Positions 1-64,000 of a DNA stretch of 64,000 nt are shown here, one piece after another. The stretch's first letter is position 1. Every line of letters starts with the position of its first letter. This stretch comes from Ensifer adhaerens. Its GTDB lineage: Bacteria > Pseudomonadota > Alphaproteobacteria > Rhizobiales > Rhizobiaceae. The notes beneath the pieces were generated by a model, which did no database searches, had not been told where the DNA came from, and worked only from the letters and a program-made list of their open reading frames with translations. The translations under genes were made by a program, and so were the position numbers. The stretch covers positions 124,001 through 188,000 of the forward strand of contig NZ_JABEKT010000001.1 in the NCBI RefSeq assembly GCF_013283195.1, written 5' to 3'.

Positions 1-87
1 GTTGAGGGCAAGCTCGAAGCGATCGGCCCAATCGGCATCCGGCAGATGCGGGCTTGGCAGATGAACGGTGGCGGGTCTAGGTTTCAT
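1..87 (-). CDS. Partial CDS (N-terminus only), unknown function
   Basis: An ATG at 87 on the minus strand opens a frame that stays open for 29 codons to the left edge. The start is preceded by GAGGG four bases upstream. The peptide begins MKPRPATVHLPSPHLPD, which reads like a genuine protein start rather than a shadow, but I do not recognise the family. The gene lies downstream of lpdA on the same strand, separated by a hairpin at 211-245, so it may form its own unit. Confidence 0.5.
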   Translation of the reverse strand, partial: MKPRPATVHLPSPHLPDADWADRFELALN

Positions 88-210
88 GATCCCTCGTGGC
101 AGCATCGAGTGCAGAACCAGGAGCCGTATGAAACGGCCGATTGGAAATGCTCAGAGCGTCGGTTGTCCGTCGCAAGCGCGTGGGATCAAGGATCGCGCCG
201 ATTGACGGCG

Positions 211-245
211 CGGAACAGGGGGCCGCTTGTCGCAGCCCCCTGCCA
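211..245 (-). terminator. Hairpin after lpdA, possible terminator
   Basis: CAGGGGGC at 216-223 pairs with GCCCCCTG at 235-242. It lies just downstream of the lpdA stop on the minus strand. Only a short T-poor tail (TTCCG) follows, so it may slow decay or terminate weakly rather than act as a strong intrinsic terminator. Confidence 0.5.
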
Positions 246-250
246 AATCG

Positions 251-1657
251 TCACATATGGATCGGCTTGAAGAAGGTCGACAGCGCCGCTTCCTTGACCG
301 CTTCCGACATGGTCGGGTGTGCGTGGCAAGTACGGCCGAGATCTTCCGACGAGCCGCCGAATTCCATCAGCACGGCAATCTCGTGGATCATCTCGCCGGC
401 GCCGAAGCCGACGATGTGGCCGCCGAGAACCCGGTCGGTTTCCTTGTCGGCGAGGATCTTGACGAAACCGTCGGTCGCCTGCATCGCCCGCGCGCGGCCG
501 TTGGCGGTGAACGGGAACTTGCCGACCTTGTAGGCAATGCCCGCAGCCTTCAGCTCTTCCTCGGTCTTGCCGACGGAAGCCACTTCCGGCTGGGTGTAGA
601 CGACGCCGGGGATGACGTCGTAGTTCACGTGGCCGGCCTGGCCCGCGAGGATTTCGGCAACAGCAACGCCTTCGTCTTCGGCCTTGTGCGCCAGCATCGG
701 CCCGCGCACGACGTCGCCGATGGCATAGATGCCGGTCACGCTCGTCTGGAAGTGATTGTCGATCTCGACGCGGCCGCGCGGGTCCATGACGACGCCGGCT
801 TCGGCAAGGCCAAGACCCTCGGTGTAGGGCTTGCGGCCGGTGGCGATCAAAACGACGTCGGCGTCGAGCGTGACGGCGTCACCACCCTTGACCGGTTCGA
901 ACGTGACCTTGGCGCCCTTGCCGTCCTTGATGACGCCGGTCACCTTGGCGCCGAGCTTGAACTCCATGCCCTGTTTGGCCAGCATGCGCTGGAACTGCTT
1001 GGAGACTTCGCCGTCCATGCCGCCGAGGATCGCATCGAGATATTCGACCACGGTGACCTTGGCACCGAGACGGGCCCAGACCGAGCCGAGTTCGAGACCG
1101 ATGACACCGCCGCCGACGACGATCATGTTCGCCGGAACCTTTTCGAGCGCAATGCCGCCGGTCGACGAGATGATCACCTTTTCGTCGATATCGACCTGCA
1201 CGCCCGGAATGCCCGCAACGTCGGAGCCGGTGGCGATGACGATGTTCTTGGTTTCGAGGATCTGTTCCTCGCCCTTGTCGTTGGTCACCGAGACCTTACC
1301 CTGGCCAAGCACCTTGCCGGTGCCCTGGATGCCCTCGATCTTGTTCTTCTTGAACAGGAAGGAAACGCCCTCGACGTTGGCCTTAACGGTCGCGTCCTTG
1401 TGCGCCATCATCTTTCCGAGGTTGAGCTTCGGGGCTGCGACTTCGACGCCGAGCGCATCCAGACCATGGCCGGCCTGGTGGAACATTTCCGAAGCGTGCA
1501 GCAGCGCCTTCGACGGGATGCAGCCGATGTTGAGGCAGGTGCCGCCATAGGTGGCGCGCTTTTCGACGACGCCGACCTTCAGGCCAAGCTGGGCCGCCTT
1601 GATAGCGCAGACATAGCCGCCCGGGCCGCTGCCGATAACGATAAGATCATAAGCCAT
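251..1657 (-). CDS. lpdA: Dihydrolipoyl dehydrogenase (E3)
   Basis: Cytoplasmic flavoprotein E3 of 2-oxo-acid dehydrogenase complexes; it reoxidises dihydrolipoyl groups using NAD+. The 468 residues match the usual length. Seen: the N-terminal FAD motif GSGPGGY (residues 9-15), the redox-active disulfide in GGTCLNIGCIPSK (C41 and C46), a second dinucleotide fold around VVGGGVIGLELGSVW, and the C-terminal HPTMSEA His-Glu active-site segment. It is the last gene of the minus-strand run that begins with mdh and sucCDAB, so it most likely supplies E3 to the 2-oxoglutarate dehydrogenase encoded upstream. It begins 25 bases after the SDR stop. Rhizobia often carry several lpd copies, so the paralogue assignment is inference. 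Confidence 0.96.
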   Translation of the reverse strand: MAYDLIVIGSGPGGYVCAIKAAQLGLKVGVVEKRATYGGTCLNIGCIPSKALLHASEMFHQAGHGLDALGVEVAAPKLNLGKMMAHKDATVKANVEGVSFLFKKNKIEGIQGTGKVLGQGKVSVTNDKGEEQILETKNIVIATGSDVAGIPGVQVDIDEKVIISSTGGIALEKVPANMIVVGGGVIGLELGSVWARLGAKVTVVEYLDAILGGMDGEVSKQFQRMLAKQGMEFKLGAKVTGVIKDGKGAKVTFEPVKGGDAVTLDADVVLIATGRKPYTEGLGLAEAGVVMDPRGRVEIDNHFQTSVTGIYAIGDVVRGPMLAHKAEDEGVAVAEILAGQAGHVNYDVIPGVVYTQPEVASVGKTEEELKAAGIAYKVGKFPFTANGRARAMQATDGFVKILADKETDRVLGGHIVGFGAGEMIHEIAVLMEFGGSSEDLGRTCHAHPTMSEAVKEAALSTFFKPIHM

Positions 1658-1682
1658 TGGATTATCCTTCCTTCAGGGACGG

Positions 1683-2435
1683 TTACCGTCCGCCGCTGAC
1701 ATTGAGAATGGCTCCCGTCACGTAAGTCGCCTTATCGGACAGGAGGTAAAGAACCGCATCCGCCACTTCCTCGGCCGTACCGGGTCGCTGGACGGGGATG
1801 GTTGACGCGAGATCGCGTGCCCGGTCCGGCAGACCGCCGGACGCGTGGATTTCGGTATCGATGATCCCTGGGCGAACCGCATTGACGCGCACGCCTTCGG
1901 TGGCGACTTCGCGCGCAAGACCGATCGTGAATGTGTCGATCGCACCCTTGGAGGCAGCATAGTCGACATATTGCGCAGGCGAGCCGAGTTCGGCCGCGAC
2001 CGACGAGATATTGACGATGACGCCACCCTTGCCGCCATGGCGCGTCGACATCCGTCGAACCGCCTCACCTGCGCAGAGAATGGAACCGGTGACGTTGATG
2101 CGGAACATCCGCTCGAGCCGCTCGACCGACATTTCGTCGACGCGCTGGGTCGGGCCGACGATGCCGGCATTGTTGACCAGCCCATCAAGCCGGCCGAAGG
2201 CCTTGTCGGCGGCGGCGAAGATCGACTTGATATCCGCCTCGGACCCGACGTCGCCCCTGACCGCGATCGCCGAGCCACCGCCCTGCCTGATCGCGGCGAC
2301 GACCGCGTCGGCGGCTTGAGCGTTCGATGCGTAGTTGACGACGACGGACCAGCCGGCCTTGGCTGCGCCAAGGCAGACGGCTGCCCCGATGCCGCGGCTG
2401 CCGCCGGTGACGAGTAGGACGGGCGCTTCCCTCAT
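1683..2435 (-). CDS. SDR family oxidoreductase
   Basis: Short-chain dehydrogenase/reductase of about 250 residues, using NAD(P)H; the substrate is not predictable. Seen: the glycine-rich cofactor loop TGGSRGIG near the N-terminus, the NNAG motif, the catalytic YAASK (YxxxK) with an upstream Ser, and the late PGII and GAILNVSGG segments of classical SDRs. The ATG at 2435 was preferred to a GTG at 2444 because it overlaps the upstream stop as ATGA and has AAGGGG about eight bases upstream. The overlap implies translational coupling to the secreted protein gene before it. It belongs to a tightly packed VOC-LysE-secreted-SDR group inserted between sucB and lpdA. Confidence 0.85.
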   Translation of the reverse strand: MREAPVLLVTGGSRGIGAAVCLGAAKAGWSVVVNYASNAQAADAVVAAIRQGGGSAIAVRGDVGSEADIKSIFAAADKAFGRLDGLVNNAGIVGPTQRVDEMSVERLERMFRINVTGSILCAGEAVRRMSTRHGGKGGVIVNISSVAAELGSPAQYVDYAASKGAIDTFTIGLAREVATEGVRVNAVRPGIIDTEIHASGGLPDRARDLASTIPVQRPGTAEEVADAVLYLLSDKATYVTGAILNVSGGR

Positions 2436-2935
2436 GCGGCGCACCCCTTGAGGGTGAAGGCGTCCCAGCTGTCCGTCTCGGCCTTGCCCTTGCCCCAGGC
2501 GCTCGAAGCGCGAAGGGCGGGGCCAAAATCGGGCAAAAGGATCTGGTGTGCCGCCGGCGCGGTCTCGGGCGGGATCTCAGTGATCGCGCCGGCCTTGTCG
2601 ACGGAATAGACCGGCCCCTGCCAGACGGTGCAGGCACGAAGCTCCTCGCCGGTGACGTCGCCGGTAGGGCAATTGTGCATGACGATGCCGGTGGCGCGCT
2701 CCGGTTCGCCTGTGGGCATGACAACGCCATCGAGCAGCAGGCCCGGTTTCAGCACCGCGATCTTGAAATGATTGCTCGTGACCGCACTTTCCGATCCCAC
2801 CGGCTCGAAGCGCAGCTCGTATCCCCCGTCGCGATCGCCATAGATGGCGCGCGCCTGGCTGCATTCCGCGCCAAGCACCGGCGTGGCAGCCACGGCGCCA
2901 AATGCAGCAATGATCAGGGAACGGGCAATGACCAT
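2432..2935 (-). CDS. Secreted hypothetical protein
   Basis: A 167-residue protein with a clear N-terminal signal peptide: MVIARS, a hydrophobic stretch, then a likely cleavage after VLGA. This points to the periplasm or exterior. I do not recognise the mature domain. It contains Cys residues at the start of the mature region, in an HNCPTG segment, in RACTVW and near the C-terminus, which could form two disulfides. The start lies two bases after the LysE stop, and the 3' end overlaps the SDR start as ATGA, so the gene is translationally embedded between the two. A longer open frame exists upstream but lies inside lysE. Confidence 0.7.
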   Translation of the reverse strand: MVIARSLIIAAFGAVAATPVLGAECSQARAIYGDRDGGYELRFEPVGSESAVTSNHFKIAVLKPGLLLDGVVMPTGEPERATGIVMHNCPTGDVTGEELRACTVWQGPVYSVDKAGAITEIPPETAPAAHQILLPDFGPALRASSAWGKGKAETDSWDAFTLKGCAA

Positions 2936-2937
2936 GA

Positions 2938-3579
2938 TCAGGCAGCCTTCTCCGTCGCGAGCTTGACGCCGAGCGCGATGAAGACCAGGCCGCTGGCGCG
3001 GTCGATCCACTTGCTGGCGCGGGTGAAGGCAGCGCGCATGCGCGGCGTGGTCATGAACAGGCTGACGCCGACGAACCACGCGATCAGGCAGGTCGCCATG
3101 ACAAGGCCATAGCCGAACTTGATCACGATCGGCGTGTGGGCATGAACGACAGTCGAGAAGATCGACAGGAAGAAGAACACCGGCTTCGGATTGAGCGCGT
3201 TGGCGGCAAAGCCGAGACCGAAGGCCTTGACCGCGGACTGGCTCTTCGCCGGCTCGCCCGATGGGGCGGCATCAACGGAAATCTCCGTCTGTCCGGCCCT
3301 GAGCGCCTTGATGCCGATATAGATCAGGTAAGCGACGCCGCACCATTTGACGATGTTGAACAGGTAGATCGACTGCGAAATGATCAGCCCGAGCCCGAGG
3401 ATCGTGTAGGTGACGTGGAACATCAGCGAGGTGCCGATGCCGAACGACGTGATGATCGCCGGGCGGCGGCCATGGACGATCGATTGGCGCATGACCATCG
3501 CCAGATCGGCGCCGGGCGAGACGATGGCGAAGGAGAAGATCGCCATCAGCGATGCGAGTTCGAGAAGATATTGGCTCAT
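2938..3579 (-). CDS. LysE/RhtB family amino-acid exporter
   Basis: Inner-membrane exporter of the LysE superfamily, 213 residues, with about six hydrophobic segments. Seen: the N-terminal MSQYLLELASLMAIFSFAIVSPGAD, carrying the family-typical SPGPD-like motif as SPGAD (residues 22-26), then FGIGTSLMFHVTYTILGLG and NPKPVFFFLSIF, the latter corresponding to the conserved NPK segment. The start overlaps the VOC stop as ATGA. The exported solute, probably an amino acid or derivative, cannot be told from the sequence. The C-terminus has a cationic patch before the last helix. Confidence 0.85.
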   Translation of the reverse strand: MSQYLLELASLMAIFSFAIVSPGADLAMVMRQSIVHGRRPAIITSFGIGTSLMFHVTYTILGLGLIISQSIYLFNIVKWCGVAYLIYIGIKALRAGQTEISVDAAPSGEPAKSQSAVKAFGLGFAANALNPKPVFFFLSIFSTVVHAHTPIVIKFGYGLVMATCLIAWFVGVSLFMTTPRMRAAFTRASKWIDRASGLVFIALGVKLATEKAA

Positions 3580-4001
3580 GAGTGTGCGACCGGTGCGTTG
3601 AAGGCCCAGACGTGGCCGAAGGGATCCTTGATGCGCGCATACCGCGCCTGCCAGAACGTATCCTGCGGCTCCAGCACTGTCGATGCCCCGGCGGCCGTCG
3701 CCCGCGCATAGGCCGCATCGACATCGACGGCTTCGGGCAGGTTGATGTTGATCGCCACGCAAGTGCCGCCGATGGTCAGCGGCGACAGCACGCTGCCGCC
3801 GAATTCGGGAAACTCGTCATGCAGCATCACTTCGCCGCGAAACAGCGCGAGGTTGGCGTGCATCACCCGGTGGCCGTCTTCCGCCATCTGGTGAAAGGTG
3901 TTCACCGCGCCGAAGGCCTTCTCGTAGAAGGCGATGGCCGCCAGTCCGTCCCTGACGCAGATATGGGCCTGGATGGGCGGTACGTCGGTCCCGAATGCCA
4001 T
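3576..4001 (-). CDS. VOC (glyoxalase/bleomycin-resistance fold) protein
   Basis: A 141-residue vicinal-oxygen-chelate protein resembling the PhnB/YdcK-like glyoxalase subgroup. Seen: repeated beta-alpha-beta-beta-beta pattern, VRDGLAAIAFYEKAFGAV near the N-terminus, LALFRGEVMLHDEFPE in the middle, and the C-terminal DTFWQARYARIKDPFGHVWAF, which carries the usual Asp-Pro-Phe-Gly-His segment. ATG at 4001 was chosen because GGAG lies about nine bases upstream. The frame extends further upstream to 4067, but that extension is translated from an intergenic palindromic repeat and is not credible. It overlaps lysE by ATGA. Substrate unknown. Confidence 0.8.
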   Translation of the reverse strand: MAFGTDVPPIQAHICVRDGLAAIAFYEKAFGAVNTFHQMAEDGHRVMHANLALFRGEVMLHDEFPEFGGSVLSPLTIGGTCVAININLPEAVDVDAAYARATAAGASTVLEPQDTFWQARYARIKDPFGHVWAFNAPVAHS

Positions 4002-4020
4002 GTCGTGCGTCTCCGTCCAG

Positions 4021-4073
4021 AGCATTTCCAGGAAAAGTGCGAAACGGTTTTCCGTCAGGAAATGCATAAAAAC
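4021..4073. repeat. Palindromic intergenic repeat, copy 1
   Basis: A 53-bp palindromic element beginning AGCATTTCCAGGAAAAGTGC and ending near GGAAATGCATAAAAAC. The outer arms GCATTTCC/GGAAATGC and inner arms GGAAAA/TTTTCC can form a stem. It differs from the copy at 18871-18923 at three positions and shares its core with the element at 20594-20638. Such dispersed palindromes are typical of rhizobial intergenic DNA. Confidence 0.85.
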
Positions 4074-4076
4074 TAG

Positions 4077-4466
4077 TTAGGCAAGAATGCCTGCCAGCAT
4101 CAGTACCAGCCCGGCGGCGGACACCGTCCACACGGCCGAGCGAGTGAGGCCGAGACCGCCGATATAGATCGGCAGATAGGCAACCCTTGCCCAGAACCAG
4201 AGCATCGCGCCCCACTGGGTCAGCGCATCGCTCCGGCCCGAAAGCTCGATCACCACGGCAAGCGCGATGAAGACCGGATAGGTCTCATGGAAGTTGCGCA
4301 GTGCCCTTGTGGCCCGCCCCGTAAAGACGTTCGGCTCGGACGTCACATCTCGGTTGGTATCGGCCTCGATGATGCCGTTCTGCAGCCGATAGGCGCCCGC
4401 CTGCGCCATCACATAGACGATGGCGAGCACAGCGCTCCAGAGCAGATAGGTCAGTTCCAGCGACAT
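4077..4466 (-). CDS. MAPEG family membrane protein
   Basis: A 129-residue integral membrane protein of the MAPEG superfamily (membrane-associated eicosanoid and glutathione metabolism proteins). Seen: four hydrophobic segments, the loop TGRATRALRNFHETYPVFIALAVV, matching the family motif around RxxRAxxNxxE, and the later VAYLPIYIGGLGLTRSAVW. Bacterial members are mostly of unknown role, though some bind glutathione. It starts about 30 bases beyond the sucB terminator hairpin, so it probably has separate expression or depends on readthrough. The following VOC gene is 75 bases away, with a repeat between. Confidence 0.85.
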   Translation of the reverse strand: MSLELTYLLWSAVLAIVYVMAQAGAYRLQNGIIEADTNRDVTSEPNVFTGRATRALRNFHETYPVFIALAVVIELSGRSDALTQWGAMLWFWARVAYLPIYIGGLGLTRSAVWTVSAAGLVLMLAGILA

Positions 4467-4493
4467 CGTGCGATCCGGAATGAACGAGCCCGA

Positions 4494-4525
4494 GAAAGAA
4501 GCGGGGGCTGCGATTGCGCCCCCGC
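4494..4525 (-). terminator. Intrinsic terminator after sucB
   Basis: GCGGGGGC at 4501-4508 pairs with GCCCCCGC at 4518-4525. On the minus strand the stem is followed by TTCTTTC. It sits about 25 bases beyond the sucB stop and marks the end of the mdh-sucCDAB transcription unit, or at least a partial stop before the MAPEG gene. Confidence 0.8.
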
Positions 4526-4547
4526 CATTGTCTTAGAGATCGAGCCC

Positions 4548-5789
4548 TTAGAGGTCGAGAACCAGACGTTCCGGATCCTCGAGGCTGTCCTTGACGCGGA
4601 CGAGGAAGGTAACCGCTTCCTTGCCGTCGACCATGCGGTGGTCGTAGGACAGCGCCAGATACATCATCGGACGGATGACGATCTGACCGCCGACGACAAC
4701 GGGACGGTCCTGGATCTTGTGCATGCCGAGGATGCCCGACTGCGGTGCGTTCAGGATTGGCGAGGACATCAGCGAACCGTAGACGCCACCGTTGGAGATG
4801 GTGAAGGTGCCGCCCTGCATGTCGGCCATCGACAGCTGACCATCACGGGCAAGCTTGCCCAGACGGCCGATGTCCTTCTCGATCTCGGCGATTGACATCT
4901 GGTCGGCATCGCGAACGACCGGAACCACAAGACCCTTGTCCGTGCCGACGGCGACGCCGATGTGGCAGAAGTTCTTGTAGATGACGTCGGTGCCGTCGAT
5001 CTCGGCGTTGACAGCCGGGATTTCCTTCAGCGCATGGGTGACGGCCTTGGTGAAGAAGCCCATGAAGCCGAGCTTCACGCCATGCTTCTTCTCGAAGATG
5101 TCCTTGTAGCGGTTGCGCAGGCTCATGACCGCGCTCATGTCCACTTCGTTGTAGGTGGTGAGCATGGCGGCGGTGTTCTGCGCGTCCTTGAGGCGACGGG
5201 CGATCGTCTGGCGCAGGCGGGTCATCTTGACGCGCTCTTCGCGAACCACGTCCTCGGTGGTCGACGGCGCACGGGCCTGGACCTTGACCGGCTCGGAAGC
5301 AGCCGGTGCCGAAATGCCCTTGGCGACGGCGGCAAGCACGTCACCCTTCAAGACCTGGCCGCGCTTGCCCGAACCATCGACCTGGTCGGCCGAGAGGTTG
5401 TTTTCGGCAAGCAGCTTGCCGGCGGACGGTGCCGGCGGCATCGAGGAGGCGGCAGACGCTGCAGCGACTGCGGGCTGCGCAGCCGGAGCGGCAGCAGCCG
5501 GCTCGGCTTTCTTTTCGGCAGCGGCAGCCGGAGCGGCGGCAGCAGCGCCAGCGCCGGCGGCGATCTGGCCGAGCAGCGCGCCAAGACCGACGGTCTCGCC
5601 GGCCTGGGCAACGATTTCGGTGAGAACGCCGGCCGAAGGTGCCGGAACTTCGATCGTCACCTTGTCGGTTTCCAGTTCGAGCAGCGGCTCGTCTGCCTTG
5701 ATGGCATCGCCGACCTTCTTGAACCAGGTGCCGACGGTCGCTTCACTGACGGATTCGCCAAGGGTGGGAACGCGGATTTCTGTTGCCAT
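4548..5789 (-). CDS. sucB: Dihydrolipoyl succinyltransferase, E2 of 2-oxoglutarate dehydrogenase
   Basis: Core E2 subunit that transfers the succinyl group from the E1-bound intermediate to CoA. In its 413 residues are seen: a lipoyl domain (about 1-76) with the lipoylated lysine in ETDKVTIE (K43), an Ala/Pro-rich flexible linker (about 80-118), a peripheral E3/E1-binding domain ([18 protein letters not shown], about 122-158), and a catalytic acyltransferase domain ending in SYDHRMVDG with H384 and D388 as catalytic residues. It lies directly downstream of sucA and is followed by a terminator. It should assemble with SucA and LpdA in the cytoplasm. Confidence 0.97.
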
Positions 5790-5842
5790 GATTTTTGTTC
5801 CGTTGATCAGATATCTGTTTCTATCGATTGGCTCGTCGCCAG

Positions 5843-5860
5843 GGGGGGCATCAGCCCCCC
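5843..5860 (-). promoter_or_regulatory. G/C hairpin spanning the sucA stop codon
   Basis: GGGGGGC at 5843-5849 pairs with GCCCCCC at 5854-5860 around a four-base loop. On the minus strand the sucA stop codon falls in and next to the loop. No T-run follows, so it is more likely an mRNA stability or processing element between sucA and sucB than a terminator. Confidence 0.6.
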
Positions 5861-8847
5861 AGCGCGTCCTCGAGGAAGGCGGCCAGCTGCGCCATGTGCT
5901 TCGACATCAGGCCGGTTGCCGGCGATGCGGCAGCCGGACGGCCGGTGTAGCGCACGCGCTGATACTTGGCGTCGATATGGGCGAGCACCCATTCCAGGTA
6001 CGGGTCGATGAACGACCAGGCGCCCATGTTCTTCGGCTCTTCCTGGCACCAGACCATTTCCGCGTTGCGGAAGCGGCTGAGCTCGTTGATCAGCGCCTTG
6101 GCCGGGAACGGATAGAGCTGCTCGACGCGCAGCAGGTAGACGTCGTCGATGCCACGCTTCTCGCGCTCTTCGAGCAGATCGTAGTAGACCTTGCCGGAGC
6201 AGAGCACGACGCGACGGATCTTGGAATCCTTCTGCAGCTTGATCGGGCCGTCCTTGATGACTTCGGCGTCATCCCACAGCAGGCGGTGGAACGAGCTTTC
6301 GCCGGCCATTTCCGAAAGGCTCGAAACCGCACGCTTGTGGCGCAACAGCGACTTCGGCGTCATCAGGATCAGCGGCTTGCGGAAGTCGCGCTTCACCTGG
6401 CGGCGCAGGATGTGGAAGTAGTTCGCCGGCGTGGTGACGTTGGCGACCTGCATGTTGTCTTCCGCGCAGAGCTGCAGGAAGCGTTCGAGGCGGGCGGACG
6501 AATGCTCCGGACCCTGACCTTCATAGCCATGCGGCAGCAGGCAGACGAGACCGGACATGCGCAGCCACTTGCGTTCGCCCGAAGAGACGAACTGGTCGAA
6601 CACGACCTGCGCGCCGTTTGCGAAGTCGCCGAACTGGGCTTCCCAGAGCGTCAGCGCGTTCGGGCGCGCCAGCGAATAACCGTATTCGAAGCCGAGCACG
6701 GCCTCCTCGGAAAGCATCGAGTTGATGACTTCGTAGCGGGCCTGGGTGGGCGCGAGGTTGGCGAGCGGAATGTAGCGGTCTTCGGTCTGCTGATCGTAGA
6801 GAACCGAGTGGCGCTGCGAGAAGGTGCCGCGTTCGCAATCCTGACCGGACAGGCGGATCTTTGTGCCTTCGGTGACGAGCGTGCCGAACGCCAGCGCCTC
6901 GGCCATCGCCCAGTCGATCCCCTCGCCGGTCGTGATCATGTTGGCGCGGTTTTCCATGAAGCGCTGGATGGTGCGGTGGGCGTTGAAGCCCGCCGGGATC
7001 TCGGCGATCTTGCGACCGATTTCCTTGAGCTGCTTCATCGGCACGGAGGTCTTGCCGCGACGCTGTTCGTCCTGGTTGTCGGCCGAGCGCAGGCCCGACC
7101 AGACGCCATCCAGCCAGTCGGCCTTGTTGGGCTTGTAGGACTGGCCAGCCTCGAACTCCTGCTCGAGATGGGCGCGCCAGTCGGCCTTCATCTTTTCGAC
7201 TTCGCCTTCGCTCATCAGGCCCTCGGCGACCAGACGGTCGGAGTAGAGCTGGACGACGGTCTTGTGGGCGCGGATGACCTTGTACATCTTCGGCTGCGTG
7301 AACGCAGGCTCGTCGCCTTCGTTGTGGCCGAAGCGGCGGTAGCAGAACATGTCGATGACGACAGGCTTGTGGAACTTCATCCGGAATTCGGTAGCGATCT
7401 TGGCCGCGTAGACCACCGCTTCCGGATCGTCGCCGTTGACGTGGAAGATCGGCGCCTCGATCATCTTGGCCACATCCGACGGATAGGGCGAAGAGCGCGA
7501 GAAGGCCGGATTGGTGGTGAACCCGATCTGGTTGTTGATGATGAAGTGGACCGTGCCGGCAACGCGGTGACCGCGCAGGCCCGACAGGCCGAGGATTTCG
7601 GCAATCACGCCCTGGCCTGCAAAGGCCGCATCGCCGTGCAGCAGGAGCGGCATGACCTTGGCGCGTTCGCGCAGCGGGATGATGTCGCCTTCGAACACGG
7701 TCGCCATCTGGTCCTGCTTGGCGCGGGCCTTGCCCATGACGACAGGGTTGACGATTTCCAGGTGCGACGGGTTGGCCGTCAGCGACAGGTGAACCTTGTT
7801 GCCGTCGAATTCGCGATCGGAGGAAGCGCCGAGGTGGTACTTCACGTCGCCCGAACCTTCGACGTCGTCAGGCGCGTAGGAGCCGCCCTTGAATTCGTGG
7901 AAGATGGCGCGGTGCGGCTTTGCCATGACCTGGGAAAGCACGTTCAGACGGCCGCGGTGGGCCATGCCGAGAACGATTTCCTTCAGGCCTTCCTGGCCGC
8001 CGCGCTTGATGATCTGCTCGAGCGCCGGGATCAGCGATTCGCCGCCGTCGAGACCGAAGCGCTTGGTGCCCTTGTACTTGACGTCGATGAACTGTTCGAA
8101 GCCTTCCGACTCGATCAGCTTCTGCAGGATCGCCTTCTTGCCCTCGGGCGTGAAGTCGACGCCCTTGTCCGGGCCTTCGATGCGCTCCTGGATCCAGCCC
8201 TTCTCTTCCGGGTTGGACATGTGCATGAATTCGACGCCGATCGTCGAGCAGTAGGTGCGCTCGAGGATTTCGACCATTTCGCGAATGGTCGCGTATTCGA
8301 GGCCGAGCACGTTGTCGATGAAGATCTTGCGGTCGAGATCCTTGTCCTCGAACCCGTAGTTCGAGGGCGAAAGCTCGTTGTAGTCATCGACCGGCGCAGC
8401 AAGGCCGAGCGGATCGAGCTTGGCATGCAAGTGGCCACGGGCGCGATAGGCGCGGATCATCATGATGGCGCGAACCGAATCGCGCGTCGCCTGATGGATA
8501 TCAGCAGCACTCGCCGCGGTGCCGGTGGCGGCTGCGGCTTCTTCTGCCTTCGCCTTGACCTTCTTCTCGATGACCTTTTCGACCGTACCCCAGTCGCCGT
8601 CGAGTGCGGAGACGAGTTCGCCGTTGGCGACGATCGGCCAGTTGGGCTTCTTCCAGGAGGCGCCCTTGGCAGCCTTCACCACATCTTCCGGCTTGTCGGC
8701 CAGCGCCTTGAAAAAGGCCTGCCACTCAGCCGAGACGGACGATGGATCCGTTTCGTAGCGTGCATAGAGCTGCTCGATATAGGCGGCGTTCGCGCCGTCC
8801 AGAAACGATGTGAGCTGGAATTGCTCGTTGGCCTCTTGCCTTGCCAT
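5851..8847 (-). CDS. sucA: 2-oxoglutarate dehydrogenase E1 component
   Basis: Thiamine-diphosphate-dependent E1 subunit that decarboxylates 2-oxoglutarate and passes the succinyl group to the SucB lipoyl arm. From the [18 protein letters not shown] start it is 998 residues, the usual length. Seen: the N-terminal E2-binding segment ([18 protein letters not shown]), the substrate/TPP region [11 protein letters not shown], the TPP-Mg segment GDAAFAGQG with [10 protein letters not shown], and the C-terminal transketolase-like pyrimidine-binding half. The frame is open further upstream to 8940, with an alternative ATG pair near 8919 preceded by AGAGG. A small hairpin (GCGGAC/GTCCGC) lies between AGGAGG and the chosen start, so the exact start is uncertain. 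Confidence 0.95.
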
Positions 8848-8963
8848 GGGTTCTCGCGGACGTTTTGGTCCGCCTCCTGACTTAAGTTGGGATGCCGGGT
8901 TTTCCCGGTCGTTCATCATTATCGGGCGCCTCTTGTGCACCCTGCATGCGTCATAACTGCGGT

Positions 8964-8996
8964 CGTCGGGGCCGGCTCAAATGACCAGCCCCGACG
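8964..8996 (-). promoter_or_regulatory. Intercistronic hairpin between sucD and sucA
   Basis: CGTCGGGGC at 8964-8972 pairs with GCCCCGACG at 8988-8996, immediately after the sucD stop on the minus strand. There is no T-run. It may protect the 3' end of upstream message or set the sucCD to sucAB ratio. Confidence 0.6.
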
Positions 8997-9010
8997 GCGC
9001 TTATGTAAGG

Positions 9011-9913
9011 TCAGCCCTTGAGGACTTCGACCAGCGTCTTGCCGAGGCGTGCCGGCGACGGCGACACGCGGATGCCCGCCTGCTCCATCGCGGCGATCTT
9101 GGATTCCGCATCGCCCTTGCCGCCGGAAACGACAGCACCGGCGTGACCCATGGTACGGCCCTTCGGTGCGGTACGGCCCGCGATGAAGCCGGCCATCGGC
9201 TTCTTGCGACCCTTCTTGGCTTCGTCGATGAGGAACTGCGCCGCATCTTCTTCAGCCGAGCCACCGATTTCGCCGATCATGATGATCGAGGTCGTGGCTT
9301 CGTCGGCGAGGAACATCTCCAGCACGTCGATGAACTCGGTGCCCTTGACCGGGTCGCCGCCGATGCCGACAGCCGTCGTCTGGCCGAGGCCTTCGTTGGA
9401 GGTCTGGAACACGGCTTCATAGGTCAGCGTGCCGGAGCGCGAGACGATGCCGACCGAACCCTTGCGGAAGATCGAGCCCGGCATGATGCCGATCTTGCAT
9501 TCTTCCGGCGTCAGGATGCCGGGGCAGTTCGGGCCGAGCAGGCGCGACTTGGAGCGGTCGAGACGAGCCTTGACGCGCACCATGTCGGCAACCGGGATGC
9601 CTTCGGTGATGCAGGTGATGAACGGGATTTCCGCATCGATCGCCTCGATGATCGCGTCCGCGGCACCTGCCGGCGGAACGTAGATCACGGATGCGTCCGC
9701 ACCGGTCTTGTCACGGCCTTCGGCAACCGACGCGAAGATCGGCAGGGTTTCGCCCTTGGAGCCGGTCCAGGTTTCGCCGCCCTTCTTCGGGTGAATGCCG
9801 CCGACCATCTGCGTACCATAGTAGGCAAGCGCCTGTTCGGTATGGAAGGTGCCGGTCTTGCCGGTCAGGCCCTGAACGAGGACCTTGGTGTTCTTGTTGA
9901 CGAGAATCGACAT
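9011..9913 (-). CDS. sucD: Succinyl-CoA synthetase alpha subunit
   Basis: Alpha subunit of ADP/GDP-forming succinate-CoA ligase, carrying the CoA site and the phosphohistidine. Its 300 residues are standard. Seen: the N-terminal CoA-binding Rossmann fold ([23 protein letters not shown]), [22 protein letters not shown], and the active-site histidine in [12 protein letters not shown] (H257), which is phosphorylated during catalysis. It sits 17 bases after sucC and pairs with it as the alpha-beta enzyme. It is followed by an intercistronic hairpin and then sucA, the canonical alphaproteobacterial order. Confidence 0.97.
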
Positions 9914-9930
9914 GTGGTCTGGTCCTTCAG

Positions 9931-11124
<1,194 letters not shown>

Positions 11125-11148
11125 GGTGTTTTTCCTGTCTGGAGCATT

Positions 11149-11177
11149 GTGCGGGCAGGTGGGGCACCTGCCCGCAC
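11149..11177 (-). promoter_or_regulatory. Perfect 13-bp hairpin between mdh and sucC
   Basis: GTGCGGGCAGGTG at 11149-11161 is exactly complementary to CACCTGCCCGCAC at 11165-11177, with a three-base loop. It lies between the mdh stop and the sucC ribosome binding site. No T-run follows on the minus strand. The likely role is RNA processing, partial termination or stabilisation of the mdh message. Confidence 0.75.
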
Positions 11178-11235
11178 CAATGCGGCAAAAACAAAGAGGT
11201 CGAGTGGATGCAAGCACCCGCTCGACGGGAGGCGA

Positions 11236-12276
<1,041 letters not shown>

Positions 12277-12344
12277 TTAAACGGCAATCGTTAAAATATC
12301 AATCGATACTTTTGGATGGAACAATTTCAATCGGTTAGATGACA

Positions 12345-12370
12345 AAATTCTTACGTAAACGTAAGAATTT
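12345..12370. promoter_or_regulatory. Perfect 11-bp palindrome upstream of mdh
   Basis: AAATTCTTACG at 12345-12355 is exactly complementary to CGTAAGAATTT at 12360-12370, around TAAA. It lies between the zapE stop and the mdh start, about 145 bases upstream of mdh. The inner TTACGTAAACGTAA resembles operators described for MerR-family regulators of acyl-CoA metabolism (a resemblance from memory). It could also be an AT-rich terminator of zapE. Confidence 0.55.
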
Positions 12371-12384
12371 CCGTCATGCGCGCG

Positions 12385-13539
12385 TCACGAAACCGCAATA
12401 TTTTCAGGATGTTCTGCCGCATATTCCGCGCTCTGCATCTCGATCAGCCGCGATACGGTGCGGTCGAACTCGAAGCCTTCGGTGCCTTTCTTCAGCGTCA
12501 AAAGGTGCTGCGGTTCGGCAGCGGCCGAGGCAAAGAGACGGGCGCCATTGTCGTAGAGCGTATCGACCAGCAGGATGAAGCGCTTGGTTTCATTGCGCAT
12601 ATGCGGCCCGAGATGCGGCACGTGGTCGACGAACAGGGTCGAATAGCGCTCGAGGATCGCCAGATAGTCGGCGGCCCCCAGCGGCTGCTGGCAAAGGTCG
12701 GCGAACGTGAAACGAGCGGCCTTTCCGGCCGCCGCCGGCACCGGGATCTTGCGCCCCTTGCGCGGCACCTCGGTGGGCGCAGCGGCAGCGCCTGCCGTCT
12801 GCCGGCTCCAGGCCTGCGCCATCGCCGCGTCGGCGTCGGGTCCGAGGGGAGAAATCCAGACCGGGCTCCCGTCCGTCTTCATCAGGCGGTAGTCCGTATC
12901 GGTGTCGAGAGAGATGATCTCGGTGTTCGCCTTCAGGAGATCGATGAACGGCAGGAAGAGCCCGCGGTTGAGACCGTCGCGATAAAGATTGTCAGGCGCC
13001 ACGTTGGAGGTCGCCACGAGTACGCAGCCCTTGGCGAAGAGCTCGCTGAACAGCCGGGCGAGGATCATCGCATCGGCGATATCGGTCACCGTGAACTCGT
13101 CGAAGCAGAGAAGCCGCGCCTCGCCTAGGAGTTCCGAAGCGACAGGCGGGATCGGATCAGCCTGCTTCGTCTCGCCGTTCTTCAACTTCTGCCGATGCTT
13201 GTAGATGCGGTCGTGAACATCGGCCATGAACTCGTGGAAATGCGCCCGGCGCTTGCGCTGGATCGGCACCGCCTCGAAGAACATATCCATCAGCATGGTC
13301 TTGCCGCGGCCGACGCCGCCATGGATGTAGAGGCCCTTGACCGGCGGATGATCCTTCTTGCGCGAGGCAAAGAGCCAACCGAGCGCGTTGGTCTTGCGCG
13401 ACGGCCTGCTTGCCAGAAGCTCGGCCGAAAGATGATCGAATCGTCGCGCTATCGCGAACTGAGCGGGATCGCGTTTTCGCTCGCCGCCCTGAACGAGTGT
13501 TTCGAGCTTGCGGTGGATGCTGTCGTCAGGATTGAGCAC
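12385..13539 (-). CDS. zapE: Cell division protein ZapE / AFG1-like ATPase
   Basis: Cytoplasmic AAA-like P-loop ATPase of the ZapE/AFG1/LACE1 family, 384 residues. Seen: Walker A GGVGRGKTML (about residues 74-83), the following DMFFEAVP and HFHEFMADVHDRI segments typical of the family, Walker B LLCFDEFTVTDIADAM, a sensor-like TSNVAPDNLYRDGLNR, and the C-terminal FADLCQQPLGAADYLAI with HVPHLGPHMRNETKRFI. In E. coli ZapE acts at the Z-ring in late division; the rhizobial role is inferred. It lies just upstream of the mdh operon on the same strand. Confidence 0.93.
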   Translation of the reverse strand: MLNPDDSIHRKLETLVQGGERKRDPAQFAIARRFDHLSAELLASRPSRKTNALGWLFASRKKDHPPVKGLYIHGGVGRGKTMLMDMFFEAVPIQRKRRAHFHEFMADVHDRIYKHRQKLKNGETKQADPIPPVASELLGEARLLCFDEFTVTDIADAMILARLFSELFAKGCVLVATSNVAPDNLYRDGLNRGLFLPFIDLLKANTEIISLDTDTDYRLMKTDGSPVWISPLGPDADAAMAQAWSRQTAGAAAAPTEVPRKGRKIPVPAAAGKAARFTFADLCQQPLGAADYLAILERYSTLFVDHVPHLGPHMRNETKRFILLVDTLYDNGARLFASAAAEPQHLLTLKKGTEGFEFDRTVSRLIEMQSAEYAAEHPENIAVS

Positions 13540-13557
13540 GTCTCACCCGAGCTGGAC

Positions 13558-13590
13558 CGGAAAACGGGAAGCCCGGCGGTTGGCCGGGCT
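13558..13590 (-). terminator. Terminator after the Omp19-like gene
   Basis: AGCCCGGC at 13570-13577 pairs with GCCGGGCT at 13583-13590. On the minus strand TCCCGTTTTCC follows. It lies just beyond the lipoprotein stop and before the zapE start. Confidence 0.65.
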
Positions 13591-13601
13591 GAACCAGGTC
13601 A

Positions 13602-14144
13602 TTAACGGCTGAGGCTGACCGGCTGGCCGCCGTTGGTCGAGCCATCGAAGCGCGCGTCGGCCGTCTTGTAGAGACGGGCGATCGCGTTGCCGGTGCGATC
13701 CTTGAGGACGACCTGCTTGCCGGCCACTTCCCAGGAACCCATGGCCGTCAGCTCGCCGGCGCAGCCACGCGTGCCGCCGCGCGAACCGCTGCCGAGGTTG
13801 GTGAGCGTCAGGAACATGTCGCAGGAGCTGCCGGCGCTCGAAACGCGCCAGTTGCCGACCATCGATTCCTTGGTCACGTCGAGCCCGCCGCCGGCGGCAG
13901 CAACCTGCGTGCCGGCCGTCTGTGCGCCACCGGCAACCGCCGTTCCAGCGGTCGGTGCAGCCGGGAATTGTGACGTGTTGCCGGTCGGATCGGGAAGCTG
14001 GTTCGACGAGACCGAAGGCACGGGCTGGGCCTGGAGGGGAGCAGGTGAAGAATCCTGGGAGCTGAAGCCACCCATGGATGTCCGCTGGCATCCGGTCAGC
14101 GCAAGCACAACCGCCAGCCCCGCCGCCGCATGAATAACCCGCAT
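13602..14144 (-). CDS. Omp19-like outer-membrane lipoprotein, protease-inhibitor-like
   Basis: A 180-residue lipoprotein. Seen: a lipoprotein signal ending ALTGC (lipid-modified Cys at about residue 19), a Pro/Ser/Gln-rich low-complexity region to about residue 85, then a C-terminal beta-barrel-like domain from [17 protein letters not shown] to the end. The final [20 protein letters not shown] and the last GGQPVSLSR closely follow Brucella Omp19, a lipoprotein with protease-inhibitor activity (established knowledge, recalled). The two Cys (SSCDMF and RGCAGEL) are placed as in the Inh/Omp19 fold. The start at 14144 gives a proper lipoprotein signal; an upstream in-frame ATG at 14216 would ruin it. 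Confidence 0.85.
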
Positions 14145-14417
14145 ATCTTTACTCCCGATGTGTTCCGCGAACCATGATGCAACGCGATAATATAGGCCGA
14201 AATACAGCAAATCCACCTGTCAAATCAAGGGACGACGATTCAATGATACCTGTTGCAGGATTGAAACGTCTGCGGGAACGGGACAATCGCAAATTCTTGC
14301 CCGCCCGGCTGTTGCTTCGGGTGAGCGAAATGACTGTCTTGCACCGGCACAATCAACGATTGCCGAAGACAAACAAGGTCGTTCCCGACCATCTCGCTTC
14401 ACGCGACGGACGGGAAA

Positions 14418-14444
14418 CGCAAACGGCGGGCACAGGGCCCGCCG
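14418..14444 (-). terminator. Intrinsic terminator after sdhB
   Basis: CGGCGGGC at 14424-14431 pairs with GCCCGCCG at 14437-14444; on the minus strand TTTGCGTTTCCC follows. It closes the sdhCDAB operon about 30 bases after the sdhB stop. The rest of the 331-base gap between sdhB and the lipoprotein gene shows no further gene and should carry the lipoprotein promoter. Confidence 0.8.
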
Positions 14445-14475
14445 CAATATGCGATCGCTTCTGCCAGACTTCGGA

Positions 14476-15255
14476 TCAGACCCGACGCTCGACCAGCATC
14501 TTCTTGATCTCGCCGATCGCTTTCGCCGGGTTGAGACCCTTCGGACAGGCCTGGGCGCAGTTCATGATCGTGTGGCAGCGATAAAGCCGGAAGGGATCCT
14601 CGAGATTGTCGAGGCGTTCGCCGGTCGCTTCGTCTCTGGAGTCGATCAGCCAGCGATAGGCCTGCAGCAAAACAGCCGGACCGAGGTAACGGTCACCGTT
14701 CCACCAGTAGCTCGGACAGGAGGTCGAGCAGCAGGCGCACAGGATGCACTCATAGAGACCGTCGAGCTTGAGGCGATCCTCGTGGCTCTGCTTCCATTCC
14801 TTGGCGGGCGTCGGCGTCACCGTCTTCAGCCACGGCTCGATCGAGCGGTGCTGGGCGTAGAAGTGAGTGAGATCCGGCACCAGGTCCTTGACGACGGGCA
14901 TGTGCGGCAGCGGATAGACCTTCACCGCGCCGGTGACCTCATCCATGCCCTTGGTGCAGGCAAGCGTGTTGGTGCCGTCGATGTTCATCGCGCAGGAGCC
15001 GCAGATGCCTTCGCGGCAGGAGCGGCGCAACGTCAGCGTCGGGTCGATCTTGTTCTTGATATAGAGCAGACCGTCGAGCACCATCGGGCCGCAATCGTCG
15101 ATATCGATATAGAAGGTATCGATGCGCGGATTGGCGCCGTCATCAGGGTTCCAGCGATAGATGCGGTATTCGCGGACATTGGTCGCGCCTGCCGGCTTCG
15201 GCCAGACCTTGCCTTCGGTCATCTGCGAGTTCTTGGGGAGAGCGAGTTCAACCAT
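14476..15255 (-). CDS. sdhB: Succinate dehydrogenase iron-sulfur subunit
   Basis: Complex II subunit that passes electrons from SdhA FAD to ubiquinone; peripheral on the cytoplasmic face of the inner membrane. The 259 residues are standard. Seen: the [2Fe-2S] ferredoxin domain ligands [10 protein letters not shown] (C80, C85, C88) with a fourth Cys at 100, then [12 protein letters not shown] (about 169-179) and CAQACPKG for the [4Fe-4S] and [3Fe-4S] centres. It lies 17 bases downstream of sdhA as the last gene of the operon and is followed by a terminator. Confidence 0.97.
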
Positions 15256-15272
15256 GTGCTAGTTCCTCAAGA

Positions 15273-17114
15273 TCAGTAGACGCGTGCCTTGGGCTCGATC
15301 TTTTTCGGATCGATGCCTTCGGCGATCAGGTCGGTATGAACGGGGCGGTAGTCGAGCTTGACGTCGCCGGCCTCGTTGACCCAGGCCAGCGTGTGCTTGC
15401 GCCAGTTGACGTCATCACGGCCGCCGAGCGCGCCGCCGGTATAGTCTTCGCGGGCGTGCGAGCCACGGCTCTCCTTGCGCGCTTCGGCGCCGTAGATCGT
15501 GGTGATGGCGTTGGCCATCAGGTTCTGCAGCTCCAGCGTCTCGACGAGGTCGGAGTTCCAGATCATCGAACGATCCGTGACCTTGACGTCGGGCAGTTCC
15601 TTCCAGATCGCGGAGATGCGCTTGCAGCCCGATTCCAGCGATTCCTGGGTGCGGAACACGGCGGCGTCTTCCTGCATGGCGCGCTGCATCTTTTCGCGCA
15701 GCACCGCCGTCGGCGTCGAGCCGTTGGCATGACGCTGGGCGTCGAAACGGGCCATGATCTTGTCGCAGGCAGCAACGTTGAGCGCCGGCACCGCTTCGTT
15801 GCGATCGATAACCTGACCGGCGCGAATGGCGGCGGCGCGGCCGAAGACCACGAGGTCGATCAGCGAGTTGGAGCCGAGGCGGTTGGCGCCGTGCACCGAG
15901 GCGCAGCCGGCTTCGCCCACCGCCATCAGGCCGGGCGCGATGCGCTCGGGGTTCTGGCTGTCGGCGTTCAAGACTTCGCCCCAGTAGTTGGTCGGCACGC
16001 CGCCCATGTTGTAGTGCACGGTCGGCAGAACCGGGATCGGCTCGCGGGTAACATCGACGCCGGCGAAGATTTTTGCCGATTCCGAGATGCCCGGCAGGCG
16101 CTCATGCAGCACGGCCGGATCGAGATGGTCGAGATGCAGGAAGATGTGGTCCTTGTTCTTGCCAACACCGCGGCCTTCACGGATTTCCATCGTCATGCAG
16201 CGCGAAACGACGTCGCGCGACGCAAGGTCCTTGGCCGACGGCGCATAGCGCTCCATGAAGCGCTCGCCTTCGGAGTTGACGAGATAGCCGCCTTCGCCGC
16301 GCGCGCCTTCGGTGATCAGGCAGCCTGCGCCGTAGATGCCGGTCGGGTGGAACTGGACGAATTCCATGTCCTGCAGCGGCAGGCCGGCGCGCGCGATCAT
16401 GCCGCCGCCGTCGCCGGTGCAGGTATGAGCCGAGGTTGCCGAGAAGTAGGCGCGGCCGTAGCCGCCGGTCGCCAGCACCACCATCTTGGCGGAGAAGCGG
16501 TGAATGGTGCCGTCGTCGAGGTTCCAGGCGACGACGCCGGTGCAGCGACCGTCATCCGACATGATCAGGTCGAGCGCGAAATACTCGATGAAGAATTCGG
16601 CGTTGTTGCGCAGCGCCTGGCCGTAGAGCGTATGCAGGATGGCGTGACCGGTGCGGTCAGCGGCAGCACAGGTGCGCTGCACCGGCGGGCCTTCGCCATA
16701 GTTCTGCATGTGGCCGCCGAACGGCCGCTGGTAGATCTTGCCTTCCGCGTTGCGCGAGAACGGCACGCCGTAATGCTCGAGCTCATAGACCGCCTTCGGC
16801 GCTTCCATGGCGAGATACTGCATGGCGTCGACGTCGCCGAGCCAGTCGGAGCCCTTGACGGTGTCGTAGAGGTGCCACTGCCAGCTGTCCGGTGTCATGT
16901 TCTGCAGCGAAGCGGCGATGCCGCCCTGGGCCGCAACCGTGTGCGAGCGCGTCGGGAAGACCTTGGTGATGCAGGCCGTCTTCAGGCCCTGCTCCGCCAT
17001 GCCGAGCGTGGCGCGCAAGCCTGCGCCGCCGGCGCCGACGACGACCACGTCGAAGGCGTGATCGACATACTGGTAGGCCTTGCCGTTTGCAGCGGGTGAA
17101 CTGTTCGATGCCAT
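15273..17114 (-). CDS. sdhA: Succinate dehydrogenase flavoprotein subunit
   Basis: Catalytic subunit of complex II oxidising succinate to fumarate. The 613 residues match the family. Seen: the dinucleotide loop [18 protein letters not shown], the FAD-linking histidine in [12 protein letters not shown] (H58), the substrate region with [21 protein letters not shown], the active-site segment [17 protein letters not shown], and the late [20 protein letters not shown]. The ATG at 17114 was preferred to one six codons upstream because it matches the family N-terminus. It is seven bases downstream of sdhD. Confidence 0.97.
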
Positions 17115-17121
17115 GACGAAA

Positions 17122-17502
17122 TTACCCTGCAAAAGCGATCTTCAGGATGGCGAAAAGACAGAGCCCGCCAACCACGATCGCGAAAAATGTGTTGAGCATG
17201 AGAAGGGCGATCTTCGCGCCTTCGCCGTGCACGTAGTCCTCGATGATCACCTGCATGCCGAGCTTCATATGGATCAGGCCCGAAAGCAGGACCAGCCCCA
17301 TGATGACGGCAACGAAGGGGTTCGACAGAGCCGAGACGACCTCCGCGTAGGGGGCGCCGGCGTAGCGAACGAGGAAGATGACGAAGAAGATCAGCAGCGG
17401 CACGTTGGCGACCGCCGTGACGCGCTGGCGCCAGAAGTGATCGGTGCCTTCCTTGGCGGAGCCGTAGCCGCGGACCTTGCTGAGAGGTGTGCGCATGTTC
17501 AT
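17122..17502 (-). CDS. sdhD: Succinate dehydrogenase membrane anchor subunit
   Basis: Hydrophobic 126-residue anchor of complex II with three predicted membrane helices. Seen: the N-terminal [27 protein letters not shown], which matches alphaproteobacterial SdhD, a helix with [12 protein letters not shown], the heme/quinone segment [19 protein letters not shown] with its His residues, and a final hydrophobic helix. It lies between sdhC and sdhA with short spacing, as expected for the operon. Assignment rests on these motifs and position. Confidence 0.93.
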
Positions 17503-17514
17503 GGTCGTGTCCCC

Positions 17515-17910
17515 TCAGTACCGCACGAGATAGCCGACGACCCAGATCAGCACGGTCAGTGCCACCGAGCCGACGATCGTTGCTTTTGCCATCTTGGTGG
17601 CAAAGTGCTTCTCGTAACCGTAGCCGAGGTCCCACATGAAGTGGCGCAGGCCGCCGAGCATATGATGCACCAGCGCCCAGGTATAGCCGAACAGCACCAG
17701 CTTGCCGAGAAGCGTGCCGAACAGCCAGCTCACCGAGTCGTAGGACGCCTCGCCGGATGCGGCGGCGATCAACCAGGCAGCAACGAGAATGGTGCCGAAG
17801 TAGAGCGCGCCGCCGGTAATGCGATGCACAATGGACATCACCATCGTCGGGATAGGTTTATAGATTTGAAGATGCGGCGACAGCGGCCGGCTTCTTGTGA
17901 CATCCGTCAT
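17515..17910 (-). CDS. sdhC: Succinate dehydrogenase cytochrome b556 subunit
   Basis: First gene of sdhCDAB, a 131-residue membrane subunit that binds heme b and quinone with SdhD. Seen: the family signature RPLSPHLQIYKPIPTMVMSI followed by VHRITGGALYFG (about residues 8-40), then two further helices, with the heme-ligand His in WALVHHMLGGLRH. The length and three-helix pattern fit. The upstream 306-base gap to the divergent secreted-protein gene must contain the operon promoter. Confidence 0.95.
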   Translation of the reverse strand: MTDVTRSRPLSPHLQIYKPIPTMVMSIVHRITGGALYFGTILVAAWLIAAASGEASYDSVSWLFGTLLGKLVLFGYTWALVHHMLGGLRHFMWDLGYGYEKHFATKMAKATIVGSVALTVLIWVVGYLVRY

Positions 17911-18004
17911 CGGAACCTCACGGAAATGCCCGGATTTCCGCCCAAAAAGTGGACGATTTTAGTCCGGTATCGCACCTGATTGTGCGCAATTCAGTCCTCC
18001 GGAC

Positions 18005-18033
18005 CTTTAATCACCATATTGCTTAACGACAAG
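18005..18033 (-). promoter_or_regulatory. Candidate promoter of sdhCDAB
   Basis: On the minus strand CTTGTC (18028-18033) and TTAAAG (18005-18010) are separated by 17 bases. The -35 resembles the rhizobial CTTGAC consensus; the -10 is weak. It lies about 95 bases upstream of the sdhC start. I see nothing else clear in the 17911-18216 gap beyond AT-rich DNA. Confidence 0.35.
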
Positions 18034-18216
18034 TGTGTTTGCAGTGCAAAATCAATTTAATCGATTAGACGAAAAGCGCCATTTTCAGGTCCGACCGAGA
18101 CATGGTGCCCAATTAACGATACGCATGAAAACCACAACCAAATCCGTGACTTTCCGGCGAAATTGCCACAAAGTGCATTTAACGATTTGTTAAGCGTTTT
18201 GCGGAGGGCGGACAGA

Positions 18217-18870
18217 ATGTTTCTGTTTCGAGCGATCCATGCGACCAAAGTTTTAGCACTTGCGGGCCTTCTTGTCGCCACCGCCTGCCTGCCGGTCCAG
18301 GCAGGAGACTGGGGTAACTCACTGGAAGTGCAGTCTCGCGGCCGACACGTCCGGCTCGATTCGCATCGCTCCTTCAGCCGCCACGAATTCGACCGCATGG
18401 GCTATCGCTCCATGCGCGGCGGCAATTCGATACCGCGCAACGATTGGACTGCGCAGAATGGGCTGCCGGACGTGAATAGCCGCGTGCGACACATCCGTCT
18501 TCCCAAATATCGTTCGTATCCCGGGCACTATGGCGAGCGTCTGCGCTATCGCGACGGCTGGGCGCGCGAGCGCTCAGTGAGCACGATCTGGACATCGGGC
18601 GACCGCTACAATCGCCGCCCGGACAGCTACGGCGGCGACGGCTTTCCCGATACGATCGGCAGCATCGGCACCTATGCCGGCGGCATCTCGGCCTATCGCG
18701 ATCCGGGCAACGGCATCTATTTCAGTCAGGAAGGCAACTACCGCTATTATGACGACGGGCAGTTCGCGCCACCACCAAAGGTAAACCGCGCAAAGATCAT
18801 CGTCGTGTCACCGAGAACGTTCAATCGCGCCTGTGCCTTCGAGCATGGCGTCTGCGTCATCCGGCGCTAA
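18217..18870 (+). CDS. Secreted Arg/His/Tyr-rich protein with internal repeat
   Basis: A 217-residue protein with a signal peptide (MFLFRAIHATKVLALAGLLVA..., likely cleaved after PVQA near residue 29). The ATG at 18217 was chosen because GGAGG lies about eight bases upstream. The mature part is rich in Arg, His, Tyr and Gly. A 25-residue unit at 40-64 (starting SRGRHVRLDSHRS) is repeated at 88-112 (starting SRVRHIRLPKYRS) with 12 identities. The C-terminus has a Cys pair (RACAFEHGVC), which may form a disulfide. I do not recognise the family; the positive charge suggests envelope or polyanion binding, which is only inference. It is transcribed away from sdhC. Confidence 0.75.
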   Translation: MFLFRAIHATKVLALAGLLVATACLPVQAGDWGNSLEVQSRGRHVRLDSHRSFSRHEFDRMGYRSMRGGNSIPRNDWTAQNGLPDVNSRVRHIRLPKYRSYPGHYGERLRYRDGWARERSVSTIWTSGDRYNRRPDSYGGDGFPDTIGSIGTYAGGISAYRDPGNGIYFSQEGNYRYYDDGQFAPPPKVNRAKIIVVSPRTFNRACAFEHGVCVIRR

Positions 18871-18971
18871 AGCATTTCCAGGAAAAGTGCGGAGCGGTTT
18901 TCCGTCAGGAAATGCGTAAAAACAGAGAGATAGAGCGTTTCTGTGTTTCCGTCTAAATCGGAAACGCTCTA
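18871..18971. repeat. Composite intergenic element with two palindromes (RIME-like)
   Basis: It begins directly after the preceding stop codon. The first palindrome, 18871-18923, is a near-identical copy of the element at 4021-4073 (three mismatches in 53). The second, 18931-18971, has 11-bp arms TAGAGCGTTTC/GAAACGCTCTA. About 101 bp with two palindromes resembles the rhizobial intergenic mosaic element (RIME), recalled as roughly 106-108 bp with two palindromes. Confidence 0.7.
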
Positions 18972-19096
18972 GCGCTCGCCCGTACGCTTGGGGGCACCCG
19001 TCGGACTGGTGGCCACGCCACCTTCACGATGCCGATCATCGCGCCATCGTCGCAGGCGCTACCGAACAATCGACGAAAACGCAGCCGAAGCGTTTG

Positions 19097-19768
19097 TCAG
19101 TCCTTTATGGCGTCAGCCTTCGGTCGCTCGAACCGCCAGACTGTCGTGCGCTTGACCTCACTGTCCTCAAGCGCCCTTGTCACCGGCACCTCATAAGTCG
19201 CGAGCGCCGTCATCCGGTCGCGCGGACAATAGGAGCGACCGGGATCACCGACGATGACAGTCGCACCGCCGGAGACCAGCGCCGTGAACCAGGGCAGCAG
19301 GCGCTCGGCAAAGGATTTGTCGTAGAAGACGTCACCGGCGAGGTAGACATCAGCGGCCAGATCGCGGCCGGTGATGTCGTCGGCCGTGTAGGCGATCTCG
19401 ACGCCGTTGAGGTCTGAATTCAGCCGCACCGCCGTCTCGGCCCACGGATCGATATCGGCGGCAAGCACCGAGGCCGCCCCCGCCTTCATCGCAGCGATCG
19501 CGACCAGCCCGGATCCAGAGGCGAAGTCGACGACGTGCCGGCCGCGCACGACCTCCGGATGATCGAGGACGTAACGCGCTAGCCCCTGCCCGCCGGCCCA
19601 GGCAAAGGCCCAGAACGGTGGCGGCAGGCCGATCTCCTCCAGCTCCTCTTCCGTTTTCAGCCAGAGTTCGTGCGCTTCCGTCGCCAGATGCAGCCGGACT
19701 TCCGGTACATGCGGCGGCGACAGAACGCCCGTGTTGGCGCGGATGAAGCTTTCGGGATCGGTCTTCAA
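19097..19768 (-). CDS. Class I SAM methyltransferase, METTL20/ETFB-lysine-methyltransferase-like
   Basis: A 223-residue protein of the seven-beta-strand lysine methyltransferase type. Seen: an N-terminal LHLATEAHELWLKTEEELEE, then GLPPPFWAFAWAGGQGLARYVL preceding the SAM fold, motif I VVDFASGSGLVAIAAMKAG, motif II LAADIDPWAETAVRLNSDLNG, and the post-I segment DVYLAGDVFYD. The whole resembles METTL20; the Agrobacterium homologue is known to methylate lysines on ribosomal protein L7/L12 and ETF beta. The substrate here is inferred from that homology. It stands upstream of nothing obvious in pathway terms and is transcribed from about 19790 with its own start. Confidence 0.75.
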   Translation of the reverse strand: MKTDPESFIRANTGVLSPPHVPEVRLHLATEAHELWLKTEEELEEIGLPPPFWAFAWAGGQGLARYVLDHPEVVRGRHVVDFASGSGLVAIAAMKAGAASVLAADIDPWAETAVRLNSDLNGVEIAYTADDITGRDLAADVYLAGDVFYDKSFAERLLPWFTALVSGGATVIVGDPGRSYCPRDRMTALATYEVPVTRALEDSEVKRTTVWRFERPKADAIKD

Positions 19769-19834
19769 GAAATGCTCCGTGCGTGGTCCGAATTGAGGAG
19801 AGAGGTTTTCGGTCGGATCACGCGGAAAACAAGG

Positions 19835-20266
19835 CTAACGCGGCGGCGTATCGAGCCCGGCCATGCGGCAGACCTCGATCCACTCGTCCTCGGTGACCGG
19901 CTGGACCGAAAGGCGCATGCTGGTGACCAGCGCCATGTTGGAAAGCTTGGGGTTGTCCTTGATTTCCTTCAGCGTCACCGGACGCGGCACGTCGCGGACG
20001 GCACGGATGTCGACGCAGTCCCAGCGGGCGTCGCCCTCGGCGGTCGAATCGGGGTGCGACAGCGCGCAGACCTCGGTGATCCCGACGATTTCGAGCCCCT
20101 CGTTCGAGTGATAAAAGAAGCCCTTGTCGCCGATCTGCATCGCCCGCATGTTGTTGCGCGCGAGATAGTTGCGAACGCCGGTCCACTCGGTGCCCTTCGC
20201 ACCGGCATCCTTCTGCATCTGCCAGGACCACTTGAAGGGCTCGGATTTGTAAAGCCAGAACGCCAT
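19835..20266 (-). CDS. EVE domain protein
   Basis: A 143-residue single-domain EVE protein (PUA-like fold). Seen: the N-terminal MAFWLYKSEPFKWSWQMQ, GTEWTGVRNYLARNNMRAMQIGDKGFFYHS, and the VGITEVCA segment, all typical of the family. EVE domains bind modified bases in DNA or RNA; stand-alone bacterial copies are of uncertain function. The start at 20266 lies seven bases after the YciI-like gene stop, so the two are probably co-transcribed. The longer upstream frame overlaps the neighbour and is ignored. Confidence 0.88.
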   Translation of the reverse strand: MAFWLYKSEPFKWSWQMQKDAGAKGTEWTGVRNYLARNNMRAMQIGDKGFFYHSNEGLEIVGITEVCALSHPDSTAEGDARWDCVDIRAVRDVPRPVTLKEIKDNPKLSNMALVTSMRLSVQPVTEDEWIEVCRMAGLDTPPR

Positions 20267-20273
20267 TCGTGTC

Positions 20274-20567
20274 TCAAGCCTCGGGGTTGTTGAAGACCCA
20301 GTTGAAGGCCTTGATTTCGACGTTGGAGAACAGGCCGGCCTGGGCATAAGGATCGGCTTCGGCGATAGCGCGCGCATCGTCGATCGTCTCGGCCTTGACG
20401 ATCACCAGGCTGCCGGTCGGCTTGCCGTCGTCGCCGAGGAAGGGACCGGCCATCTTCAGGATGCCCTTGGCATTGAGGTCGTTGAGATAGGCGACGTGAT
20501 CCGGGCGCGTGTCGAGCCGAAGCTGCAGCGCGCCTGATTTGTCGGTGCATTGAAGTGCGAAAAGCAT
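20274..20567 (-). CDS. YciI-like protein
   Basis: A 97-residue protein of the YCII fold. Seen: MLFALQCTDKSGALQLRL, RPDHVAYLNDL with the conserved His, and AIAEADPYAQAGLFSNVEIKAFNWVF with the Asp of the His-Asp pair. Family members are small alpha/beta-barrel proteins, suspected hydrolases or dehydrochlorinase relatives; a specific reaction is not predictable. It is followed by the EVE gene after seven bases. The upstream gap to gpsA carries a palindromic repeat at 20594-20638, suggesting separate transcription from gpsA. Confidence 0.85.
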   Translation of the reverse strand: MLFALQCTDKSGALQLRLDTRPDHVAYLNDLNAKGILKMAGPFLGDDGKPTGSLVIVKAETIDDARAIAEADPYAQAGLFSNVEIKAFNWVFNNPEA

Positions 20568-20593
20568 GCTTCCTCCTTAGGTTTTCGTTTGGC

Positions 20594-20638
20594 GCGGGAT
20601 GCGAACGGAAAACTGACTGGCACTTTTCCTCATCCCGC
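20594..20638. repeat. Palindromic intergenic repeat, variant form
   Basis: Outer arms GCGGGATG/CATCCCGC and inner GGAAAA/TTTTCC. Read on the minus strand it shares the AGGAAAAGTGC and GTTTTCCGT core with the elements at 4021-4073 and 18871-18923, but with a different outer stem. It lies between gpsA and the YciI gene. Confidence 0.75.
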
Positions 20639-20646
20639 CCACCGGT

Positions 20647-21636
20647 TCATTCCTGGGTGATCGGACGGGACATCAATTGTTCAAGGGCGGTGCGCACATC
20701 GAGCCTGCCGTCGATGATCGCGGCAACCGCCTCGGTGATCGGCATCTCGACGCCGAGCTCGCGAGCGACACGGGCGGCCACCGAGGCGGCAAATGCGCCC
20801 TCGACGAGTTCGCCCTGGCGCCCGCTGGCGCGGCCATCCTTGCCGAGCGCGATGCCGAAGCGCAGGTTGCGCGACTGGTGGCTGGTTGCCGTCAACACCA
20901 AATCGCCGAGGCCCGAGAGACCGCGAACCGTATCGGCATCGCCGCCTTCGGCGACGACGAAGCGGGACATTTCCGCAAGACCGCGCGAGATCAGCGCCGC
21001 CCGGGCGCTATCGCCGAGCCCGGCGCCCTCGACGATGCCGCAGGCGATGGCAAGCACATTCTTCAGCGCGCCGCCGAGCTGAACGCCGATGCGATCTTCA
21101 GAAGGATAAAGACGGAAGGTCGGGCCGGACAGCGCTTCGGCAAGCAGCGTTGCCGTGGAATTCTCCGCGGCGGCAACCACCATCGCCGTCGGCAGGCCCT
21201 TGGCAATGTCGGCCGCAAAGCCGGGACCGGAGAGCACGCCGATACCGTGTCCCGGCAATTCCTCCAGAAGCACGTCAGTCAGGAGGCGGCCGGTTGCCTG
21301 TTCCATGCCCTTGGCACAGGTGACGATCGTTGCCGCGGCATTGATCGATGGGCCGTATTGGCGCGCGGCTTCGCGGTGCGCCTGCGACGGCATGACGAAC
21401 AACACGATCTCGGCATCGCCAAGCACCGCGACATCGGCGCTGTGCTTGAGGCCTGCCGGCAGGTCGATGCCGGGAAGCGCCTGCTCGTTGCGGCCGGTCC
21501 GCCGGCATTCTTCGGCCGTCTCTTTCCGGCGGGCGAGCAGGGTCACGTCGCTGCCGTCGGCAGATGCGGCAACGGCAGCAAGCGCTGTGCCGAAGGCACC
21601 GGCGCCGACCACCACGATCTTGGGATTGGTGTTCAT
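20647..21636 (-). CDS. gpsA: Glycerol-3-phosphate dehydrogenase [NAD(P)+]
   Basis: Cytoplasmic enzyme making sn-glycerol-3-phosphate from dihydroxyacetone phosphate for phospholipid synthesis. From [25 protein letters not shown] it is 329 residues, the usual length. Seen: the N-terminal GxGxxG loop (GAGAFG), [15 protein letters not shown], the catalytic lysine region [15 protein letters not shown], and [20 protein letters not shown]. It lies 31 bases downstream of tsaD on the same strand, a gene pairing common in alphaproteobacteria. The in-frame upstream extension overlaps tsaD and is not used. Confidence 0.95.
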
Positions 21637-21667
21637 CGTCTGTCCATCATGCGCTGGCTGATTTCCG

Positions 21668-22762
21668 TCATGCCTTGGCGCCACGCTTGCCGGAACCGAG
21701 CAAGGTCTGCGCCTGTTGGTCGAGCGGCCAGCGCGAGCGTGGCGCGACATCGAGACCGTCGGCCGGCAAGCCGGCGGCAAACCGCTCGGCACCCGCCCAG
21801 GCGATCATCGCGGCATTGTCAGTGCAAAGCTGAAGCGGCGGCGCGATGAAATCGAAGCCGTTCTTGTTGCAAAGATCCTGGAGCGTCGCCCGCAGCACCT
21901 GGTTGGCGGCAACGCCGCCGGCCACGACAAGCGCCGGCTTTTCGACGGACGCATGATCCGTCTTGAACCGCTTCAAGCCGCGGCCGATCCGATCCTTGAG
22001 CGTGCGCGAGATCGCGCGCTGGAAGGAGGCGCAAATGTCGGCGATATCCTGGTCGGTCACCGGCTCCAGCGACTGGGCCGCCTGCCGCACCGCTGTCTTC
22101 AGGCCGGAGAAGGAGAAATCGAGCCTGGCATCGCCCACCAGCGGCCGCGGAAAATCAAACCGCTCGGCATTGCCGGTGAGCGCCGCGCGCTCGACGGCAG
22201 GGCCGCCGGGATAGGGAAGACCGAGGAGCTTTGCCGTCTTGTCGAAGGCTTCACCGAGCGCGTCGTCGATCGTCGTGCCCCAGCGCTCGTACTCGCCGAC
22301 GCCCTTGACCAGGATAAGCTGGGTGTGACCGCCCGAGACGAGCAGCATCAGATAGGGAAACGTCAAACCATCTGTCAGCCGCGCGGTGAGCGCATGCCCC
22401 TCGAGATGGTTGACGGCATAAAGCGGCTTGCCGGTCGCCCGGGCGATCGCCTTGCCGGTCATCAAGCCGACGATCAGCCCGCCGATCAGACCGGGACCAC
22501 TTGTCGCAGCAATGGCATCGATGTCGTCAAGCGTGACGCCGGCGCGTAAGAGCGCCTCCTCGATCAGCGTGTCGAGCGCCTCGACATGGGCACGCGCAGC
22601 GATCTCCGGAACCACGCCGCCATAGGCGCTATGCTCTTCCAGCTGGCTGAGCACGACGTCGCCGAGTATGTTTCCCCTGCCGTTTTCGTCGCGCAGCACG
22701 ACGGAAGCGGCGGTTTCGTCGCAGCTTGTTTCTATGCCGAGGATGCGCATGGGCGGGGACAT
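21668..22762 (-). CDS. tsaD: tRNA N6-adenosine threonylcarbamoyltransferase
   Basis: Catalytic subunit that transfers the threonylcarbamoyl group to A37 of ANN-decoding tRNAs (t6A). The 364 residues belong to the Kae1/TsaD/YgjD family. Seen: the N-terminal [18 protein letters not shown], the metal-binding NHLEGH (H119 and H123), [11 protein letters not shown], the ASKH-fold [13 protein letters not shown], and the C-terminal [12 protein letters not shown], which supplies the metal-binding Asp. An alternative start four codons downstream (MRILGIE) is equally plausible; neither has a strong ribosome binding site. It is divergent from hemC across 74 bases. Confidence 0.95.
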
Positions 22763-22836
22763 CAGGAACTACTCAAAGATTGCGGTCGCACCGAAAGGTG
22801 GGTACACGGAACTCCGGTAACAATGGATAGCCTTTG

Positions 22837-23766
22837 ATGCAAACAAAACCTTTCCGGATCGGCACGCGCGGCAGCCCGCTGGCGCTCGCTCAAGCCCATG
22901 AAACGCGCGATCGCCTTGTCGCCGCGCATGGTCTGTCGCCGGAAATGTTCGAGGTCGTCATCCTGTCCACCAAGGGCGACCGCATCACCGATCGATCGCT
23001 CGCCGAGATCGGCGGCAAGGGCCTGTTCACCGAGGAAATCGAGCAGCAGTTGCTCTCGGGCGAACTGGATTTCGCCGTGCATTCCTCGAAGGACATGCCG
23101 ACCAGACTGCCTGATGGCCTGTTCCTCTCCGCCTTCCTGCCGCGCGAGGACATCCGCGACGCCTTCATCGGCCGCACGGCACCCAAGCTGATGGACTTGC
23201 CGGAAGGCGTGACAGTCGGCTCGTCGTCGCTGCGCCGCCAGGCACTGATCCGAAGGCTCCGCCCCGACATCAATGTCATCACCTATCGCGGCCAGGTCGA
23301 GACGCGGCTGCGCAAGCTTTCCGAAGGTCAGGTCGATGCGACGCTGCTCGCCTATGCCGGCCTGAAGCGGCTCGGCATGACAGACGTGCCGACCGAACTG
23401 CTCGATCCGGAAGAATTTCCGCCGGCACCGGCACAAGGTGCGATCTGTATCGAGAGCAGGATCGGCGACAGCCGCGTCAACGACCTGCTCGCGGCCATCG
23501 ACGATGCCCGAACCCATGAAGCGGTCGCCTGCGAACGCGGCTTCCTGGCGACACTCGACGGCTCCTGTCGCACCCCGATCGCCGGCCTGGCGGTCTCGGA
23601 CGGCACGCATCTGCGCTTCTCCGGCATGATCCTGACGCCCGACGGTCGCACCCATCACCGGGTTACGATCGAAGGCAAGGCGGCCGACGCCATGGCACTT
23701 GGGCAAAAGGCCGGCGAACAGATCCGCGCCGACGCGGGACCGGGCTTCTTCTCGAGCTGGATCTGA
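22837..23766 (+). CDS. hemC: Porphobilinogen deaminase
   Basis: Hydroxymethylbilane synthase, polymerising four porphobilinogens in tetrapyrrole synthesis. From the ATG at 22837 it has 309 residues. Seen: [15 protein letters not shown], the substrate-binding HSSKDMPT, the Arg-rich [17 protein letters not shown], and the dipyrromethane-cofactor cysteine in [10 protein letters not shown] (C244). A TTG one codon earlier is in frame but unneeded. It is followed by hemD after three bases and shares a short divergent region with tsaD. It feeds heme and the siroheme/cobalamin branch. Confidence 0.97.
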
Positions 23767-23769
23767 ATC

Positions 23770-24480
23770 ATGCGGCTGCTCGTGACCCGGCCGCAACCCG
23801 CTGCGGAGGCTACGGCCCGCCGGCTGGAGCGCTTGGGTCACCGGCCCCAGTTGCTGCCGCTGGCGCAGGCGCAACATTTGCCGCAGGCCGCGCGAACAGC
23901 ACTCGAAACGCCGCATGACGCGATCGCGCTGACGAGCGCCGAAGCTGTTCGGGTGCTGGCCGAACTTGAGGCCAATCTCACACCGCATAAGGCCAAACCC
24001 TGTTTTTGCGTCGGCGAAGCGACGTCGCGCGCGGCGCGCGCACTTGGCTTCACCCAGGTCCACCCGGCAGAAGGCACCGGAAAGAGCCTTGCGGAGCTGA
24101 TCGCGGCCACGCCTTCTCGATCCGAACGACCGCTCCTCTATCTCGCAGGCTCCCCCCGCTCCAAAGGATTTGAAGCGACGCTTCGGCAGCTTCACATCGA
24201 TCATGTCACCGTCGAATGCTACCGGATGCAGCCGATTACCCATCCACCGGACGCATTGACACGCCTGCTTTCCGCCGGTCGGCCAGATGCCGTGCTGCTC
24301 TATTCCAACGACACGGCGCGGCGCTTCGCAGCGCTGCTGGTCGACGTGGGCCTTGAAGCCGCCGCTTTCTCACCGCGCTACCTCTGCCTGAGTGACGCGG
24401 TTGCCGCGGCTCTACCGGAAGGAGCACCGGTCGAGATCGCCGCAAGACCCGACGAGGAAAGCCTTTTCAGCCTCCTCTAA
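23770..24480 (+). CDS. hemD: Uroporphyrinogen-III synthase
   Basis: Cyclises hydroxymethylbilane to uroporphyrinogen III. The 236 residues show weak conservation, as usual for HemD. Seen: MRLLVTRPQPAAEATARRLE at the N-terminus, DAIALTSAEAVRVLAE, CVGEATSRAARALGF, LLYLAGSPRSKGF, and DAVLLYSNDTARRFAALL followed by CLSDAVAAAL, which reproduce the two-domain pattern. The position three bases after hemC and before mic60-hemY strongly supports the call. Confidence 0.93.
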   Translation: MRLLVTRPQPAAEATARRLERLGHRPQLLPLAQAQHLPQAARTALETPHDAIALTSAEAVRVLAELEANLTPHKAKPCFCVGEATSRAARALGFTQVHPAEGTGKSLAELIAATPSRSERPLLYLAGSPRSKGFEATLRQLHIDHVTVECYRMQPITHPPDALTRLLSAGRPDAVLLYSNDTARRFAALLVDVGLEAAAFSPRYLCLSDAVAAALPEGAPVEIAARPDEESLFSLL

Positions 24481-24583
24481 TGCTATTTCGATCAAAAAAC
24501 GGAACAAGGGGGGCTTTCCCTCACCGGTCAGCCTGACTAGGTTTGTTGCGAGAACCGACAGGCAACAACGGTAGGAGGTCACC

Positions 24584-25822
24584 ATGGTATCGGAAAACCC
24601 GCCGCGCCGCTCGAAAGCCGAGAAAGAGCCGCTGACGATCGACCTTGAAGCGGAAAAGCCCGTGGCTGAAAACACCGAGGCAACCGCGAGCCACGCAGCA
24701 GCTGCCGATGAGCCGACCGAGCCCCCCGAAGCCGATGGCGCTGCGGAAGCGCGCCTTGAAGAGGAGATCGAGGAGCAGCGCGCCGATGCGGCGGCCGCCG
24801 TCTTCACCGAAGAGCCGCCGCATATCAGTCGCACGCCCGAGGCGACAGTGGTGCAGAAACCGTCTTCGAGCGCCGGCGCGCTGGCCGCGGGTATCCTCGG
24901 CGGCCTCGTCACGCTCGCCGGCTTCGGCGTACTGCAATATGCCGGCTATATACCGGGGCTTGGCCCCGACCGAGGCGCGTCGACCGCGGAGCTCACGCTT
25001 TCGAGCGAGGTCCAGGCGCTGCGCGACCAGGTGGCCGGCATTCAGGCACCGACTGCGACCATCGACATGGCGCCGCTCGAGAACCGCCTCGCAGCCCTGG
25101 AGCAGACTGCGGCACAACCGGCTGCCAGCGGGGCGCCGGCTGCCGAGGTGACGGCTCTGCAAGCCGAAGTGACGAACCTGACCAAGGAGATCGCCGCGCT
25201 GAAATCGGGCCTCGCTGACGCGCAGCAATCCGCGACGGCGGCGAGGGCCGAACTGGCAAGCCGCATCGACACCGCCGAGCAGAAACTCAACGAGCCCGCC
25301 AATGACATCCAGGTCGCAAAGGCTGTTGCCGTGACGGCGCTCAAGAGCGCGATCGACCGCGGCGGACCGTTCCTGGCCGAACTCGACGCACTTCGCAGCA
25401 TCGCGCCGGACGAGACGGCAGTAACCGGCCTCGCCCAGGATGCAACGACAGGCGTGCCAACGCGGGCCGACCTTCGGCGTGATTTTGCAGCCGCGGCTGA
25501 TACGATGCTCGATACGCTCGATCAACCGGATCCGAACGAGGGCATCTTCGACCGCCTCGTTTCCAGCGCCATGTCCGGCATTCGCGTGCGCCCCGTCGGC
25601 AGCGTCGAAGGAGAGACGCCGGAAGCCGTCGTCGCCCGCATCGAGGACAAGCTGAACAACGGCGATCTCAAGGGCGCGGCATTGGAGTGGGATGCTCTGC
25701 CTGCAGCCGCCAAGACTGCCGGCGAAGCGTTCAAGGTCAAGCTTGACCAGCGTCTGCGGGTCGAGGGCATCATCGATGCGGCGGTCGCTGCAACGATGAA
25801 CAAGACCGCCACTCAGGGCTGA
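24584..25822 (+). CDS. Mitofilin/Mic60-like inner-membrane protein
   Basis: A 412-residue protein with an acidic, Ala/Pro/Glu-rich N-terminal tail (1-95), one transmembrane helix (about 98-120, AGALAAGILGGLVTLAGFG), a long coiled-coil region (about 137-245) and a C-terminal domain with LVSSAMSGIRVRPVG and KFKVKLDQRL-like helices that match the mitofilin signature. Alphaproteobacterial homologues of the MICOS core subunit Mic60 are known to sit in the hem cluster between hemD and hemY and to bend inner membrane, which fits exactly. Its start has TAGGAGGTCACC upstream. Topology predicted: short N-terminal cytoplasmic tail, C-terminus in the periplasm. Confidence 0.88.
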   Translation: MVSENPPRRSKAEKEPLTIDLEAEKPVAENTEATASHAAAADEPTEPPEADGAAEARLEEEIEEQRADAAAAVFTEEPPHISRTPEATVVQKPSSSAGALAAGILGGLVTLAGFGVLQYAGYIPGLGPDRGASTAELTLSSEVQALRDQVAGIQAPTATIDMAPLENRLAALEQTAAQPAASGAPAAEVTALQAEVTNLTKEIAALKSGLADAQQSATAARAELASRIDTAEQKLNEPANDIQVAKAVAVTALKSAIDRGGPFLAELDALRSIAPDETAVTGLAQDATTGVPTRADLRRDFAAAADTMLDTLDQPDPNEGIFDRLVSSAMSGIRVRPVGSVEGETPEAVVARIEDKLNNGDLKGAALEWDALPAAAKTAGEAFKVKLDQRLRVEGIIDAAVAATMNKTATQG

Positions 25823-25833
25823 GGAAGACAGAC

Positions 25834-27480
25834 ATGATCCGCATTTTGATCTTCATCCTGATCGTGCTCGGCCTCGGCCTCGGCTTCGCGTGGCTCGCGG
25901 ATCGGCCCGGCGAACTGTCGCTCGTCTGGCAAGGCCAGCTCATCGAGATGAGCCTGATGCGTGCGGCGTCTCTGCTGATCTCACTGGTCGCCGCGGTGCT
26001 GATCGCCATCTGGCTGGTGCGTACCATCTGGCTGTCGCCGCACACCGTCACCCGCTATTTCCGCGCCCGCAAACGCGACAGGGGTTACCAGGCGCTGTCG
26101 ACCGGCCTGATTGCCGCCGGTGCCGGCGACGCCAACCAGGCGCGCAAGATGACGGCGCGCACCCGCGGCCTGATCAGCGCCGACCAGGAGCCGCTGATCC
26201 ACTTGCTCGAAGCCCAGACCTTCCTGATCGAGGGCAAATACGACGACGCCCGCAAGAAATTCGAACTGATGGCCGACGACCCGGAAACGCGGGAACTCGG
26301 CCTGCGCGGTCTCTATCTCGAGGCCAAGCGCCTGGGCGCCCACGAAGCGGCCCGCCAATATGCCGAACGCGCGGCGGAAAAGGCGCCGCACCTGCCCTGG
26401 GCAACGCTGGCAACGCTCGACAGCCAGAGCCAGGCCGGACAATGGGACGACGCACTGCGCCTCCTCGACCAGAGCCGGACCGCTCACGTGCTGGAGCGCA
26501 AGGACGCCGACCGCAAGAAGGCCGTGCTCCTGACCGCCCGCGCCATGACCCGTCTCGACGGCGATGCCAAGACGGCTCGCGATGACGCGCTTGCAGCGCT
26601 CAAGCTAGACGAAAACCTTGTGCCGGCAGCACTCATCGCGGCAAAGGCGCTGTTTCGCGAGGACAACCTGCGCAAAGGCGCATCGATCCTCGAAAAAGCG
26701 TGGAAGCATGAACCGCATCCCGACATCGCGCGCCTTTATGTCAGGGCACGGGGCGGCGACACGGCGGTCGACCGGCTGAAGCGCGCGAGAAAACTCGAAT
26801 CGCTCCGCCCGAACAACGCGGTTGCCATGGCCGCCGTTGCCGAGGCGGCGCTGGAAGCCCGCGAGCTTCTGCTTGCCCGCACCAAGGCGGAGGCGGCCGC
26901 ACGGCTGGAGCCGACCGAGAGCATCTTTCTGCTGCTTGCCGATATCGAGGAGGCCGACACCGGCGACGAGGGCCGTATCCGCCACTGGATGGCCCAGGCC
27001 CTGAAGAGCCCGCGCGACCCGGCCTGGACGGCCGATGGCGTGACCTCGCCGACCTGGCTGCCGGTCTCGCCGATCAGCGGACGGCTCGATGCATTCGAAT
27101 GGAAGGCACCGTCGCTGCAGCTTGCCACACAGGTCGAGGACGGCCATCTGAACGCCGATCAAGCGATCCGCAGCTTGCCGCCAGTCTTGGCCGAGCACCA
27201 TCCGGTGCCCCATGGCACGGCTCCAGCGAAACAGGTTGTCGATGCGCCCGTGATCTTCGAAGCGGTATCCGAACCTCCGCGGGAGCGCCCGGAGCCGATC
27301 AAGGTTGCGGAAGCTAGAAAACCGGCCTCGGTCGTCGAAAAGCCCCGCGAAAAAGATGGCGCCTCCAATGGCGAGCCGGTCGCCGACCCGTTCTTCGGCC
27401 GTGCCCCCGATGATCCCGGCGTGCGGGAACCGGCTGCCGGCGAGAAGCTGCCGGAAAAGACCAGTTTCCGATTGTTCTGA
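25834..27480 (+). CDS. hemY: HemY-like membrane protein with TPR region
   Basis: A 548-residue protein of the proteobacterial HemY family (not protoporphyrinogen oxidase). Seen: two N-terminal transmembrane helices (about 2-21 and 44-66), the sequence between them GELSLVWQGQLIEMSLMRA typical of the HemY N domain, and a long C-terminal array of helical TPR-like repeats (about 90-400). A Pro/Glu-rich C-terminal tail follows. Its biochemical role is unknown; it is always associated with hem genes. It starts 11 bases after mic60, so the two are co-transcribed. Confidence 0.92.
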   Translation: MIRILIFILIVLGLGLGFAWLADRPGELSLVWQGQLIEMSLMRAASLLISLVAAVLIAIWLVRTIWLSPHTVTRYFRARKRDRGYQALSTGLIAAGAGDANQARKMTARTRGLISADQEPLIHLLEAQTFLIEGKYDDARKKFELMADDPETRELGLRGLYLEAKRLGAHEAARQYAERAAEKAPHLPWATLATLDSQSQAGQWDDALRLLDQSRTAHVLERKDADRKKAVLLTARAMTRLDGDAKTARDDALAALKLDENLVPAALIAAKALFREDNLRKGASILEKAWKHEPHPDIARLYVRARGGDTAVDRLKRARKLESLRPNNAVAMAAVAEAALEARELLLARTKAEAAARLEPTESIFLLLADIEEADTGDEGRIRHWMAQALKSPRDPAWTADGVTSPTWLPVSPISGRLDAFEWKAPSLQLATQVEDGHLNADQAIRSLPPVLAEHHPVPHGTAPAKQVVDAPVIFEAVSEPPRERPEPIKVAEARKPASVVEKPREKDGASNGEPVADPFFGRAPDDPGVREPAAGEKLPEKTSFRLF

Positions 27481-27507
27481 GTTTTGTAAGGGGCTGTGGA
27501 CACAACC

Positions 27508-27990
27508 ATGTTTGAACGCTTCCGGACGTTTCTCGAGGGCCTGACCGGCCCGACGACACGGATCGAGAGGGGCGATCCGCGCGTGGCGGTCATCGCACTC
27601 TGCATTCAGGTGATGGAGGCGGACGGCAAGATCCTTGCCTCCGAACAGCGCAAGATGCGCACTATCATCAAGCAGCACTATGCACTTGACGATGCGGCGC
27701 TCGACGCGCTGGTCGAGGCAGGCCAGTCGGCCGAAAGCGAAGCGATCGACTTCTATCAGTTCACCGCCGAAGTGAAGCGCCACCTTTCCGAAGAGCAGCG
27801 CATCGAACTGATCGGCATGCTCTGGGAGGTTGTCTATGCCGACGGCGAGCGCAGCGAGATGGAAGACCACGTGATCTGGCGGATCGCCGATCTCTTGGGT
27901 GTTTCCGGCCGGGACCGGGTGTTGAAACGACGGGAAGTTGCGGCAAGAATCGATGCGGCGGAAGAAGGCGAACCGCGACAGGAAAGCTGA
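27508..27990 (+). CDS. TerB-like protein
   Basis: A 160-residue protein with two copies of the acidic loop that defines TerB/DjlA-N folds: QVMEADGKILASEQRKM (residues about 30-46) and EVVYADGERSEMEDHVI. Each Asp-Gly acidic loop could bind metal. The rest is alpha-helical. TerB family members occur in tellurite-resistance and stress systems, and stand-alone copies are of unknown role. ATG at 27508 is preferred to the in-frame GTG at 27496. It starts 27 bases after hemY and nearly touches the glutamine amidotransferase, so it likely lies at the end of the hem transcript. Confidence 0.8.
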   Translation: MFERFRTFLEGLTGPTTRIERGDPRVAVIALCIQVMEADGKILASEQRKMRTIIKQHYALDDAALDALVEAGQSAESEAIDFYQFTAEVKRHLSEEQRIELIGMLWEVVYADGERSEMEDHVIWRIADLLGVSGRDRVLKRREVAARIDAAEEGEPRQES

Positions 27991-27991
27991 C

Positions 27992-28720
27992 ATGCCGATA
28001 GCCGCCGAAACCGACAGGAAGCCCATCCTTATCGTCCTGCACCAGGAGCGATCGAGCGCCGGCCGTGTCGGCCAGATCCTCACCCAGAAGGGTTTTTCCC
28101 TCGACATCCGTCGTCCGGCGCTTGGCGACGAGCTGCCGCCGACGCTGGAACACCATGGCGGCACGATCATCTTCGGCGGCCCGATGAGCGCCAACGACGA
28201 GGAGGATTTCGTCCGGCGCGAGATCGACTGGCTGTCGGTGCCGCTGAAGGAAAACAAACCCTATCTCGGCATTTGCCTCGGCGCCCAGATGCTGGCGCGC
28301 AATCTCGGCGGCAAGGTCGCGCCGCACCATGAAGGCATGACGGAGATCGGCTGGTATCCACTGGTTGCCACCGACGCCGGCCGGGCGCTGATGGACTGGC
28401 CTGACATGGTCTATCATTTCCATCGCGAAGGCTTCGACCTGCCTGCGGGCGCCGAGCTTCTGGCAACCGGCAACACCTATCCGAACCAGGCCTTCCGCTA
28501 TGGCGACAACGCCTGGGGCATCCAGTTTCATGGCGAGCTGACGCGCGCCATGATGCATCGCTGGGTGGTGCACGGCGCCCATCGCTTTGAAATGCCGGGC
28601 GCACAGATCGGCAAGGCCCATCTCGACGGGCGCATGCAGCACGACGGGCCGTTGCGCACCTGGATGGAGAATTTCCTCGACCTCATCTTCCTGCAGGCGG
28701 GCGTCAGAAACGCCGCATAG
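27992..28720 (+). CDS. Class I glutamine amidotransferase domain protein (GuaA-N-like)
   Basis: A 242-residue stand-alone class I GATase. Seen: IIFGGPMSANDEEDFVRRE, the nucleophile elbow GICLGAQML with catalytic C95, and the His-x-Glu of IQFHGELT (H180, E182), so the triad is intact. There is no synthetase domain, so the ammonia acceptor is unknown; similar proteins act as gamma-glutamyl hydrolases or GMP-synthetase-like amidotransferases. The start overlaps the TerB gene closely, with one base between, which implies co-transcription. Neighbouring genes give no further clue. Confidence 0.85.
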   Translation: MPIAAETDRKPILIVLHQERSSAGRVGQILTQKGFSLDIRRPALGDELPPTLEHHGGTIIFGGPMSANDEEDFVRREIDWLSVPLKENKPYLGICLGAQMLARNLGGKVAPHHEGMTEIGWYPLVATDAGRALMDWPDMVYHFHREGFDLPAGAELLATGNTYPNQAFRYGDNAWGIQFHGELTRAMMHRWVVHGAHRFEMPGAQIGKAHLDGRMQHDGPLRTWMENFLDLIFLQAGVRNAA

Positions 28721-28735
28721 CGGCAAACCCCACCG

Positions 28736-29977
28736 CTAGCGACGATGCTCCGGCACGTCGAGCGTGTCGATCTTGCGCAGTTGCGGGAAGCCGAGCGCCC
28801 AGAGCACTGACACCAGCAGCGTGCCTGCACCGCCGAACGCGACGGCAAAGACCGCGCCGAAGCCCGAAGCCATCATGCCCGCACGGAATTCGCCAAGCTC
28901 GTTGGAGGCGCCGACGAACACCATGTTGACCGCATTGACGCGACCGCGCAGCTCGTCCGGTGTCCACAGCGTGATCAGGATTTCGCGCACATAGACCGAG
29001 ATCATGTCGGCAGCGCCCATGATCACCAGCGCTGCGATCGACAGCCACGGCGTTGCCGACAGGCCGAAGACGATGGTGCCGAGACCGAACAGCGCAACGC
29101 CGGTGAACATCAGGATGCCCGCACGGTGGCGGATGGGGTGGGCGGCCAGCCAGATCGCCATGCCGACCGCGCCGACGCCGGGGGCGGCGCGCAGCAGCCC
29201 CAGGCCCCAGGGGCCGAGATCAAGGATGTCGCGGGCGAACACCGGCATCAGCGCAACGGCGCCACCGAGCAGCACTGCGAAGAGATCGAGCGAGATCGCG
29301 CCCAGCACCACCTTCTCCGCCTTGATGTAGCGAAAGCCGGCGGTGATCGTCTCCCAGCTCTGCACTGGGGCCTTGGAGCGGGCTGCCGGCTTCGGAATGG
29401 CAAACACCATCAGCGCCGCCGCCGCGAAGAAGCAGACGCCGACAGCATAGGGTGCAACCGAACCGAAGCCATAGATCAGGCCGCCGGCAACCGGGCCGAC
29501 GATCATCGCCGTCTGCCAGGATGTCGAATTCCAGGCGATCGCATTGGGCAGGTCTTCCGGCGGCACCAGATTGGGTGCGAGCGACTGGGAAGCGGGCGCG
29601 AGAAACGCCCGCTCGATGCCGAAGACGATCAGGATCGCATAAACAGGCCAGGGCGAGAAAAGCCCGGTGACCGTCAGCATCAGCAACGCGATGGCGCACA
29701 GCGTGCTGACGGCCATGCAGATGCCCATGATCATGCGCCGGTTGTAGCGATCGGCAACCGAGCCGGTGACGAGGATCAGCACCAGCGACGGCAGGAACTG
29801 GAAAAGCCCGATCAAGCCGAGATCGAACGGATCGCGCGTCAGATCGTAGATCTGCCAGCCGACCGCGACGGAGATGATCTGGATGGCGAAGTAGGCGAGG
29901 AAGCGCGAGAAGAAATAACGACGATAGCCGACATGCCTGAAGGCGGCGAAGCGGTGCGTGGTATGAACGGCAGACAT
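28736..29977 (-). CDS. MFS exporter (EntS/MFS_3-like)
   Basis: A 413-residue major facilitator superfamily permease with 12 predicted helices. Seen: the N-terminal FRHVGYRRYFFSRFLAYFAIQIISVAVGW, the loop 2-3 motif VTGSVADRYNRRMIM (GxxxDRxxRR type), ASQSLAPNLVPPEDLPNAIAWNS, and a later VRGPDELRGRVNAVN-like segment (TPDELRGRVNAVN). This pattern is that of the EntS-like MFS_3 subgroup, which exports siderophores or drugs; the substrate is unknown. The start has GAGGAG about nine bases upstream. It is convergent with the GATase and divergent from yggT. Confidence 0.88.
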   Translation of the reverse strand: MSAVHTTHRFAAFRHVGYRRYFFSRFLAYFAIQIISVAVGWQIYDLTRDPFDLGLIGLFQFLPSLVLILVTGSVADRYNRRMIMGICMAVSTLCAIALLMLTVTGLFSPWPVYAILIVFGIERAFLAPASQSLAPNLVPPEDLPNAIAWNSTSWQTAMIVGPVAGGLIYGFGSVAPYAVGVCFFAAAALMVFAIPKPAARSKAPVQSWETITAGFRYIKAEKVVLGAISLDLFAVLLGGAVALMPVFARDILDLGPWGLGLLRAAPGVGAVGMAIWLAAHPIRHRAGILMFTGVALFGLGTIVFGLSATPWLSIAALVIMGAADMISVYVREILITLWTPDELRGRVNAVNMVFVGASNELGEFRAGMMASGFGAVFAVAFGGAGTLLVSVLWALGFPQLRKIDTLDVPEHRR

Positions 29978-30110
29978 GGGGGAAACGCTCCTCGACGGTA
30001 CCGATCTTTGTCCGACCTCTATTAAACATGATCGCGCACGACAAATCGGCGTACTTGCTCGTTTAGGTCTCAATGTCTACATGTCTGTCAATAACGATTT
30101 GGAGACCGGC

Positions 30111-30404
30111 ATGATTGCTGTCATCGGCACCTTGAACTTTATTATCAACATCGCGTGGTTTCTGATCATCGCGTCCGCCATCTTTTCCTGGCTCTACGCG
30201 TTCAACGTCATCAACGTGAACAACCAGGCGATCAACATGATCGGCCGCTCGCTCTACCAGCTGACCGAGCCGCTCTATCGTCCGATCCGCCGGGTCCTGC
30301 CCAACATGGGCGGCGTCGATCTTTCGCCGCTGGTCGTGCTGGTGATCCTCTATTTCATCCAGCTGTTCCTGAACACGACGATCGCGCCGGCGCTGCTGCG
30401 CTGA
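30111..30404 (+). CDS. YggT family membrane protein
   Basis: A 97-residue integral membrane protein with a single YGGT domain, containing two hydrophobic segments (MIAVIGTLNFIINIAWFLI and VVLVILYFIQLFL). Seen: the conserved LTEPLYRPIRRVLPNMGGVDLSPLVV between them. ATG at 30111 has GGAG about seven bases upstream. YggT is often paired with a DUF167 gene, as here, and linked to osmotic or division roles, but the mechanism is unknown. The DUF167 start follows the stop by four bases. Confidence 0.9.
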   Translation: MIAVIGTLNFIINIAWFLIIASAIFSWLYAFNVINVNNQAINMIGRSLYQLTEPLYRPIRRVLPNMGGVDLSPLVVLVILYFIQLFLNTTIAPALLR

Positions 30405-30408
30405 TCCA

Positions 30409-30726
30409 TTGACGAGCCAAGCGTTTACCGCCCACGGCGATCACGTGCGCGTCACCGTCCGGCTGACACCGAACGGCGGACGCGACGGGATCGACGGGGT
30501 GGAGAGTGGCGCCGACGGGCAGGACCATCTCAAGGTCCGCGTGCGCGCCATCCCGGAAAAGGGTAAGGCCAACCAGGCCCTGATCGCCGTTCTCGCCAAG
30601 GAAATCGGCGTCGCCAAGAACCGCATTTCCTTCATTTCAGGCGAAACTCAGCGAAAAAAAATCCTCCGGATCGATGCCGACCCGGAGGATGTTTTAGAGC
30701 GACTTGCCGAATTGGCCGGCAAATGA
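30409..30726 (+). CDS. DUF167 (YggU-like) protein
   Basis: A 105-residue protein of the DUF167 family. Seen: VRVTVRLTPNGGRDGIDGVE and the diagnostic KVRVRAIPEKGKANQALIAVLAKEIGV followed by ISGETQRKKILRI. The only reasonable start is TTG at 30409, four bases after the YggT stop. The function is unknown. Unusually, the stretch that codes for RKKILRIDADPEDV also forms the intrinsic terminator of ppa on the opposite strand (30653-30690). Confidence 0.88.
   Translation: MTSQAFTAHGDHVRVTVRLTPNGGRDGIDGVESGADGQDHLKVRVRAIPEKGKANQALIAVLAKEIGVAKNRISFISGETQRKKILRIDADPEDVLERLAELAGK
30653..30690 (-). terminator. ppa terminator embedded in the DUF167 coding sequence
   Basis: ATCCTCCGG at 30661-30669 pairs with CCGGAGGAT at 30682-30690. 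Read on the minus strand the stem is followed by eight T (the A-run at 30654-30661) and lies 46 bases after the ppa stop. This is a strong intrinsic terminator within the opposite gene. Confidence 0.85.
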
Positions 30727-30735
30727 GCCGAAAGC

Positions 30736-31272
30736 TTACTTCTTTTCGTTCGCGGCGCGCTCGACAGCTTCCTTGATCAGCTGCTTGGCGACGGCGGCAT
30801 CCTTCCAGCCAAAAATCTTGACCCACTTGCCGGGCTCCAGATCCTTGTAGTGCTCGAAGAAGTGCTCGATCTGCTTGAGCGTGATTTCCGGCAGGTCGGT
30901 GTATTCATGCACCTTGTCGTAGCGCTGCGTCAGGTGGCCCGACGGAACCGCGATGATCTTTTCGTCCTTGCCGGAGTTGTCTTCCATCATCATCACGCCG
31001 ATCGGGCGGACGTTGATGACGCAGCCCGGAACGAGCGGACGGGTGTTGCAGATCAGGACGTCGATCGGATCGCCATCGTCGGAAAGCGTGTGCGGCACGA
31101 AGCCGTAGTTCCCCGGATAGTGCATCGGCGTGTAGAGGAAACGGTCGACGACGAGCGTGCCGGCTTCCTTGTCCATCTCGTACTTGATGGGATGGCCACC
31201 AACGGGAACCTCAACGATCACGTTGACATCTTCTGGTGGATTCTTTCCGATGGAAATCGCGTCAATGCGCAT
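30736..31272 (-). CDS. ppa: Inorganic pyrophosphatase
   Basis: Family I soluble pyrophosphatase of 178 residues. Seen: [50 protein letters not shown], whose DGDPIDV Asp residues bind Mg, and [15 protein letters not shown] with [16 protein letters not shown] at the C-terminus. It hydrolyses pyrophosphate and drives biosynthetic reactions. It is convergent with the DUF167 gene, whose 3' part supplies its terminator. Confidence 0.97.
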
Positions 31273-31430
31273 GGACTACTCCAGGGTCAGTTGGGACGTT
31301 TGCCCGTCGGATAAAGGGAAACATGCCGCGATGCAATATAACTTTCGTCCGCAGCGCAGATTCAGCCGGTGGTTTTGTCGTGGTCGAATGGCCGGGACAG
31401 GTCGACAAATCCTGCCGAAGGGAGGTCATG

Positions 31431-32033
31431 ATGAACGGAAAGATTGCGTGCCTGTCGCTGGTCCTGCTGTCTGCCGGATCAGCCATTGCCAATGACAGCG
31501 TCTATGTCGACGTCAGCCGCGACAAGTGCAAGACGATCGCCGAGGAGCCGGGCATGTACGCCCTGATGACCTGCCCGGGTTACGGCGACTATCCCGTCCA
31601 CTTCAAGGAGATTGACGTTCGCCAGAGCTTCTCCTTCGGCCATATCGGCAAGGAATACCTCGACGGGGCATTCGAGAGCTTCATCCCCTTTAACCACGCG
31701 GGCACAATCGTGGAATGGCGCGTCGCCAAGGGCGGCGCTGCCGTCGCGGCAATTCTGCGCTGGATCATCGAAAACCCGGATCCGAAGACCGGGGAATCGA
31801 TCCCCGCGCTGGAAGGGCAGGTTCTCGTCATTTCCAAGGTGGCCGAGAAGCATGACGGCAAGGGCTGCGTCGCCGGCTATGTCGATGCGCTCGCCAACCC
31901 TGATCCCAACACGATTGCCCGAAAGGTTGCCGACGAGGTGGCGCCGACATTTCGCTGTGGCGTCGACCAGGCGGCATTCCACGGCAAACGCGGCGACAAG
32001 GCCTCCGAACCCAACAACGAACTGCCGGAATGA
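31431..32033 (+). CDS. Secreted hypothetical protein
   Basis: A 200-residue protein with a signal peptide (MNGKIACLSLVLLSAGSAIA, likely cut before NDS). Of two adjacent ATGs at 31428 and 31431, the second has GGAGG five bases upstream. The mature region has Cys in RDKCKTI, MTCPGYG, KGCVAGY and TFRCGVD, an even set that may form disulfides in the periplasm. I recognise no domain; LPE is the last triplet of residues. It stands alone on the plus strand between ppa and a GNAT gene. Confidence 0.7.
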   Translation: MNGKIACLSLVLLSAGSAIANDSVYVDVSRDKCKTIAEEPGMYALMTCPGYGDYPVHFKEIDVRQSFSFGHIGKEYLDGAFESFIPFNHAGTIVEWRVAKGGAAVAAILRWIIENPDPKTGESIPALEGQVLVISKVAEKHDGKGCVAGYVDALANPDPNTIARKVADEVAPTFRCGVDQAAFHGKRGDKASEPNNELPE

Positions 32034-32085
32034 TGTTGGAATTTTCCGCTATCGCAAGAGCCGCCAAGGCCCTGCGCTTTCGGCG

Positions 32086-32592
32086 TCAGTTCCAGGCGAA
32101 GCCGACCTTCTTGAGGTGCTTGTCACCGAAATCTTCCATGCCTTCGGCAATATCGCTGCCGCCGGCGCCCTGGAAGAACTGATAGGCGTGATCGCTGTCC
32201 TCCAGGCACCAGACGACCAGTCCCTGGCAGCCGAGCGAGCGCAGCAGGCTCTTGGCTTCGCCGAACAGAACCCGCCCAAGGCCGATGCCCTGGTATTCCG
32301 GACGCAGGTAGATCTCGTAGATTTCGCCTTCCTGCGGCAGCGCCTTGGCGCGGCTGAGGCCGAGAGTGGCATAGCCGGCAATCGTTCCCGCGACGTCCAC
32401 GACCAGCAGAGTCGCCGGACCGCGCGTCGCCTTGCGCCACCAGACTTCGTCTCGACGATTGACCATCTGGATCAGCGGGCGGTGCGGAATGATGCCGCCA
32501 TAGGTCTGCAGCCATGAAACGCGATGCACGTCGGCAATTGCCGCCGCCTCTTGCGGTTCTCCAGGCCTGACCTCGATCGAAACAGTCTTCAT
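32086..32592 (-). CDS. GNAT family N-acetyltransferase
   Basis: A 168-residue acetyl-CoA-dependent acyltransferase. Seen: IADVHRVSWLQTYGGIIP, the beta-4 strand region GEIYEIYLRPEYQGIGLGRVLFGEAKSLL with the acetyl-CoA pyrophosphate loop (Q/RxxGxG/A as YQGIGLGR), and a C-terminal QGLVVWCLEDSDHAYQFFQ segment. The pattern is of RimI-like small-substrate acetyltransferases; the acceptor is unknown. The sequence upstream holds a long imperfect palindrome at 32652-32695. Confidence 0.85.
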   Translation of the reverse strand: MKTVSIEVRPGEPQEAAAIADVHRVSWLQTYGGIIPHRPLIQMVNRRDEVWWRKATRGPATLLVVDVAGTIAGYATLGLSRAKALPQEGEIYEIYLRPEYQGIGLGRVLFGEAKSLLRSLGCQGLVVWCLEDSDHAYQFFQGAGGSDIAEGMEDFGDKHLKKVGFAWN

Positions 32593-32651
32593 GACTCACG
32601 ACTCTAAACACACACAGGGCGAACAGGAATCCCGCCCGGGAGCCGCGTCGC

Positions 32652-32695
32652 GTTAACCCACAGGCAACTTTAACGGCATCCTGTGGAAGGTTAAC
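32652..32695. promoter_or_regulatory. Long imperfect palindrome upstream of the GNAT gene
   Basis: GTTAACC-CACAGG at 32652-32664 mirrors CCTGTGG-GGTTAAC at 32680-32695 with small bulges. It lies 60 to 105 bases upstream of the GNAT start. It may be an operator or a transcript hairpin; no known consensus recognised. Confidence 0.4.
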
Positions 32696-32742
32696 GCCTT
32701 TTTAACTTTATCCGCAAGCCGCCCCCCGCTGGCACACACAGC

Positions 32743-32771
32743 AAAAAACCCCGGATCGCTCCGGGGTTTTG
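32743..32771 (-). terminator. Intrinsic terminator after typA
   Basis: AAAACCCCGG and CCGGGGTTTT arms flank a short loop around 32750-32764, with T-rich tails on both strands. It ends typA on the minus strand, just 28 bases beyond its stop, and can also stop plus-strand readthrough. Confidence 0.85.
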
Positions 32772-32798
32772 AAAATTGCTGGTTTTTGTCGGAAGGGC

Positions 32799-34625
32799 TT
32801 AAGCAGCGCCAGCCGTGCGCGACTTCTCGAAGCGCTTGCGGTCGTTCGAGTCGAGGTACATCTTGCGAAGACGGATCGACTTCGGCGTGACTTCGACCAG
32901 CTCGTCGTCCTGGATCCAGGACAGCGCCCGCTCGAGCGTCATGCGGATCGGCGGCGTCAGCTTGACGGCTTCGTCCTTGCCCGATGCGCGCATGTTGGTG
33001 AGCTTCTTGCCCTTCAACACGTTGACTTCGAGGTCGTTGTCGCGCGTGTGGATGCCGATGATCATGCCGGCATAGACCTTTTCGCCGGCTTCGATGATCA
33101 TCGGGCCGCGGTCTTCCAGGTTGAACATGGCATAGGCGACCGATTCACCGGCATCGTTGGAGAGCAGCACGCCGTTGACGCGGCCACCGATCTCGCCCTT
33201 GTACGGCTGGTAGGCGTGGAACAGGCGGTTCATGACCGCCGTGCCGCGCGTATCCGTCAAGAGTTCCGACTGGTAGCCGATCAGGCCACGGGTCGGAGCG
33301 AAGAACACCAGACGGACGCGATTGCCGCCGGACGGACGCAGCTCGACCATCTCGGCCTTGCGCTCGGACATCTTCTGAACGACGACACCCGAATGCTCTT
33401 CGTCGACGTCGATGACCACTTCTTCGATCGGCTCGAGCAGCTGACCGTTGTCATCCTTGTGCATGACGACGCGCGGACGCGAAACGGCAAGTTCGAAGCC
33501 TTCACGACGCATGGTTTCGATCAGAACTGCGAGCTGCAATTCGCCGCGACCGGAGACGAAGAACGAATCCTTCTCGGAGGATTCCTCGATCTTCAGCGCA
33601 ACGTTGCCTTCAGCTTCCTTGAACAGGCGGTCGCGGATGACGCGGCTCGTGACCTTGTCGCCTTCGGTGCCGGCAAGCGGGCTATCGTTGACGATGAAGG
33701 ACATGGTGACGGTCGGCGGGTCGATCGGCTGTGCCGTCAGCGCTTCGGTGACCGTCGGGTCGCAGAAGGTGTCGGCGACTGTGCCCTTGGTCAGGCCGGC
33801 GATGGCGACGATGTCACCTGCATGCGCTTCTTCGATCGGCTGGCGCTCGATGCCGCGGAAAGCGAGGATCTTCGAGATGCGGCCGGTTTCAAGCAGCTTG
33901 CCGTCCTGGCCGAGAACCCGGACCGGCTGGTTCGGCTTCAGCGAACCCGAATGGATGCGGCCGGTGATGATGCGGCCGAGGAAGGGGTTTGCTTCGAGGA
34001 TCGTGCCGATCATGCGGAACGGGCCTTCGGCAACCGTCGGCTCGGGAACGTGCTTGAGCACGAGGTCGAGGAGCGGTGCCATGCCCTGGTCCTTCGGACC
34101 TTCCGGCGCGACGTTCATCCAGCCATCGCGGCCCGAACCGTAGAGGATCGGGAAGTCGAGCTGCTCGTCCGAAGCGTCGAGGTTTGCAAAGAGGTCGAAG
34201 ACTTCGTTGATGACTTCTTCGTGGCGTCCGTCCGGGCGGTCGATCTTGTTGATCGCGACGATCGGCTTCAGGCCGACCTTCAGCGCCTTGCCGACGACGA
34301 ACTTCGTCTGCGGCATCGGGCCTTCGGAGGCGTCGACGAGAACGATGGCGCCGTCCACCATCGACAGGATGCGCTCGACTTCGCCGCCGAAGTCGGCGTG
34401 GCCGGGGGTGTCGACGATGTTGATGCGCACGCCCTTCCACTCGACCGACGTCGCCTTGGCGAGAATGGTGATGCCGCGCTCTTTTTCGATGTCGTTGGAG
34501 TCCATGACGCGTTCGGCAACGCGCTGGTTTTCGCGGAACGAGCCCGACTGCTTCAGAAGCTCGTCGACAAGGGTCGTTTTCCCATGGTCGACGTGCGCGA
34601 TAATCGCGATGTTACGAATGCTCAT
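32799..34625 (-). CDS. typA: Ribosome-associated GTPase TypA/BipA
   Basis: Translational GTPase of 608 residues, related to EF-G, which binds the ribosome and aids late 50S assembly and stress adaptation. Seen: MSIRNIAIIAHVDHGKTTLVDELL with the P-loop, switch II DTPGHADFGGEVERIL, the guanine-specificity NKIDRPDGRHEEV, and later the BipA-specific VGGLTKGTV-like DIVAIAGL and C-terminal NVLKGKKLTNMRASGKDEAVKLTPP. ATG at 34625 matches the family N-terminus; the upstream extension is dropped. Followed by a strong terminator. Confidence 0.97.
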   Translation of the reverse strand: MSIRNIAIIAHVDHGKTTLVDELLKQSGSFRENQRVAERVMDSNDIEKERGITILAKATSVEWKGVRINIVDTPGHADFGGEVERILSMVDGAIVLVDASEGPMPQTKFVVGKALKVGLKPIVAINKIDRPDGRHEEVINEVFDLFANLDASDEQLDFPILYGSGRDGWMNVAPEGPKDQGMAPLLDLVLKHVPEPTVAEGPFRMIGTILEANPFLGRIITGRIHSGSLKPNQPVRVLGQDGKLLETGRISKILAFRGIERQPIEEAHAGDIVAIAGLTKGTVADTFCDPTVTEALTAQPIDPPTVTMSFIVNDSPLAGTEGDKVTSRVIRDRLFKEAEGNVALKIEESSEKDSFFVSGRGELQLAVLIETMRREGFELAVSRPRVVMHKDDNGQLLEPIEEVVIDVDEEHSGVVVQKMSERKAEMVELRPSGGNRVRLVFFAPTRGLIGYQSELLTDTRGTAVMNRLFHAYQPYKGEIGGRVNGVLLSNDAGESVAYAMFNLEDRGPMIIEAGEKVYAGMIIGIHTRDNDLEVNVLKGKKLTNMRASGKDEAVKLTPPIRMTLERALSWIQDDELVEVTPKSIRLRKMYLDSNDRKRFEKSRTAGAA

Positions 34626-34826
34626 TTTTCGTCTCGGAAGGTTTAGGGCACGCCCCAATGGGCCACGCCGCTTTTTCAATGGTCGGGCTCATACAGGTTT
34701 TTTTGCGATTGCGAAAGGGGGGCGTGCGCAAGAGACCGGCGCCGAAGACCCGACAGGCCATGGGTTTGCAACCGGAAAGGGTCGCGCCAACCGGCTCTGG
34801 AAAGGGATCAGTCAAAGCCAGAACGG

Positions 34827-36389
34827 TCATGCGACAGCGGCCGGATCGAGCGTCACGCGCCACAGTTCCTGGTCTTGCCGATCCATCAGGCGCACGGTCA
34901 TCTGCTTCGTCTGGCCATTGATATCGACGATGCCGAAGAACTGCAGGCCGGCCGACGGCGGCAGGTTGCTGTCGACGCCTCCGCCCGATGCCTTGATGAA
35001 GCGGACATCAGGGCCGAACGTCATGTCCAGCTCCTTTGGACCATAGGTTCCGGAATGCAAGGGACCGGAGACGAACTCCCAGAACGGCAGGAAATCCTTG
35101 AAGGCCGCCCGCGACGGATCGTAGTGATGCGCAGCGGTGTAATGCACGTCCGCCGTCAGCCAGACGAGGTTGTCGATGGCATTGTCCCTGATGAAGCGCA
35201 GCAGGTCTGCGAATTCGGTTTCGCGTCCGGTCGGCGGACCATTGTCGCCGTTGGCGATGGCATCGGAGCCGCGCCGGTTGGCATAGTCGTCCCAGACGAC
35301 GAGGCCGATGGGCATGTCGCAGGCGATCACTTTCCAGACGGCCCGCGAGGCGGCAAGCTCCCGTTTCAGCCAGTCCGCCTGGCGCCAGCCGAACAGGCCG
35401 CCATCCCCCTCCCCCTGATTGGGACCGCGATAGGAGCGGAGATCGACGAAGAAGACATCGAGCAGCGGACCGTAGGCGATCTTGCGGAAGATGCGGCCGG
35501 GCTGGGTCGGGACGTTGCGGATCGGCGTCATCTCGTTGAACGCCCGGCCGGCGCGGGCCGCATAGACGGCCACGTCTTTTTCCTGGTAGCGCGGATCGTC
35601 TCTGAGGTCCGTCGACGCCGACCAATTGTTCAAAACCTCGTGGTCGTCCCATTGATAAAAGGTCGGACAGACGGCGTTGAGCTCACGCACATGCTCATCG
35701 AGCAGGCTGTACTTCCACTGGCCCCGATATTCTTCCAGCGTGCGCGCCACGTCGCGCTTCTCGTGCGTGACCACCCGGTTCTTCCAGATCCCGCCGTCGC
35801 GCAAGGGTATCTCGTCGGGAATGGGATTGTCGGCATAGATAGTGTCGCCGGAATGGATGAAGAAATCCGGCTCGTGCAGACGCATCGTCGAATAGGTCTT
35901 CATGCCGACGTCGTCGATGCCCCAGCCCTGGCCGGCCGTGTCGCCGGACCAGACGAAGCGGATCGAGCGCTTGCGCAAGGGTGCTGTGCGAAACCGGCCG
36001 ATGACCGGCTCGGACACCCGGTTGACGTCGTAGAGATCGGTCGCGGTGAAGCGGTAGAAGATGTCCTGGTCGGGCAGGAGATCGTCGAGCGAACACTTCA
36101 CCGCGCAATCCGTCTGCGGTGTCGCGGTGAGATCGGCGAGACGAACGGGATTGGAAAAGCTTTCGGTCGTCGAGTACTCCAGGCTTACCCGCGACGGCCG
36201 GTCGACCCGCGTCCACACCATGCCGGAGCGTGTGTCGACATCCCCCGACTGGACACCATGGATGAATTCCGGCCGGCCGTAACCACGGGCATAAAACGGT
36301 GTCGCAAGACCGGAGGACGCGACAAGGCCGGCGGCACCGGCGGATAAAAGAAAGGAACGACGGGACAGCGTGGTGAGGATTTCGGCCAA
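34827..36389 (-). CDS. phoD: PhoD-like alkaline phosphatase, Tat-exported
   Basis: A 520-residue periplasmic/secreted alkaline phosphatase D. The TTG at 36389 was chosen because GGAGG lies five bases upstream and it yields a Tat signal SRRSFLLSAGAAGLVASSG. Seen: FIHGVQSGDVDTRSGMVWTR, an N-terminal Ig-like region, then the metallophosphatase core with FVWSGDTAGQGWG, HSGDTIYADNP, QWDDHEVLNNW, MPIGLVVWDD and WLTADVHYTAAHHY, containing the metal-binding Asp/His residues. It releases phosphate from phosphodi/monoesters. A Pho-box-like site lies about 63 bases upstream. Family and fold are clear; substrate is inferred. Confidence 0.92.
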   Translation of the reverse strand: MAEILTTLSRRSFLLSAGAAGLVASSGLATPFYARGYGRPEFIHGVQSGDVDTRSGMVWTRVDRPSRVSLEYSTTESFSNPVRLADLTATPQTDCAVKCSLDDLLPDQDIFYRFTATDLYDVNRVSEPVIGRFRTAPLRKRSIRFVWSGDTAGQGWGIDDVGMKTYSTMRLHEPDFFIHSGDTIYADNPIPDEIPLRDGGIWKNRVVTHEKRDVARTLEEYRGQWKYSLLDEHVRELNAVCPTFYQWDDHEVLNNWSASTDLRDDPRYQEKDVAVYAARAGRAFNEMTPIRNVPTQPGRIFRKIAYGPLLDVFFVDLRSYRGPNQGEGDGGLFGWRQADWLKRELAASRAVWKVIACDMPIGLVVWDDYANRRGSDAIANGDNGPPTGRETEFADLLRFIRDNAIDNLVWLTADVHYTAAHHYDPSRAAFKDFLPFWEFVSGPLHSGTYGPKELDMTFGPDVRFIKASGGGVDSNLPPSAGLQFFGIVDINGQTKQMTVRLMDRQDQELWRVTLDPAAVA

Positions 36390-36451
36390 ACAAGCCTCCG
36401 GTTCGAGCCTCGCGAAAGCGGATTTCGCGTGTCGGACCTTTGGCTGCCCGC

Positions 36452-36469
36452 ATGTCAGCGCGTTGACAG
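36452..36469 (-). promoter_or_regulatory. Candidate Pho box upstream of phoD
   Basis: On the minus strand CTGTCAA-CGCG-CTGACAT: two direct 7-mers, each 6 of 7 to CTGTCAT, separated by four bases. This is the geometry of a PhoB site (CTGTCAT N4 CTGTCAT). The centre is GC-rich, unlike the E. coli consensus. It sits about 63 bases upstream of the phoD start. Confidence 0.55.
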
Positions 36470-36584
36470 AGGCATGAAACAATTTGAACGGTTTCGCGAC
36501 AATTCGGTGAAAGTCTGCCTTGCCGCGCTTAACGGTAAGCCGCCCCGGCACCTTCACGGCGGCGCCATTTCGACAACCTCTCGT

Positions 36585-36614
36585 CTTGACGTAACGCCGG
36601 CTGGAACACTAAGG
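36585..36614 (+). promoter_or_regulatory. Promoter of the cobalamin-riboswitch operon
   Basis: CTTGAC at 36585-36590 and CTAAGG at 36609-36614, spaced 18 bases. The -35 is a perfect match to the rhizobial sigma-70 form; the -10 is partial. A start site near 36621 would coincide with the first stem of the riboswitch. Confidence 0.6.
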
Positions 36615-36620
36615 GTAGCG

Positions 36621-36840
36621 CCGACGGTTCCCCGAAGGATGACTCTAACGGGGATTAATAGGGAACACGGTGAGGACGACCCAATAGGGACCGAGACCGT
36701 GGCTGCCCCCGCAACTGTAAGCGGAATGCCGGACACCCAAGTGGCGCGACAGCGCGCCATGCCACTGCGATCGCGTCAGACGCGTTGCGGGAAGGCAGGT
36801 GGAAGGCGCTTGATCCGCGAGCCAGGAGACCTGCCGTCAA
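36621..36840 (+). promoter_or_regulatory. Cobalamin (B12) riboswitch
   Basis: A 5'-UTR aptamer binding adenosylcobalamin. Seen: P1 pairing between GACGG (36623-36627) and CCGTC (36834-36838), the diagnostic GGGAACACGGTGAGG-type segment (36659 onward), CCCCCGCAACTGTAAGCGG, the B12-box GCCACTG (36761-36767), GGGAAGGC and the terminal GAGCCAGGAGACCTGCC. It lies 190 bases upstream of the binding-protein gene, so it should reduce expression of the downstream transporter operon when B12 is plentiful. Confidence 0.96.
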
Positions 36841-36889
36841 GCAGAAGATCCAACGTCACGGGCGGGGTTGCCCGGAACAGGAGTTGTCC

Positions 36890-36997
36890 ATGATCCGCAT
36901 ACCCGGCGGCTTTGCGCCCTCTTTTCCCGTTCTTCTCGACGTTTGCGATCGTTTGTCTCCCGAAATCCGACCGGCCGGCTGTCGCCGCTTCGGCTGA
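36890..36997 (+). CDS. Possible 35-codon leader ORF after the riboswitch
   Basis: ATG at 36890 preceded by AGGAG with six bases spacing opens a 35-codon frame ending with TGA at 36995-36997. It lies between the riboswitch and the binding-protein gene. The peptide, starting MIRIPGGFAPSFPVLLDV, resembles no known family. A CGGGC/GCCCG hairpin at 36859-36874 lies just before its ribosome binding site. It could be the true target of riboswitch control, with coupling to the gene downstream, or simple chance. Confidence 0.35.
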   Translation: MIRIPGGFAPSFPVLLDVCDRLSPEIRPAGCRRFG

Positions 36998-37030
36998 CCC
37001 TTCGCAAGCTCACGAGAAGAGAGAATTCCC

Positions 37031-38074
37031 TTGAAAGCCATTTTCAATGCCGTCGGGCGCTATTGCCCATCCCTTGCCGTTTCCGTGTCCCTGCTCTTGA
37101 CCGTCGCTCCCACGACCGCTCTTGCGGCCGCGACGAGCTACCCCCTGACCTTAAAGAATTGCGGCCAGGAGGTTGCCTTTAAGGCGGCGCCGATGCGCAC
37201 CGCCTCGATCGGTCAGAGCACCACGGAAATTCTTTATCTTCTCGGCCTCGCCGACAAGGTCGTCGGCACCGCCGTATGGATCGGCCCTGTCATCGAGGGC
37301 TACGAGGAAGTCAACGGCAAGGTGCCGCGGCTTGCCGACAACGACCCGAGCTTCGAAAGCGTCGTTGCCACCAAGCCGGATCTCGTCACCGCGCAGTTCC
37401 AGTGGCATGTCGGGCCGGAAGGCATCGTCGCAACGCCGAAGCAATTCGCCGAACTGTCGATCCCCGTCTATGTCTCGCCGGCCGATTGCGCCGCCAAGGA
37501 CAATTCCGCCGGTGGCGACGGCGTACGTCACAAATCCTTCTCGATGGACCTGATCTACCAGGAGATATCAGAGCTTTCCGAGATCTTCGATGTGCAGGAT
37601 CGCGGCGAGGCCCTGATCGCCAAGCTGAAGGCGCGCGAGGAAGCCGCCCGCGGCAAGATCGCCAATGCCGACGGCAAGCTGTCGGCGGTCTTCTGGTTCT
37701 CCAGCGCCGAGATGGACATCGACCCCTATGTCGCCGGCACCAATGGCGCGCCCGGCTACATCCTGTCGGCGCTCGGCATCAAGAATGTCGTGTCCACCGA
37801 AGAGGAATGGCCGACCATCGGCTGGGAGACCATCGCCAAGGCCGACCCGAAGATCGTGGTCATCGGCAAGATGGATCGCCGCCGCTTCCCCGCCGACGAC
37901 TGGGAGCTGAAGATGAAGTTCCTGAAGTCCGACCCGGTCACCAGCCTGATGCCGGCGGTCAAGGCCGACCATATCGTCATCATGGACGCCCAGGCGATGA
38001 ACCCGACGATCCGCACGATCGAGGGCATCGAGGTGCTGGCCGACGCGGTCGAAAAAGCCGGCCTGGCGAAGTGA
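37031..38074 (+). CDS. Periplasmic binding protein of a B12/metal-chelate ABC transporter (BtuF/FepB family)
   Basis: A 347-residue solute-binding protein of the class III type (two lobes joined by a long helix). Start is TTG at 37031. Seen: a signal peptide (1-33) cleaved near TALAA, then MRTASIGQSTTEILYLLGLADKVVGTAVW, a lobe-linking helix region SMDLIYQEISELSEIFDVQDRGEAL, and LSALGIKNVVSTEEEWPTIGWETIAKADPKIVVIG. No lipobox Cys, so it should be freely periplasmic. The riboswitch control suggests a cobalamin or cobinamide substrate; sequence alone cannot exclude an iron siderophore. Its stop overlaps the permease start as GTGA. Confidence 0.85.
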   Translation: MKAIFNAVGRYCPSLAVSVSLLLTVAPTTALAAATSYPLTLKNCGQEVAFKAAPMRTASIGQSTTEILYLLGLADKVVGTAVWIGPVIEGYEEVNGKVPRLADNDPSFESVVATKPDLVTAQFQWHVGPEGIVATPKQFAELSIPVYVSPADCAAKDNSAGGDGVRHKSFSMDLIYQEISELSEIFDVQDRGEALIAKLKAREEAARGKIANADGKLSAVFWFSSAEMDIDPYVAGTNGAPGYILSALGIKNVVSTEEEWPTIGWETIAKADPKIVVIGKMDRRRFPADDWELKMKFLKSDPVTSLMPAVKADHIVIMDAQAMNPTIRTIEGIEVLADAVEKAGLAK

Positions 38075-39099
38075 GGTTTGGGCCTCTTTCGATCAACCGC
38101 ACGAGCGCCGTCCTGACGGCGCTCGCACTGCTTTTCCTGGCGCTCGCCCTTGGTGCCGCCATCGGCGAAACCGCCATCCCGCTCGACGTGGTCGGCAAGA
38201 CCGTCGCCAACCGGCTGTGGGGCGCCGGATACCCGCTCGATGCGATCGACGAGGGCATCGTCTGGAATTATCGCCTCAGCCGCGCTGTCGTGGCCGCCTG
38301 CTGCGGCGCGGCACTGTCGCTCTGCGGCGTCGTCCTGCAGGCGCTGCTGCGCAATTCCCTGGCCGATCCCTATATCCTCGGCATCTCCGCCGGCGCATCG
38401 ACTGGTGCCGTCGCCGTCGCCATTCTCGGCATCGGCGCAGGCATGCTGACGCTGTCGCTCGGCGCCTTCTTCGGCGCGGTCTTCGCCTTCGCGCTGGTCT
38501 CCCTCCTGGCACTCAGGGCCGGCCGCGGCACCGGCGCCATCATTCTGGCCGGCGTTGCCGGCTCGCAGCTCTTCAACGCGCTCACCTCCTTCATCGTCAC
38601 CAAATCAGCCAATGCCGAGCAGGCCCGCGGCATCATGTTCTGGCTGCTCGGCAACCTCTCGGGCGTGCGCTGGCCTGATGTGGCGCTGGCCTTGCCGGTG
38701 GCGATTGGCGGCCTGCTTGTCTGCCTCTGGCATGCCCGCGCGCTCGACGCCTTCACCTTCGGCGCCGAATCGGCCGCCTCGCTCGGCATCCCGGTCAAGC
38801 GGGTCTACATCATCCTGATTTCGGCAACCGCGCTGATGACGGCGGTCATGGTCAGCATCGTCGGCTCCATCGGCTTCGTCGGCCTCGTCATACCGCATGC
38901 CGCACGCTTCCTGGTCGGCGTGCGCCACGGCCTGCTGCTGCCGGCAGCAGCACTCACCGGAGCGATCTTCATGATCGCCGCCGACATCTTGTCGAGGGTC
39001 ATCATTCCCGGCCAGGTGCTACCGATCGGCGTGATCACGGCCCTCGTCGGCGCGCCGGCCTTCGCCCTCATCCTCAGTCGCGGCAGGGCCGCGTCATGA
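38071..39099 (+). CDS. FecCD/BtuC-type ABC transporter permease
   Basis: A 342-residue inner-membrane permease of the FecCD family with about ten hydrophobic helices. The start is GTG at 38071, overlapping the binding-protein stop (GTGA). Seen: VWNYRLSRAVVAACCGAALSLCGVVLQALLRNSLADPYILGISAGASTGAV, the family hallmark, LAGVAGSQLFNALTSFIV, and the ATPase-contact loop with GFVGLVIPHAARFLVG near the C-terminus. It homodimerises and pairs with the downstream ATPase for import. An ATGA overlap with the ATPase gene implies coupled translation. Confidence 0.93.
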   Translation: MRFGPLSINRTSAVLTALALLFLALALGAAIGETAIPLDVVGKTVANRLWGAGYPLDAIDEGIVWNYRLSRAVVAACCGAALSLCGVVLQALLRNSLADPYILGISAGASTGAVAVAILGIGAGMLTLSLGAFFGAVFAFALVSLLALRAGRGTGAIILAGVAGSQLFNALTSFIVTKSANAEQARGIMFWLLGNLSGVRWPDVALALPVAIGGLLVCLWHARALDAFTFGAESAASLGIPVKRVYIILISATALMTAVMVSIVGSIGFVGLVIPHAARFLVGVRHGLLLPAAALTGAIFMIAADILSRVIIPGQVLPIGVITALVGAPAFALILSRGRAAS

Positions 39100-39911
39100 G
39101 CCTCAAGGCCGAAACTGTCTCCTGGTCGGCCGGCGGCCGCGTGATCGTCGATGCCGTCGATCTCGAGGTGATGCCTGGAGAATTCCTCGGGATCATCGGT
39201 CCGAACGGATCCGGCAAGACCAGCCTGATCTCGCTGCTCGCCGGCATCCGCCTGCCGAAATCCGGCAGTGTCAGCCTCGAAGGGCGGCCGTTTGCCAAGA
39301 CGACGCGACGAGACATTGCTCAACGCATCGCGCTGGTCGAACAGCAGGCGGAAACCACCGAACGCATCACCGCCCGCCAGGCGGTCGAGCTTGGCCGCAC
39401 CCCGCATCTCGGCGCGCTTTCGCCCTGGTCGATCAGCGATACCGATATCGTCGACCGCGCGCTTGCGCATGTGGGCATGAGCGATTTTGCCGGCCGCATG
39501 TGGCACACACTCTCCGGCGGCGAACGCCAGCGATTGCACATCGCCCGGGCTCTCGCGCAACAGCCACAGATCCTGCTGCTCGACGAGCCGACCAATCACC
39601 TCGACATTCACCACCAGATCGGTCTGCTCGAGCTCGTGCGTGGGCAGCCGCTGACGGTCGTGGCCGCCCTGCACGATCTCAACCACGCCGCCGTCTTCTG
39701 TGATCGTATCGCCGTCATGGATCGCGGCCGCATCGTCGCGCTCGGCACCCCGACAGAGATCCTGACGGAAGACCGCATTTTCACTGTCTTCGGCGTCGCC
39801 GCGACGGTCGAGCACGACGAGGACGGCTCGTGCTTTGTGCGCTACCGGCGCCCGCGGCCGAAACTGCACCTGATATCCGACACCATGAAGAGACATGACT
39901 ATGCGCGCTAG
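39096..39911 (+). CDS. ABC transporter ATPase (BtuD/FepC type)
   Basis: A 271-residue ATPase energising the import system. Seen: Walker A GPNGSGKT (35-42), Q-loop around VEQQAETTERI, signature LSGGERQR (139-146), Walker B ILLLDEPTNHLD, and the switch His in ALHDLNHAA. The order after the FecCD permease is canonical. The C-terminal coding sequence overlaps the pseudoazurin start by 17 bases, in another frame, so the copper protein is translated on the same message. Confidence 0.94.
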   Translation: MSLKAETVSWSAGGRVIVDAVDLEVMPGEFLGIIGPNGSGKTSLISLLAGIRLPKSGSVSLEGRPFAKTTRRDIAQRIALVEQQAETTERITARQAVELGRTPHLGALSPWSISDTDIVDRALAHVGMSDFAGRMWHTLSGGERQRLHIARALAQQPQILLLDEPTNHLDIHHQIGLLELVRGQPLTVVAALHDLNHAAVFCDRIAVMDRGRIVALGTPTEILTEDRIFTVFGVAATVEHDEDGSCFVRYRRPRPKLHLISDTMKRHDYAR

Positions 39912-40347
39912 GATCGCCACCACGCTCATTGCCTTCGGGCTGACCACCGCTCCTGCCCTCGCCGAAACCATCGAGGTCAGGATGCTCAATCGCGGCGAAA
40001 ATGGCTCGATGGTGTTCGAGCCCGACTATGTCGAGCTGAAGCCCGGCGACAGCGTCAAGTTCCGCGTCGGCCACAAGAGCCACAACGCTGCCTCGATTGA
40101 CGGCATGGTTCCCGAGGACTATGCCGGCTTCAAGGGCCAGATCAATGAGATCGAGGTCACCTTCGACATGCCCGGCTTTTACGGCATCAAGTGCTCGCCG
40201 CATTTCGCCATGGGCATGGTGATGTTGATCAAGGTCGGCGAGGCAGACCTGACCGAGGCCTTCCGCAAGGCCGAAGTCCCCGGCCGAGCGCGCGGCCGTT
40301 TCGACGCGATCTTCGCCCGCATGGACCAGGCCAAGGCAGCGCAATGA
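39895..40347 (+). CDS. Pseudoazurin (blue copper protein)
   Basis: A 150-residue cupredoxin with a signal peptide (1-23, cleaved after ALA). Mature sequence begins ETIEVRMLNRGENGSMVFEPDYVELKPGD, the pseudoazurin N-terminus. Copper ligands are present: H63 in KSHN, C100 and H103 in KCSPHF, and M108 in MGM. Pseudoazurins usually carry electrons to nitrite or nitrous-oxide reductase in the periplasm. Here there is no denitrification gene nearby; it is instead embedded in a B12-riboswitch transporter operon, so its partner is unknown. An alternative start six bases later exists. Confidence 0.93.
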   Translation: MTMRARIATTLIAFGLTTAPALAETIEVRMLNRGENGSMVFEPDYVELKPGDSVKFRVGHKSHNAASIDGMVPEDYAGFKGQINEIEVTFDMPGFYGIKCSPHFAMGMVMLIKVGEADLTEAFRKAEVPGRARGRFDAIFARMDQAKAAQ

Positions 40348-41150
40348 ACCCAGCGGCTGAGGCAACCGGACCCAACCTTCGAAGAAATTTCGACCTCAAG
40401 GATGAGATCCGCGACTACTGGTCGAAGCGTTCCGAAACCTTCGACCTCGCTTTCGGCCACCGCATCCCGCCCGGCCCGGAATTTGCCGCCTGGCAAAAGC
40501 CGGTGCGCGACTTTCTCGGGGCCGAACCGCTGCGCGTGCTTGAACTTGCCTGCGGCACCGGCGAGGTGACGCGGCTGATCCACGACCTCGGCCACGACGT
40601 CACGGCGCTCGATTTCTCCGAGGCGATGCTTGCCGTCGCCCGGAAAAAGCACGCGGGCAAACCACGCCTGCGCTTCCTGCTTGCCGATGCGGAAAACACC
40701 ATGGAGCCGGACGAGCGCTATGACGCCATCGTCTGCCGCCATCTGGTCTGGACGTTGACCGAGCCGCAGGCGACGCTTGGCGAATGGTTCCGCTTGCTGA
40801 AGCCCGGCGGCAAGCTGCTGGTTTTTGACGGCGACTGGGCGAAGCCGACCGCGGTTGGGCGCTTGGCGACCTTTGCGATCCGCCAGATCGATCGGGTGAT
40901 CGGTCCCGACAATCACTACGACGTTGCGCTCAGCGATCGCCATGCAACGATCATGCAGAACCTGCCCTTCGGCGAAGGCCTCACCGTCGAGACGTTGCTG
41001 CCAATGCTGAAGGCTGCGGGCTTCCAGACCATCGAGCACGCATCCCATCAGCCGATCGCGGCCGCACAGCGTAAAACCGCAAACCTGCGCAACCGCCTGC
41101 GCACCTTCGTCTATCGCCGGTTCATTGTCTGCGCGCACAAGCCCGGCTGA
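40344..41150 (+). CDS. Class I SAM-dependent methyltransferase
   Basis: A 268-residue UbiE/Methyltransf_11-like enzyme. ATG at 40344 overlaps the pseudoazurin stop (ATGA). Seen: an N-terminal helical IRDYWSKRSETFDLAFGHRIPPGPEF, motif I VLELACGTGEVTRLI, motif II ALDFSEAMLAVARKKH, motif III AIVCRHLVWTLTEP and the post-motif LKPGGKLLVFDGDW, all expected for SAM binding. The C-terminal third contains conserved His and Arg residues (LSDRHATIMQN, HASHQPIAAAQRKT). The acceptor is unknown; its place as the last overlapping gene of the B12-regulated operon suggests action on the imported ligand or a small metal complex. Confidence 0.88.
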   Translation: MNPAAEATGPNLRRNFDLKDEIRDYWSKRSETFDLAFGHRIPPGPEFAAWQKPVRDFLGAEPLRVLELACGTGEVTRLIHDLGHDVTALDFSEAMLAVARKKHAGKPRLRFLLADAENTMEPDERYDAIVCRHLVWTLTEPQATLGEWFRLLKPGGKLLVFDGDWAKPTAVGRLATFAIRQIDRVIGPDNHYDVALSDRHATIMQNLPFGEGLTVETLLPMLKAAGFQTIEHASHQPIAAAQRKTANLRNRLRTFVYRRFIVCAHKPG

Positions 41151-41313
41151 ATGGCCGGGTTGCACGGGCAGCACGCCAGCAACCGCATGGCATTTGCCGA
41201 AAGCCCTGCTATGAAGATTGCCGTCTTGGCTGACGGCCAATCTTGCGCCGTGGACCGGACGAAAAGAATCAACTCGCCGCCCGGCGACGTCAGATACCGG
41301 CAGGTTCCTCATC

Positions 41314-42621
41314 GTGTCCCAATCGACAACTCCCGTACGCGATCATCTCGAACAGATCCTGGCGAGGCTCGATGCCCGCCGGGATAACGAGAAGACCTAT
41401 GTCAAACTCTACGCCGAAAGTGCCCGCGACGAGGCCGATGCCGCCGATCGCCGCCGCCAGATCGGCGCCACCCTTGGCCCGCTCGATGGCAGGATCGTTT
41501 CGATCAAGGATCTCTTCGACATCGCCGGTGAACCGACGCTCGCCGGCTCGATCATCAAGCGCACGGCAGCCGTGCCGCAACAGGACGCCGTCATCGTCAA
41601 GAGATTACGCGCCGCCGGCGCCGTGATCGTCGGCAAAACCCACATGACCGAATTCGCCTTCACCGCGGTCGGCCTCAACCCCCATTATCCGGTGCCCGGC
41701 AACGCGACCGATGAAAGCCTGATCCCCGGCGGCTCGTCCTCGGGTGCTGCGGTTGCAGCCGCCGAAGGCACCTGTGACATCGCCATCGGCTCCGACACCG
41801 GCGGCTCCGTGCGCATCCCGGCGGCGCTGAACGGACTTGTCGGCTTCAAGCCGACCGCCAGCCGCGTCTCCCTTGACGGCGCCTTCCCGCTTGCCCCCAG
41901 CCTCGATTCGATCGGCCCACTGGCTTACAGCGTTGCCGATTGTGCAGCGGCCGATGCCATTATGGCCGGCGAAACGGCGACAACGCTTGTACCCCGACCG
42001 GTGGCCGGCCTGCGCATCGGCGTGCCGCGCGGCCAGCTTCTGGCCGGCCTCTCCACCGCGATTGCCGCGGCCTTCGAGGCCAGCCTCGACCGCCTCGCTG
42101 CCGCTGGGGCCGACCTTGTCGAATGCAGCATCGACGATCTGATCGACCGCTTGCGGCAAGCAACCGCGATCGGCTCGATCGCTGGCCTCGAGGCAAGCCG
42201 TGTGCATGCCGACTGGCTTTCGGATGAGGCGGCACCCGTCGATACCAGGGTTTCGTCGACGCTCCGGCGCCGTTTGCTGACACCGCAGGCCGCACTCGAT
42301 GCGCTGCTGGATACGAGAGCAGGTTTGGCACGCGCCATGGACGAACGGCTTTCAGCCTGCGACCTTATCGTCTTGCCGACGACGCCGATCGCCGCAGTGT
42401 CGATCGCCTCGGTGGAGACGAATGAGACGGAATATGATCGCGTCGAAGGCCTGCTCTTGCGCAACTGCCAGGTCGCAAACCAGTTCGACCTCACTGCCAT
42501 AACGCTACCGATGCCGGGACTGACCCGCCCTGCAGGGCTGATGCTAGTGGGCAGGAATGGAACGGACAGGACGCTGCTGGCGACTGCTGCCTCGGTGGAA
42601 ACGCTGTTGCAGGGCAACTGA
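41314..42621 (+). CDS. Amidase signature enzyme
   Basis: A 435-residue cytoplasmic amidase. The start is taken as GTG at 41314 (VSQSTTPVRDH), with only a weak AGG upstream. Seen: catalytic Lys in VSIKDLF (K65), cis-Ser in GGSSSGAAV (S141/S142), and nucleophile Ser in GSDTGGSVRIPAALN (S165), so the Ser-cisSer-Lys triad is complete. The family includes glutamyl-tRNA amidotransferase A and various amide hydrolases; lacking the gatC-gatB neighbours, this is a general amidase. It is 163 bases beyond the B12 operon; co-transcription is uncertain. Confidence 0.9.
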   Translation: MSQSTTPVRDHLEQILARLDARRDNEKTYVKLYAESARDEADAADRRRQIGATLGPLDGRIVSIKDLFDIAGEPTLAGSIIKRTAAVPQQDAVIVKRLRAAGAVIVGKTHMTEFAFTAVGLNPHYPVPGNATDESLIPGGSSSGAAVAAAEGTCDIAIGSDTGGSVRIPAALNGLVGFKPTASRVSLDGAFPLAPSLDSIGPLAYSVADCAAADAIMAGETATTLVPRPVAGLRIGVPRGQLLAGLSTAIAAAFEASLDRLAAAGADLVECSIDDLIDRLRQATAIGSIAGLEASRVHADWLSDEAAPVDTRVSSTLRRRLLTPQAALDALLDTRAGLARAMDERLSACDLIVLPTTPIAAVSIASVETNETEYDRVEGLLLRNCQVANQFDLTAITLPMPGLTRPAGLMLVGRNGTDRTLLATAASVETLLQGN

Positions 42622-42799
42622 GGCGGCCAGAGTCAAGGTAAGAGCGCAACGGTTGGCGCGGCCGACACGAGGCCGCTCTCGCGGTATCCGCCTGACATGT
42701 AGCCGACGAACTCTTCTGGTCGCGACCGTTTGCGGACAGCCTCCACCGACTGAGTGCAGCGGTGGAGCTTTGGTGACGAGCGAAGGTTTTCGCCTCGCC

Positions 42800-42961
42800 T
42801 CAGTGCATCGTTTCGCCGGAAACCTCATCGCGAAGGATGCGGAACGCATCTTCGAGCGCTGCAACCAGCACATTGGTCAGCTCTTCGCCGTCATTGTTGG
42901 TGAGGAAGAGGGCAACAGCCGCATCCTGCGGATCGGCATGGTGCTCGACATCGTTTGACAT
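42800..42961 (-). CDS. Small acidic protein of unknown function
   Basis: A 53-residue acidic peptide (MSNDVEHHADPQDAAVALF... ending GETMH). AAGGA lies about nine bases before the ATG at 42961. It is predicted helical with no signal peptide or metal motif. I do not recognise it. Small size and isolation leave it uncertain, but the ribosome site and clean reading frame favour a real gene. Confidence 0.45.
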   Translation of the reverse strand: MSNDVEHHADPQDAAVALFLTNNDGEELTNVLVAALEDAFRILRDEVSGETMH

Positions 42962-43229
42962 ATCATTGTCCTTTGTTCGCCGTGTCACATCCCGGCTCTT
43001 GGCGCGATGGTATGGGGGCCGACTTGTGCAAAGCTGGACGAACCAACCGGTGCCTCACGCGCTGCTCGGCGACTTCGCGCATTTCCGCCCAATCGCCTCT
43101 GTTTCAGGCACTCACAGCCTCTCAGAAGCAGGCAAGCTGCCCTACGCGACACGGGGTATCGCCTTTTTTGCTCGCCCTTGCCCCCCGCGGCGCGCTAGAG
43201 GACGCGGGAGATGAACGTCGGAACTGAAA

Positions 43230-43742
43230 ATGTCGAAGAAGCCGAAGCGCGATAACGCCCATTACGAGCAGCGATTGAAGGCGGAATTTCCCGACATCTA
43301 CGGCGACGTATTGGCGGGCAGGATCTCCTCCTTGCGCAAGGCGCTTGTCATTGCCGGCCTGAAGCCGCAGCGCACCCGCCTGGAGAAACTGAAGAATTCG
43401 TGGGCAAAGGCGACACCCGGCGAGCGCGAGGGCTTCCTCACATGGCTGACGATATCAGGCGTGCTGCCCACGGCCTCTCAATCGCCGGTCGCCGACACTG
43501 CTTCTCTTCCCCCGCTCCCGGCAGGAGCCCCCATCGCCAGTGGCCGTTATCTGCTTCCTTCCACGATCACGCGCATCAAGGCGATCATGGCGAAACGCCG
43601 GCTGAAGCCCGACGACGTCATGGGTGAGATGGGCTTTTTGTCCGACGGGCAATCCCTCGCCCGTGCCCTTGCCAAAAACGCAAGCCTGAGGCTCGCGGTG
43701 ATTGCCGGACTGGAGGCATGGCTGCGCACGCATGAAGACTGA
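43230..43742 (+). CDS. Hypothetical protein, possibly DNA-binding
   Basis: A 170-residue basic protein. The N-terminal half (MSKKPKRDNAHYEQRLKAEFPDIYGDVL... to about 75) looks like helices with a helix-turn-helix-like pattern, followed by a Pro/Ala linker (about 82-103) and a second helical region (LPSTITRIKAIMAKRRLKPDDVMGEMGFLSDGQSLARALAKN), also HTH-like. There is no clear ribosome site upstream of the ATG. It resembles proteins annotated as conserved hypothetical in Rhizobiales; the role is unknown. Flanked by long gene-poor DNA. Confidence 0.6.
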   Translation: MSKKPKRDNAHYEQRLKAEFPDIYGDVLAGRISSLRKALVIAGLKPQRTRLEKLKNSWAKATPGEREGFLTWLTISGVLPTASQSPVADTASLPPLPAGAPIASGRYLLPSTITRIKAIMAKRRLKPDDVMGEMGFLSDGQSLARALAKNASLRLAVIAGLEAWLRTHED

Positions 43743-44190
43743 CCTGGACATCGAGGCCTGGCGCCGGGATCTGGCACGCGTTTATTGCCGGTCGTTGAAC
43801 CTCGGGTGAGCCCGGCACAGCTGTCTGTGCGTTGAAATATGTCGTCGATAGGCAGAGGGGAGCAAATGACGCCCCGCCAAAACCGGTTGCAAATGTTCCG
43901 GAGCATCGTTCTGTGGCGGACCTCTGAGAAAAGAGGCGGACAGGCAGTAGCGGCGAAGCAATGCAGGCGCCCTTTCGCATTGGCGGCGGTCCCCTGTTTC
44001 CAAAGGTTGCCAAGAACTGGCGCAATACATCCACAGGTGCTAATATTTTGGCGCCTAGGGTTCCTGGCAAACAAATCTCGCAGTCGATAATCACATAAAC
44101 GCGAATTGCTTGCAGCCAATTGCCGCGCCGTCGAGCCCCGCTCGATGAGCAGAGTCGTTTTTCGACGACATCAACGTGGAGGAAAAGCCA
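43743..44190. other. Gene-poor stretch, nothing recognised
   Basis: A 448-base gap between the hypothetical gene and the DUF937 gene. Frames here lack ribosome sites and codon bias, so none is called. It ends in the DUF937 upstream region with GGAGG at 44172-44177. No repeat, hairpin or known RNA was recognised. Confidence 0.6.
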
Positions 44191-45348
44191 ATGGCCAGCA
44201 ATCTTGTTTCCTACATCGCGCAGATGCTTACCCCTGACATGATCGCACGCATCGCCGCCGCACTCGGCCTCGATAGCAGCAAGGTGCAGGGCGCTGTCGC
44301 CGCTGCCGTGCCGGCTGTGCTCGCCGGACTGACCGGCGTAGCCTCCCAACCGGGCGGCGCGCAAAAAATCGCCGACACCGCCAAGCAGCAAGGCGGATCG
44401 CTCGACAATCTCATGGGAATGCTTGCAGGCGGCGACCAGACATCGCTTGCCCAGAGCGGATCACAGATCATTTCATCGCTGTTTGGTGCCAAGGACGGCA
44501 GTGCGCTTGCAAACGCCATCGGCGGCGCTTCCGGCATTGATCAAAGAGCGAGCGGCTCGCTGCTTGCAACACTTGCCCCCCTCGTCATGGGTGGTCTCGC
44601 CCGGCAAAGCGGCGGCGACCTGAGCGCCAACGGCATTGCCGGGTTGCTCGCCAGCCAGAAGGACAACATCGCCGCCGCATTGCCGGCGGGCGTCCGGGAG
44701 ATGCTTGGAGGCACGGGCCTACTCGGTTCACTCGGCTCGCTTGGCGCTTCGGCGCAGTCCGCTGCCGCCTCCGCCACCCAAGCGGCCAACCAGGCTGCCC
44801 GCAGCGCCACCGCCTCGGCCGCCGCGGCAAGCGCCACCAGCCAACGCGCGGCAGCGGCCGCGGCTCCGGCCTCGTCGCGCAACTGGCTCTATTGGGTGAT
44901 TGCCGCGCTCGTGCTCGCGGGCCTGCTTTTCTACCTCTTCGGCAGGCCCGGCGAAAAGGTCGTGCCTCAGGCGGCGACACCCGAGCAGGTCACGCCGCAG
45001 GCCGCTACGCCTGAGCCGAACCTGACCGTGGGCGGCATCGATGTCGGCCAGCAGGTGCGGGACGGCTTGGCCAACCTGCAGACGACGCTGACAGGCGTTA
45101 CCGACGCCGCCTCGGCGACCGCCTCCCTTCCGAAGCTCGAGGACGTCTCGACCGGGCTCGACAAGGTCACCGGCGTGGCCGGGCAGCTCTCGGCCGAGCA
45201 GAAGGCGGCACTTGGCGCCCTGATCACCCCGATGATGTCGACGCTCAATGGTCTGTTCGACAAGGTGCTCGCCATTCCCGGCGTTTCGGACATCCTGAAG
45301 CCGACGATCGACGGGCTGAAGACGAAGCTCGCGGCCCTTTCGGCCTGA
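44191..45348 (+). CDS. DUF937 family protein with C-terminal membrane anchor
   Basis: A 385-residue protein. Start at ATG 44191 has GGAGG eight bases upstream. Seen: an N-terminal DUF937 domain (about 1-180, MASNLVSYIAQMLTPDMIARIAAALGLDSSKVQGAVAAAVPAVLAGL), an Ala/Ser/Gln-rich low-complexity linker, one transmembrane helix (about 232-250, WLYWVIAALVLAGLLFYLF), a short tandem PQAATPE repeat, and a C-terminal helical region (about 285-385). DUF937 proteins are of unknown function. The topology suggests an inner-membrane protein with a large extracytoplasmic or cytoplasmic domain. Confidence 0.75.
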   Translation: MASNLVSYIAQMLTPDMIARIAAALGLDSSKVQGAVAAAVPAVLAGLTGVASQPGGAQKIADTAKQQGGSLDNLMGMLAGGDQTSLAQSGSQIISSLFGAKDGSALANAIGGASGIDQRASGSLLATLAPLVMGGLARQSGGDLSANGIAGLLASQKDNIAAALPAGVREMLGGTGLLGSLGSLGASAQSAAASATQAANQAARSATASAAAASATSQRAAAAAAPASSRNWLYWVIAALVLAGLLFYLFGRPGEKVVPQAATPEQVTPQAATPEPNLTVGGIDVGQQVRDGLANLQTTLTGVTDAASATASLPKLEDVSTGLDKVTGVAGQLSAEQKAALGALITPMMSTLNGLFDKVLAIPGVSDILKPTIDGLKTKLAALSA

Positions 45349-45370
45349 TGGTTGCACGCAATCGCCCATA

Positions 45371-45400
45371 GCCGGCGCCCCGTTTCGGGGGGGCACCGGC
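45371..45400. other. GC-rich hairpin after the DUF937 gene
   Basis: GCCGGCGCCCC and GGGGGGCACCGGC form a near-perfect stem around TTTCG at about 45371-45400. There is no T-run, so it is a possible RNA-stabilising or weak termination structure between the DUF937 gene and the next gene. Confidence 0.5.
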
Positions 45401-45443
45401 AATCCCTGTCCTTCTCAAGACATCGAACGATGGAGGCTCAGCC

Positions 45444-45941
45444 ATGGCTGACAAATCGACATTCACCCCGGACGAATGGACGCTGCTTCTGGAGAGCGTG
45501 ATGATGGCGGGCATAGCCGTGACCGCAGCGGAACCGAGCGGCCTCTGGGGCATGCTGAAGGAAGGCCTCGCCAACAGCAGCGCACTGCTGCAGGCAAAGA
45601 CCGACGCCGCGGCAAATCCGCTGGTCAAGGCACTGGTCGCCGATTTCGAGACCTCGCAAGGTCGAACCACGGCCCGCGACGGCCTGCAGACAAAACTGAA
45701 AGGCGCCAAGCCCGAGGAGATGAAGGCCCGGTGCATCGAAACGTTGCAACTGGCCCGCACGACCGTCGAGGCCAAAGCCCCCGGCGATGCCGCCGCTTTC
45801 ACCGCATGGCTCTACCAGATCAGCCAACGGGTCGCCGAAGCGGCGAAGGAAGGCGGTTTCCTCGGCTTCGGAGGCGTGGCGGTGAGCGACGCGGAGAAGG
45901 CGACCCTGTCGGAAATATCAACGGCACTGAAAGTCGCCTGA
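45444..45941 (+). CDS. Hypothetical protein paired with the DUF937 gene
   Basis: A 165-residue soluble helical protein starting MADKSTFTPDEWTLLLESVMMAGIAVTAAEPSGLWGML. ATG at 45444 has GGAGG about 11 bases upstream. It contains alternating helices (roughly 10-35, 55-80, 105-140) and a C-terminal GGFLGFGGVAVSDAEKATLSEIS stretch. No motif recognised. It sits 95 bases downstream of the DUF937 gene and probably acts with it. Confidence 0.65.
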   Translation: MADKSTFTPDEWTLLLESVMMAGIAVTAAEPSGLWGMLKEGLANSSALLQAKTDAAANPLVKALVADFETSQGRTTARDGLQTKLKGAKPEEMKARCIETLQLARTTVEAKAPGDAAAFTAWLYQISQRVAEAAKEGGFLGFGGVAVSDAEKATLSEISTALKVA

Positions 45942-45951
45942 CGTCCGTTCA

Positions 45952-46015
45952 GGAAGCGCGAAGCGGGTTTCCGTCCGCACAGGCCGAAACAAGGAAATCG
46001 AACGTTCGCGCTTCC
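45952..46015. repeat. Palindromic intergenic element
   Basis: Outer arms GGAAGCGCGAA (45952-45962) and TTCGCGCTTCC (46005-46015), with inner GTTTCC/GGAAAT segments. It follows the hypothetical gene stop. The inner core resembles the other palindromic repeats in this window but the outer arms differ. Confidence 0.6.
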
Positions 46016-46121
46016 GTTCGGAACCGCGCTTGAACATCAATGCGGCCAACAGCCAGCCGTCGCCTGAGTTAGCTCTGGCGAGCCGGAAAAAATTTGGGCT
46101 AAGGCAGGATCGAAGTCCCGA

Positions 46122-46211
46122 TGGCGGAGAGGGTGGGATTTGAACCCACGATACCCTTGCAGGTATGCCGCATTTCGAGTGCGGTGCATTCGACCACTCT
46201 GCCACCTCTCC
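46122..46211 (-). tRNA. tRNA-Ser (anticodon CGA)
   Basis: A 90-nt class II tRNA on the minus strand. GGAGAGG at the 5' end pairs with CCTCTCC at the 3' end; the discriminator is G and the CCA tail is encoded. Seen: the D arm (TGGCAGAGTGGTCGAA), an anticodon loop CTCGAAA giving CGA, a long variable arm (GCATACCTGCAAGGGTATC), and the T loop GGTTCAAATCC. It reads UCG codons. Confidence 0.96.
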
Positions 46212-46247
46212 GCATAGTCGGTCGGCGCTTGTTCGGCGCGGTCGGGT

Positions 46248-46276
46248 TCATAGCGGCAGATTCGGGTGCTGGCAAG
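46248..46276 (-). promoter_or_regulatory. Candidate promoter of the tRNA-Ser gene
   Basis: On the minus strand CTTGCC (46271-46276) and CTATGA (46248-46253), with 17 bases between. It lies about 40 bases upstream of the tRNA 5' end, in agreement with the rhizobial sigma-70 pattern (CTTGAC N17 CTATAT). Confidence 0.5.
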
Positions 46277-46317
46277 GGCCTCGATGAAGATTATCCAATG
46301 TGGCGCGTGGCTTCTTC

Positions 46318-46346
46318 TTGACAGAAGGGAGCGTTTCCCTTAATTC
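46318..46346 (+). promoter_or_regulatory. Promoter of rplU-rpmA
   Basis: TTGACA at 46318-46323 and TAATTC at 46341-46346 separated by exactly 17 bases. A start near 46353 would give a leader of about 165 nt before rplU, long enough for autogenous control. Confidence 0.6.
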
Positions 46347-46408
46347 GCGCAATGGAAGTGGTGTGGCTTGCCCTCACCGCAGCGGGTGTGATTTGCGCCC
46401 ATTCACCG

Positions 46409-46441
46409 GCAGGGCCTCGGGAATGATCCCGAAAATCCTGC
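46409..46441 (+). promoter_or_regulatory. Hairpin in the rplU leader
   Basis: GCAGG (46409-46413) pairs with CCTGC (46437-46441), and inner TCGGGA (46417-46422) pairs with TCCCGA (46427-46432) around a four-base loop. It lies between the promoter and rplU and may serve L21 autoregulation. A second pairing, GGCC around 46469 with the later GGCC, is also possible. Confidence 0.4.
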
Positions 46442-46517
46442 TCAAAATGTCGACTGACAAAAAGACGGCCTTGCCCCCTGGGGGTAAAGAGCCGGCCTGA
46501 ACATGAAAGGATAAAGA

Positions 46518-46889
46518 ATGTTCGCAGTCATCAAGACCGGCGGTAAGCAGTACCGCGTGGCAGCCAACGACGTCGTAACCATCGAAAAGCTGGAAGGCGT
46601 AGCAGGCGACAAGATTGAATTCACCGAGATCCTGATGGTCGGCGTCGGCGCCGATGCAACCATCGGCGCTCCGTTTGTCGAAGGTGCTGTCGTCAGCGCC
46701 GAAGTCGTTGAACAGGGCCGCGCCAAGAAGGTCATCGCCTTCAAGAAGCGTCGCCGCCAGAACTCCAAGCGCTCGCGCGGTCACCGCCAGCACCAGACGA
46801 CCGTCCGCATCCTGGACATCGCTGCTGCCGGTGGCAAGGCAAAGAAGGCTTCCAAGAAGTCTGAAGCCGCCGCTGAAGCTGCAAACTGA
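46518..46889 (+). CDS. rplU: 50S ribosomal protein L21
   Basis: A 123-residue ribosomal protein beginning [25 protein letters not shown]. Seen: the family segments [36 protein letters not shown] that bind 23S rRNA, followed by an Ala/Lys-rich tail (about residues 105-123) typical of rhizobial L21. The start follows GAAAGGATAAAGA. rpmA follows after 33 bases, the universal order. A long leader with hairpins precedes it. Confidence 0.98.
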
Positions 46890-46922
46890 GTTTTGGGATC
46901 GAAGGTTTAAAGGAGAACACCA

Positions 46923-47192
46923 ATGGCACACAAAAAAGCTGGCGGTTCGTCGCGCAACGGTCGCGATTCTGAGTCCAAGCGCCTTGGCGTGAAGAAGTTC
47001 GGCGGCGAGAAGGTCATCGCCGGCAACATCATTCTGCGTCAGCGCGGCACCAAGTGGCATCCGGGCGCCAATGTTGGCCTCGGCAAGGACCACACGATTT
47101 TTGCGCTTACGGCGGGTAACGTGGACTTCCGTACGAAGGCCAATGGCCGCGTGTACGTGTCTGTAATGCCGAAAGCGGAAGCAGCGGAATAA
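46923..47192 (+). CDS. rpmA: 50S ribosomal protein L27
   Basis: An 89-residue ribosomal protein with the conserved [30 protein letters not shown]-terminus, which reaches the peptidyl-transferase centre, and [45 protein letters not shown] precedes the start. It follows rplU and is closed by a strong terminator at 47266-47302. Confidence 0.98.
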
Positions 47193-47265
47193 GCCGGTAG
47201 CGCTCTAAAACAGCCGGCGTCTCATCGACCCGGCTGGCGCACCTGATGGTTCCAAGCCAGACCTG

Positions 47266-47302
47266 AAAAGGGGAGATGGGGCAATACCCAACTCCCCTTT
47301 TT
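47266..47302 (+). terminator. Intrinsic terminator of rplU-rpmA
   Basis: AAAAGGGGAG (47266-47275) pairs with CTCCCCTTTT (47292-47301), with an inner TGGG/CCCA stem, followed by T's then CTCG. It marks the end of the ribosomal operon. Confidence 0.9.
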
Positions 47303-47322
47303 CTCGTTCTGGAGGACGAACC

Positions 47323-47955
47323 ATGCAAACCGAACTGTTGAGGGAAGACCAATCACGGTCTCCCGAACAAAGGCTGAGGCCCCAGAGGTCAAGGACCGAT
47401 TGCCCGATATTGTTGTCACCCCGGCTCGTTCTGCGCGCGCCCCATGAAGACGATATCGACGCCCTTGCCCATCTTGCCAACAACGCCAATGTCGCGACCA
47501 TGGTCTCGCGCATGCCGCACCCGTATACGACGGCCGATGCCGCCGATTTCGTGCGACGCGCCAAAGCCGGCACGATTGGCAAGTGCGTCTACGCGATTAC
47601 CAAAGCGGATAATGGCGCATTTCTGGGTTGTTGCGGTATCGAGCCGCATCCCGATGGCAAGACGGCAGAACTCGGCTACTGGCTGGGCGAGCCCTATTGG
47701 AACCAGGGTTATGCCACCGAGGCTGCCCAGGCGCTGACCGACATGGCCTTCCGCACCCGCGACATCGACCAGATCGATGCACGCTGCCGGGTCATGAACC
47801 TGGCGTCGCGCCGGGTCATCCAGAAGTGCGGCTTCCAGTTCCAGGGCAGCGGCATGGTCGGCAGCCTGGCACTCGGCGGATCGATCTCGGTCGAATGGTA
47901 CCGGCTCGACCGCAAGACCTGGGTTTCCTTGAGAAGCTGGGGAGGCATGCGATGA
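47323..47955 (+). CDS. GNAT acetyltransferase (RimJ/RimL-like)
   Basis: A 210-residue acyltransferase with GGAGG 12 bases upstream of ATG. Seen: SPRLVLRAPHEDDIDALAHLANN, the central strands GTIGKCVYAITKADNGAFLGCCGIE, and the acetyl-CoA-binding YWLGEPYWNQGYATEAAQALTDMAF loop, plus ASRRVIQKCGFQFQG. The RimJ-type pattern suggests N-terminal or small-molecule acetylation. It overlaps the next GNAT gene by four bases (ATGA), so they are co-translated. Confidence 0.9.
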   Translation: MQTELLREDQSRSPEQRLRPQRSRTDCPILLSPRLVLRAPHEDDIDALAHLANNANVATMVSRMPHPYTTADAADFVRRAKAGTIGKCVYAITKADNGAFLGCCGIEPHPDGKTAELGYWLGEPYWNQGYATEAAQALTDMAFRTRDIDQIDARCRVMNLASRRVIQKCGFQFQGSGMVGSLALGGSISVEWYRLDRKTWVSLRSWGGMR

Positions 47956-48536
47956 ACGCGCTGACTTCCGATCGGCCTCACACCGTCGCTCGCCCCGGTC
48001 CCGGCCCGTGCCCTGTCATCGAAACCGGGCGCCTGGTGCTGAGACCACACCGGCTGGATGATGCCGAGGCGATCGCCCAGTCGCTGGCCGACTTCCAGGT
48101 AGCGCGCATGCTCGCGCGCGTGCCGGCACCCTACGATCAGCAGGATGCGTTCGATTGGCTGACACGCCAGACCTCCGGGCTCACCCCCGACTGGACACTG
48201 GCGATCACCACCGGCGACGACGTACACATCGGCTGCATCGGCATCGAGCTGATGCACGGCCAGTGGCATGTCGGCTACTGGCTGAACCGGTTCTACTGGG
48301 GCAAGGGCCTGGCGAGCGAGGCGGCCTATGCGGCGATCGAGCGCTTTTTCCGGCGCATGCCGGAGACGACCCTGCATTCCGGCGTCTTTGCCGACAATCC
48401 GGGGTCGCTCAAGGTCCAGGAGAAGCTCGGCTTCCAGATCACTGGCTGCGCCCAAGTCTATGCGCTCGCCCGCAATGCGATGGTGGCGCATATCGAAACG
48501 CGGATGACCGCGGCCGATCTGCGCCGGCCACATTGA
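47952..48536 (+). CDS. GNAT acetyltransferase (RimJ/RimL-like), second copy
   Basis: A 194-residue acyltransferase, tandem to the preceding gene and overlapping it as ATGA. Seen: ETGRLVLRPHRLDDAEAIAQSLADFQ, TTGDDVHIGCIGIE, the acetyl-CoA loop YWLNRFYWGKGLASEAAYAAIERFF and NPGSLKVQEKLGFQITG. The two proteins are clearly paralogous by motif order but differ greatly in sequence. Substrate unknown. It ends before a bidirectional terminator. Confidence 0.9.
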   Translation: MNALTSDRPHTVARPGPGPCPVIETGRLVLRPHRLDDAEAIAQSLADFQVARMLARVPAPYDQQDAFDWLTRQTSGLTPDWTLAITTGDDVHIGCIGIELMHGQWHVGYWLNRFYWGKGLASEAAYAAIERFFRRMPETTLHSGVFADNPGSLKVQEKLGFQITGCAQVYALARNAMVAHIETRMTAADLRRPH

Positions 48537-48544
48537 AAGGAAAT

Positions 48545-48575
48545 GCCCCCCGCGAGGCATGCCTTGGCGGGGGGC
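48545..48575. terminator. Bidirectional terminator
   Basis: GCCCCCCGC (48545-48553) pairs with GGCGGGGGGC (48566-48575). T-rich flanks exist on both sides: TTTGCTC on the plus strand, ATTTCC on the minus strand. It separates the convergent GNAT and EEP genes. Confidence 0.85.
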
Positions 48576-48580
48576 TTTGC

Positions 48581-50537
<1,957 letters not shown>

Positions 50538-50538
50538 C

Positions 50539-51708
50539 ATGACGAAGACCCGCAAGCCGCTTCAAAAGTATCGCCGGGTCGTCATCAAGATCGGGTCGGC
50601 GCTGTTGGTCGATCGCGCGACCGGGCTGAAAAAGGCCTGGCTCGACGCCATGTGCGCCGATATTGCCGCCCTCAGGTCCAAAGGTATCGACGTTCTCGTC
50701 GTCTCCTCCGGCGCGATCGCGCTTGGCCGCACGGTGCTGAAACTTCCCCCCGGCGCACTAAAGCTCGAGGAAAGCCAGGCAGCAGCAGCCGTCGGCCAGA
50801 TCGCGCTTGCCCGCGCCTGGTCGGAGAGCCTTTCGACAGACGCCATCGTTGCCGGCCAGGTGCTGCTCACGCTCGGCGACACCGAAGAGCGCCGCCGTTA
50901 TCTCAACGCCCGCGCCACGATCAACCAGCTCCTGAAGCTCGGCGCCGTGCCGATCATCAACGAGAACGATACGGTCGCCACCACCGAGATCCGCTACGGC
51001 GACAACGACCGGCTGGCCGCCCGCGTCGCCACCATGGTCGGCGCCGATCTACTCGTGCTGCTGTCCGATATCGACGGTCTCTATACGGCACCGCCGCATC
51101 TCGACCCCGACGCCCGCTTCCTCGATACGATCGCCGAGATCACGCCCGAGATCGAGGCGATGGCGGGCGGTGCGGCGTCCGAACTGTCGCGTGGCGGCAT
51201 GCGCACCAAGATCGATGCCGGCAAGATCGCCACCACCGCCGGCTGCGCCATGATCATCGCCTCGGGCAAGCCCGATCACCCGCTGGCGGCGATCGAGAAT
51301 GGCGCCCGCTCGTCCTGGTTCGCCCCATCGGGCTCGCCGGTGACCGCGCGAAAAACCTGGATCGCCGGGCAGTTGCTGCCGGCCGGTACGCTTTCCATCG
51401 ACGCCGGCGCCGAAGACGCGCTGCGCTCCGGCAAGAGCCTGCTACCCGCCGGCGTGCGCGAGGTGAAGGGTACGTTCAGCCGCGGCGACACCATTGCTAT
51501 TCTCGGCGCCGCAGGGCGCGAGATCGCCCGCGGGCTTGCCGGTTACGATGCCGACGAGGCCCGCCAGATTGCCGGCAAGAAATCCGCCGAGATCGCCGCG
51601 ATCCTCGGGTACGCCGGCCGCGCCGCCATGGTGCACCGCGACGATCTGGTGATGACCGGCAAGCGCGCCGACGAGAAGGACGGCCGGAGGGATGAAGTCC
51701 ATGCTTGA
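50539..51708 (+). CDS. proB: Glutamate 5-kinase
   Basis: First enzyme of proline synthesis, 389 residues. The start lies one base after obgE ends. Seen: amino-acid kinase domain ([70 protein letters not shown]) and a C-terminal PUA domain (about residues 280-370, [14 protein letters not shown]). Its stop overlaps the proA start by eight bases, so the two are coupled. Confidence 0.96.
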
Positions 51709-52984
51709 TGAAATCAGAAAAACCGATGACGTCGAAAACGTCATGCTGGAGATCGGCCGCCGCGCGAAGGCAGCGAGCCGTCCGCTTGCCGTTGCCACCG
51801 CCGAACGCAAGCATGCGGCGCTGATCGCCATGGCCGAGACGGTCGTCAATCGCCGCGACGAAATTCTCGCCGCCAACGCCATCGACCTTGAAAACGCTCG
51901 TCAGTCCGGCGTCGCAGCGTCCTTCATCGACCGCCTGACGCTGACGGAGGGCCGCATCCGCGACATGGCCGACGGCATTCGCGCGATTGCCGAATTCAAG
52001 GATCCGGTCGGCGACGTCATCGCCGAATGGGACCGCCCCAATGGCCTGCACATCGAGCGCGTTCGCACGCCGCTCGGCGTCATCGGCGTGATCTATGAGA
52101 GCCGGCCCAACGTGACGGCAGACGCCGGTGCGCTCTGCCTGAAGGCCGGCAACGCCGTTATCCTACGGGGTGGATCCGACAGCTTCCACTCCTCGCGCGC
52201 CATCCATGCCTGCCTTGTCGAGGGATTGAAGGCTGCCGGCCTGCCGGAACATGCGATCCAGATGGTGCCGGTCGCCGACCGCGCCGCCGTCGGCGCCATG
52301 CTTTCGGGCCTCGGCGGCACCATTGACGTCATTGTTCCGCGCGGCGGAAAGAGCCTCGTCGGCCGGGTCCAGAACGAGGCGCGCGTGCCGGTGTTTGCCC
52401 ATCTCGAAGGCCTCTGCCACATCTATGTCGACGCATCGGCCGATCTCGTCATGGCCGAAAAGATCGTCGTCAATGCCAAGATGCGCCGCACCGGCATCTG
52501 CGGTGCTGCCGAGACGCTGCTGATCGACAGCAATGCTGCGGACAGACTGGCAAAGCCGCTGCTTCAGGCACTGCTTTCGGCCGGCTGCGAAGTGCGGGTG
52601 TCGAAGGAGCTGGCTGGCAGCATCGACGGATTGAAGCCGGCGACCGACGCAGACTGGTCGACGGAATACCTCGACGCGATCATCTCGGTTCGGCTGGTGG
52701 ATGGCATCTCCGGCGCGATCGAGCACATCAATACCTGGTCCTCGGCACACACCGAGGCAGTGATTGCCGAAGACCCAGTCGTGGTCGAACGTTTCTTTGC
52801 CGAGATCGACTCCGCCATCCTGTTGCACAATGCCTCCACCCAGTTTGCCGACGGCGGCGAATTCGGCATGGGCGGCGAAATCGGCATTGCCACCGGCAAG
52901 ATGCACGCCCGCGGCCCTGTGGGCGTCGAGCAACTGACGTCGTTCAAATATCGCGTGCGCGGCGCCGGTCAGGTCAGGCCCTGA
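51701..52984 (+). CDS. proA: Glutamate-5-semialdehyde dehydrogenase
   Basis: Second enzyme of proline synthesis (427 residues), reducing glutamyl phosphate. ATG 51701 was chosen over ATG 51692 because GGAGG lies ten bases upstream. Seen: [49 protein letters not shown] with the catalytic cysteine C267, and [27 protein letters not shown]. It lies between proB and nadD and has the usual NAD(P)-binding fold. Confidence 0.96.
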
Positions 52985-52985
52985 C

Positions 52986-53609
52986 GTGACATCTTCGGAC
53001 GTGAACGGCCGTTACCTGCGCATGCCCCATGTCGAAAGCGGCATGGTGGTCGGCCTGTTCGGCGGCTCGTTCAATCCGCCGCACGAGGGGCATGTGCTGG
53101 TTGCCGAAACGGCGATCCAGCGCCTCGGCCTCAACCAGCTCTGGTGGATGGTCACGCCAGGAAACCCGCTGAAGAACCACAATAATCTGGCGCCGCTTGC
53201 CGACCGCATAGCACTCAGCGAAAAGATCGCGCGCGATCCACGTATCAAGGTGACCGCCTTCGAAAAGGCGCTGGGACAGAGCTATACCGCCCGCACGCTT
53301 GCGATGGTCCAGGCGCGCAACCGCGATATTCGCTTCGTCTGGATCATGGGTGCCGACAACCTCAAGAGCTTTCACCGCTGGCAGAACTGGCATAAAATCG
53401 CCCGCACGTTTCCGATCGCCGTCATCGATCGGCCGGGCTCAACGCTTGCCTATCTGTCCTCGCGCATGGCAAAGACCTTCGACTACGCCCGCATTGACGA
53501 GGACGACGCTCGGCGCCTTGCTTTTCACCGGGCACCCGCCTGGACCTTCATCCACGGGCCGCGCTCTTCCATGAGTTCGACGGCCCTTCGGTCCGCCAGG
53601 ACGGCGTGA
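52986..53609 (+). CDS. nadD: Nicotinate-nucleotide adenylyltransferase
   Basis: A 207-residue enzyme forming NaAD in NAD synthesis. The start used is GTG 52986, one base after the proA stop; an ATG at 53022 is an alternative. Seen: VGLFGGSFNPPHEGHVLVAE with the HxGH adenylylation motif, LWWMVTPGNPLKN for substrate binding, and RSSMSSTALR (ISSTxLR-like) near the C-terminus, which is the second phosphate-binding motif. Confidence 0.94.
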   Translation: MTSSDVNGRYLRMPHVESGMVVGLFGGSFNPPHEGHVLVAETAIQRLGLNQLWWMVTPGNPLKNHNNLAPLADRIALSEKIARDPRIKVTAFEKALGQSYTARTLAMVQARNRDIRFVWIMGADNLKSFHRWQNWHKIARTFPIAVIDRPGSTLAYLSSRMAKTFDYARIDEDDARRLAFHRAPAWTFIHGPRSSMSSTALRSARTA

Positions 53610-53653
53610 AATCGAATGATTCATTTCTCGCGTCTTGAAACCGTTCTGGTTTG

Positions 53654-54145
53654 ATGACTACATTTACTGACGGTTCGAGCGAAACAGTCGAATCGGAAGT
53701 GCCTGTTCTGTTCACTTGGAAAGGAAAGACCCTGACAACAGCACACGCCAAGGGATATGCGGCCTCCGCGTTCCCACGCAGCACGGGATCTAGCGACGAA
53801 GCCGCTGTCCGTGCGCTTAACCTGGTCCTCGAAAGCCTAGAGGACTCGAAGGCAGAAGATATCGTCACCATCAACATTGCCGGCAAGTCGGCGCTGGGAG
53901 ACTTCATGGTCGTTGTCTCCGGGCGGTCGAGCAGGCATGTCGCGGCGATTGCCGACCATCTGACCACGGATCTGAAGGACGAGGGCTTCGGCAACGCCCG
54001 CGTCGAAGGTCTGGAAACAGGTGACTGGGTGCTGATCGATACCGGCGATGTGATCATTCACATCTTCAGGCCGGAAATCCGGGAGTTCTACAACATCGAG
54101 AAGATGTGGGCGACACCGGAAATCGAGGACGGCACGCTGCATTGA
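53654..54145 (+). CDS. rsfS: Ribosomal silencing factor RsfS
   Basis: A 163-residue protein whose C-terminal 110 residues are the RsfS/Iojap domain; it binds L14 and prevents subunit joining under starvation. Seen: LNLVLESLEDSKAEDIVTINIAGKSALGDFMVVVSGRSSRHVAAIADHL, WVLIDTGDVIIHIFRPEIREFYNIEKMW. An N-terminal extension (about 1-50) precedes the domain, so a later start is possible. The ATG at 53654 follows a TTG in frame. It lies in the nadD-rsfS-rlmH order that is very common. Confidence 0.93.
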   Translation: MTTFTDGSSETVESEVPVLFTWKGKTLTTAHAKGYAASAFPRSTGSSDEAAVRALNLVLESLEDSKAEDIVTINIAGKSALGDFMVVVSGRSSRHVAAIADHLTTDLKDEGFGNARVEGLETGDWVLIDTGDVIIHIFRPEIREFYNIEKMWATPEIEDGTLH

Positions 54146-54410
54146 GACCGTCGGGTTCGTCGGACGTCTGAGCCGTCGCGCGAGCCGGGTTGCGGTCATG
54201 CATGTTGGGAATGTGGCTGTCATCGCCGAAACGGCGCATCACAGCCGAGATGATTGTTGCGACTGATCGTAGCTGCAGCGCCGCCCGTCTGGTATGACGC
54301 GCAAAGGTCGCTGTCAGGCTCTAGAGCGCTGCATGATCTTCTCCTTGAATCGATCCCGGTTTCAGGAGGTGTGCAACGCGCGGTCCAGCGCAGACGGAGA
54401 CGATTGGGTC

Positions 54411-54893
54411 ATGCGTATCGGACTTTTCGCAGTCGGCCGCCTCAAGGCGGGGCCGGAAAAGGACCTTGCGGCCCGCTACCTCGATCGTTTCGCCAAGGCC
54501 GGTCCGGCAATTGGGCTTGAGCTTTCCCGCGTGGTCGAAGTCAACGAAAGCCGCGCATCCAACGCCGACACGCGCAAGCGCGACGAAGCCGCGCAGCTGG
54601 AAAAAGCGTTGGCCGACGGCAGCCTCTTGGTGCTGCTCGACGAACGTGGCAAGGCGCTTGATTCCGAAGGCTTCGCATCGCTGCTCGGCACCTTTCGCGA
54701 CAGTGGCAAACGCGACCTGATGATCGCCATCGGCGGCGCCGACGGGCTCGACCCGAGCCTTCATGCGCGCGCCGATGCCGTGCTTAATCTCGGCAAGATG
54801 ACCTGGCCGCATCAACTGGTGCGCATTCTGATCGCCGAGCAGCTCTATCGCGCCGTGACCATCCTTTCCGGGCATCCCTACCACCGTGTCTGA
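54411..54893 (+). CDS. rlmH: 23S rRNA (pseudouridine-1915 N3)-methyltransferase
   Basis: A 160-residue SPOUT methyltransferase. The ATG at 54411 (MRIGLFAVGRLKAGPEKDLAARYLDRF) matches the family start and length. Seen: LLVLLDERGKALDSEGFASLLGTF, IAIGGADGLDPSL and LNLGKMTWPHQLVRILIAEQLYRAVTILSGHPYHR, which builds the trefoil-knot SAM site. It modifies the ribosome decoding helix H69. It has its own spacing from rsfS (265 bases, with no gene). Confidence 0.96.
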   Translation: MRIGLFAVGRLKAGPEKDLAARYLDRFAKAGPAIGLELSRVVEVNESRASNADTRKRDEAAQLEKALADGSLLVLLDERGKALDSEGFASLLGTFRDSGKRDLMIAIGGADGLDPSLHARADAVLNLGKMTWPHQLVRILIAEQLYRAVTILSGHPYHRV

Positions 54894-54970
54894 GACATGG
54901 GCCCGCGCAGCGCGCGATAACGAGAATATGTGTTGGTCGCACCCCGCAAATCAGATTAGGCTTTTTGGCA

Positions 54971-55010
54971 AGAGCGTTTCACGCCCGGCAACACTGCCGG
55001 GAAAACGCTC
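54971..55010. repeat. Two-tier palindrome
   Basis: Outer GAGCGTTT/AAACGCTC and inner CCCGGCA/TGCCGGG separated by ACAC. The outer arm matches the second palindrome at 18931-18971 (AGAGCGTTTC). It lies between rlmH and envC and may act as a weak terminator for rlmH. Confidence 0.7.
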
Positions 55011-55103
55011 AGAGGCATTGAAACTGCGCATGACGCTTTCCGTTACGAGGTTCCGGCTCGCGGATACGTGCGCAGGTATTTCCGGCTGGACGCCTAGGGA
55101 CCA

Positions 55104-56537
55104 ATGACGCGCCGAAGCATGATGAGCGCTTTCGAAAAAATCGGTGGCGATGCACGGCGGCCCGCCCGCGCTGCGGCGCTGCTGGCGCTTGGGCTTGCTG
55201 TCGCTCTTCCCGCTTTCGCTCAGGATGCCCCGGCGACACCTGGCACCTCTGGCGTGGATCAGCAGCAGGGGCCACCTGATCCGGCAGCAAACCTTACTCT
55301 TCGTCGCGACAGCACCCGCAGCGAACTCGATGCACTGTCGAAAACGATCACGCTGTCTCAGGAGCGTGCCGACGAGCTGGCGACAACCATTGCCGAGATC
55401 GACAAGAGCAATGAGGCGCTGCGCAGCGCCATCGTCGATTCCGCCAAGAAACGGCAGGATCTGGAACAGCAGATCGTCGACGGCGAAAAGAAGCTGAGTG
55501 ACCTACGCACCAAGGAAGACACTGTGCGCCGCTCGTTGCGCGCCCGGCGCGGTGTTCTGGCTGAAGTGCTCGCAGCCCTGCAGCGCATGGGTCGCAACCC
55601 GCCGCCGGCGATCCTGGTGACACCCGAGGACGCGCTCGGCTCCGTTCGCAGCGCCATTCTGCTCGGCGCCGTCGTGCCCGGCATTCGCGAGGAAACGGAT
55701 AACCTTGTCGCCGACCTGAAGGCGCTTGCCGAGATCCGCGCCGGCATCGGCAAGCAGCGTGAAGAGCTGACGGCAGCGATGACGGCCAATGTCGAGGAAG
55801 AGCGTCGCATGTCGATGCTCGTCACGGAAAAGGAAAAGCTGCGCCAGAAGAGTGCCACCGAACTTGCCGCCGAGCAGCGAAAAGCCCAGGAACTGGCATC
55901 CCAGGCGACCAATCTCGAAGGCCTCATCGGATCGCTCGAAAACGAAATCGCCTCGGTGCGCGATGCGGCAGCCGCCGCCCGCGCCCAGGAGGAAGAACGC
56001 CTGCGCATGAGCGAGGCCGAGCGCGAAGCGGCGCGCGAGCTGGCGCGAAGCGCCGTGCCCGACAAAAACCGCATTGCGCCAGCATACGTCTTCTCGGAGC
56101 TGAGGAATAAGCTTGCCTATCCGGCCGCGGGATCGCTTTTGCGAAAGTTCGGTGATGCCGATGGTACAGGGCACTCCCTGCAAGGGATCATGTTGGAAAC
56201 CAACCCCGGCGCGCTGGTGACTGCGCCGTCAGATGGCTGGATCGTCTATGCAGGCAATTTCCGCAGCTATGGGCAGATGATCATTCTCAATCCGGGCGAC
56301 GGTTACCATGTGGTGCTGTCGGGCATGGAGACAGTGAGCGTGCAGACCGGGCAATTTGTCGTGGCGGGAGAACCGCTTGCGACGATGGGTGCAAAAAGAG
56401 TCGCAAGTGCTGCGGCCTTGGCGCTGGAAACGGACCGGCCGACGCTTTACATTGAATTCCGAAAAGACGGAAAACCGGTTGATTCCCGACCGTGGTGGAC
56501 CGCAGCTGAGGTTGGAAAGGCGCGAAATGATACGTAG
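55104..56537 (+). CDS. EnvC-like murein hydrolase activator (degenerate LytM)
   Basis: A 477-residue secreted protein. Seen: signal peptide (about 1-39, ending PAFAQ), two coiled-coil regions (about 65-130 and 220-325), and a C-terminal LytM/M23-like domain (about 345-465). Compared with active M23 enzymes the zinc-ligand positions are lost: the HxxxD place reads GHSLQGIML, and the HxH place reads TLYIEFR. This marks it as an activator of amidases rather than a hydrolase, as for EnvC/LdpF. It overlaps ctpA by 11 bases, so expression is coupled. Confidence 0.9.
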   Translation: MTRRSMMSAFEKIGGDARRPARAAALLALGLAVALPAFAQDAPATPGTSGVDQQQGPPDPAANLTLRRDSTRSELDALSKTITLSQERADELATTIAEIDKSNEALRSAIVDSAKKRQDLEQQIVDGEKKLSDLRTKEDTVRRSLRARRGVLAEVLAALQRMGRNPPPAILVTPEDALGSVRSAILLGAVVPGIREETDNLVADLKALAEIRAGIGKQREELTAAMTANVEEERRMSMLVTEKEKLRQKSATELAAEQRKAQELASQATNLEGLIGSLENEIASVRDAAAAARAQEEERLRMSEAEREAARELARSAVPDKNRIAPAYVFSELRNKLAYPAAGSLLRKFGDADGTGHSLQGIMLETNPGALVTAPSDGWIVYAGNFRSYGQMIILNPGDGYHVVLSGMETVSVQTGQFVVAGEPLATMGAKRVASAAALALETDRPTLYIEFRKDGKPVDSRPWWTAAEVGKARNDT

Positions 56538-57849
56538 GGCTTCACTTGTTCTGGTCGGGGCGCTGATGGGTGCAACCGCTATGGGCGTCGTTTACTCGGC
56601 TGTCGTTCCAGCCGTTGCGGCCAATACCTCGACTTATCGCGAGCTGGCGATTTTTGGCGACGTGTTCGAGCGCGTACGCGCGCAATACGTCACCCCTCCG
56701 CAGGATGACAAGCTCATCGAGAACGCCATCAACGGCATGCTCTCGTCGCTTGATCCTCATTCGAGCTACATGAACTCGACAGACGCCGAGGACATGCGCA
56801 CCCAGACCCGTGGCGAATTCGGCGGTCTCGGCATCGAAGTGACGATGGAAGACGACCTCGTCAAGGTGACGAGCCCGATCGACGACACGCCGGCCGCCCG
56901 CGCCGGTGTTCTCGCCGGCGACTTCATTTCCAAGATCGATGGCCAGGACGTTCGTGGCCTGAAGCTCGAGGATGCGGTCGAAAAGATGCGCGGCGCCGTC
57001 GGCACCCCGATCAAGTTGACGATCCTGCGCAAGGGCGCCGACAAGCCGATCGAACTGTCGATCGTGCGTGACGTTATCGCCGTTCGCGCCGTCAAGTTCC
57101 GCACCGAAGGCGACGTCGGCTATCTCCGCGTGATCTCGTTCACCGAGAAGACCTACGACGACCTGAAGAAGGGCATCGAGAAGATCAAGTCCGAAGTGCC
57201 GGCCGACAAGCTCAAGGGCTATGTCCTCGACCTGCGCCTCAACCCGGGCGGCCTGCTCGATCAGGCGATCAACGTTTCGGATGCCTTCCTGGAGCGTGGC
57301 GAGGTCGTTTCGACCCGTGGCCGCAATCCGGATGAGACCCGCCGCTTCAACGCCACGCCTGGCGATCTGACCGACGGCAAGCCGGTGGTCGTTCTCGTCA
57401 ACGGCGGTTCGGCTTCCGCATCGGAAATCGTTGCCGGCGCCTTGCAGGATCTGAAGCGCGCGACCGTTCTCGGCACGCGTTCGTTCGGCAAGGGCTCCGT
57501 ACAGACGATCATTCCGCTTGGTGAAGCAGGCGCTCTGCGCCTGACGACGGCGCTCTACTACACGCCGTCGGGCAAATCGATCCAGGGTACGGGCATCACG
57601 CCCGACATCAAGGTCGAACAGCCGCTGCCGCCGGAACTGCTCGGCAAGGTCGAAGCCCAGGGCGAATCCGATCTGCGTGGCCATATCCAGGGTCAGAGCG
57701 AAACCGACGAAGGGTCTGGCTCGGTCGCCTATGTGCCGCCGGAGACCAAGGACGACCTGCAGCTCAACTACGCGCTTGACCTGTTGCGCGGCAAGAAGTC
57801 CGATCCGGCCTTCCCCGCAAGCCCTGAGCAGGCAGAACTCAAGAAGTAA
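56527..57849 (+). CDS. ctpA: Carboxy-terminal processing protease
   Basis: A 440-residue S41 peptidase of the envelope. ATG at 56527 gives a signal/anchor MIRRASLVLVGALMGATAMGVVYS. Seen: SLDPHSSYMN region, PDZ domain (about 85-170, GGLGIEVTMEDDLVKVTSPIDDTPA), and the catalytic region with NGGSASASE (S299) and RSFGKGSVQ (K322), the Ser-Lys dyad. It overlaps envC by 11 bases; the pair probably supports cell-wall turnover during division. Closed by a terminator. Confidence 0.95.
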   Translation: MIRRASLVLVGALMGATAMGVVYSAVVPAVAANTSTYRELAIFGDVFERVRAQYVTPPQDDKLIENAINGMLSSLDPHSSYMNSTDAEDMRTQTRGEFGGLGIEVTMEDDLVKVTSPIDDTPAARAGVLAGDFISKIDGQDVRGLKLEDAVEKMRGAVGTPIKLTILRKGADKPIELSIVRDVIAVRAVKFRTEGDVGYLRVISFTEKTYDDLKKGIEKIKSEVPADKLKGYVLDLRLNPGGLLDQAINVSDAFLERGEVVSTRGRNPDETRRFNATPGDLTDGKPVVVLVNGGSASASEIVAGALQDLKRATVLGTRSFGKGSVQTIIPLGEAGALRLTTALYYTPSGKSIQGTGITPDIKVEQPLPPELLGKVEAQGESDLRGHIQGQSETDEGSGSVAYVPPETKDDLQLNYALDLLRGKKSDPAFPASPEQAELKK

Positions 57850-57858
57850 GCCATTGAA

Positions 57859-57888
57859 GGCGCCGGGCTGGTCAACCCGGCGCCTTTA
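57859..57888 (+). terminator. Intrinsic terminator after ctpA
   Basis: GGCGCCGGG (57859-57867) pairs with CCCGGCGCC (57876-57884), followed by TTTATA. It closes envC-ctpA. Confidence 0.85.
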
Positions 57889-57985
57889 TACTATGTGGGC
57901 AGCAGGTGCTGCCGGAAACCGCTGATTCTCCAAAGACGGCGCATCCTCACCCGGCAACTCTCCTTCAGGTCGACCGAGGCTCCGT

Positions 57986-59203
57986 TTGGGAACAGATCTC
58001 AATGCCCCCCTTGGCCAGAACCGCCGGGGAAAGCCCGCGACAAAACGCGACCGTCGTCGCCTTCTCAGCTATTCCGTTGTCGGCATCATCGCTGTTTGCG
58101 TAATCGGCCTTTCCGCCTGGAACGCCATCTCTCCCGACGGATTGCGCAGGCAAGCCTCAACGCAAGGCGAGGCTGCGCCGGAAACGGCACAAACAACAGG
58201 CAAAGCACCCAATCCAACAAGCGGGCAAGCATCAAACACCAGTGGTGGCACGCTAAAGCCGGGCACCGCCTTTTCCGGCGCCCATGTCGAGGAAACCCTG
58301 ACGAACGACGGCACCACCGTCACCAAGTTCACGCCGCGCCAGCGTGACGGCAGCGGACCTGCGCTGATCAATGTCGGGCCGATCCGCGGCCAGGACCCGC
58401 GCATGGCTGCCCTTCCGAATGACGACCTGCTGGAAGACAGTGCCGAGGGCCGCCTGCCGATCACCGGCGCCGACGGACTTCGGCCGATGGACCAATATGC
58501 CCGCCCCTGGTCGGGCGCGCGCGGCACCCGCATCGCCCTTGTGGTCGGCGGCCTTGGGCTCAGCCAGACCGGCACGCAGAAGGCCATCCGCGACCTGCCA
58601 CCGGACGTGACACTCGCCTTTGCCGCCGCCGGCAACAGCCTGCAACGCTGGATGCAGGAGGCGAGGCGCAGCGGTCACGAGGTCCTGCTGCAGATCCCGA
58701 TGGAGCCGTTCGACTACCCCGACAACGACCCGGGGCCGAACGCGCTGCGGCTCTCGCTCAGCGCGCCGAAGAACCTGGCCGCCTTGCACAAGAACATGGC
58801 GCAGATCACCAACTATACCGGAATCATGAACTATCTCGGCGGACGCTTTCTCTCCGATGCCGATGCGCTGGAGCCGGTGATGCGCGACCTCGGCAAGCGC
58901 GGCGTGCTTTTCCTCGACGATGGGACATCGTCCCAATCGCTGTCCGGCAAGCTCGCCGACGCCTTCGATGTTCCGCACGGCTTTGCTGACATGACAGTCG
59001 ACAGCGAGCTCAGCCGCAATGCCATCCTGAAGAAGCTTGATGAACTGGAACGCATCGCGCGGCGCAATGGCACGGCTATCGGCGTTGCCTCGGCCTTCGA
59101 TGAAAGCGTCGCTGCGATCGCGCAATGGGCGGGCGAAGCACAGGGACGCGGCATCGAGATCGTCGGCGTCTCGGCGTTGGTGAAGGATCCGCAGCAGAGA
59201 TAG
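57986..59203 (+). CDS. Divergent polysaccharide deacetylase (YibQ/DUF610)
   Basis: A 405-residue protein with one N-terminal transmembrane helix (about 27-47, SYSVVGIIAVCVIGLSAW), a Thr/Ser/Pro-rich linker (50-160) and a C-terminal divergent polysaccharide-deacetylase domain (about 178-400). TTG at 57986 has GAGG upstream. The usual metal-site IDD is IALVVGGLGLS here, LLHLPMEP-type is LLQIPMEP, and the NHMGS segment is NYLGG, so metal binding seems lost. It follows envC-ctpA as in many alphaproteobacteria; a role in envelope assembly is inferred. Confidence 0.85.
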   Translation: MGTDLNAPLGQNRRGKPATKRDRRRLLSYSVVGIIAVCVIGLSAWNAISPDGLRRQASTQGEAAPETAQTTGKAPNPTSGQASNTSGGTLKPGTAFSGAHVEETLTNDGTTVTKFTPRQRDGSGPALINVGPIRGQDPRMAALPNDDLLEDSAEGRLPITGADGLRPMDQYARPWSGARGTRIALVVGGLGLSQTGTQKAIRDLPPDVTLAFAAAGNSLQRWMQEARRSGHEVLLQIPMEPFDYPDNDPGPNALRLSLSAPKNLAALHKNMAQITNYTGIMNYLGGRFLSDADALEPVMRDLGKRGVLFLDDGTSSQSLSGKLADAFDVPHGFADMTVDSELSRNAILKKLDELERIARRNGTAIGVASAFDESVAAIAQWAGEAQGRGIEIVGVSALVKDPQQR

Positions 59204-59476
59204 GCGACGCATCGCGCTCACGCGGCAACCATGCCGGCTGATGAAGCCGAGCGATGGATGTCCTGTTTCCCGGATCGGACAACGCAGGAGAACGTCGGTC
59301 GGGCGCCGTAGAGCGTCTTCACCCCGTCTCGTGGCCGGCTTCGGTGGCGAAAAGCAGGAAACCGTTGCAGACCCGGAACCGGGGTGCGATGAGACATCGA
59401 AACGGTTCGAACATTTCGAGGACAGCGCCATTGCGATCAAGCGATGCGTTGGCTTTGAGCCAGGAGAGGACAGCGG

Positions 59477-60004
59477 ATGAGCAAACACAACGACAAGCCC
59501 CTCAGGCCGGAAGACCTGCCCTATCGCCCCTGTGTCGGCGTCATGGTGCTGAACCGCGCCGGCCTCGTGTGGGCCGGCCACCGGATTGCCGTCGGCAATT
59601 CCGAATATGACGGCTCGCCGCAACAATGGCAGATGCCGCAGGGCGGCATCGACAAGGGCGAGGATCCGCTGAAGGCCGCCTATCGCGAGCTCTACGAAGA
59701 AACCGGCATGCGCACGGTCTCACTGCTTGCCGAAGCCCCGGGCTGGATCAACTATGATCTGCCCTCGCACCTGATCGGCATCGGCCTCAAGGGCAAGTTT
59801 CGTGGCCAGACGCAGCGCTGGTATGCCTTCCGCTTCGAAGGCGACGAAGATGAGATCGCCATCAACCCGCCGCCCGGCGGCCACGAGCCGGAATTCGACG
59901 CCTGGGACTGGAAGCCGATGCGCGACCTGCCCGAGATGATCGTTGCGTTCAAGCGCAAGGTCTACGAGGAGGTCGTCGCCGCCTTCGCCCACCTGGCGCC
60001 GTAA
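59477..60004 (+). CDS. rppH: RNA pyrophosphohydrolase
   Basis: A 175-residue Nudix hydrolase removing pyrophosphate from the 5' end of mRNA, starting RNase E decay. Seen: [23 protein letters not shown], the Nudix box [22 protein letters not shown] (about 56-77), QMPQGG upstream of it, and [13 protein letters not shown], with an FDAWDWKPM segment typical of RppH. GGAGAGGACAGC lies upstream. It is the last plus-strand gene before the convergent bfr. Confidence 0.95.
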
Positions 60005-60494
60005 CTCCGCCTTGTTGAACAGGCGCTGACCGGCGCGAGGTGATACCAACCTGCGCCGGTGACCTCTTGCGTCGGACCGTCTGCCGGCGAGGAGCGATAT
60101 CTTTCCATCAGCCGAGGATTGCCGCCGCCGGTCGCCTGCGGACGAACCACTGGAAGAGACGACGTCCTGCCACCTTGTGACCTCTGCATTCCCCCAGAAC
60201 CGCTTGACCCCGGTTGCGGCTTTGTCGTTACCGGAAAGACAAGCCGTAGATGGCGCAAGACGTCATTGGCAGCGCAGAGGTTGGCACGGGCGCCGGGGTT
60301 GTTCGAGCCGGACCGGTTGTGCGCAGGGCCACAGTACCATTTGAAGGTGGAAGGATGGATGCACCCGATCAGGTCTCGCAAACTCCGATCAGGTTTATCG
60401 GGATGTGCCACTTCCGCGGCAACCAGCAGCCTGCACATCCATCACTTGAACACCATCGGCGGCGGGCGCATCAAAGATCTCCCTCGCCTGAGCC
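60005..60494. other. Intergenic stretch between rppH and the bfr terminator
   Basis: A 490-base gap between the convergent rppH and bfr genes. Frames of up to 160 codons occur but have no ribosome site and lie in mixed reading directions, so none is called. No repeat family or RNA was recognised. Confidence 0.55.
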
Positions 60495-60532
60495 TAAAAA
60501 GAAAAGGCCGCCGGGGTGATCGGCGGCCTTTT
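60495..60532 (-). terminator. Intrinsic terminator after bfr
   Basis: AAAAGGCCGCC (60502-60512) pairs with GGCGGCCTTTT (60522-60532). On the minus strand TTTTCTTTTT follows the stem. It lies 21 bases beyond the bfr stop and works for both strands. Confidence 0.88.
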
Positions 60533-60552
60533 GCTTGAAGGGTGCGCGGTGC

Positions 60553-61044
60553 TCAGTCGATTTCGGCTTCGTTGGCCGGTGCGGCATTGAGCTGGCCGTA
60601 CTTCTCTTCGCCGATCTTCTCGAGCAGTTCGAGCTGGGTTTCGAGGAAATCGATGTGACCTTCCTCATCCGCCAGCAACTCTTCGAACAGCTTCATGGAG
60701 ACATAGTCTCCGGCCTCGTGACAGATGTCGCGGGATTTCTTGTACGCCTTGCGGGCATCGTATTCGCCGGCAAGATCCGCCGTCAGCACTTCCTTGACGT
60801 TCTGGCCAATGCGCAGCGGACCGACCGTCTGCAGGTTCGGATGACCTTCGAGGAAGATGATGCGCGCCACGAGCTTATCGGCGTGATGCATTTCTTCGAT
60901 CGACTCGGCACGCTCCTTCTTGGCAAGGAGCGTGTAGCCCCAATCTTCGAGAAGGCGGAAATGCAGCCAGTACTGGTTGACGGCACCGAGTTCGAGATAG
61001 AGCGCTTCGTTAAGCTGCTCGATGACCTTTTTGTCGCCTTTCAA
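60553..61044 (-). CDS. bfr: Bacterioferritin
   Basis: A 163-residue heme-binding ferritin of 24-mer type storing iron. Start is TTG 61044: GGAGG is seven bases upstream and the sequence after it reads [14 protein letters not shown], the family N-terminus. Seen with canonical numbering: ferroxidase Glu18, Glu51 and His54 in [11 protein letters not shown], heme Met52, and later [15 protein letters not shown] carrying the remaining ligands. It overlaps bfd by 35 bases. Iron-regulated transcription is expected from the Irr-type site upstream. Confidence 0.95.
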
Positions 61045-61321
61045 GATCCGCCCTCCGGTTATCCTCATGGAATTGTTTGAGGCGGGCCATGAAATCAAAT
61101 ATCTCGACATCCGTCGAGTCGCGACGGCCGTGATATTGCTCGGTGGTACGAATGATGATGTCGACGACGTTGGGGAAGCAACCGCAGCAGCGACCGCGTT
61201 TCTCCATCGCGTGATAGACCTTCGCCGGCACGATCAGCTGCCAACAGTCCTCATCGAGGAGGGCTACGATCGTATCCTCGATGTCTTTTTCCGTGATGAA
61301 ATTGCAGCTGCAAACCAGCAT
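61010..61321 (-). CDS. bfd: Bacterioferritin-associated ferredoxin
   Basis: A 103-residue [2Fe-2S] protein that reduces bacterioferritin to release iron. ATG 61321 gives [22 protein letters not shown]. Seen: cluster ligands in VCSCNF (C4, C6) and [10 protein letters not shown] (the CCGC pair), the Bfd arrangement CxC...CxxC. A C-terminal extension of about 40 residues ([23 protein letters not shown]) goes beyond typical Bfd. It is upstream of and overlaps bfr in another frame; a promoter and Irr-type box precede it. Confidence 0.9.
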
Positions 61322-61360
61322 GTCGTCTTGCCTGTGATACGCAACGTCCTGAATTCGCTC

Positions 61361-61389
61361 ATAAAGCAAAAGAGGATATTTATTGTCAA
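61361..61389 (-). promoter_or_regulatory. Promoter of bfd-bfr
   Basis: On the minus strand TTGACA (61384-61389) and CTTTAT (61361-61366), with 17 bases between. A start near 61354 gives a leader of about 32 bases before bfd. Confidence 0.65.
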
Positions 61390-61422
61390 CAAAAAACTCC
61401 GCGAGTGGAAGTTGTATGCCGA

Positions 61423-61438
61423 TTAGAACGAATCTAAA
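61423..61438 (-). promoter_or_regulatory. Candidate Irr box (ICE motif)
   Basis: On the minus strand TTTAGATTCGTTCTAA, close to the iron-control-element form TTTAGAA N TTCTAAA. It lies about 34 bases upstream of the -35. In rhizobia Irr controls bfr through such boxes; the position fits that model, with activation or repression depending on exact geometry. Confidence 0.55.
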
Positions 61439-61720
61439 CATGACAAAAAACATCGTATTTTCAGAATATTAGCTCTGTCGCATCGACTCCTCCGGCTGTG
61501 GATTTCTATGCGACTCTGTCAGGCGGCTGCGACATTTTCACGCAGCCTTTAGGTGATGTTTTCGACCTGACGATCGCCAGCTGGGTTGAGCGCTGAAAAT
61601 GCGTCTTGAACACAGCTGTCATACCCTGGACTACCACTCCCTTTGTCCTGCGCGCAGTCTCGCGCAAGAGCCGCTGCCGGTTGCGAGCAGCATGGCTCGA
61701 ACCGAACCCATGCGCCTGTG

Positions 61721-64000
61721 TCAGTGGAAATTACGCCCCTTCGGCATGACGTCGGCAACCTCGGTCGCAACGGCCTGCTGATCGGCACCGGCGGCACGGC
61801 GGGCGGCCGCCAGGCGCAGGTCCTTCAGCACCTTTTTCTCCCTTGCGTCGGCCGTTGGCCGCAGCACCTCGTCGGCACGGTCGTTGGACCCGAAGTGCCG
61901 CGCTTCCTTGCGCAACAGTCCGAGCATCGGGGTCATGTCTTCGATATATTCCGCCACCACATGGATGACCTCGCTTTCGCGCTGAAGCCGGCCACGGATC
62001 TTGACGAGACGCGCACCCATGATCACCGGCCGATACTGATCGAAGACCTTCGGCCAGACGATGGCGTTGGCAACGCCGGTCTCGTCCTCGATCGTCATGA
62101 AGATGACACCCTTGGCCGAGCCCGGACGCTGGCGAACGAGCACCAGCCCGGCAACCGTCACTCTTCGGCCGACGGGTGCCGTGGCAAGAGCGCGGCTTTC
62201 GACCAGTCCCTGCGCCGCAAGCTCCGTCCGCAGGAAGGAAACGGGATGCGCCTTCAGCGAGAAGGAGAGATAGCGGTAGTCGTTAATGACCTGCTCGCCC
62301 TCCAGCATCACCGGCAGCGACACCGCCGGCTCCAGCTGGAACTCGTCCTGTGTCGCCTGCTCGAACAGCGGCAGCCGCTCGGCAGCACTTTTCTCGTCCA
62401 GCGCCTTGACCGCCCAAAGCGCGTTGCGGCGGTCGAGCCCGATCGAGCGGAAAGCATCCGCATCGGCAAGCTTTTCCAGCACGGAGCGCGGCAGTCCCGA
62501 ACGCAGCCAGAGATCGCGAACCGAGATATAGCCGGCACCGCGATGGGCGACGAGCTTGTCGACGATCTCCTTCTCCCGAAGCCCCTTGACCTGATTGAAC
62601 CCGAGGCGGATGGCCTTTTTCGTCAGGATCACATTCGCCATTTCTCGGTGCCGCGGCTCGATTGCCTTGTGGTCGAAAAGGCCCTGCTCCTCAAGGTCCG
62701 CGTCCCAATCCGAATGATTGATGTCGACCGGCAGCACCCGCACGCCATGTTCGCGCGCGTCCCGCACCAATTGGGCGGGAGCGTAAAAGCCCATTGGCTG
62801 CGAGTTCAAAAGCGCCGCGCAGAAGACATCGGGATAATAGGTCTTCAACCAGCAAGAGACATAGACAAGCAGCGCGAAGGATGCGGCATGGCTTTCCGGG
62901 AAGCCATATTCGCCAAAGCCCTCGATCTGTTTGAAGCAACGTTCGGCGAAGTCCCGGTCATAGCCATTGTCGACCATGCCTTCGACCATCCTTTGCTGGA
63001 AGGTGTGGATGGTGCCGGTCCGCTTGAAGGTCGCCATCGCCCGCCTGAGCTGATCGGCCTGTCCAGGCGTGAACTTCGCCGCGGTGATGGCGATCTGCAT
63101 CGCCTGCTCCTGGAACAGGGGCACGCCCAGGGTCCGCTCCAGAACCGCTTCCAGTTCCTTGCTCGGATACTCGATCGGGATGTTGCGATCACGCTGCTCC
63201 CGACGCTTCAGATAGGGATGCACCATGTTGCCCTGGATCGGTCCCGGCCGCACGATCGCCACCTCGATGACGAGGTCATAGAAGATGCGGGGCCGAAGCC
63301 GCGGCAGCATGCTCATCTGCGCCCGGCTCTCGATCTGGAAGACGCCGATCGTATCGGCCCGGCAGATCATGTCGTAGACGGCCTTCTGATGATCCTTGTA
63401 GAGCGTATGCAGGTCCGTTTTCACGCCGTAATGCTGGTCGAGAAGCTTGAAGGCCCGGGCGATGCAGGTGAGCATGCCGAGCGCCAGAACGTCGATCTTC
63501 AGAATCTTCAGCGTATCGAGGTCGTCCTTGTCCCATTCGATCATGTAGCGGTCGGGCATCGCCGTGTTCATGATCGGCACCACTTCGTCGAGCCGGTCGC
63601 GGGTGATGACGAAGCCGCCAACATGCTGGGAGAGATGGCGGGGGAAGCTCATCAGCTCGGTGGCATAGTCGAGCACCCGCACCGTCGTCGGATCCTTGAC
63701 GTCGAGGCCGGCGGCCTTGGCCTCCCGCTCCGACAGGTCGGCGGCGGACCAGCCCCAGACCGAACCGGCAAGCGCCGACTGCACGTCCTCCGAAAAGCCG
63801 AAGGCCTTTGCCGTTTCGCGCCCGGCTGAGCGCGCCCGGTAGCTGATGACGGCGGCGGTCAGCCCCGCATGCTCCTTGCCGTAAGTTCGATAGATATGCT
63901 GGATGACCTCTTCCCGCTTCTCGTGCTCGAAATCGACGTCGATATCCGGGGGCTCGTCACGTTCGGTCGACAGGAAGCGGTCGAAGAGCAGGGTCGTCGA
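61721..64000 (-). CDS. dnaE2: Error-prone DNA polymerase III alpha subunit DnaE2 (5' truncated by window edge)
   Basis: The C-terminal 759 codons of the translesion polymerase ImuC/DnaE2; the 5' part lies beyond 64000. Seen: catalytic [12 protein letters not shown] (about 63931-63950), the fingers region with [15 protein letters not shown]-type [19 protein letters not shown]-type [37 protein letters not shown], and an OB-fold near the C-terminus. It lacks a beta-clamp-tau typical end of DnaE1. Such genes usually follow imuA-imuB in an SOS-induced cassette; those genes should lie just outside the window. Confidence 0.93.

Follow-up and report, generated by a model that had tools for sequence, protein, structure and literature searches.

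An operon that begins with a vitamin B12 riboswitch and continues with an ABC importer, to which a blue copper protein and then a methyltransferase are added, raises two questions: what does the importer carry, and what are the last two proteins doing beside it? We addressed both for such an operon of Ensifer adhaerens (Table 1), which lies in a 64,000-nucleotide stretch of DNA that was analysed as a whole and is called the window here. A CbtJKL-type importer is the known part of the answer; the new part is the pseudoazurin and/or methyltransferase attached to it in this and some related bacteria.

Five overlapping genes behind a cobalamin riboswitch

The riboswitch aptamer matched its Rfam family over the full length (1–189 of 189, E 8.8e-27, gathering score 31.5), in agreement with a preliminary description of this DNA that had called it complete, and it is highly conserved in four relatives of the same genus. 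Five overlapping genes had been described behind it, for a binding protein, a FecCD permease, an ATPase, a pseudoazurin and a methyltransferase, and we recovered the same arrangement: the overlaps read GTGA between binding protein and permease, ATGA between permease and ATPase and ATGA again between pseudoazurin and methyltransferase, and ATPase and pseudoazurin overlap by 17 bases (start at 39895) or 11 (start at 39901). The TTG start of the binding-protein gene is common to the window and four genomes of its genus. A promoter had also been claimed, but a sigma-70 consensus scan returned none; what stood was a TTGACG hexamer common to the window and four relatives, which we take to be compatible with a rhizobial −35 box.

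Table 1. Features of the operon and its control region, numbered from the first letter of the window.
Feature	Position	Strand	Basis
TTGACG, possible −35 box of the promoter	36586..36591	+	Same in the window and four relatives
Cobalamin (B12) riboswitch aptamer	36608..36852	+	Full-length match to Rfam RF00174, 110.4 bits
Short leader ORF of 35 codons with AGGAG ribosome site; possible expression platform	36890..36997	+	Directly 3′ of the riboswitch
Substrate-binding protein, very likely CbtJ ortholog	37031..38074	+	PF01497; 69% identity to S. meliloti 1021 pSymB protein, same position
FecCD permease, very likely CbtK ortholog	38071..39099	+	PF01032; 79% identity to S. meliloti 1021
ATPase, very likely CbtL ortholog	39096..39911	+	PF00005; 71% identity to S. 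meliloti 1021
Pseudoazurin, Cbt-operon type	39901..40347	+	TIGR02375 above cut-off, four copper ligands, tree; alternative start 39895
Class I SAM-dependent methyltransferase, importer-associated family	40344..41150	+	PF08241; found beside importers

Identity of the importer

The importer had been likened to BtuFCD. A B12 riboswitch and a FecCD-type transporter are indeed common to the operon and the BtuBFCD system, but the operon includes no outer-membrane receptor, and in searches with curated profiles the binding protein had no BtuF match, the permease stayed below the BtuC cut-offs (219 of 461 and 193 of 334 bits), and the ATPase stayed below those for BtuD (120.5 of 281 bits) and the corrinoid ATPase PRK09536 (239 of 537). 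The three genes correspond, in the same order (binding protein, permease, ATPase), to a pSymB operon of Sinorhizobium meliloti 1021, at the identities given in Table 1. In S. meliloti ABS7 a B12 riboswitch lies at that operon, and the only other one found on the ABS7 pSymB is 5′ of an ECF permease. The available portions of three papers treat CbtJKL as the three-gene cobalt ABC importer of S. meliloti (PMC7689651, PMC12239276, PMC4207669), and those of one of them place cbtJKL on pSymB under B12-riboswitch control, describe import of Co(II) and report that a CbtJKL mutant requires added CoCl2 (PMC7689651). From location and riboswitch we infer that the ABS7/1021 pSymB operon is cbtJKL. Judging by sequence, the window importer, with its three genes in that order behind a B12 riboswitch, is very likely the ortholog (the letters K and L were assumed for permease and ATPase from gene order). 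Given this orthology and a separate B12-riboswitch operon in the window genome, in which a BtuB-like receptor is accompanied by FecCD-type ABC genes of that operon, we abandoned the BtuFCD-like label.

A B12 riboswitch occurred near 21 of 23 relatives with a binding-protein identity of at least 53%, versus none of the six at 46–48%. CobN was found in all 47 genomes with the importer versus 15 of 20 without it (Fisher p 0.0016, kinship not corrected; the 20 were the first listed without a match at E 1e-30, and two of them, G200 and G408, are small, at 1.5–1.6 Mb). Near the importer lie cobW and cobN at four loci (L256, L257, L284 and L292), cobF lies directly 3′ of the pseudoazurin gene at a fifth (L282), and some Cbt operons with a pseudoazurin also adjoin cobN, cobW, cobF or cobO. 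These counts bear on the idea that a BtuFCD-like importer takes up corrinoids, which the pseudoazurin and methyltransferase would then process. The riboswitch and the FecCD-type permease would suit such a role, and an L102-type BtuC-like permease was found in only 12 of the 47 importer genomes (E 1e-60), so this kind of corrinoid importer may be missing as a separate system from the others. Yet the orthology with a published cobalt importer, the BtuB-like receptor with ABC genes of its own under another riboswitch, the presence of CobN in every importer genome and the nearby cobW and cobN in distant genomes all argue against corrinoid import, which we consider improbable. The operon had been proposed to take up a corrinoid or metal complex; in view of the orthology with CbtJKL and the CobN figures, we retain the metal species and set the corrinoid aside as improbable.

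CbtA, another cobalt transporter, whose coexistence with the importer we count against our reading, was present in 33 of the 47 importer genomes versus 12 of the 15 CobN-bearing genomes without the importer, which is no pattern, and the notion that the importer replaces CbtA was rejected.

An AlphaFold2 model of the binding protein (pLDDT 89.6) was nearest in fold to three uncharacterised proteins (4mlz among the nearest), followed by proteins that bind siderophores or heme; BtuF was absent from the best 50 fold matches, which excludes nothing. Such matches could suggest that the operon takes up a ferric siderophore and that its control by B12 serves to provide a B12-independent ribonucleotide reductase with iron, as could nrdEF or nrdA/nrdB genes beside the operon at three loci (L069, L079 and L078) and the ferrioxamine-type importers that adjoin cousins of the methyltransferase. 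But a common fold does not reveal the ligand, the ortholog has a reported cobalt phenotype, and cobN, cobW, cobF or cobO occur nearby, which makes iron supply a very unlikely function. Two further candidates fell below their curated cut-offs and were rejected, namely the EitABC siderophore importer (EitA/EitC, 338 of 640 and 305 of 485 bits) and the F420-0 ABC importer (184 of 392, 274 of 437 and 299 of 372 bits).

The pseudoazurin and the methyltransferase

Pseudoazurins (TIGR02375) are electron carriers in denitrification. The window protein scored 121.2 bits against the NCBIfam cut-off of 109.85 and contains His61, Cys98, His101 and Met106, which bears out its earlier designation as a pseudoazurin with all four copper ligands. 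It thus resembles known pseudoazurins in sequence family and copper ligands, and also in an apparent signal peptide, seen by eye, but 17 others that we sampled group apart, have more lysines and stand in other gene contexts. (One S. meliloti pseudoazurin is listed in a cluster with a sulfite oxidase; PMC6180224.) The Cbt-operon pseudoazurins and three non-operon relatives made up one side of a supported branch. The window type and the pseudoazurin of locus L089 may or may not represent two separate recruitments: a first tree placed all operon copies and that of genome G021 together, but the branch that set them apart lacked support (57/87), and in a larger tree the L089 protein joined three others with values of 85/85, its branch being very long. 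All 28 Cbt-operon pseudoazurins retain the four copper ligands. By a yardstick of our own, for which there is no curated criterion, these 28 had a median of 5 lysines versus 13 in the 17 others; the window protein has 7 in residues 25–133 and the others 10–15, with kinship not corrected.

One alternative role would be for the pseudoazurin to supply N2O reductase with electrons under low B12, shielding B12 from N2O. The available portions of one paper name pseudoazurin as a denitrification electron carrier and describe how in Paracoccus copper deficiency raises N2O and, by way of B12 riboswitches, causes a shift from pathways that depend on B12 to ones that do not (PMC8390676). NosZ, however, scored above its cut-off in 6 of the 11 genomes whose operon pseudoazurin is intact (present in G000, G003, G004, G010, G013 and G336; absent from G005, G015, G064, G143 and G174) versus 6 of 9 of the genus without one, which is no enrichment, and the operon pseudoazurins are lysine-poor beside the others; we therefore give the N2O link hardly any credence.

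The methyltransferase matched Methyltransf_11 at 83 bits (cut-off 21), and its AlphaFold2 model (pLDDT 92.9) matched class I enzymes with Z up to 21.4, so that the domain (PF08241) and the fold agree with its earlier reading as a SAM methyltransferase. The best 50 fold matches (Z 18.7–21.4) covered many kinds of class I methyltransferases, small-molecule ones among others, and indicated no substrate; the cut-off for CpaM, the corrinoid protein-associated methyltransferase, was not reached (NF043040, 70 of 180 bits), and no signal peptide was seen by eye. Importer genes adjoined the methyltransferase at 17 of 18 Cbt-type loci and 14 of 15 loci of a sister branch, which adjoins ferrioxamine-type (iron-type) importers. 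The family also occurs beside FhuP/YiuA-type ferric siderophore importers (in Bosea, Methylobacterium, Devosia, Thalassospira and others, at 38–49% identity to the window protein). These importers differ in having another binding-protein family, and in Bosea a SIP, an esterase and a FoxA/FhuA-like receptor are nearby; an RNA-family search of one such locus, L089, revealed no B12 riboswitch.

Neither extra is constant. Of the operons in an order-wide sample, 22 were inspected; 5 of these had the pseudoazurin and 7 the methyltransferase, and both are optional. S. meliloti 1021 resembles the window in having a methyltransferase (69%) behind its pSymB importer, but no pseudoazurin was found behind cbtL there, whereas the window has one between ATPase and methyltransferase; the pseudoazurin is therefore not obligatory. 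Sinorhizobium fredii NGR234 has importer and pseudoazurin, with no methyltransferase detected in the surrounding 8 kb, and Rhodobacter capsulatus SB1003 has all five genes. Decay is also seen: the pseudoazurin is decayed at two loci (L092 and L271), and the methyltransferase match is split over two frames in ABS7 and breaks up into several pieces in two other records of S. meliloti. The patchy presence, the decayed copies and an S. meliloti importer that by published report works in a species without the pseudoazurin would fit passengers of the operon with no role in import. This reading is unlikely, in our estimation, in view of the overlapping genes, the separate pseudoazurin branch with its copper site intact throughout, the steady company of importer genes and methyltransferase, and a slot maintained across Alpha- and Betaproteobacteria. 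The pseudoazurin lies directly 3′ of the ATPase in Rhizobiaceae, in two further families of the order (f28 and f41), in Rhodobacterales, in Roseomonas marmotae and in two Comamonadaceae, which spans three alphaproteobacterial orders besides the Comamonadaceae. Both extras are thus conserved partners that recur in Cbt operons beyond this strain, as the preliminary description had proposed to check, and this conservation supports a probable functional link to cobalt uptake. The link may not be specific to cobalt, because the sister methyltransferases adjoin iron-type importers.

A possible route for cobalt

We think it probable that the operon encodes a Cbt-type cobalt importer under riboswitch control with the two extras as helpers. 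The riboswitch, gene order, orthology and conservation form the established part of this explanation. Scarce adenosylcobalamin would permit expression through the riboswitch; CbtJ would bind free or chelated cobalt in the periplasm; and permease and ATPase would pump it in for cobaltochelatase CobN and B12 synthesis. The pseudoazurin would be a periplasmic helper of the importer that has diverged from a role in respiratory electron transfer. Speculatively, it would most likely set the redox or copper state on the periplasmic side: it might oxidise a chelate of Co(II) and so yield the species that CbtJ takes, or it might hold copper and so keep it off the cobalt route. The FtrABCD ferrous-iron system, which has an Ftr1 permease and no ABC importer, is an earlier example of metal uptake that involves a periplasmic cupredoxin. 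The methyltransferase, presumably cytoplasmic, would most likely, and just as speculatively, modify the imported ligand or complex and so help to release the metal. Tentatively, and with somewhat more doubt than confidence, we suggest that a branch of pseudoazurins has gone from respiratory electron transfer to B12-regulated cobalt import, and that a linked methyltransferase family is common to cobalt and hydroxamate-siderophore importers; import through CbtJKL would then include redox chemistry outside the cell and a chemical modification within it, perhaps of a novel cobalt chelate.

Our literature search returned no paper joining a cobalamin riboswitch, a pseudoazurin, a methyltransferase and an ABC transporter, and in the main text of a 255-genome survey of RNA regulons no word starts with azurin or methyltransferase (PMC3766115). 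With a conserved blue copper partner, the question of cobalt entry gains a specific protein to examine and an easy test by genetics, and a pseudoazurin in a genome need not imply denitrification. To our knowledge, how cobalt enters B12-making bacteria past competing copper, nickel and zinc is not settled.

The short leader ORF between riboswitch and operon could possibly act as the expression platform. Read by eye, its start, stop and length appear the same in the window and four relatives, and short ORFs of unlike sequence follow a similar ACAGGA motif at four of seven further loci (L277, L112, L280 and L293).

The operon and its leader

The preliminary description had read the locus as five genes linked by overlaps behind a complete B12 riboswitch, and all of these overlaps were confirmed in the window. 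Pfam and NCBIfam searches identified the five products, in gene order, as Peripla_BP_2, FecCD, ABC_tran, pseudoazurin (which scores above its curated NCBIfam cut-off) and Methyltransf_11. All five genes recur at 87–98% identity in four same-genus genomes (G003, G005, G013 and G015), in which a PhoD-like phosphatase and an amidase flank the operon too and the leader is conserved from TTGACG to the TTG start. The riboswitch, the operon structure and the conservation of both pseudoazurin and methyltransferase are established: the five-gene operon is real, and its importer is of a known kind. Because a similar motif is likewise followed by a short ORF, of different sequence, in S. meliloti 1021, S. 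medicae, S. fredii NGR234 and Shinella, regulation by the riboswitch may go through the leader ORF.

Positions of features in the window and in extracted loci (L numbers; G and C, genome and contig, G000 being the window genome)
Feature	Location	Positions	Remark
Cobalamin riboswitch	window	36608-36852	RF00174, 110.4 bits, complete
Short leader ORF	window	36890-36997	AGGAG site; directly behind riboswitch
B12-riboswitch FecCD importer	L101 (G000:C1)	6921-10316	order DUF1636, ATPase, binding protein, permease
Rieske oxygenase and ferredoxin-type reductase	L104	3304-5647	behind B12 riboswitch
Rieske oxygenase and ferredoxin-type reductase	L268	11200-13660	behind B12 riboswitch; pair from translation only
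Second, diverged CbtJ-like binding protein	L073	10485-11474	behind methyltransferase
Second, diverged CbtJ-like binding protein	L271	8286-9281	behind methyltransferase
OprD-family outer-membrane porin	L284 (Comamonadaceae)	8477-9808	behind pseudoazurin
OprD-family outer-membrane porin	L288 (Comamonadaceae)	8396-9736	behind pseudoazurin
Lone pseudoazurin on Cbt-operon branch	L105 (G021:C1)	6266-6706	1.1 Mb same-family genome; local GC 40%
Sister-type locus	L089 (G016:C12)	5906-10313	pseudoazurin and methyltransferase in same slot as Cbt operon
Methyltransferase N-terminus fragment	L194 (G000:C14)	1495-1638	55% identical; apparently remnant of a second copy

A probable importer of the CbtJKL kind

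A relative of the binding protein occurs in 61 of 397 genomes of the order (E 1e-30). A B12 riboswitch lay within a 1.5-kb stretch at 21 of the 23 fetched relatives of at least 53% identity and was not found in that stretch at the other two, G086 (with nrdA and nrdB upstream of its importer) and G298; none of the six order-wide relatives of 46–48% identity had one. In a phylum-wide sample, eight loci of 52–68% identity had the riboswitch (on the opposite strand in L236), three of 49–50% (L241 to L243) and seven of 44–47% were without it, and at L244 (49%) the match was no more than partial, barely exceeding the gathering score. G359 has a second binding protein (L251, 54%), which had no B12 riboswitch of its own.

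On pSymB of S. meliloti ABS7, the ortholog sits at 70.6–73.5 kb behind one of the two B12 riboswitches found there, the other being upstream of an ECF permease. The review PMC7689651 describes cbtJKL on pSymB as a B12-riboswitch-controlled cobalt importer that had initially been taken for a cobalamin one, and PMC12239276 and PMC4207669 likewise place the cobalt importer CbtJKL on pSymB. The window importer is orthologous to this pSymB operon, which agrees with what is published on the cobalt importer, and from the ortholog's position and riboswitch, together with the published location, we infer the window operon to be cbtJKL with two further genes.

CobN was present in all 47 genomes with the importer versus 15 of 20 without it (p 0.0016, with related genomes counted as independent), and two distant genomes (L256 and L257) have cobW and cobN in the stretch that contains the importer. 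Genes for B12-independent ribonucleotide reductase (nrdEF or nrdAB) adjoin the importer operon in L069, L078 and L079, divergently in L079; L050, which covers the same place as L079, has two riboswitches. The binding protein matched 644 plasmid records, of which 188 were from Escherichia, presumably EitA.

Pseudoazurin and methyltransferase behind the importer

We inspected 22 of the 24 order-wide operons (window included; G242 and G298 left out) in wide stretches. Pseudoazurin stood behind the ATPase in five (the window genome, G336, G064, G143 and G174) and a methyltransferase of >60% identity behind seven, with G401 having a 30% one. Of 18 further Rhizobiaceae genomes carrying a Cbt-type methyltransferase of at least 61% identity, pseudoazurin was intact between ATPase and methyltransferase in seven and a remnant in one. 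It also lay directly behind the ATPase in nine of 11 annotated plasmid records inspected: Rhodobacter capsulatus SB1003, with the five-gene order of the window; Cereibacter, followed by a methyltransferase fragment; Roseomonas marmotae, where the methyltransferase faces it; a Haematobacter plasmid, followed by cobF and a cob cluster; Paracoccus yeei, followed by cobO, DUF1636, cobW and cobN; P. kondratievae; P. alcaliphilus; and the betaproteobacteria Diaphorobacter and Comamonas antarctica, the latter with cobW and cobN upstream on the other strand. In the remaining two, Roseomonas mucosa and Martelella, there was no such importer directly upstream. Six of these nine records were searched for RNA families, and all six had the B12 riboswitch upstream of the binding protein. 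The porin of L284 and L288 is a candidate outer-membrane route for cobalt.

In a 49-row tree, one side of a 97/92 branch held 28 of the 29 operon pseudoazurins together with the Roseomonas mucosa, Martelella and 1.1 Mb-genome copies; no NosZ was found in this last genome. The sole operon exception was the L089 pseudoazurin, whose importer is of the ferric-siderophore type (YiuA/FhuP-like binding protein, SIP nearby) and whose stretch contained no B12 riboswitch. The Cbt-operon pseudoazurins had 2–10 lysines in residues 25–133 (median 5) versus 10–15 (median 13) in 17 others, the sequences being related to one another and not independent. We tentatively take the Ensifer rows among these 17 to be of the kind of the S. 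meliloti pseudoazurin SMc04047, listed in a cluster with a sulfite oxidase in PMC6180224.

The methyltransferase is predicted with confidence as a class I enzyme, with nearest folds of many kinds. In a collection-wide search the best nine of the 80 loci kept (E 3e-46 or better) all adjoined a FecCD importer, three being Cbt-type (Ensifer adhaerens, Shinella and Rhizobium NFR07) and six having a YiuA/FhuP-like binding protein; subsequent matches were far weaker (9e-27 on), and among L120–L144 only L127, L139 and L142 had importer-like ATPases. The Bosea locus also encodes a siderophore-interacting protein, an esterase and a FhuA/FoxA-like receptor. Importer genes lay within 1.5 kb of the methyltransferase at 17 of 18 Cbt-type loci (family-wide sample) and at 14 of the 15 sister-type loci given (family- and class-wide samples).

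Both genes are optional in Cbt operons. S. meliloti 1021, where the methyltransferase match is in one piece, and S. medicae WSM419 have importer and methyltransferase without pseudoazurin; S. fredii NGR234 has pseudoazurin, with no methyltransferase found within 8 kb; and pseudoazurin is decayed in G033 and G856. In ABS7 the methyltransferase is split across two frames, and two more records have it in pieces; these broken readings may be sequencing errors. Because they are missing or decayed in several relatives, the two proteins are at most modulators and not parts of the pump.

The importer would carry cobalt, and the operon would be derepressed at low B12. Judged by eye from the presence or absence of a signal peptide, pseudoazurin would reside in the periplasm and the methyltransferase in the cytoplasm, where the latter might, speculatively, modify a ligand. 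The copper ligands, methionine included, are intact in all 28 Cbt-operon pseudoazurins, which suggests that the site still holds copper; this slightly favors a speculative redox or copper-guarding role over that of a Co(II) carrier. We did not meet the two partners, or their conservation with the Cbt importer, in the literature searched.

Other B12-riboswitch genes of the window genome

The 7.07 Mb window genome has nine B12 riboswitches, whose targets we assigned by the nearest downstream genes: a BtuB-like receptor with its own FecCD-type ABC genes; DUF1636 with another FecCD importer; metE, nrdI/nrdE and bluB, and a cobU/cobP-like gene with cobW and cobN (metE, nrdI/nrdE, bluB and the cobU/cobP-like gene recognized from translation, without family search); CbtA; a Rieske oxygenase with its reductase; and the pseudoazurin-bearing Cbt operon. 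Given these genes, the bacterium is probably a B12 producer with a distinct operon for corrinoid-type uptake, whose receptor and binding protein do not reach the curated cut-offs for BtuB and BtuF. The Rieske oxygenase and reductase of L104 and L268, loci of two different genomes, presumably resemble glycine betaine demethylase.
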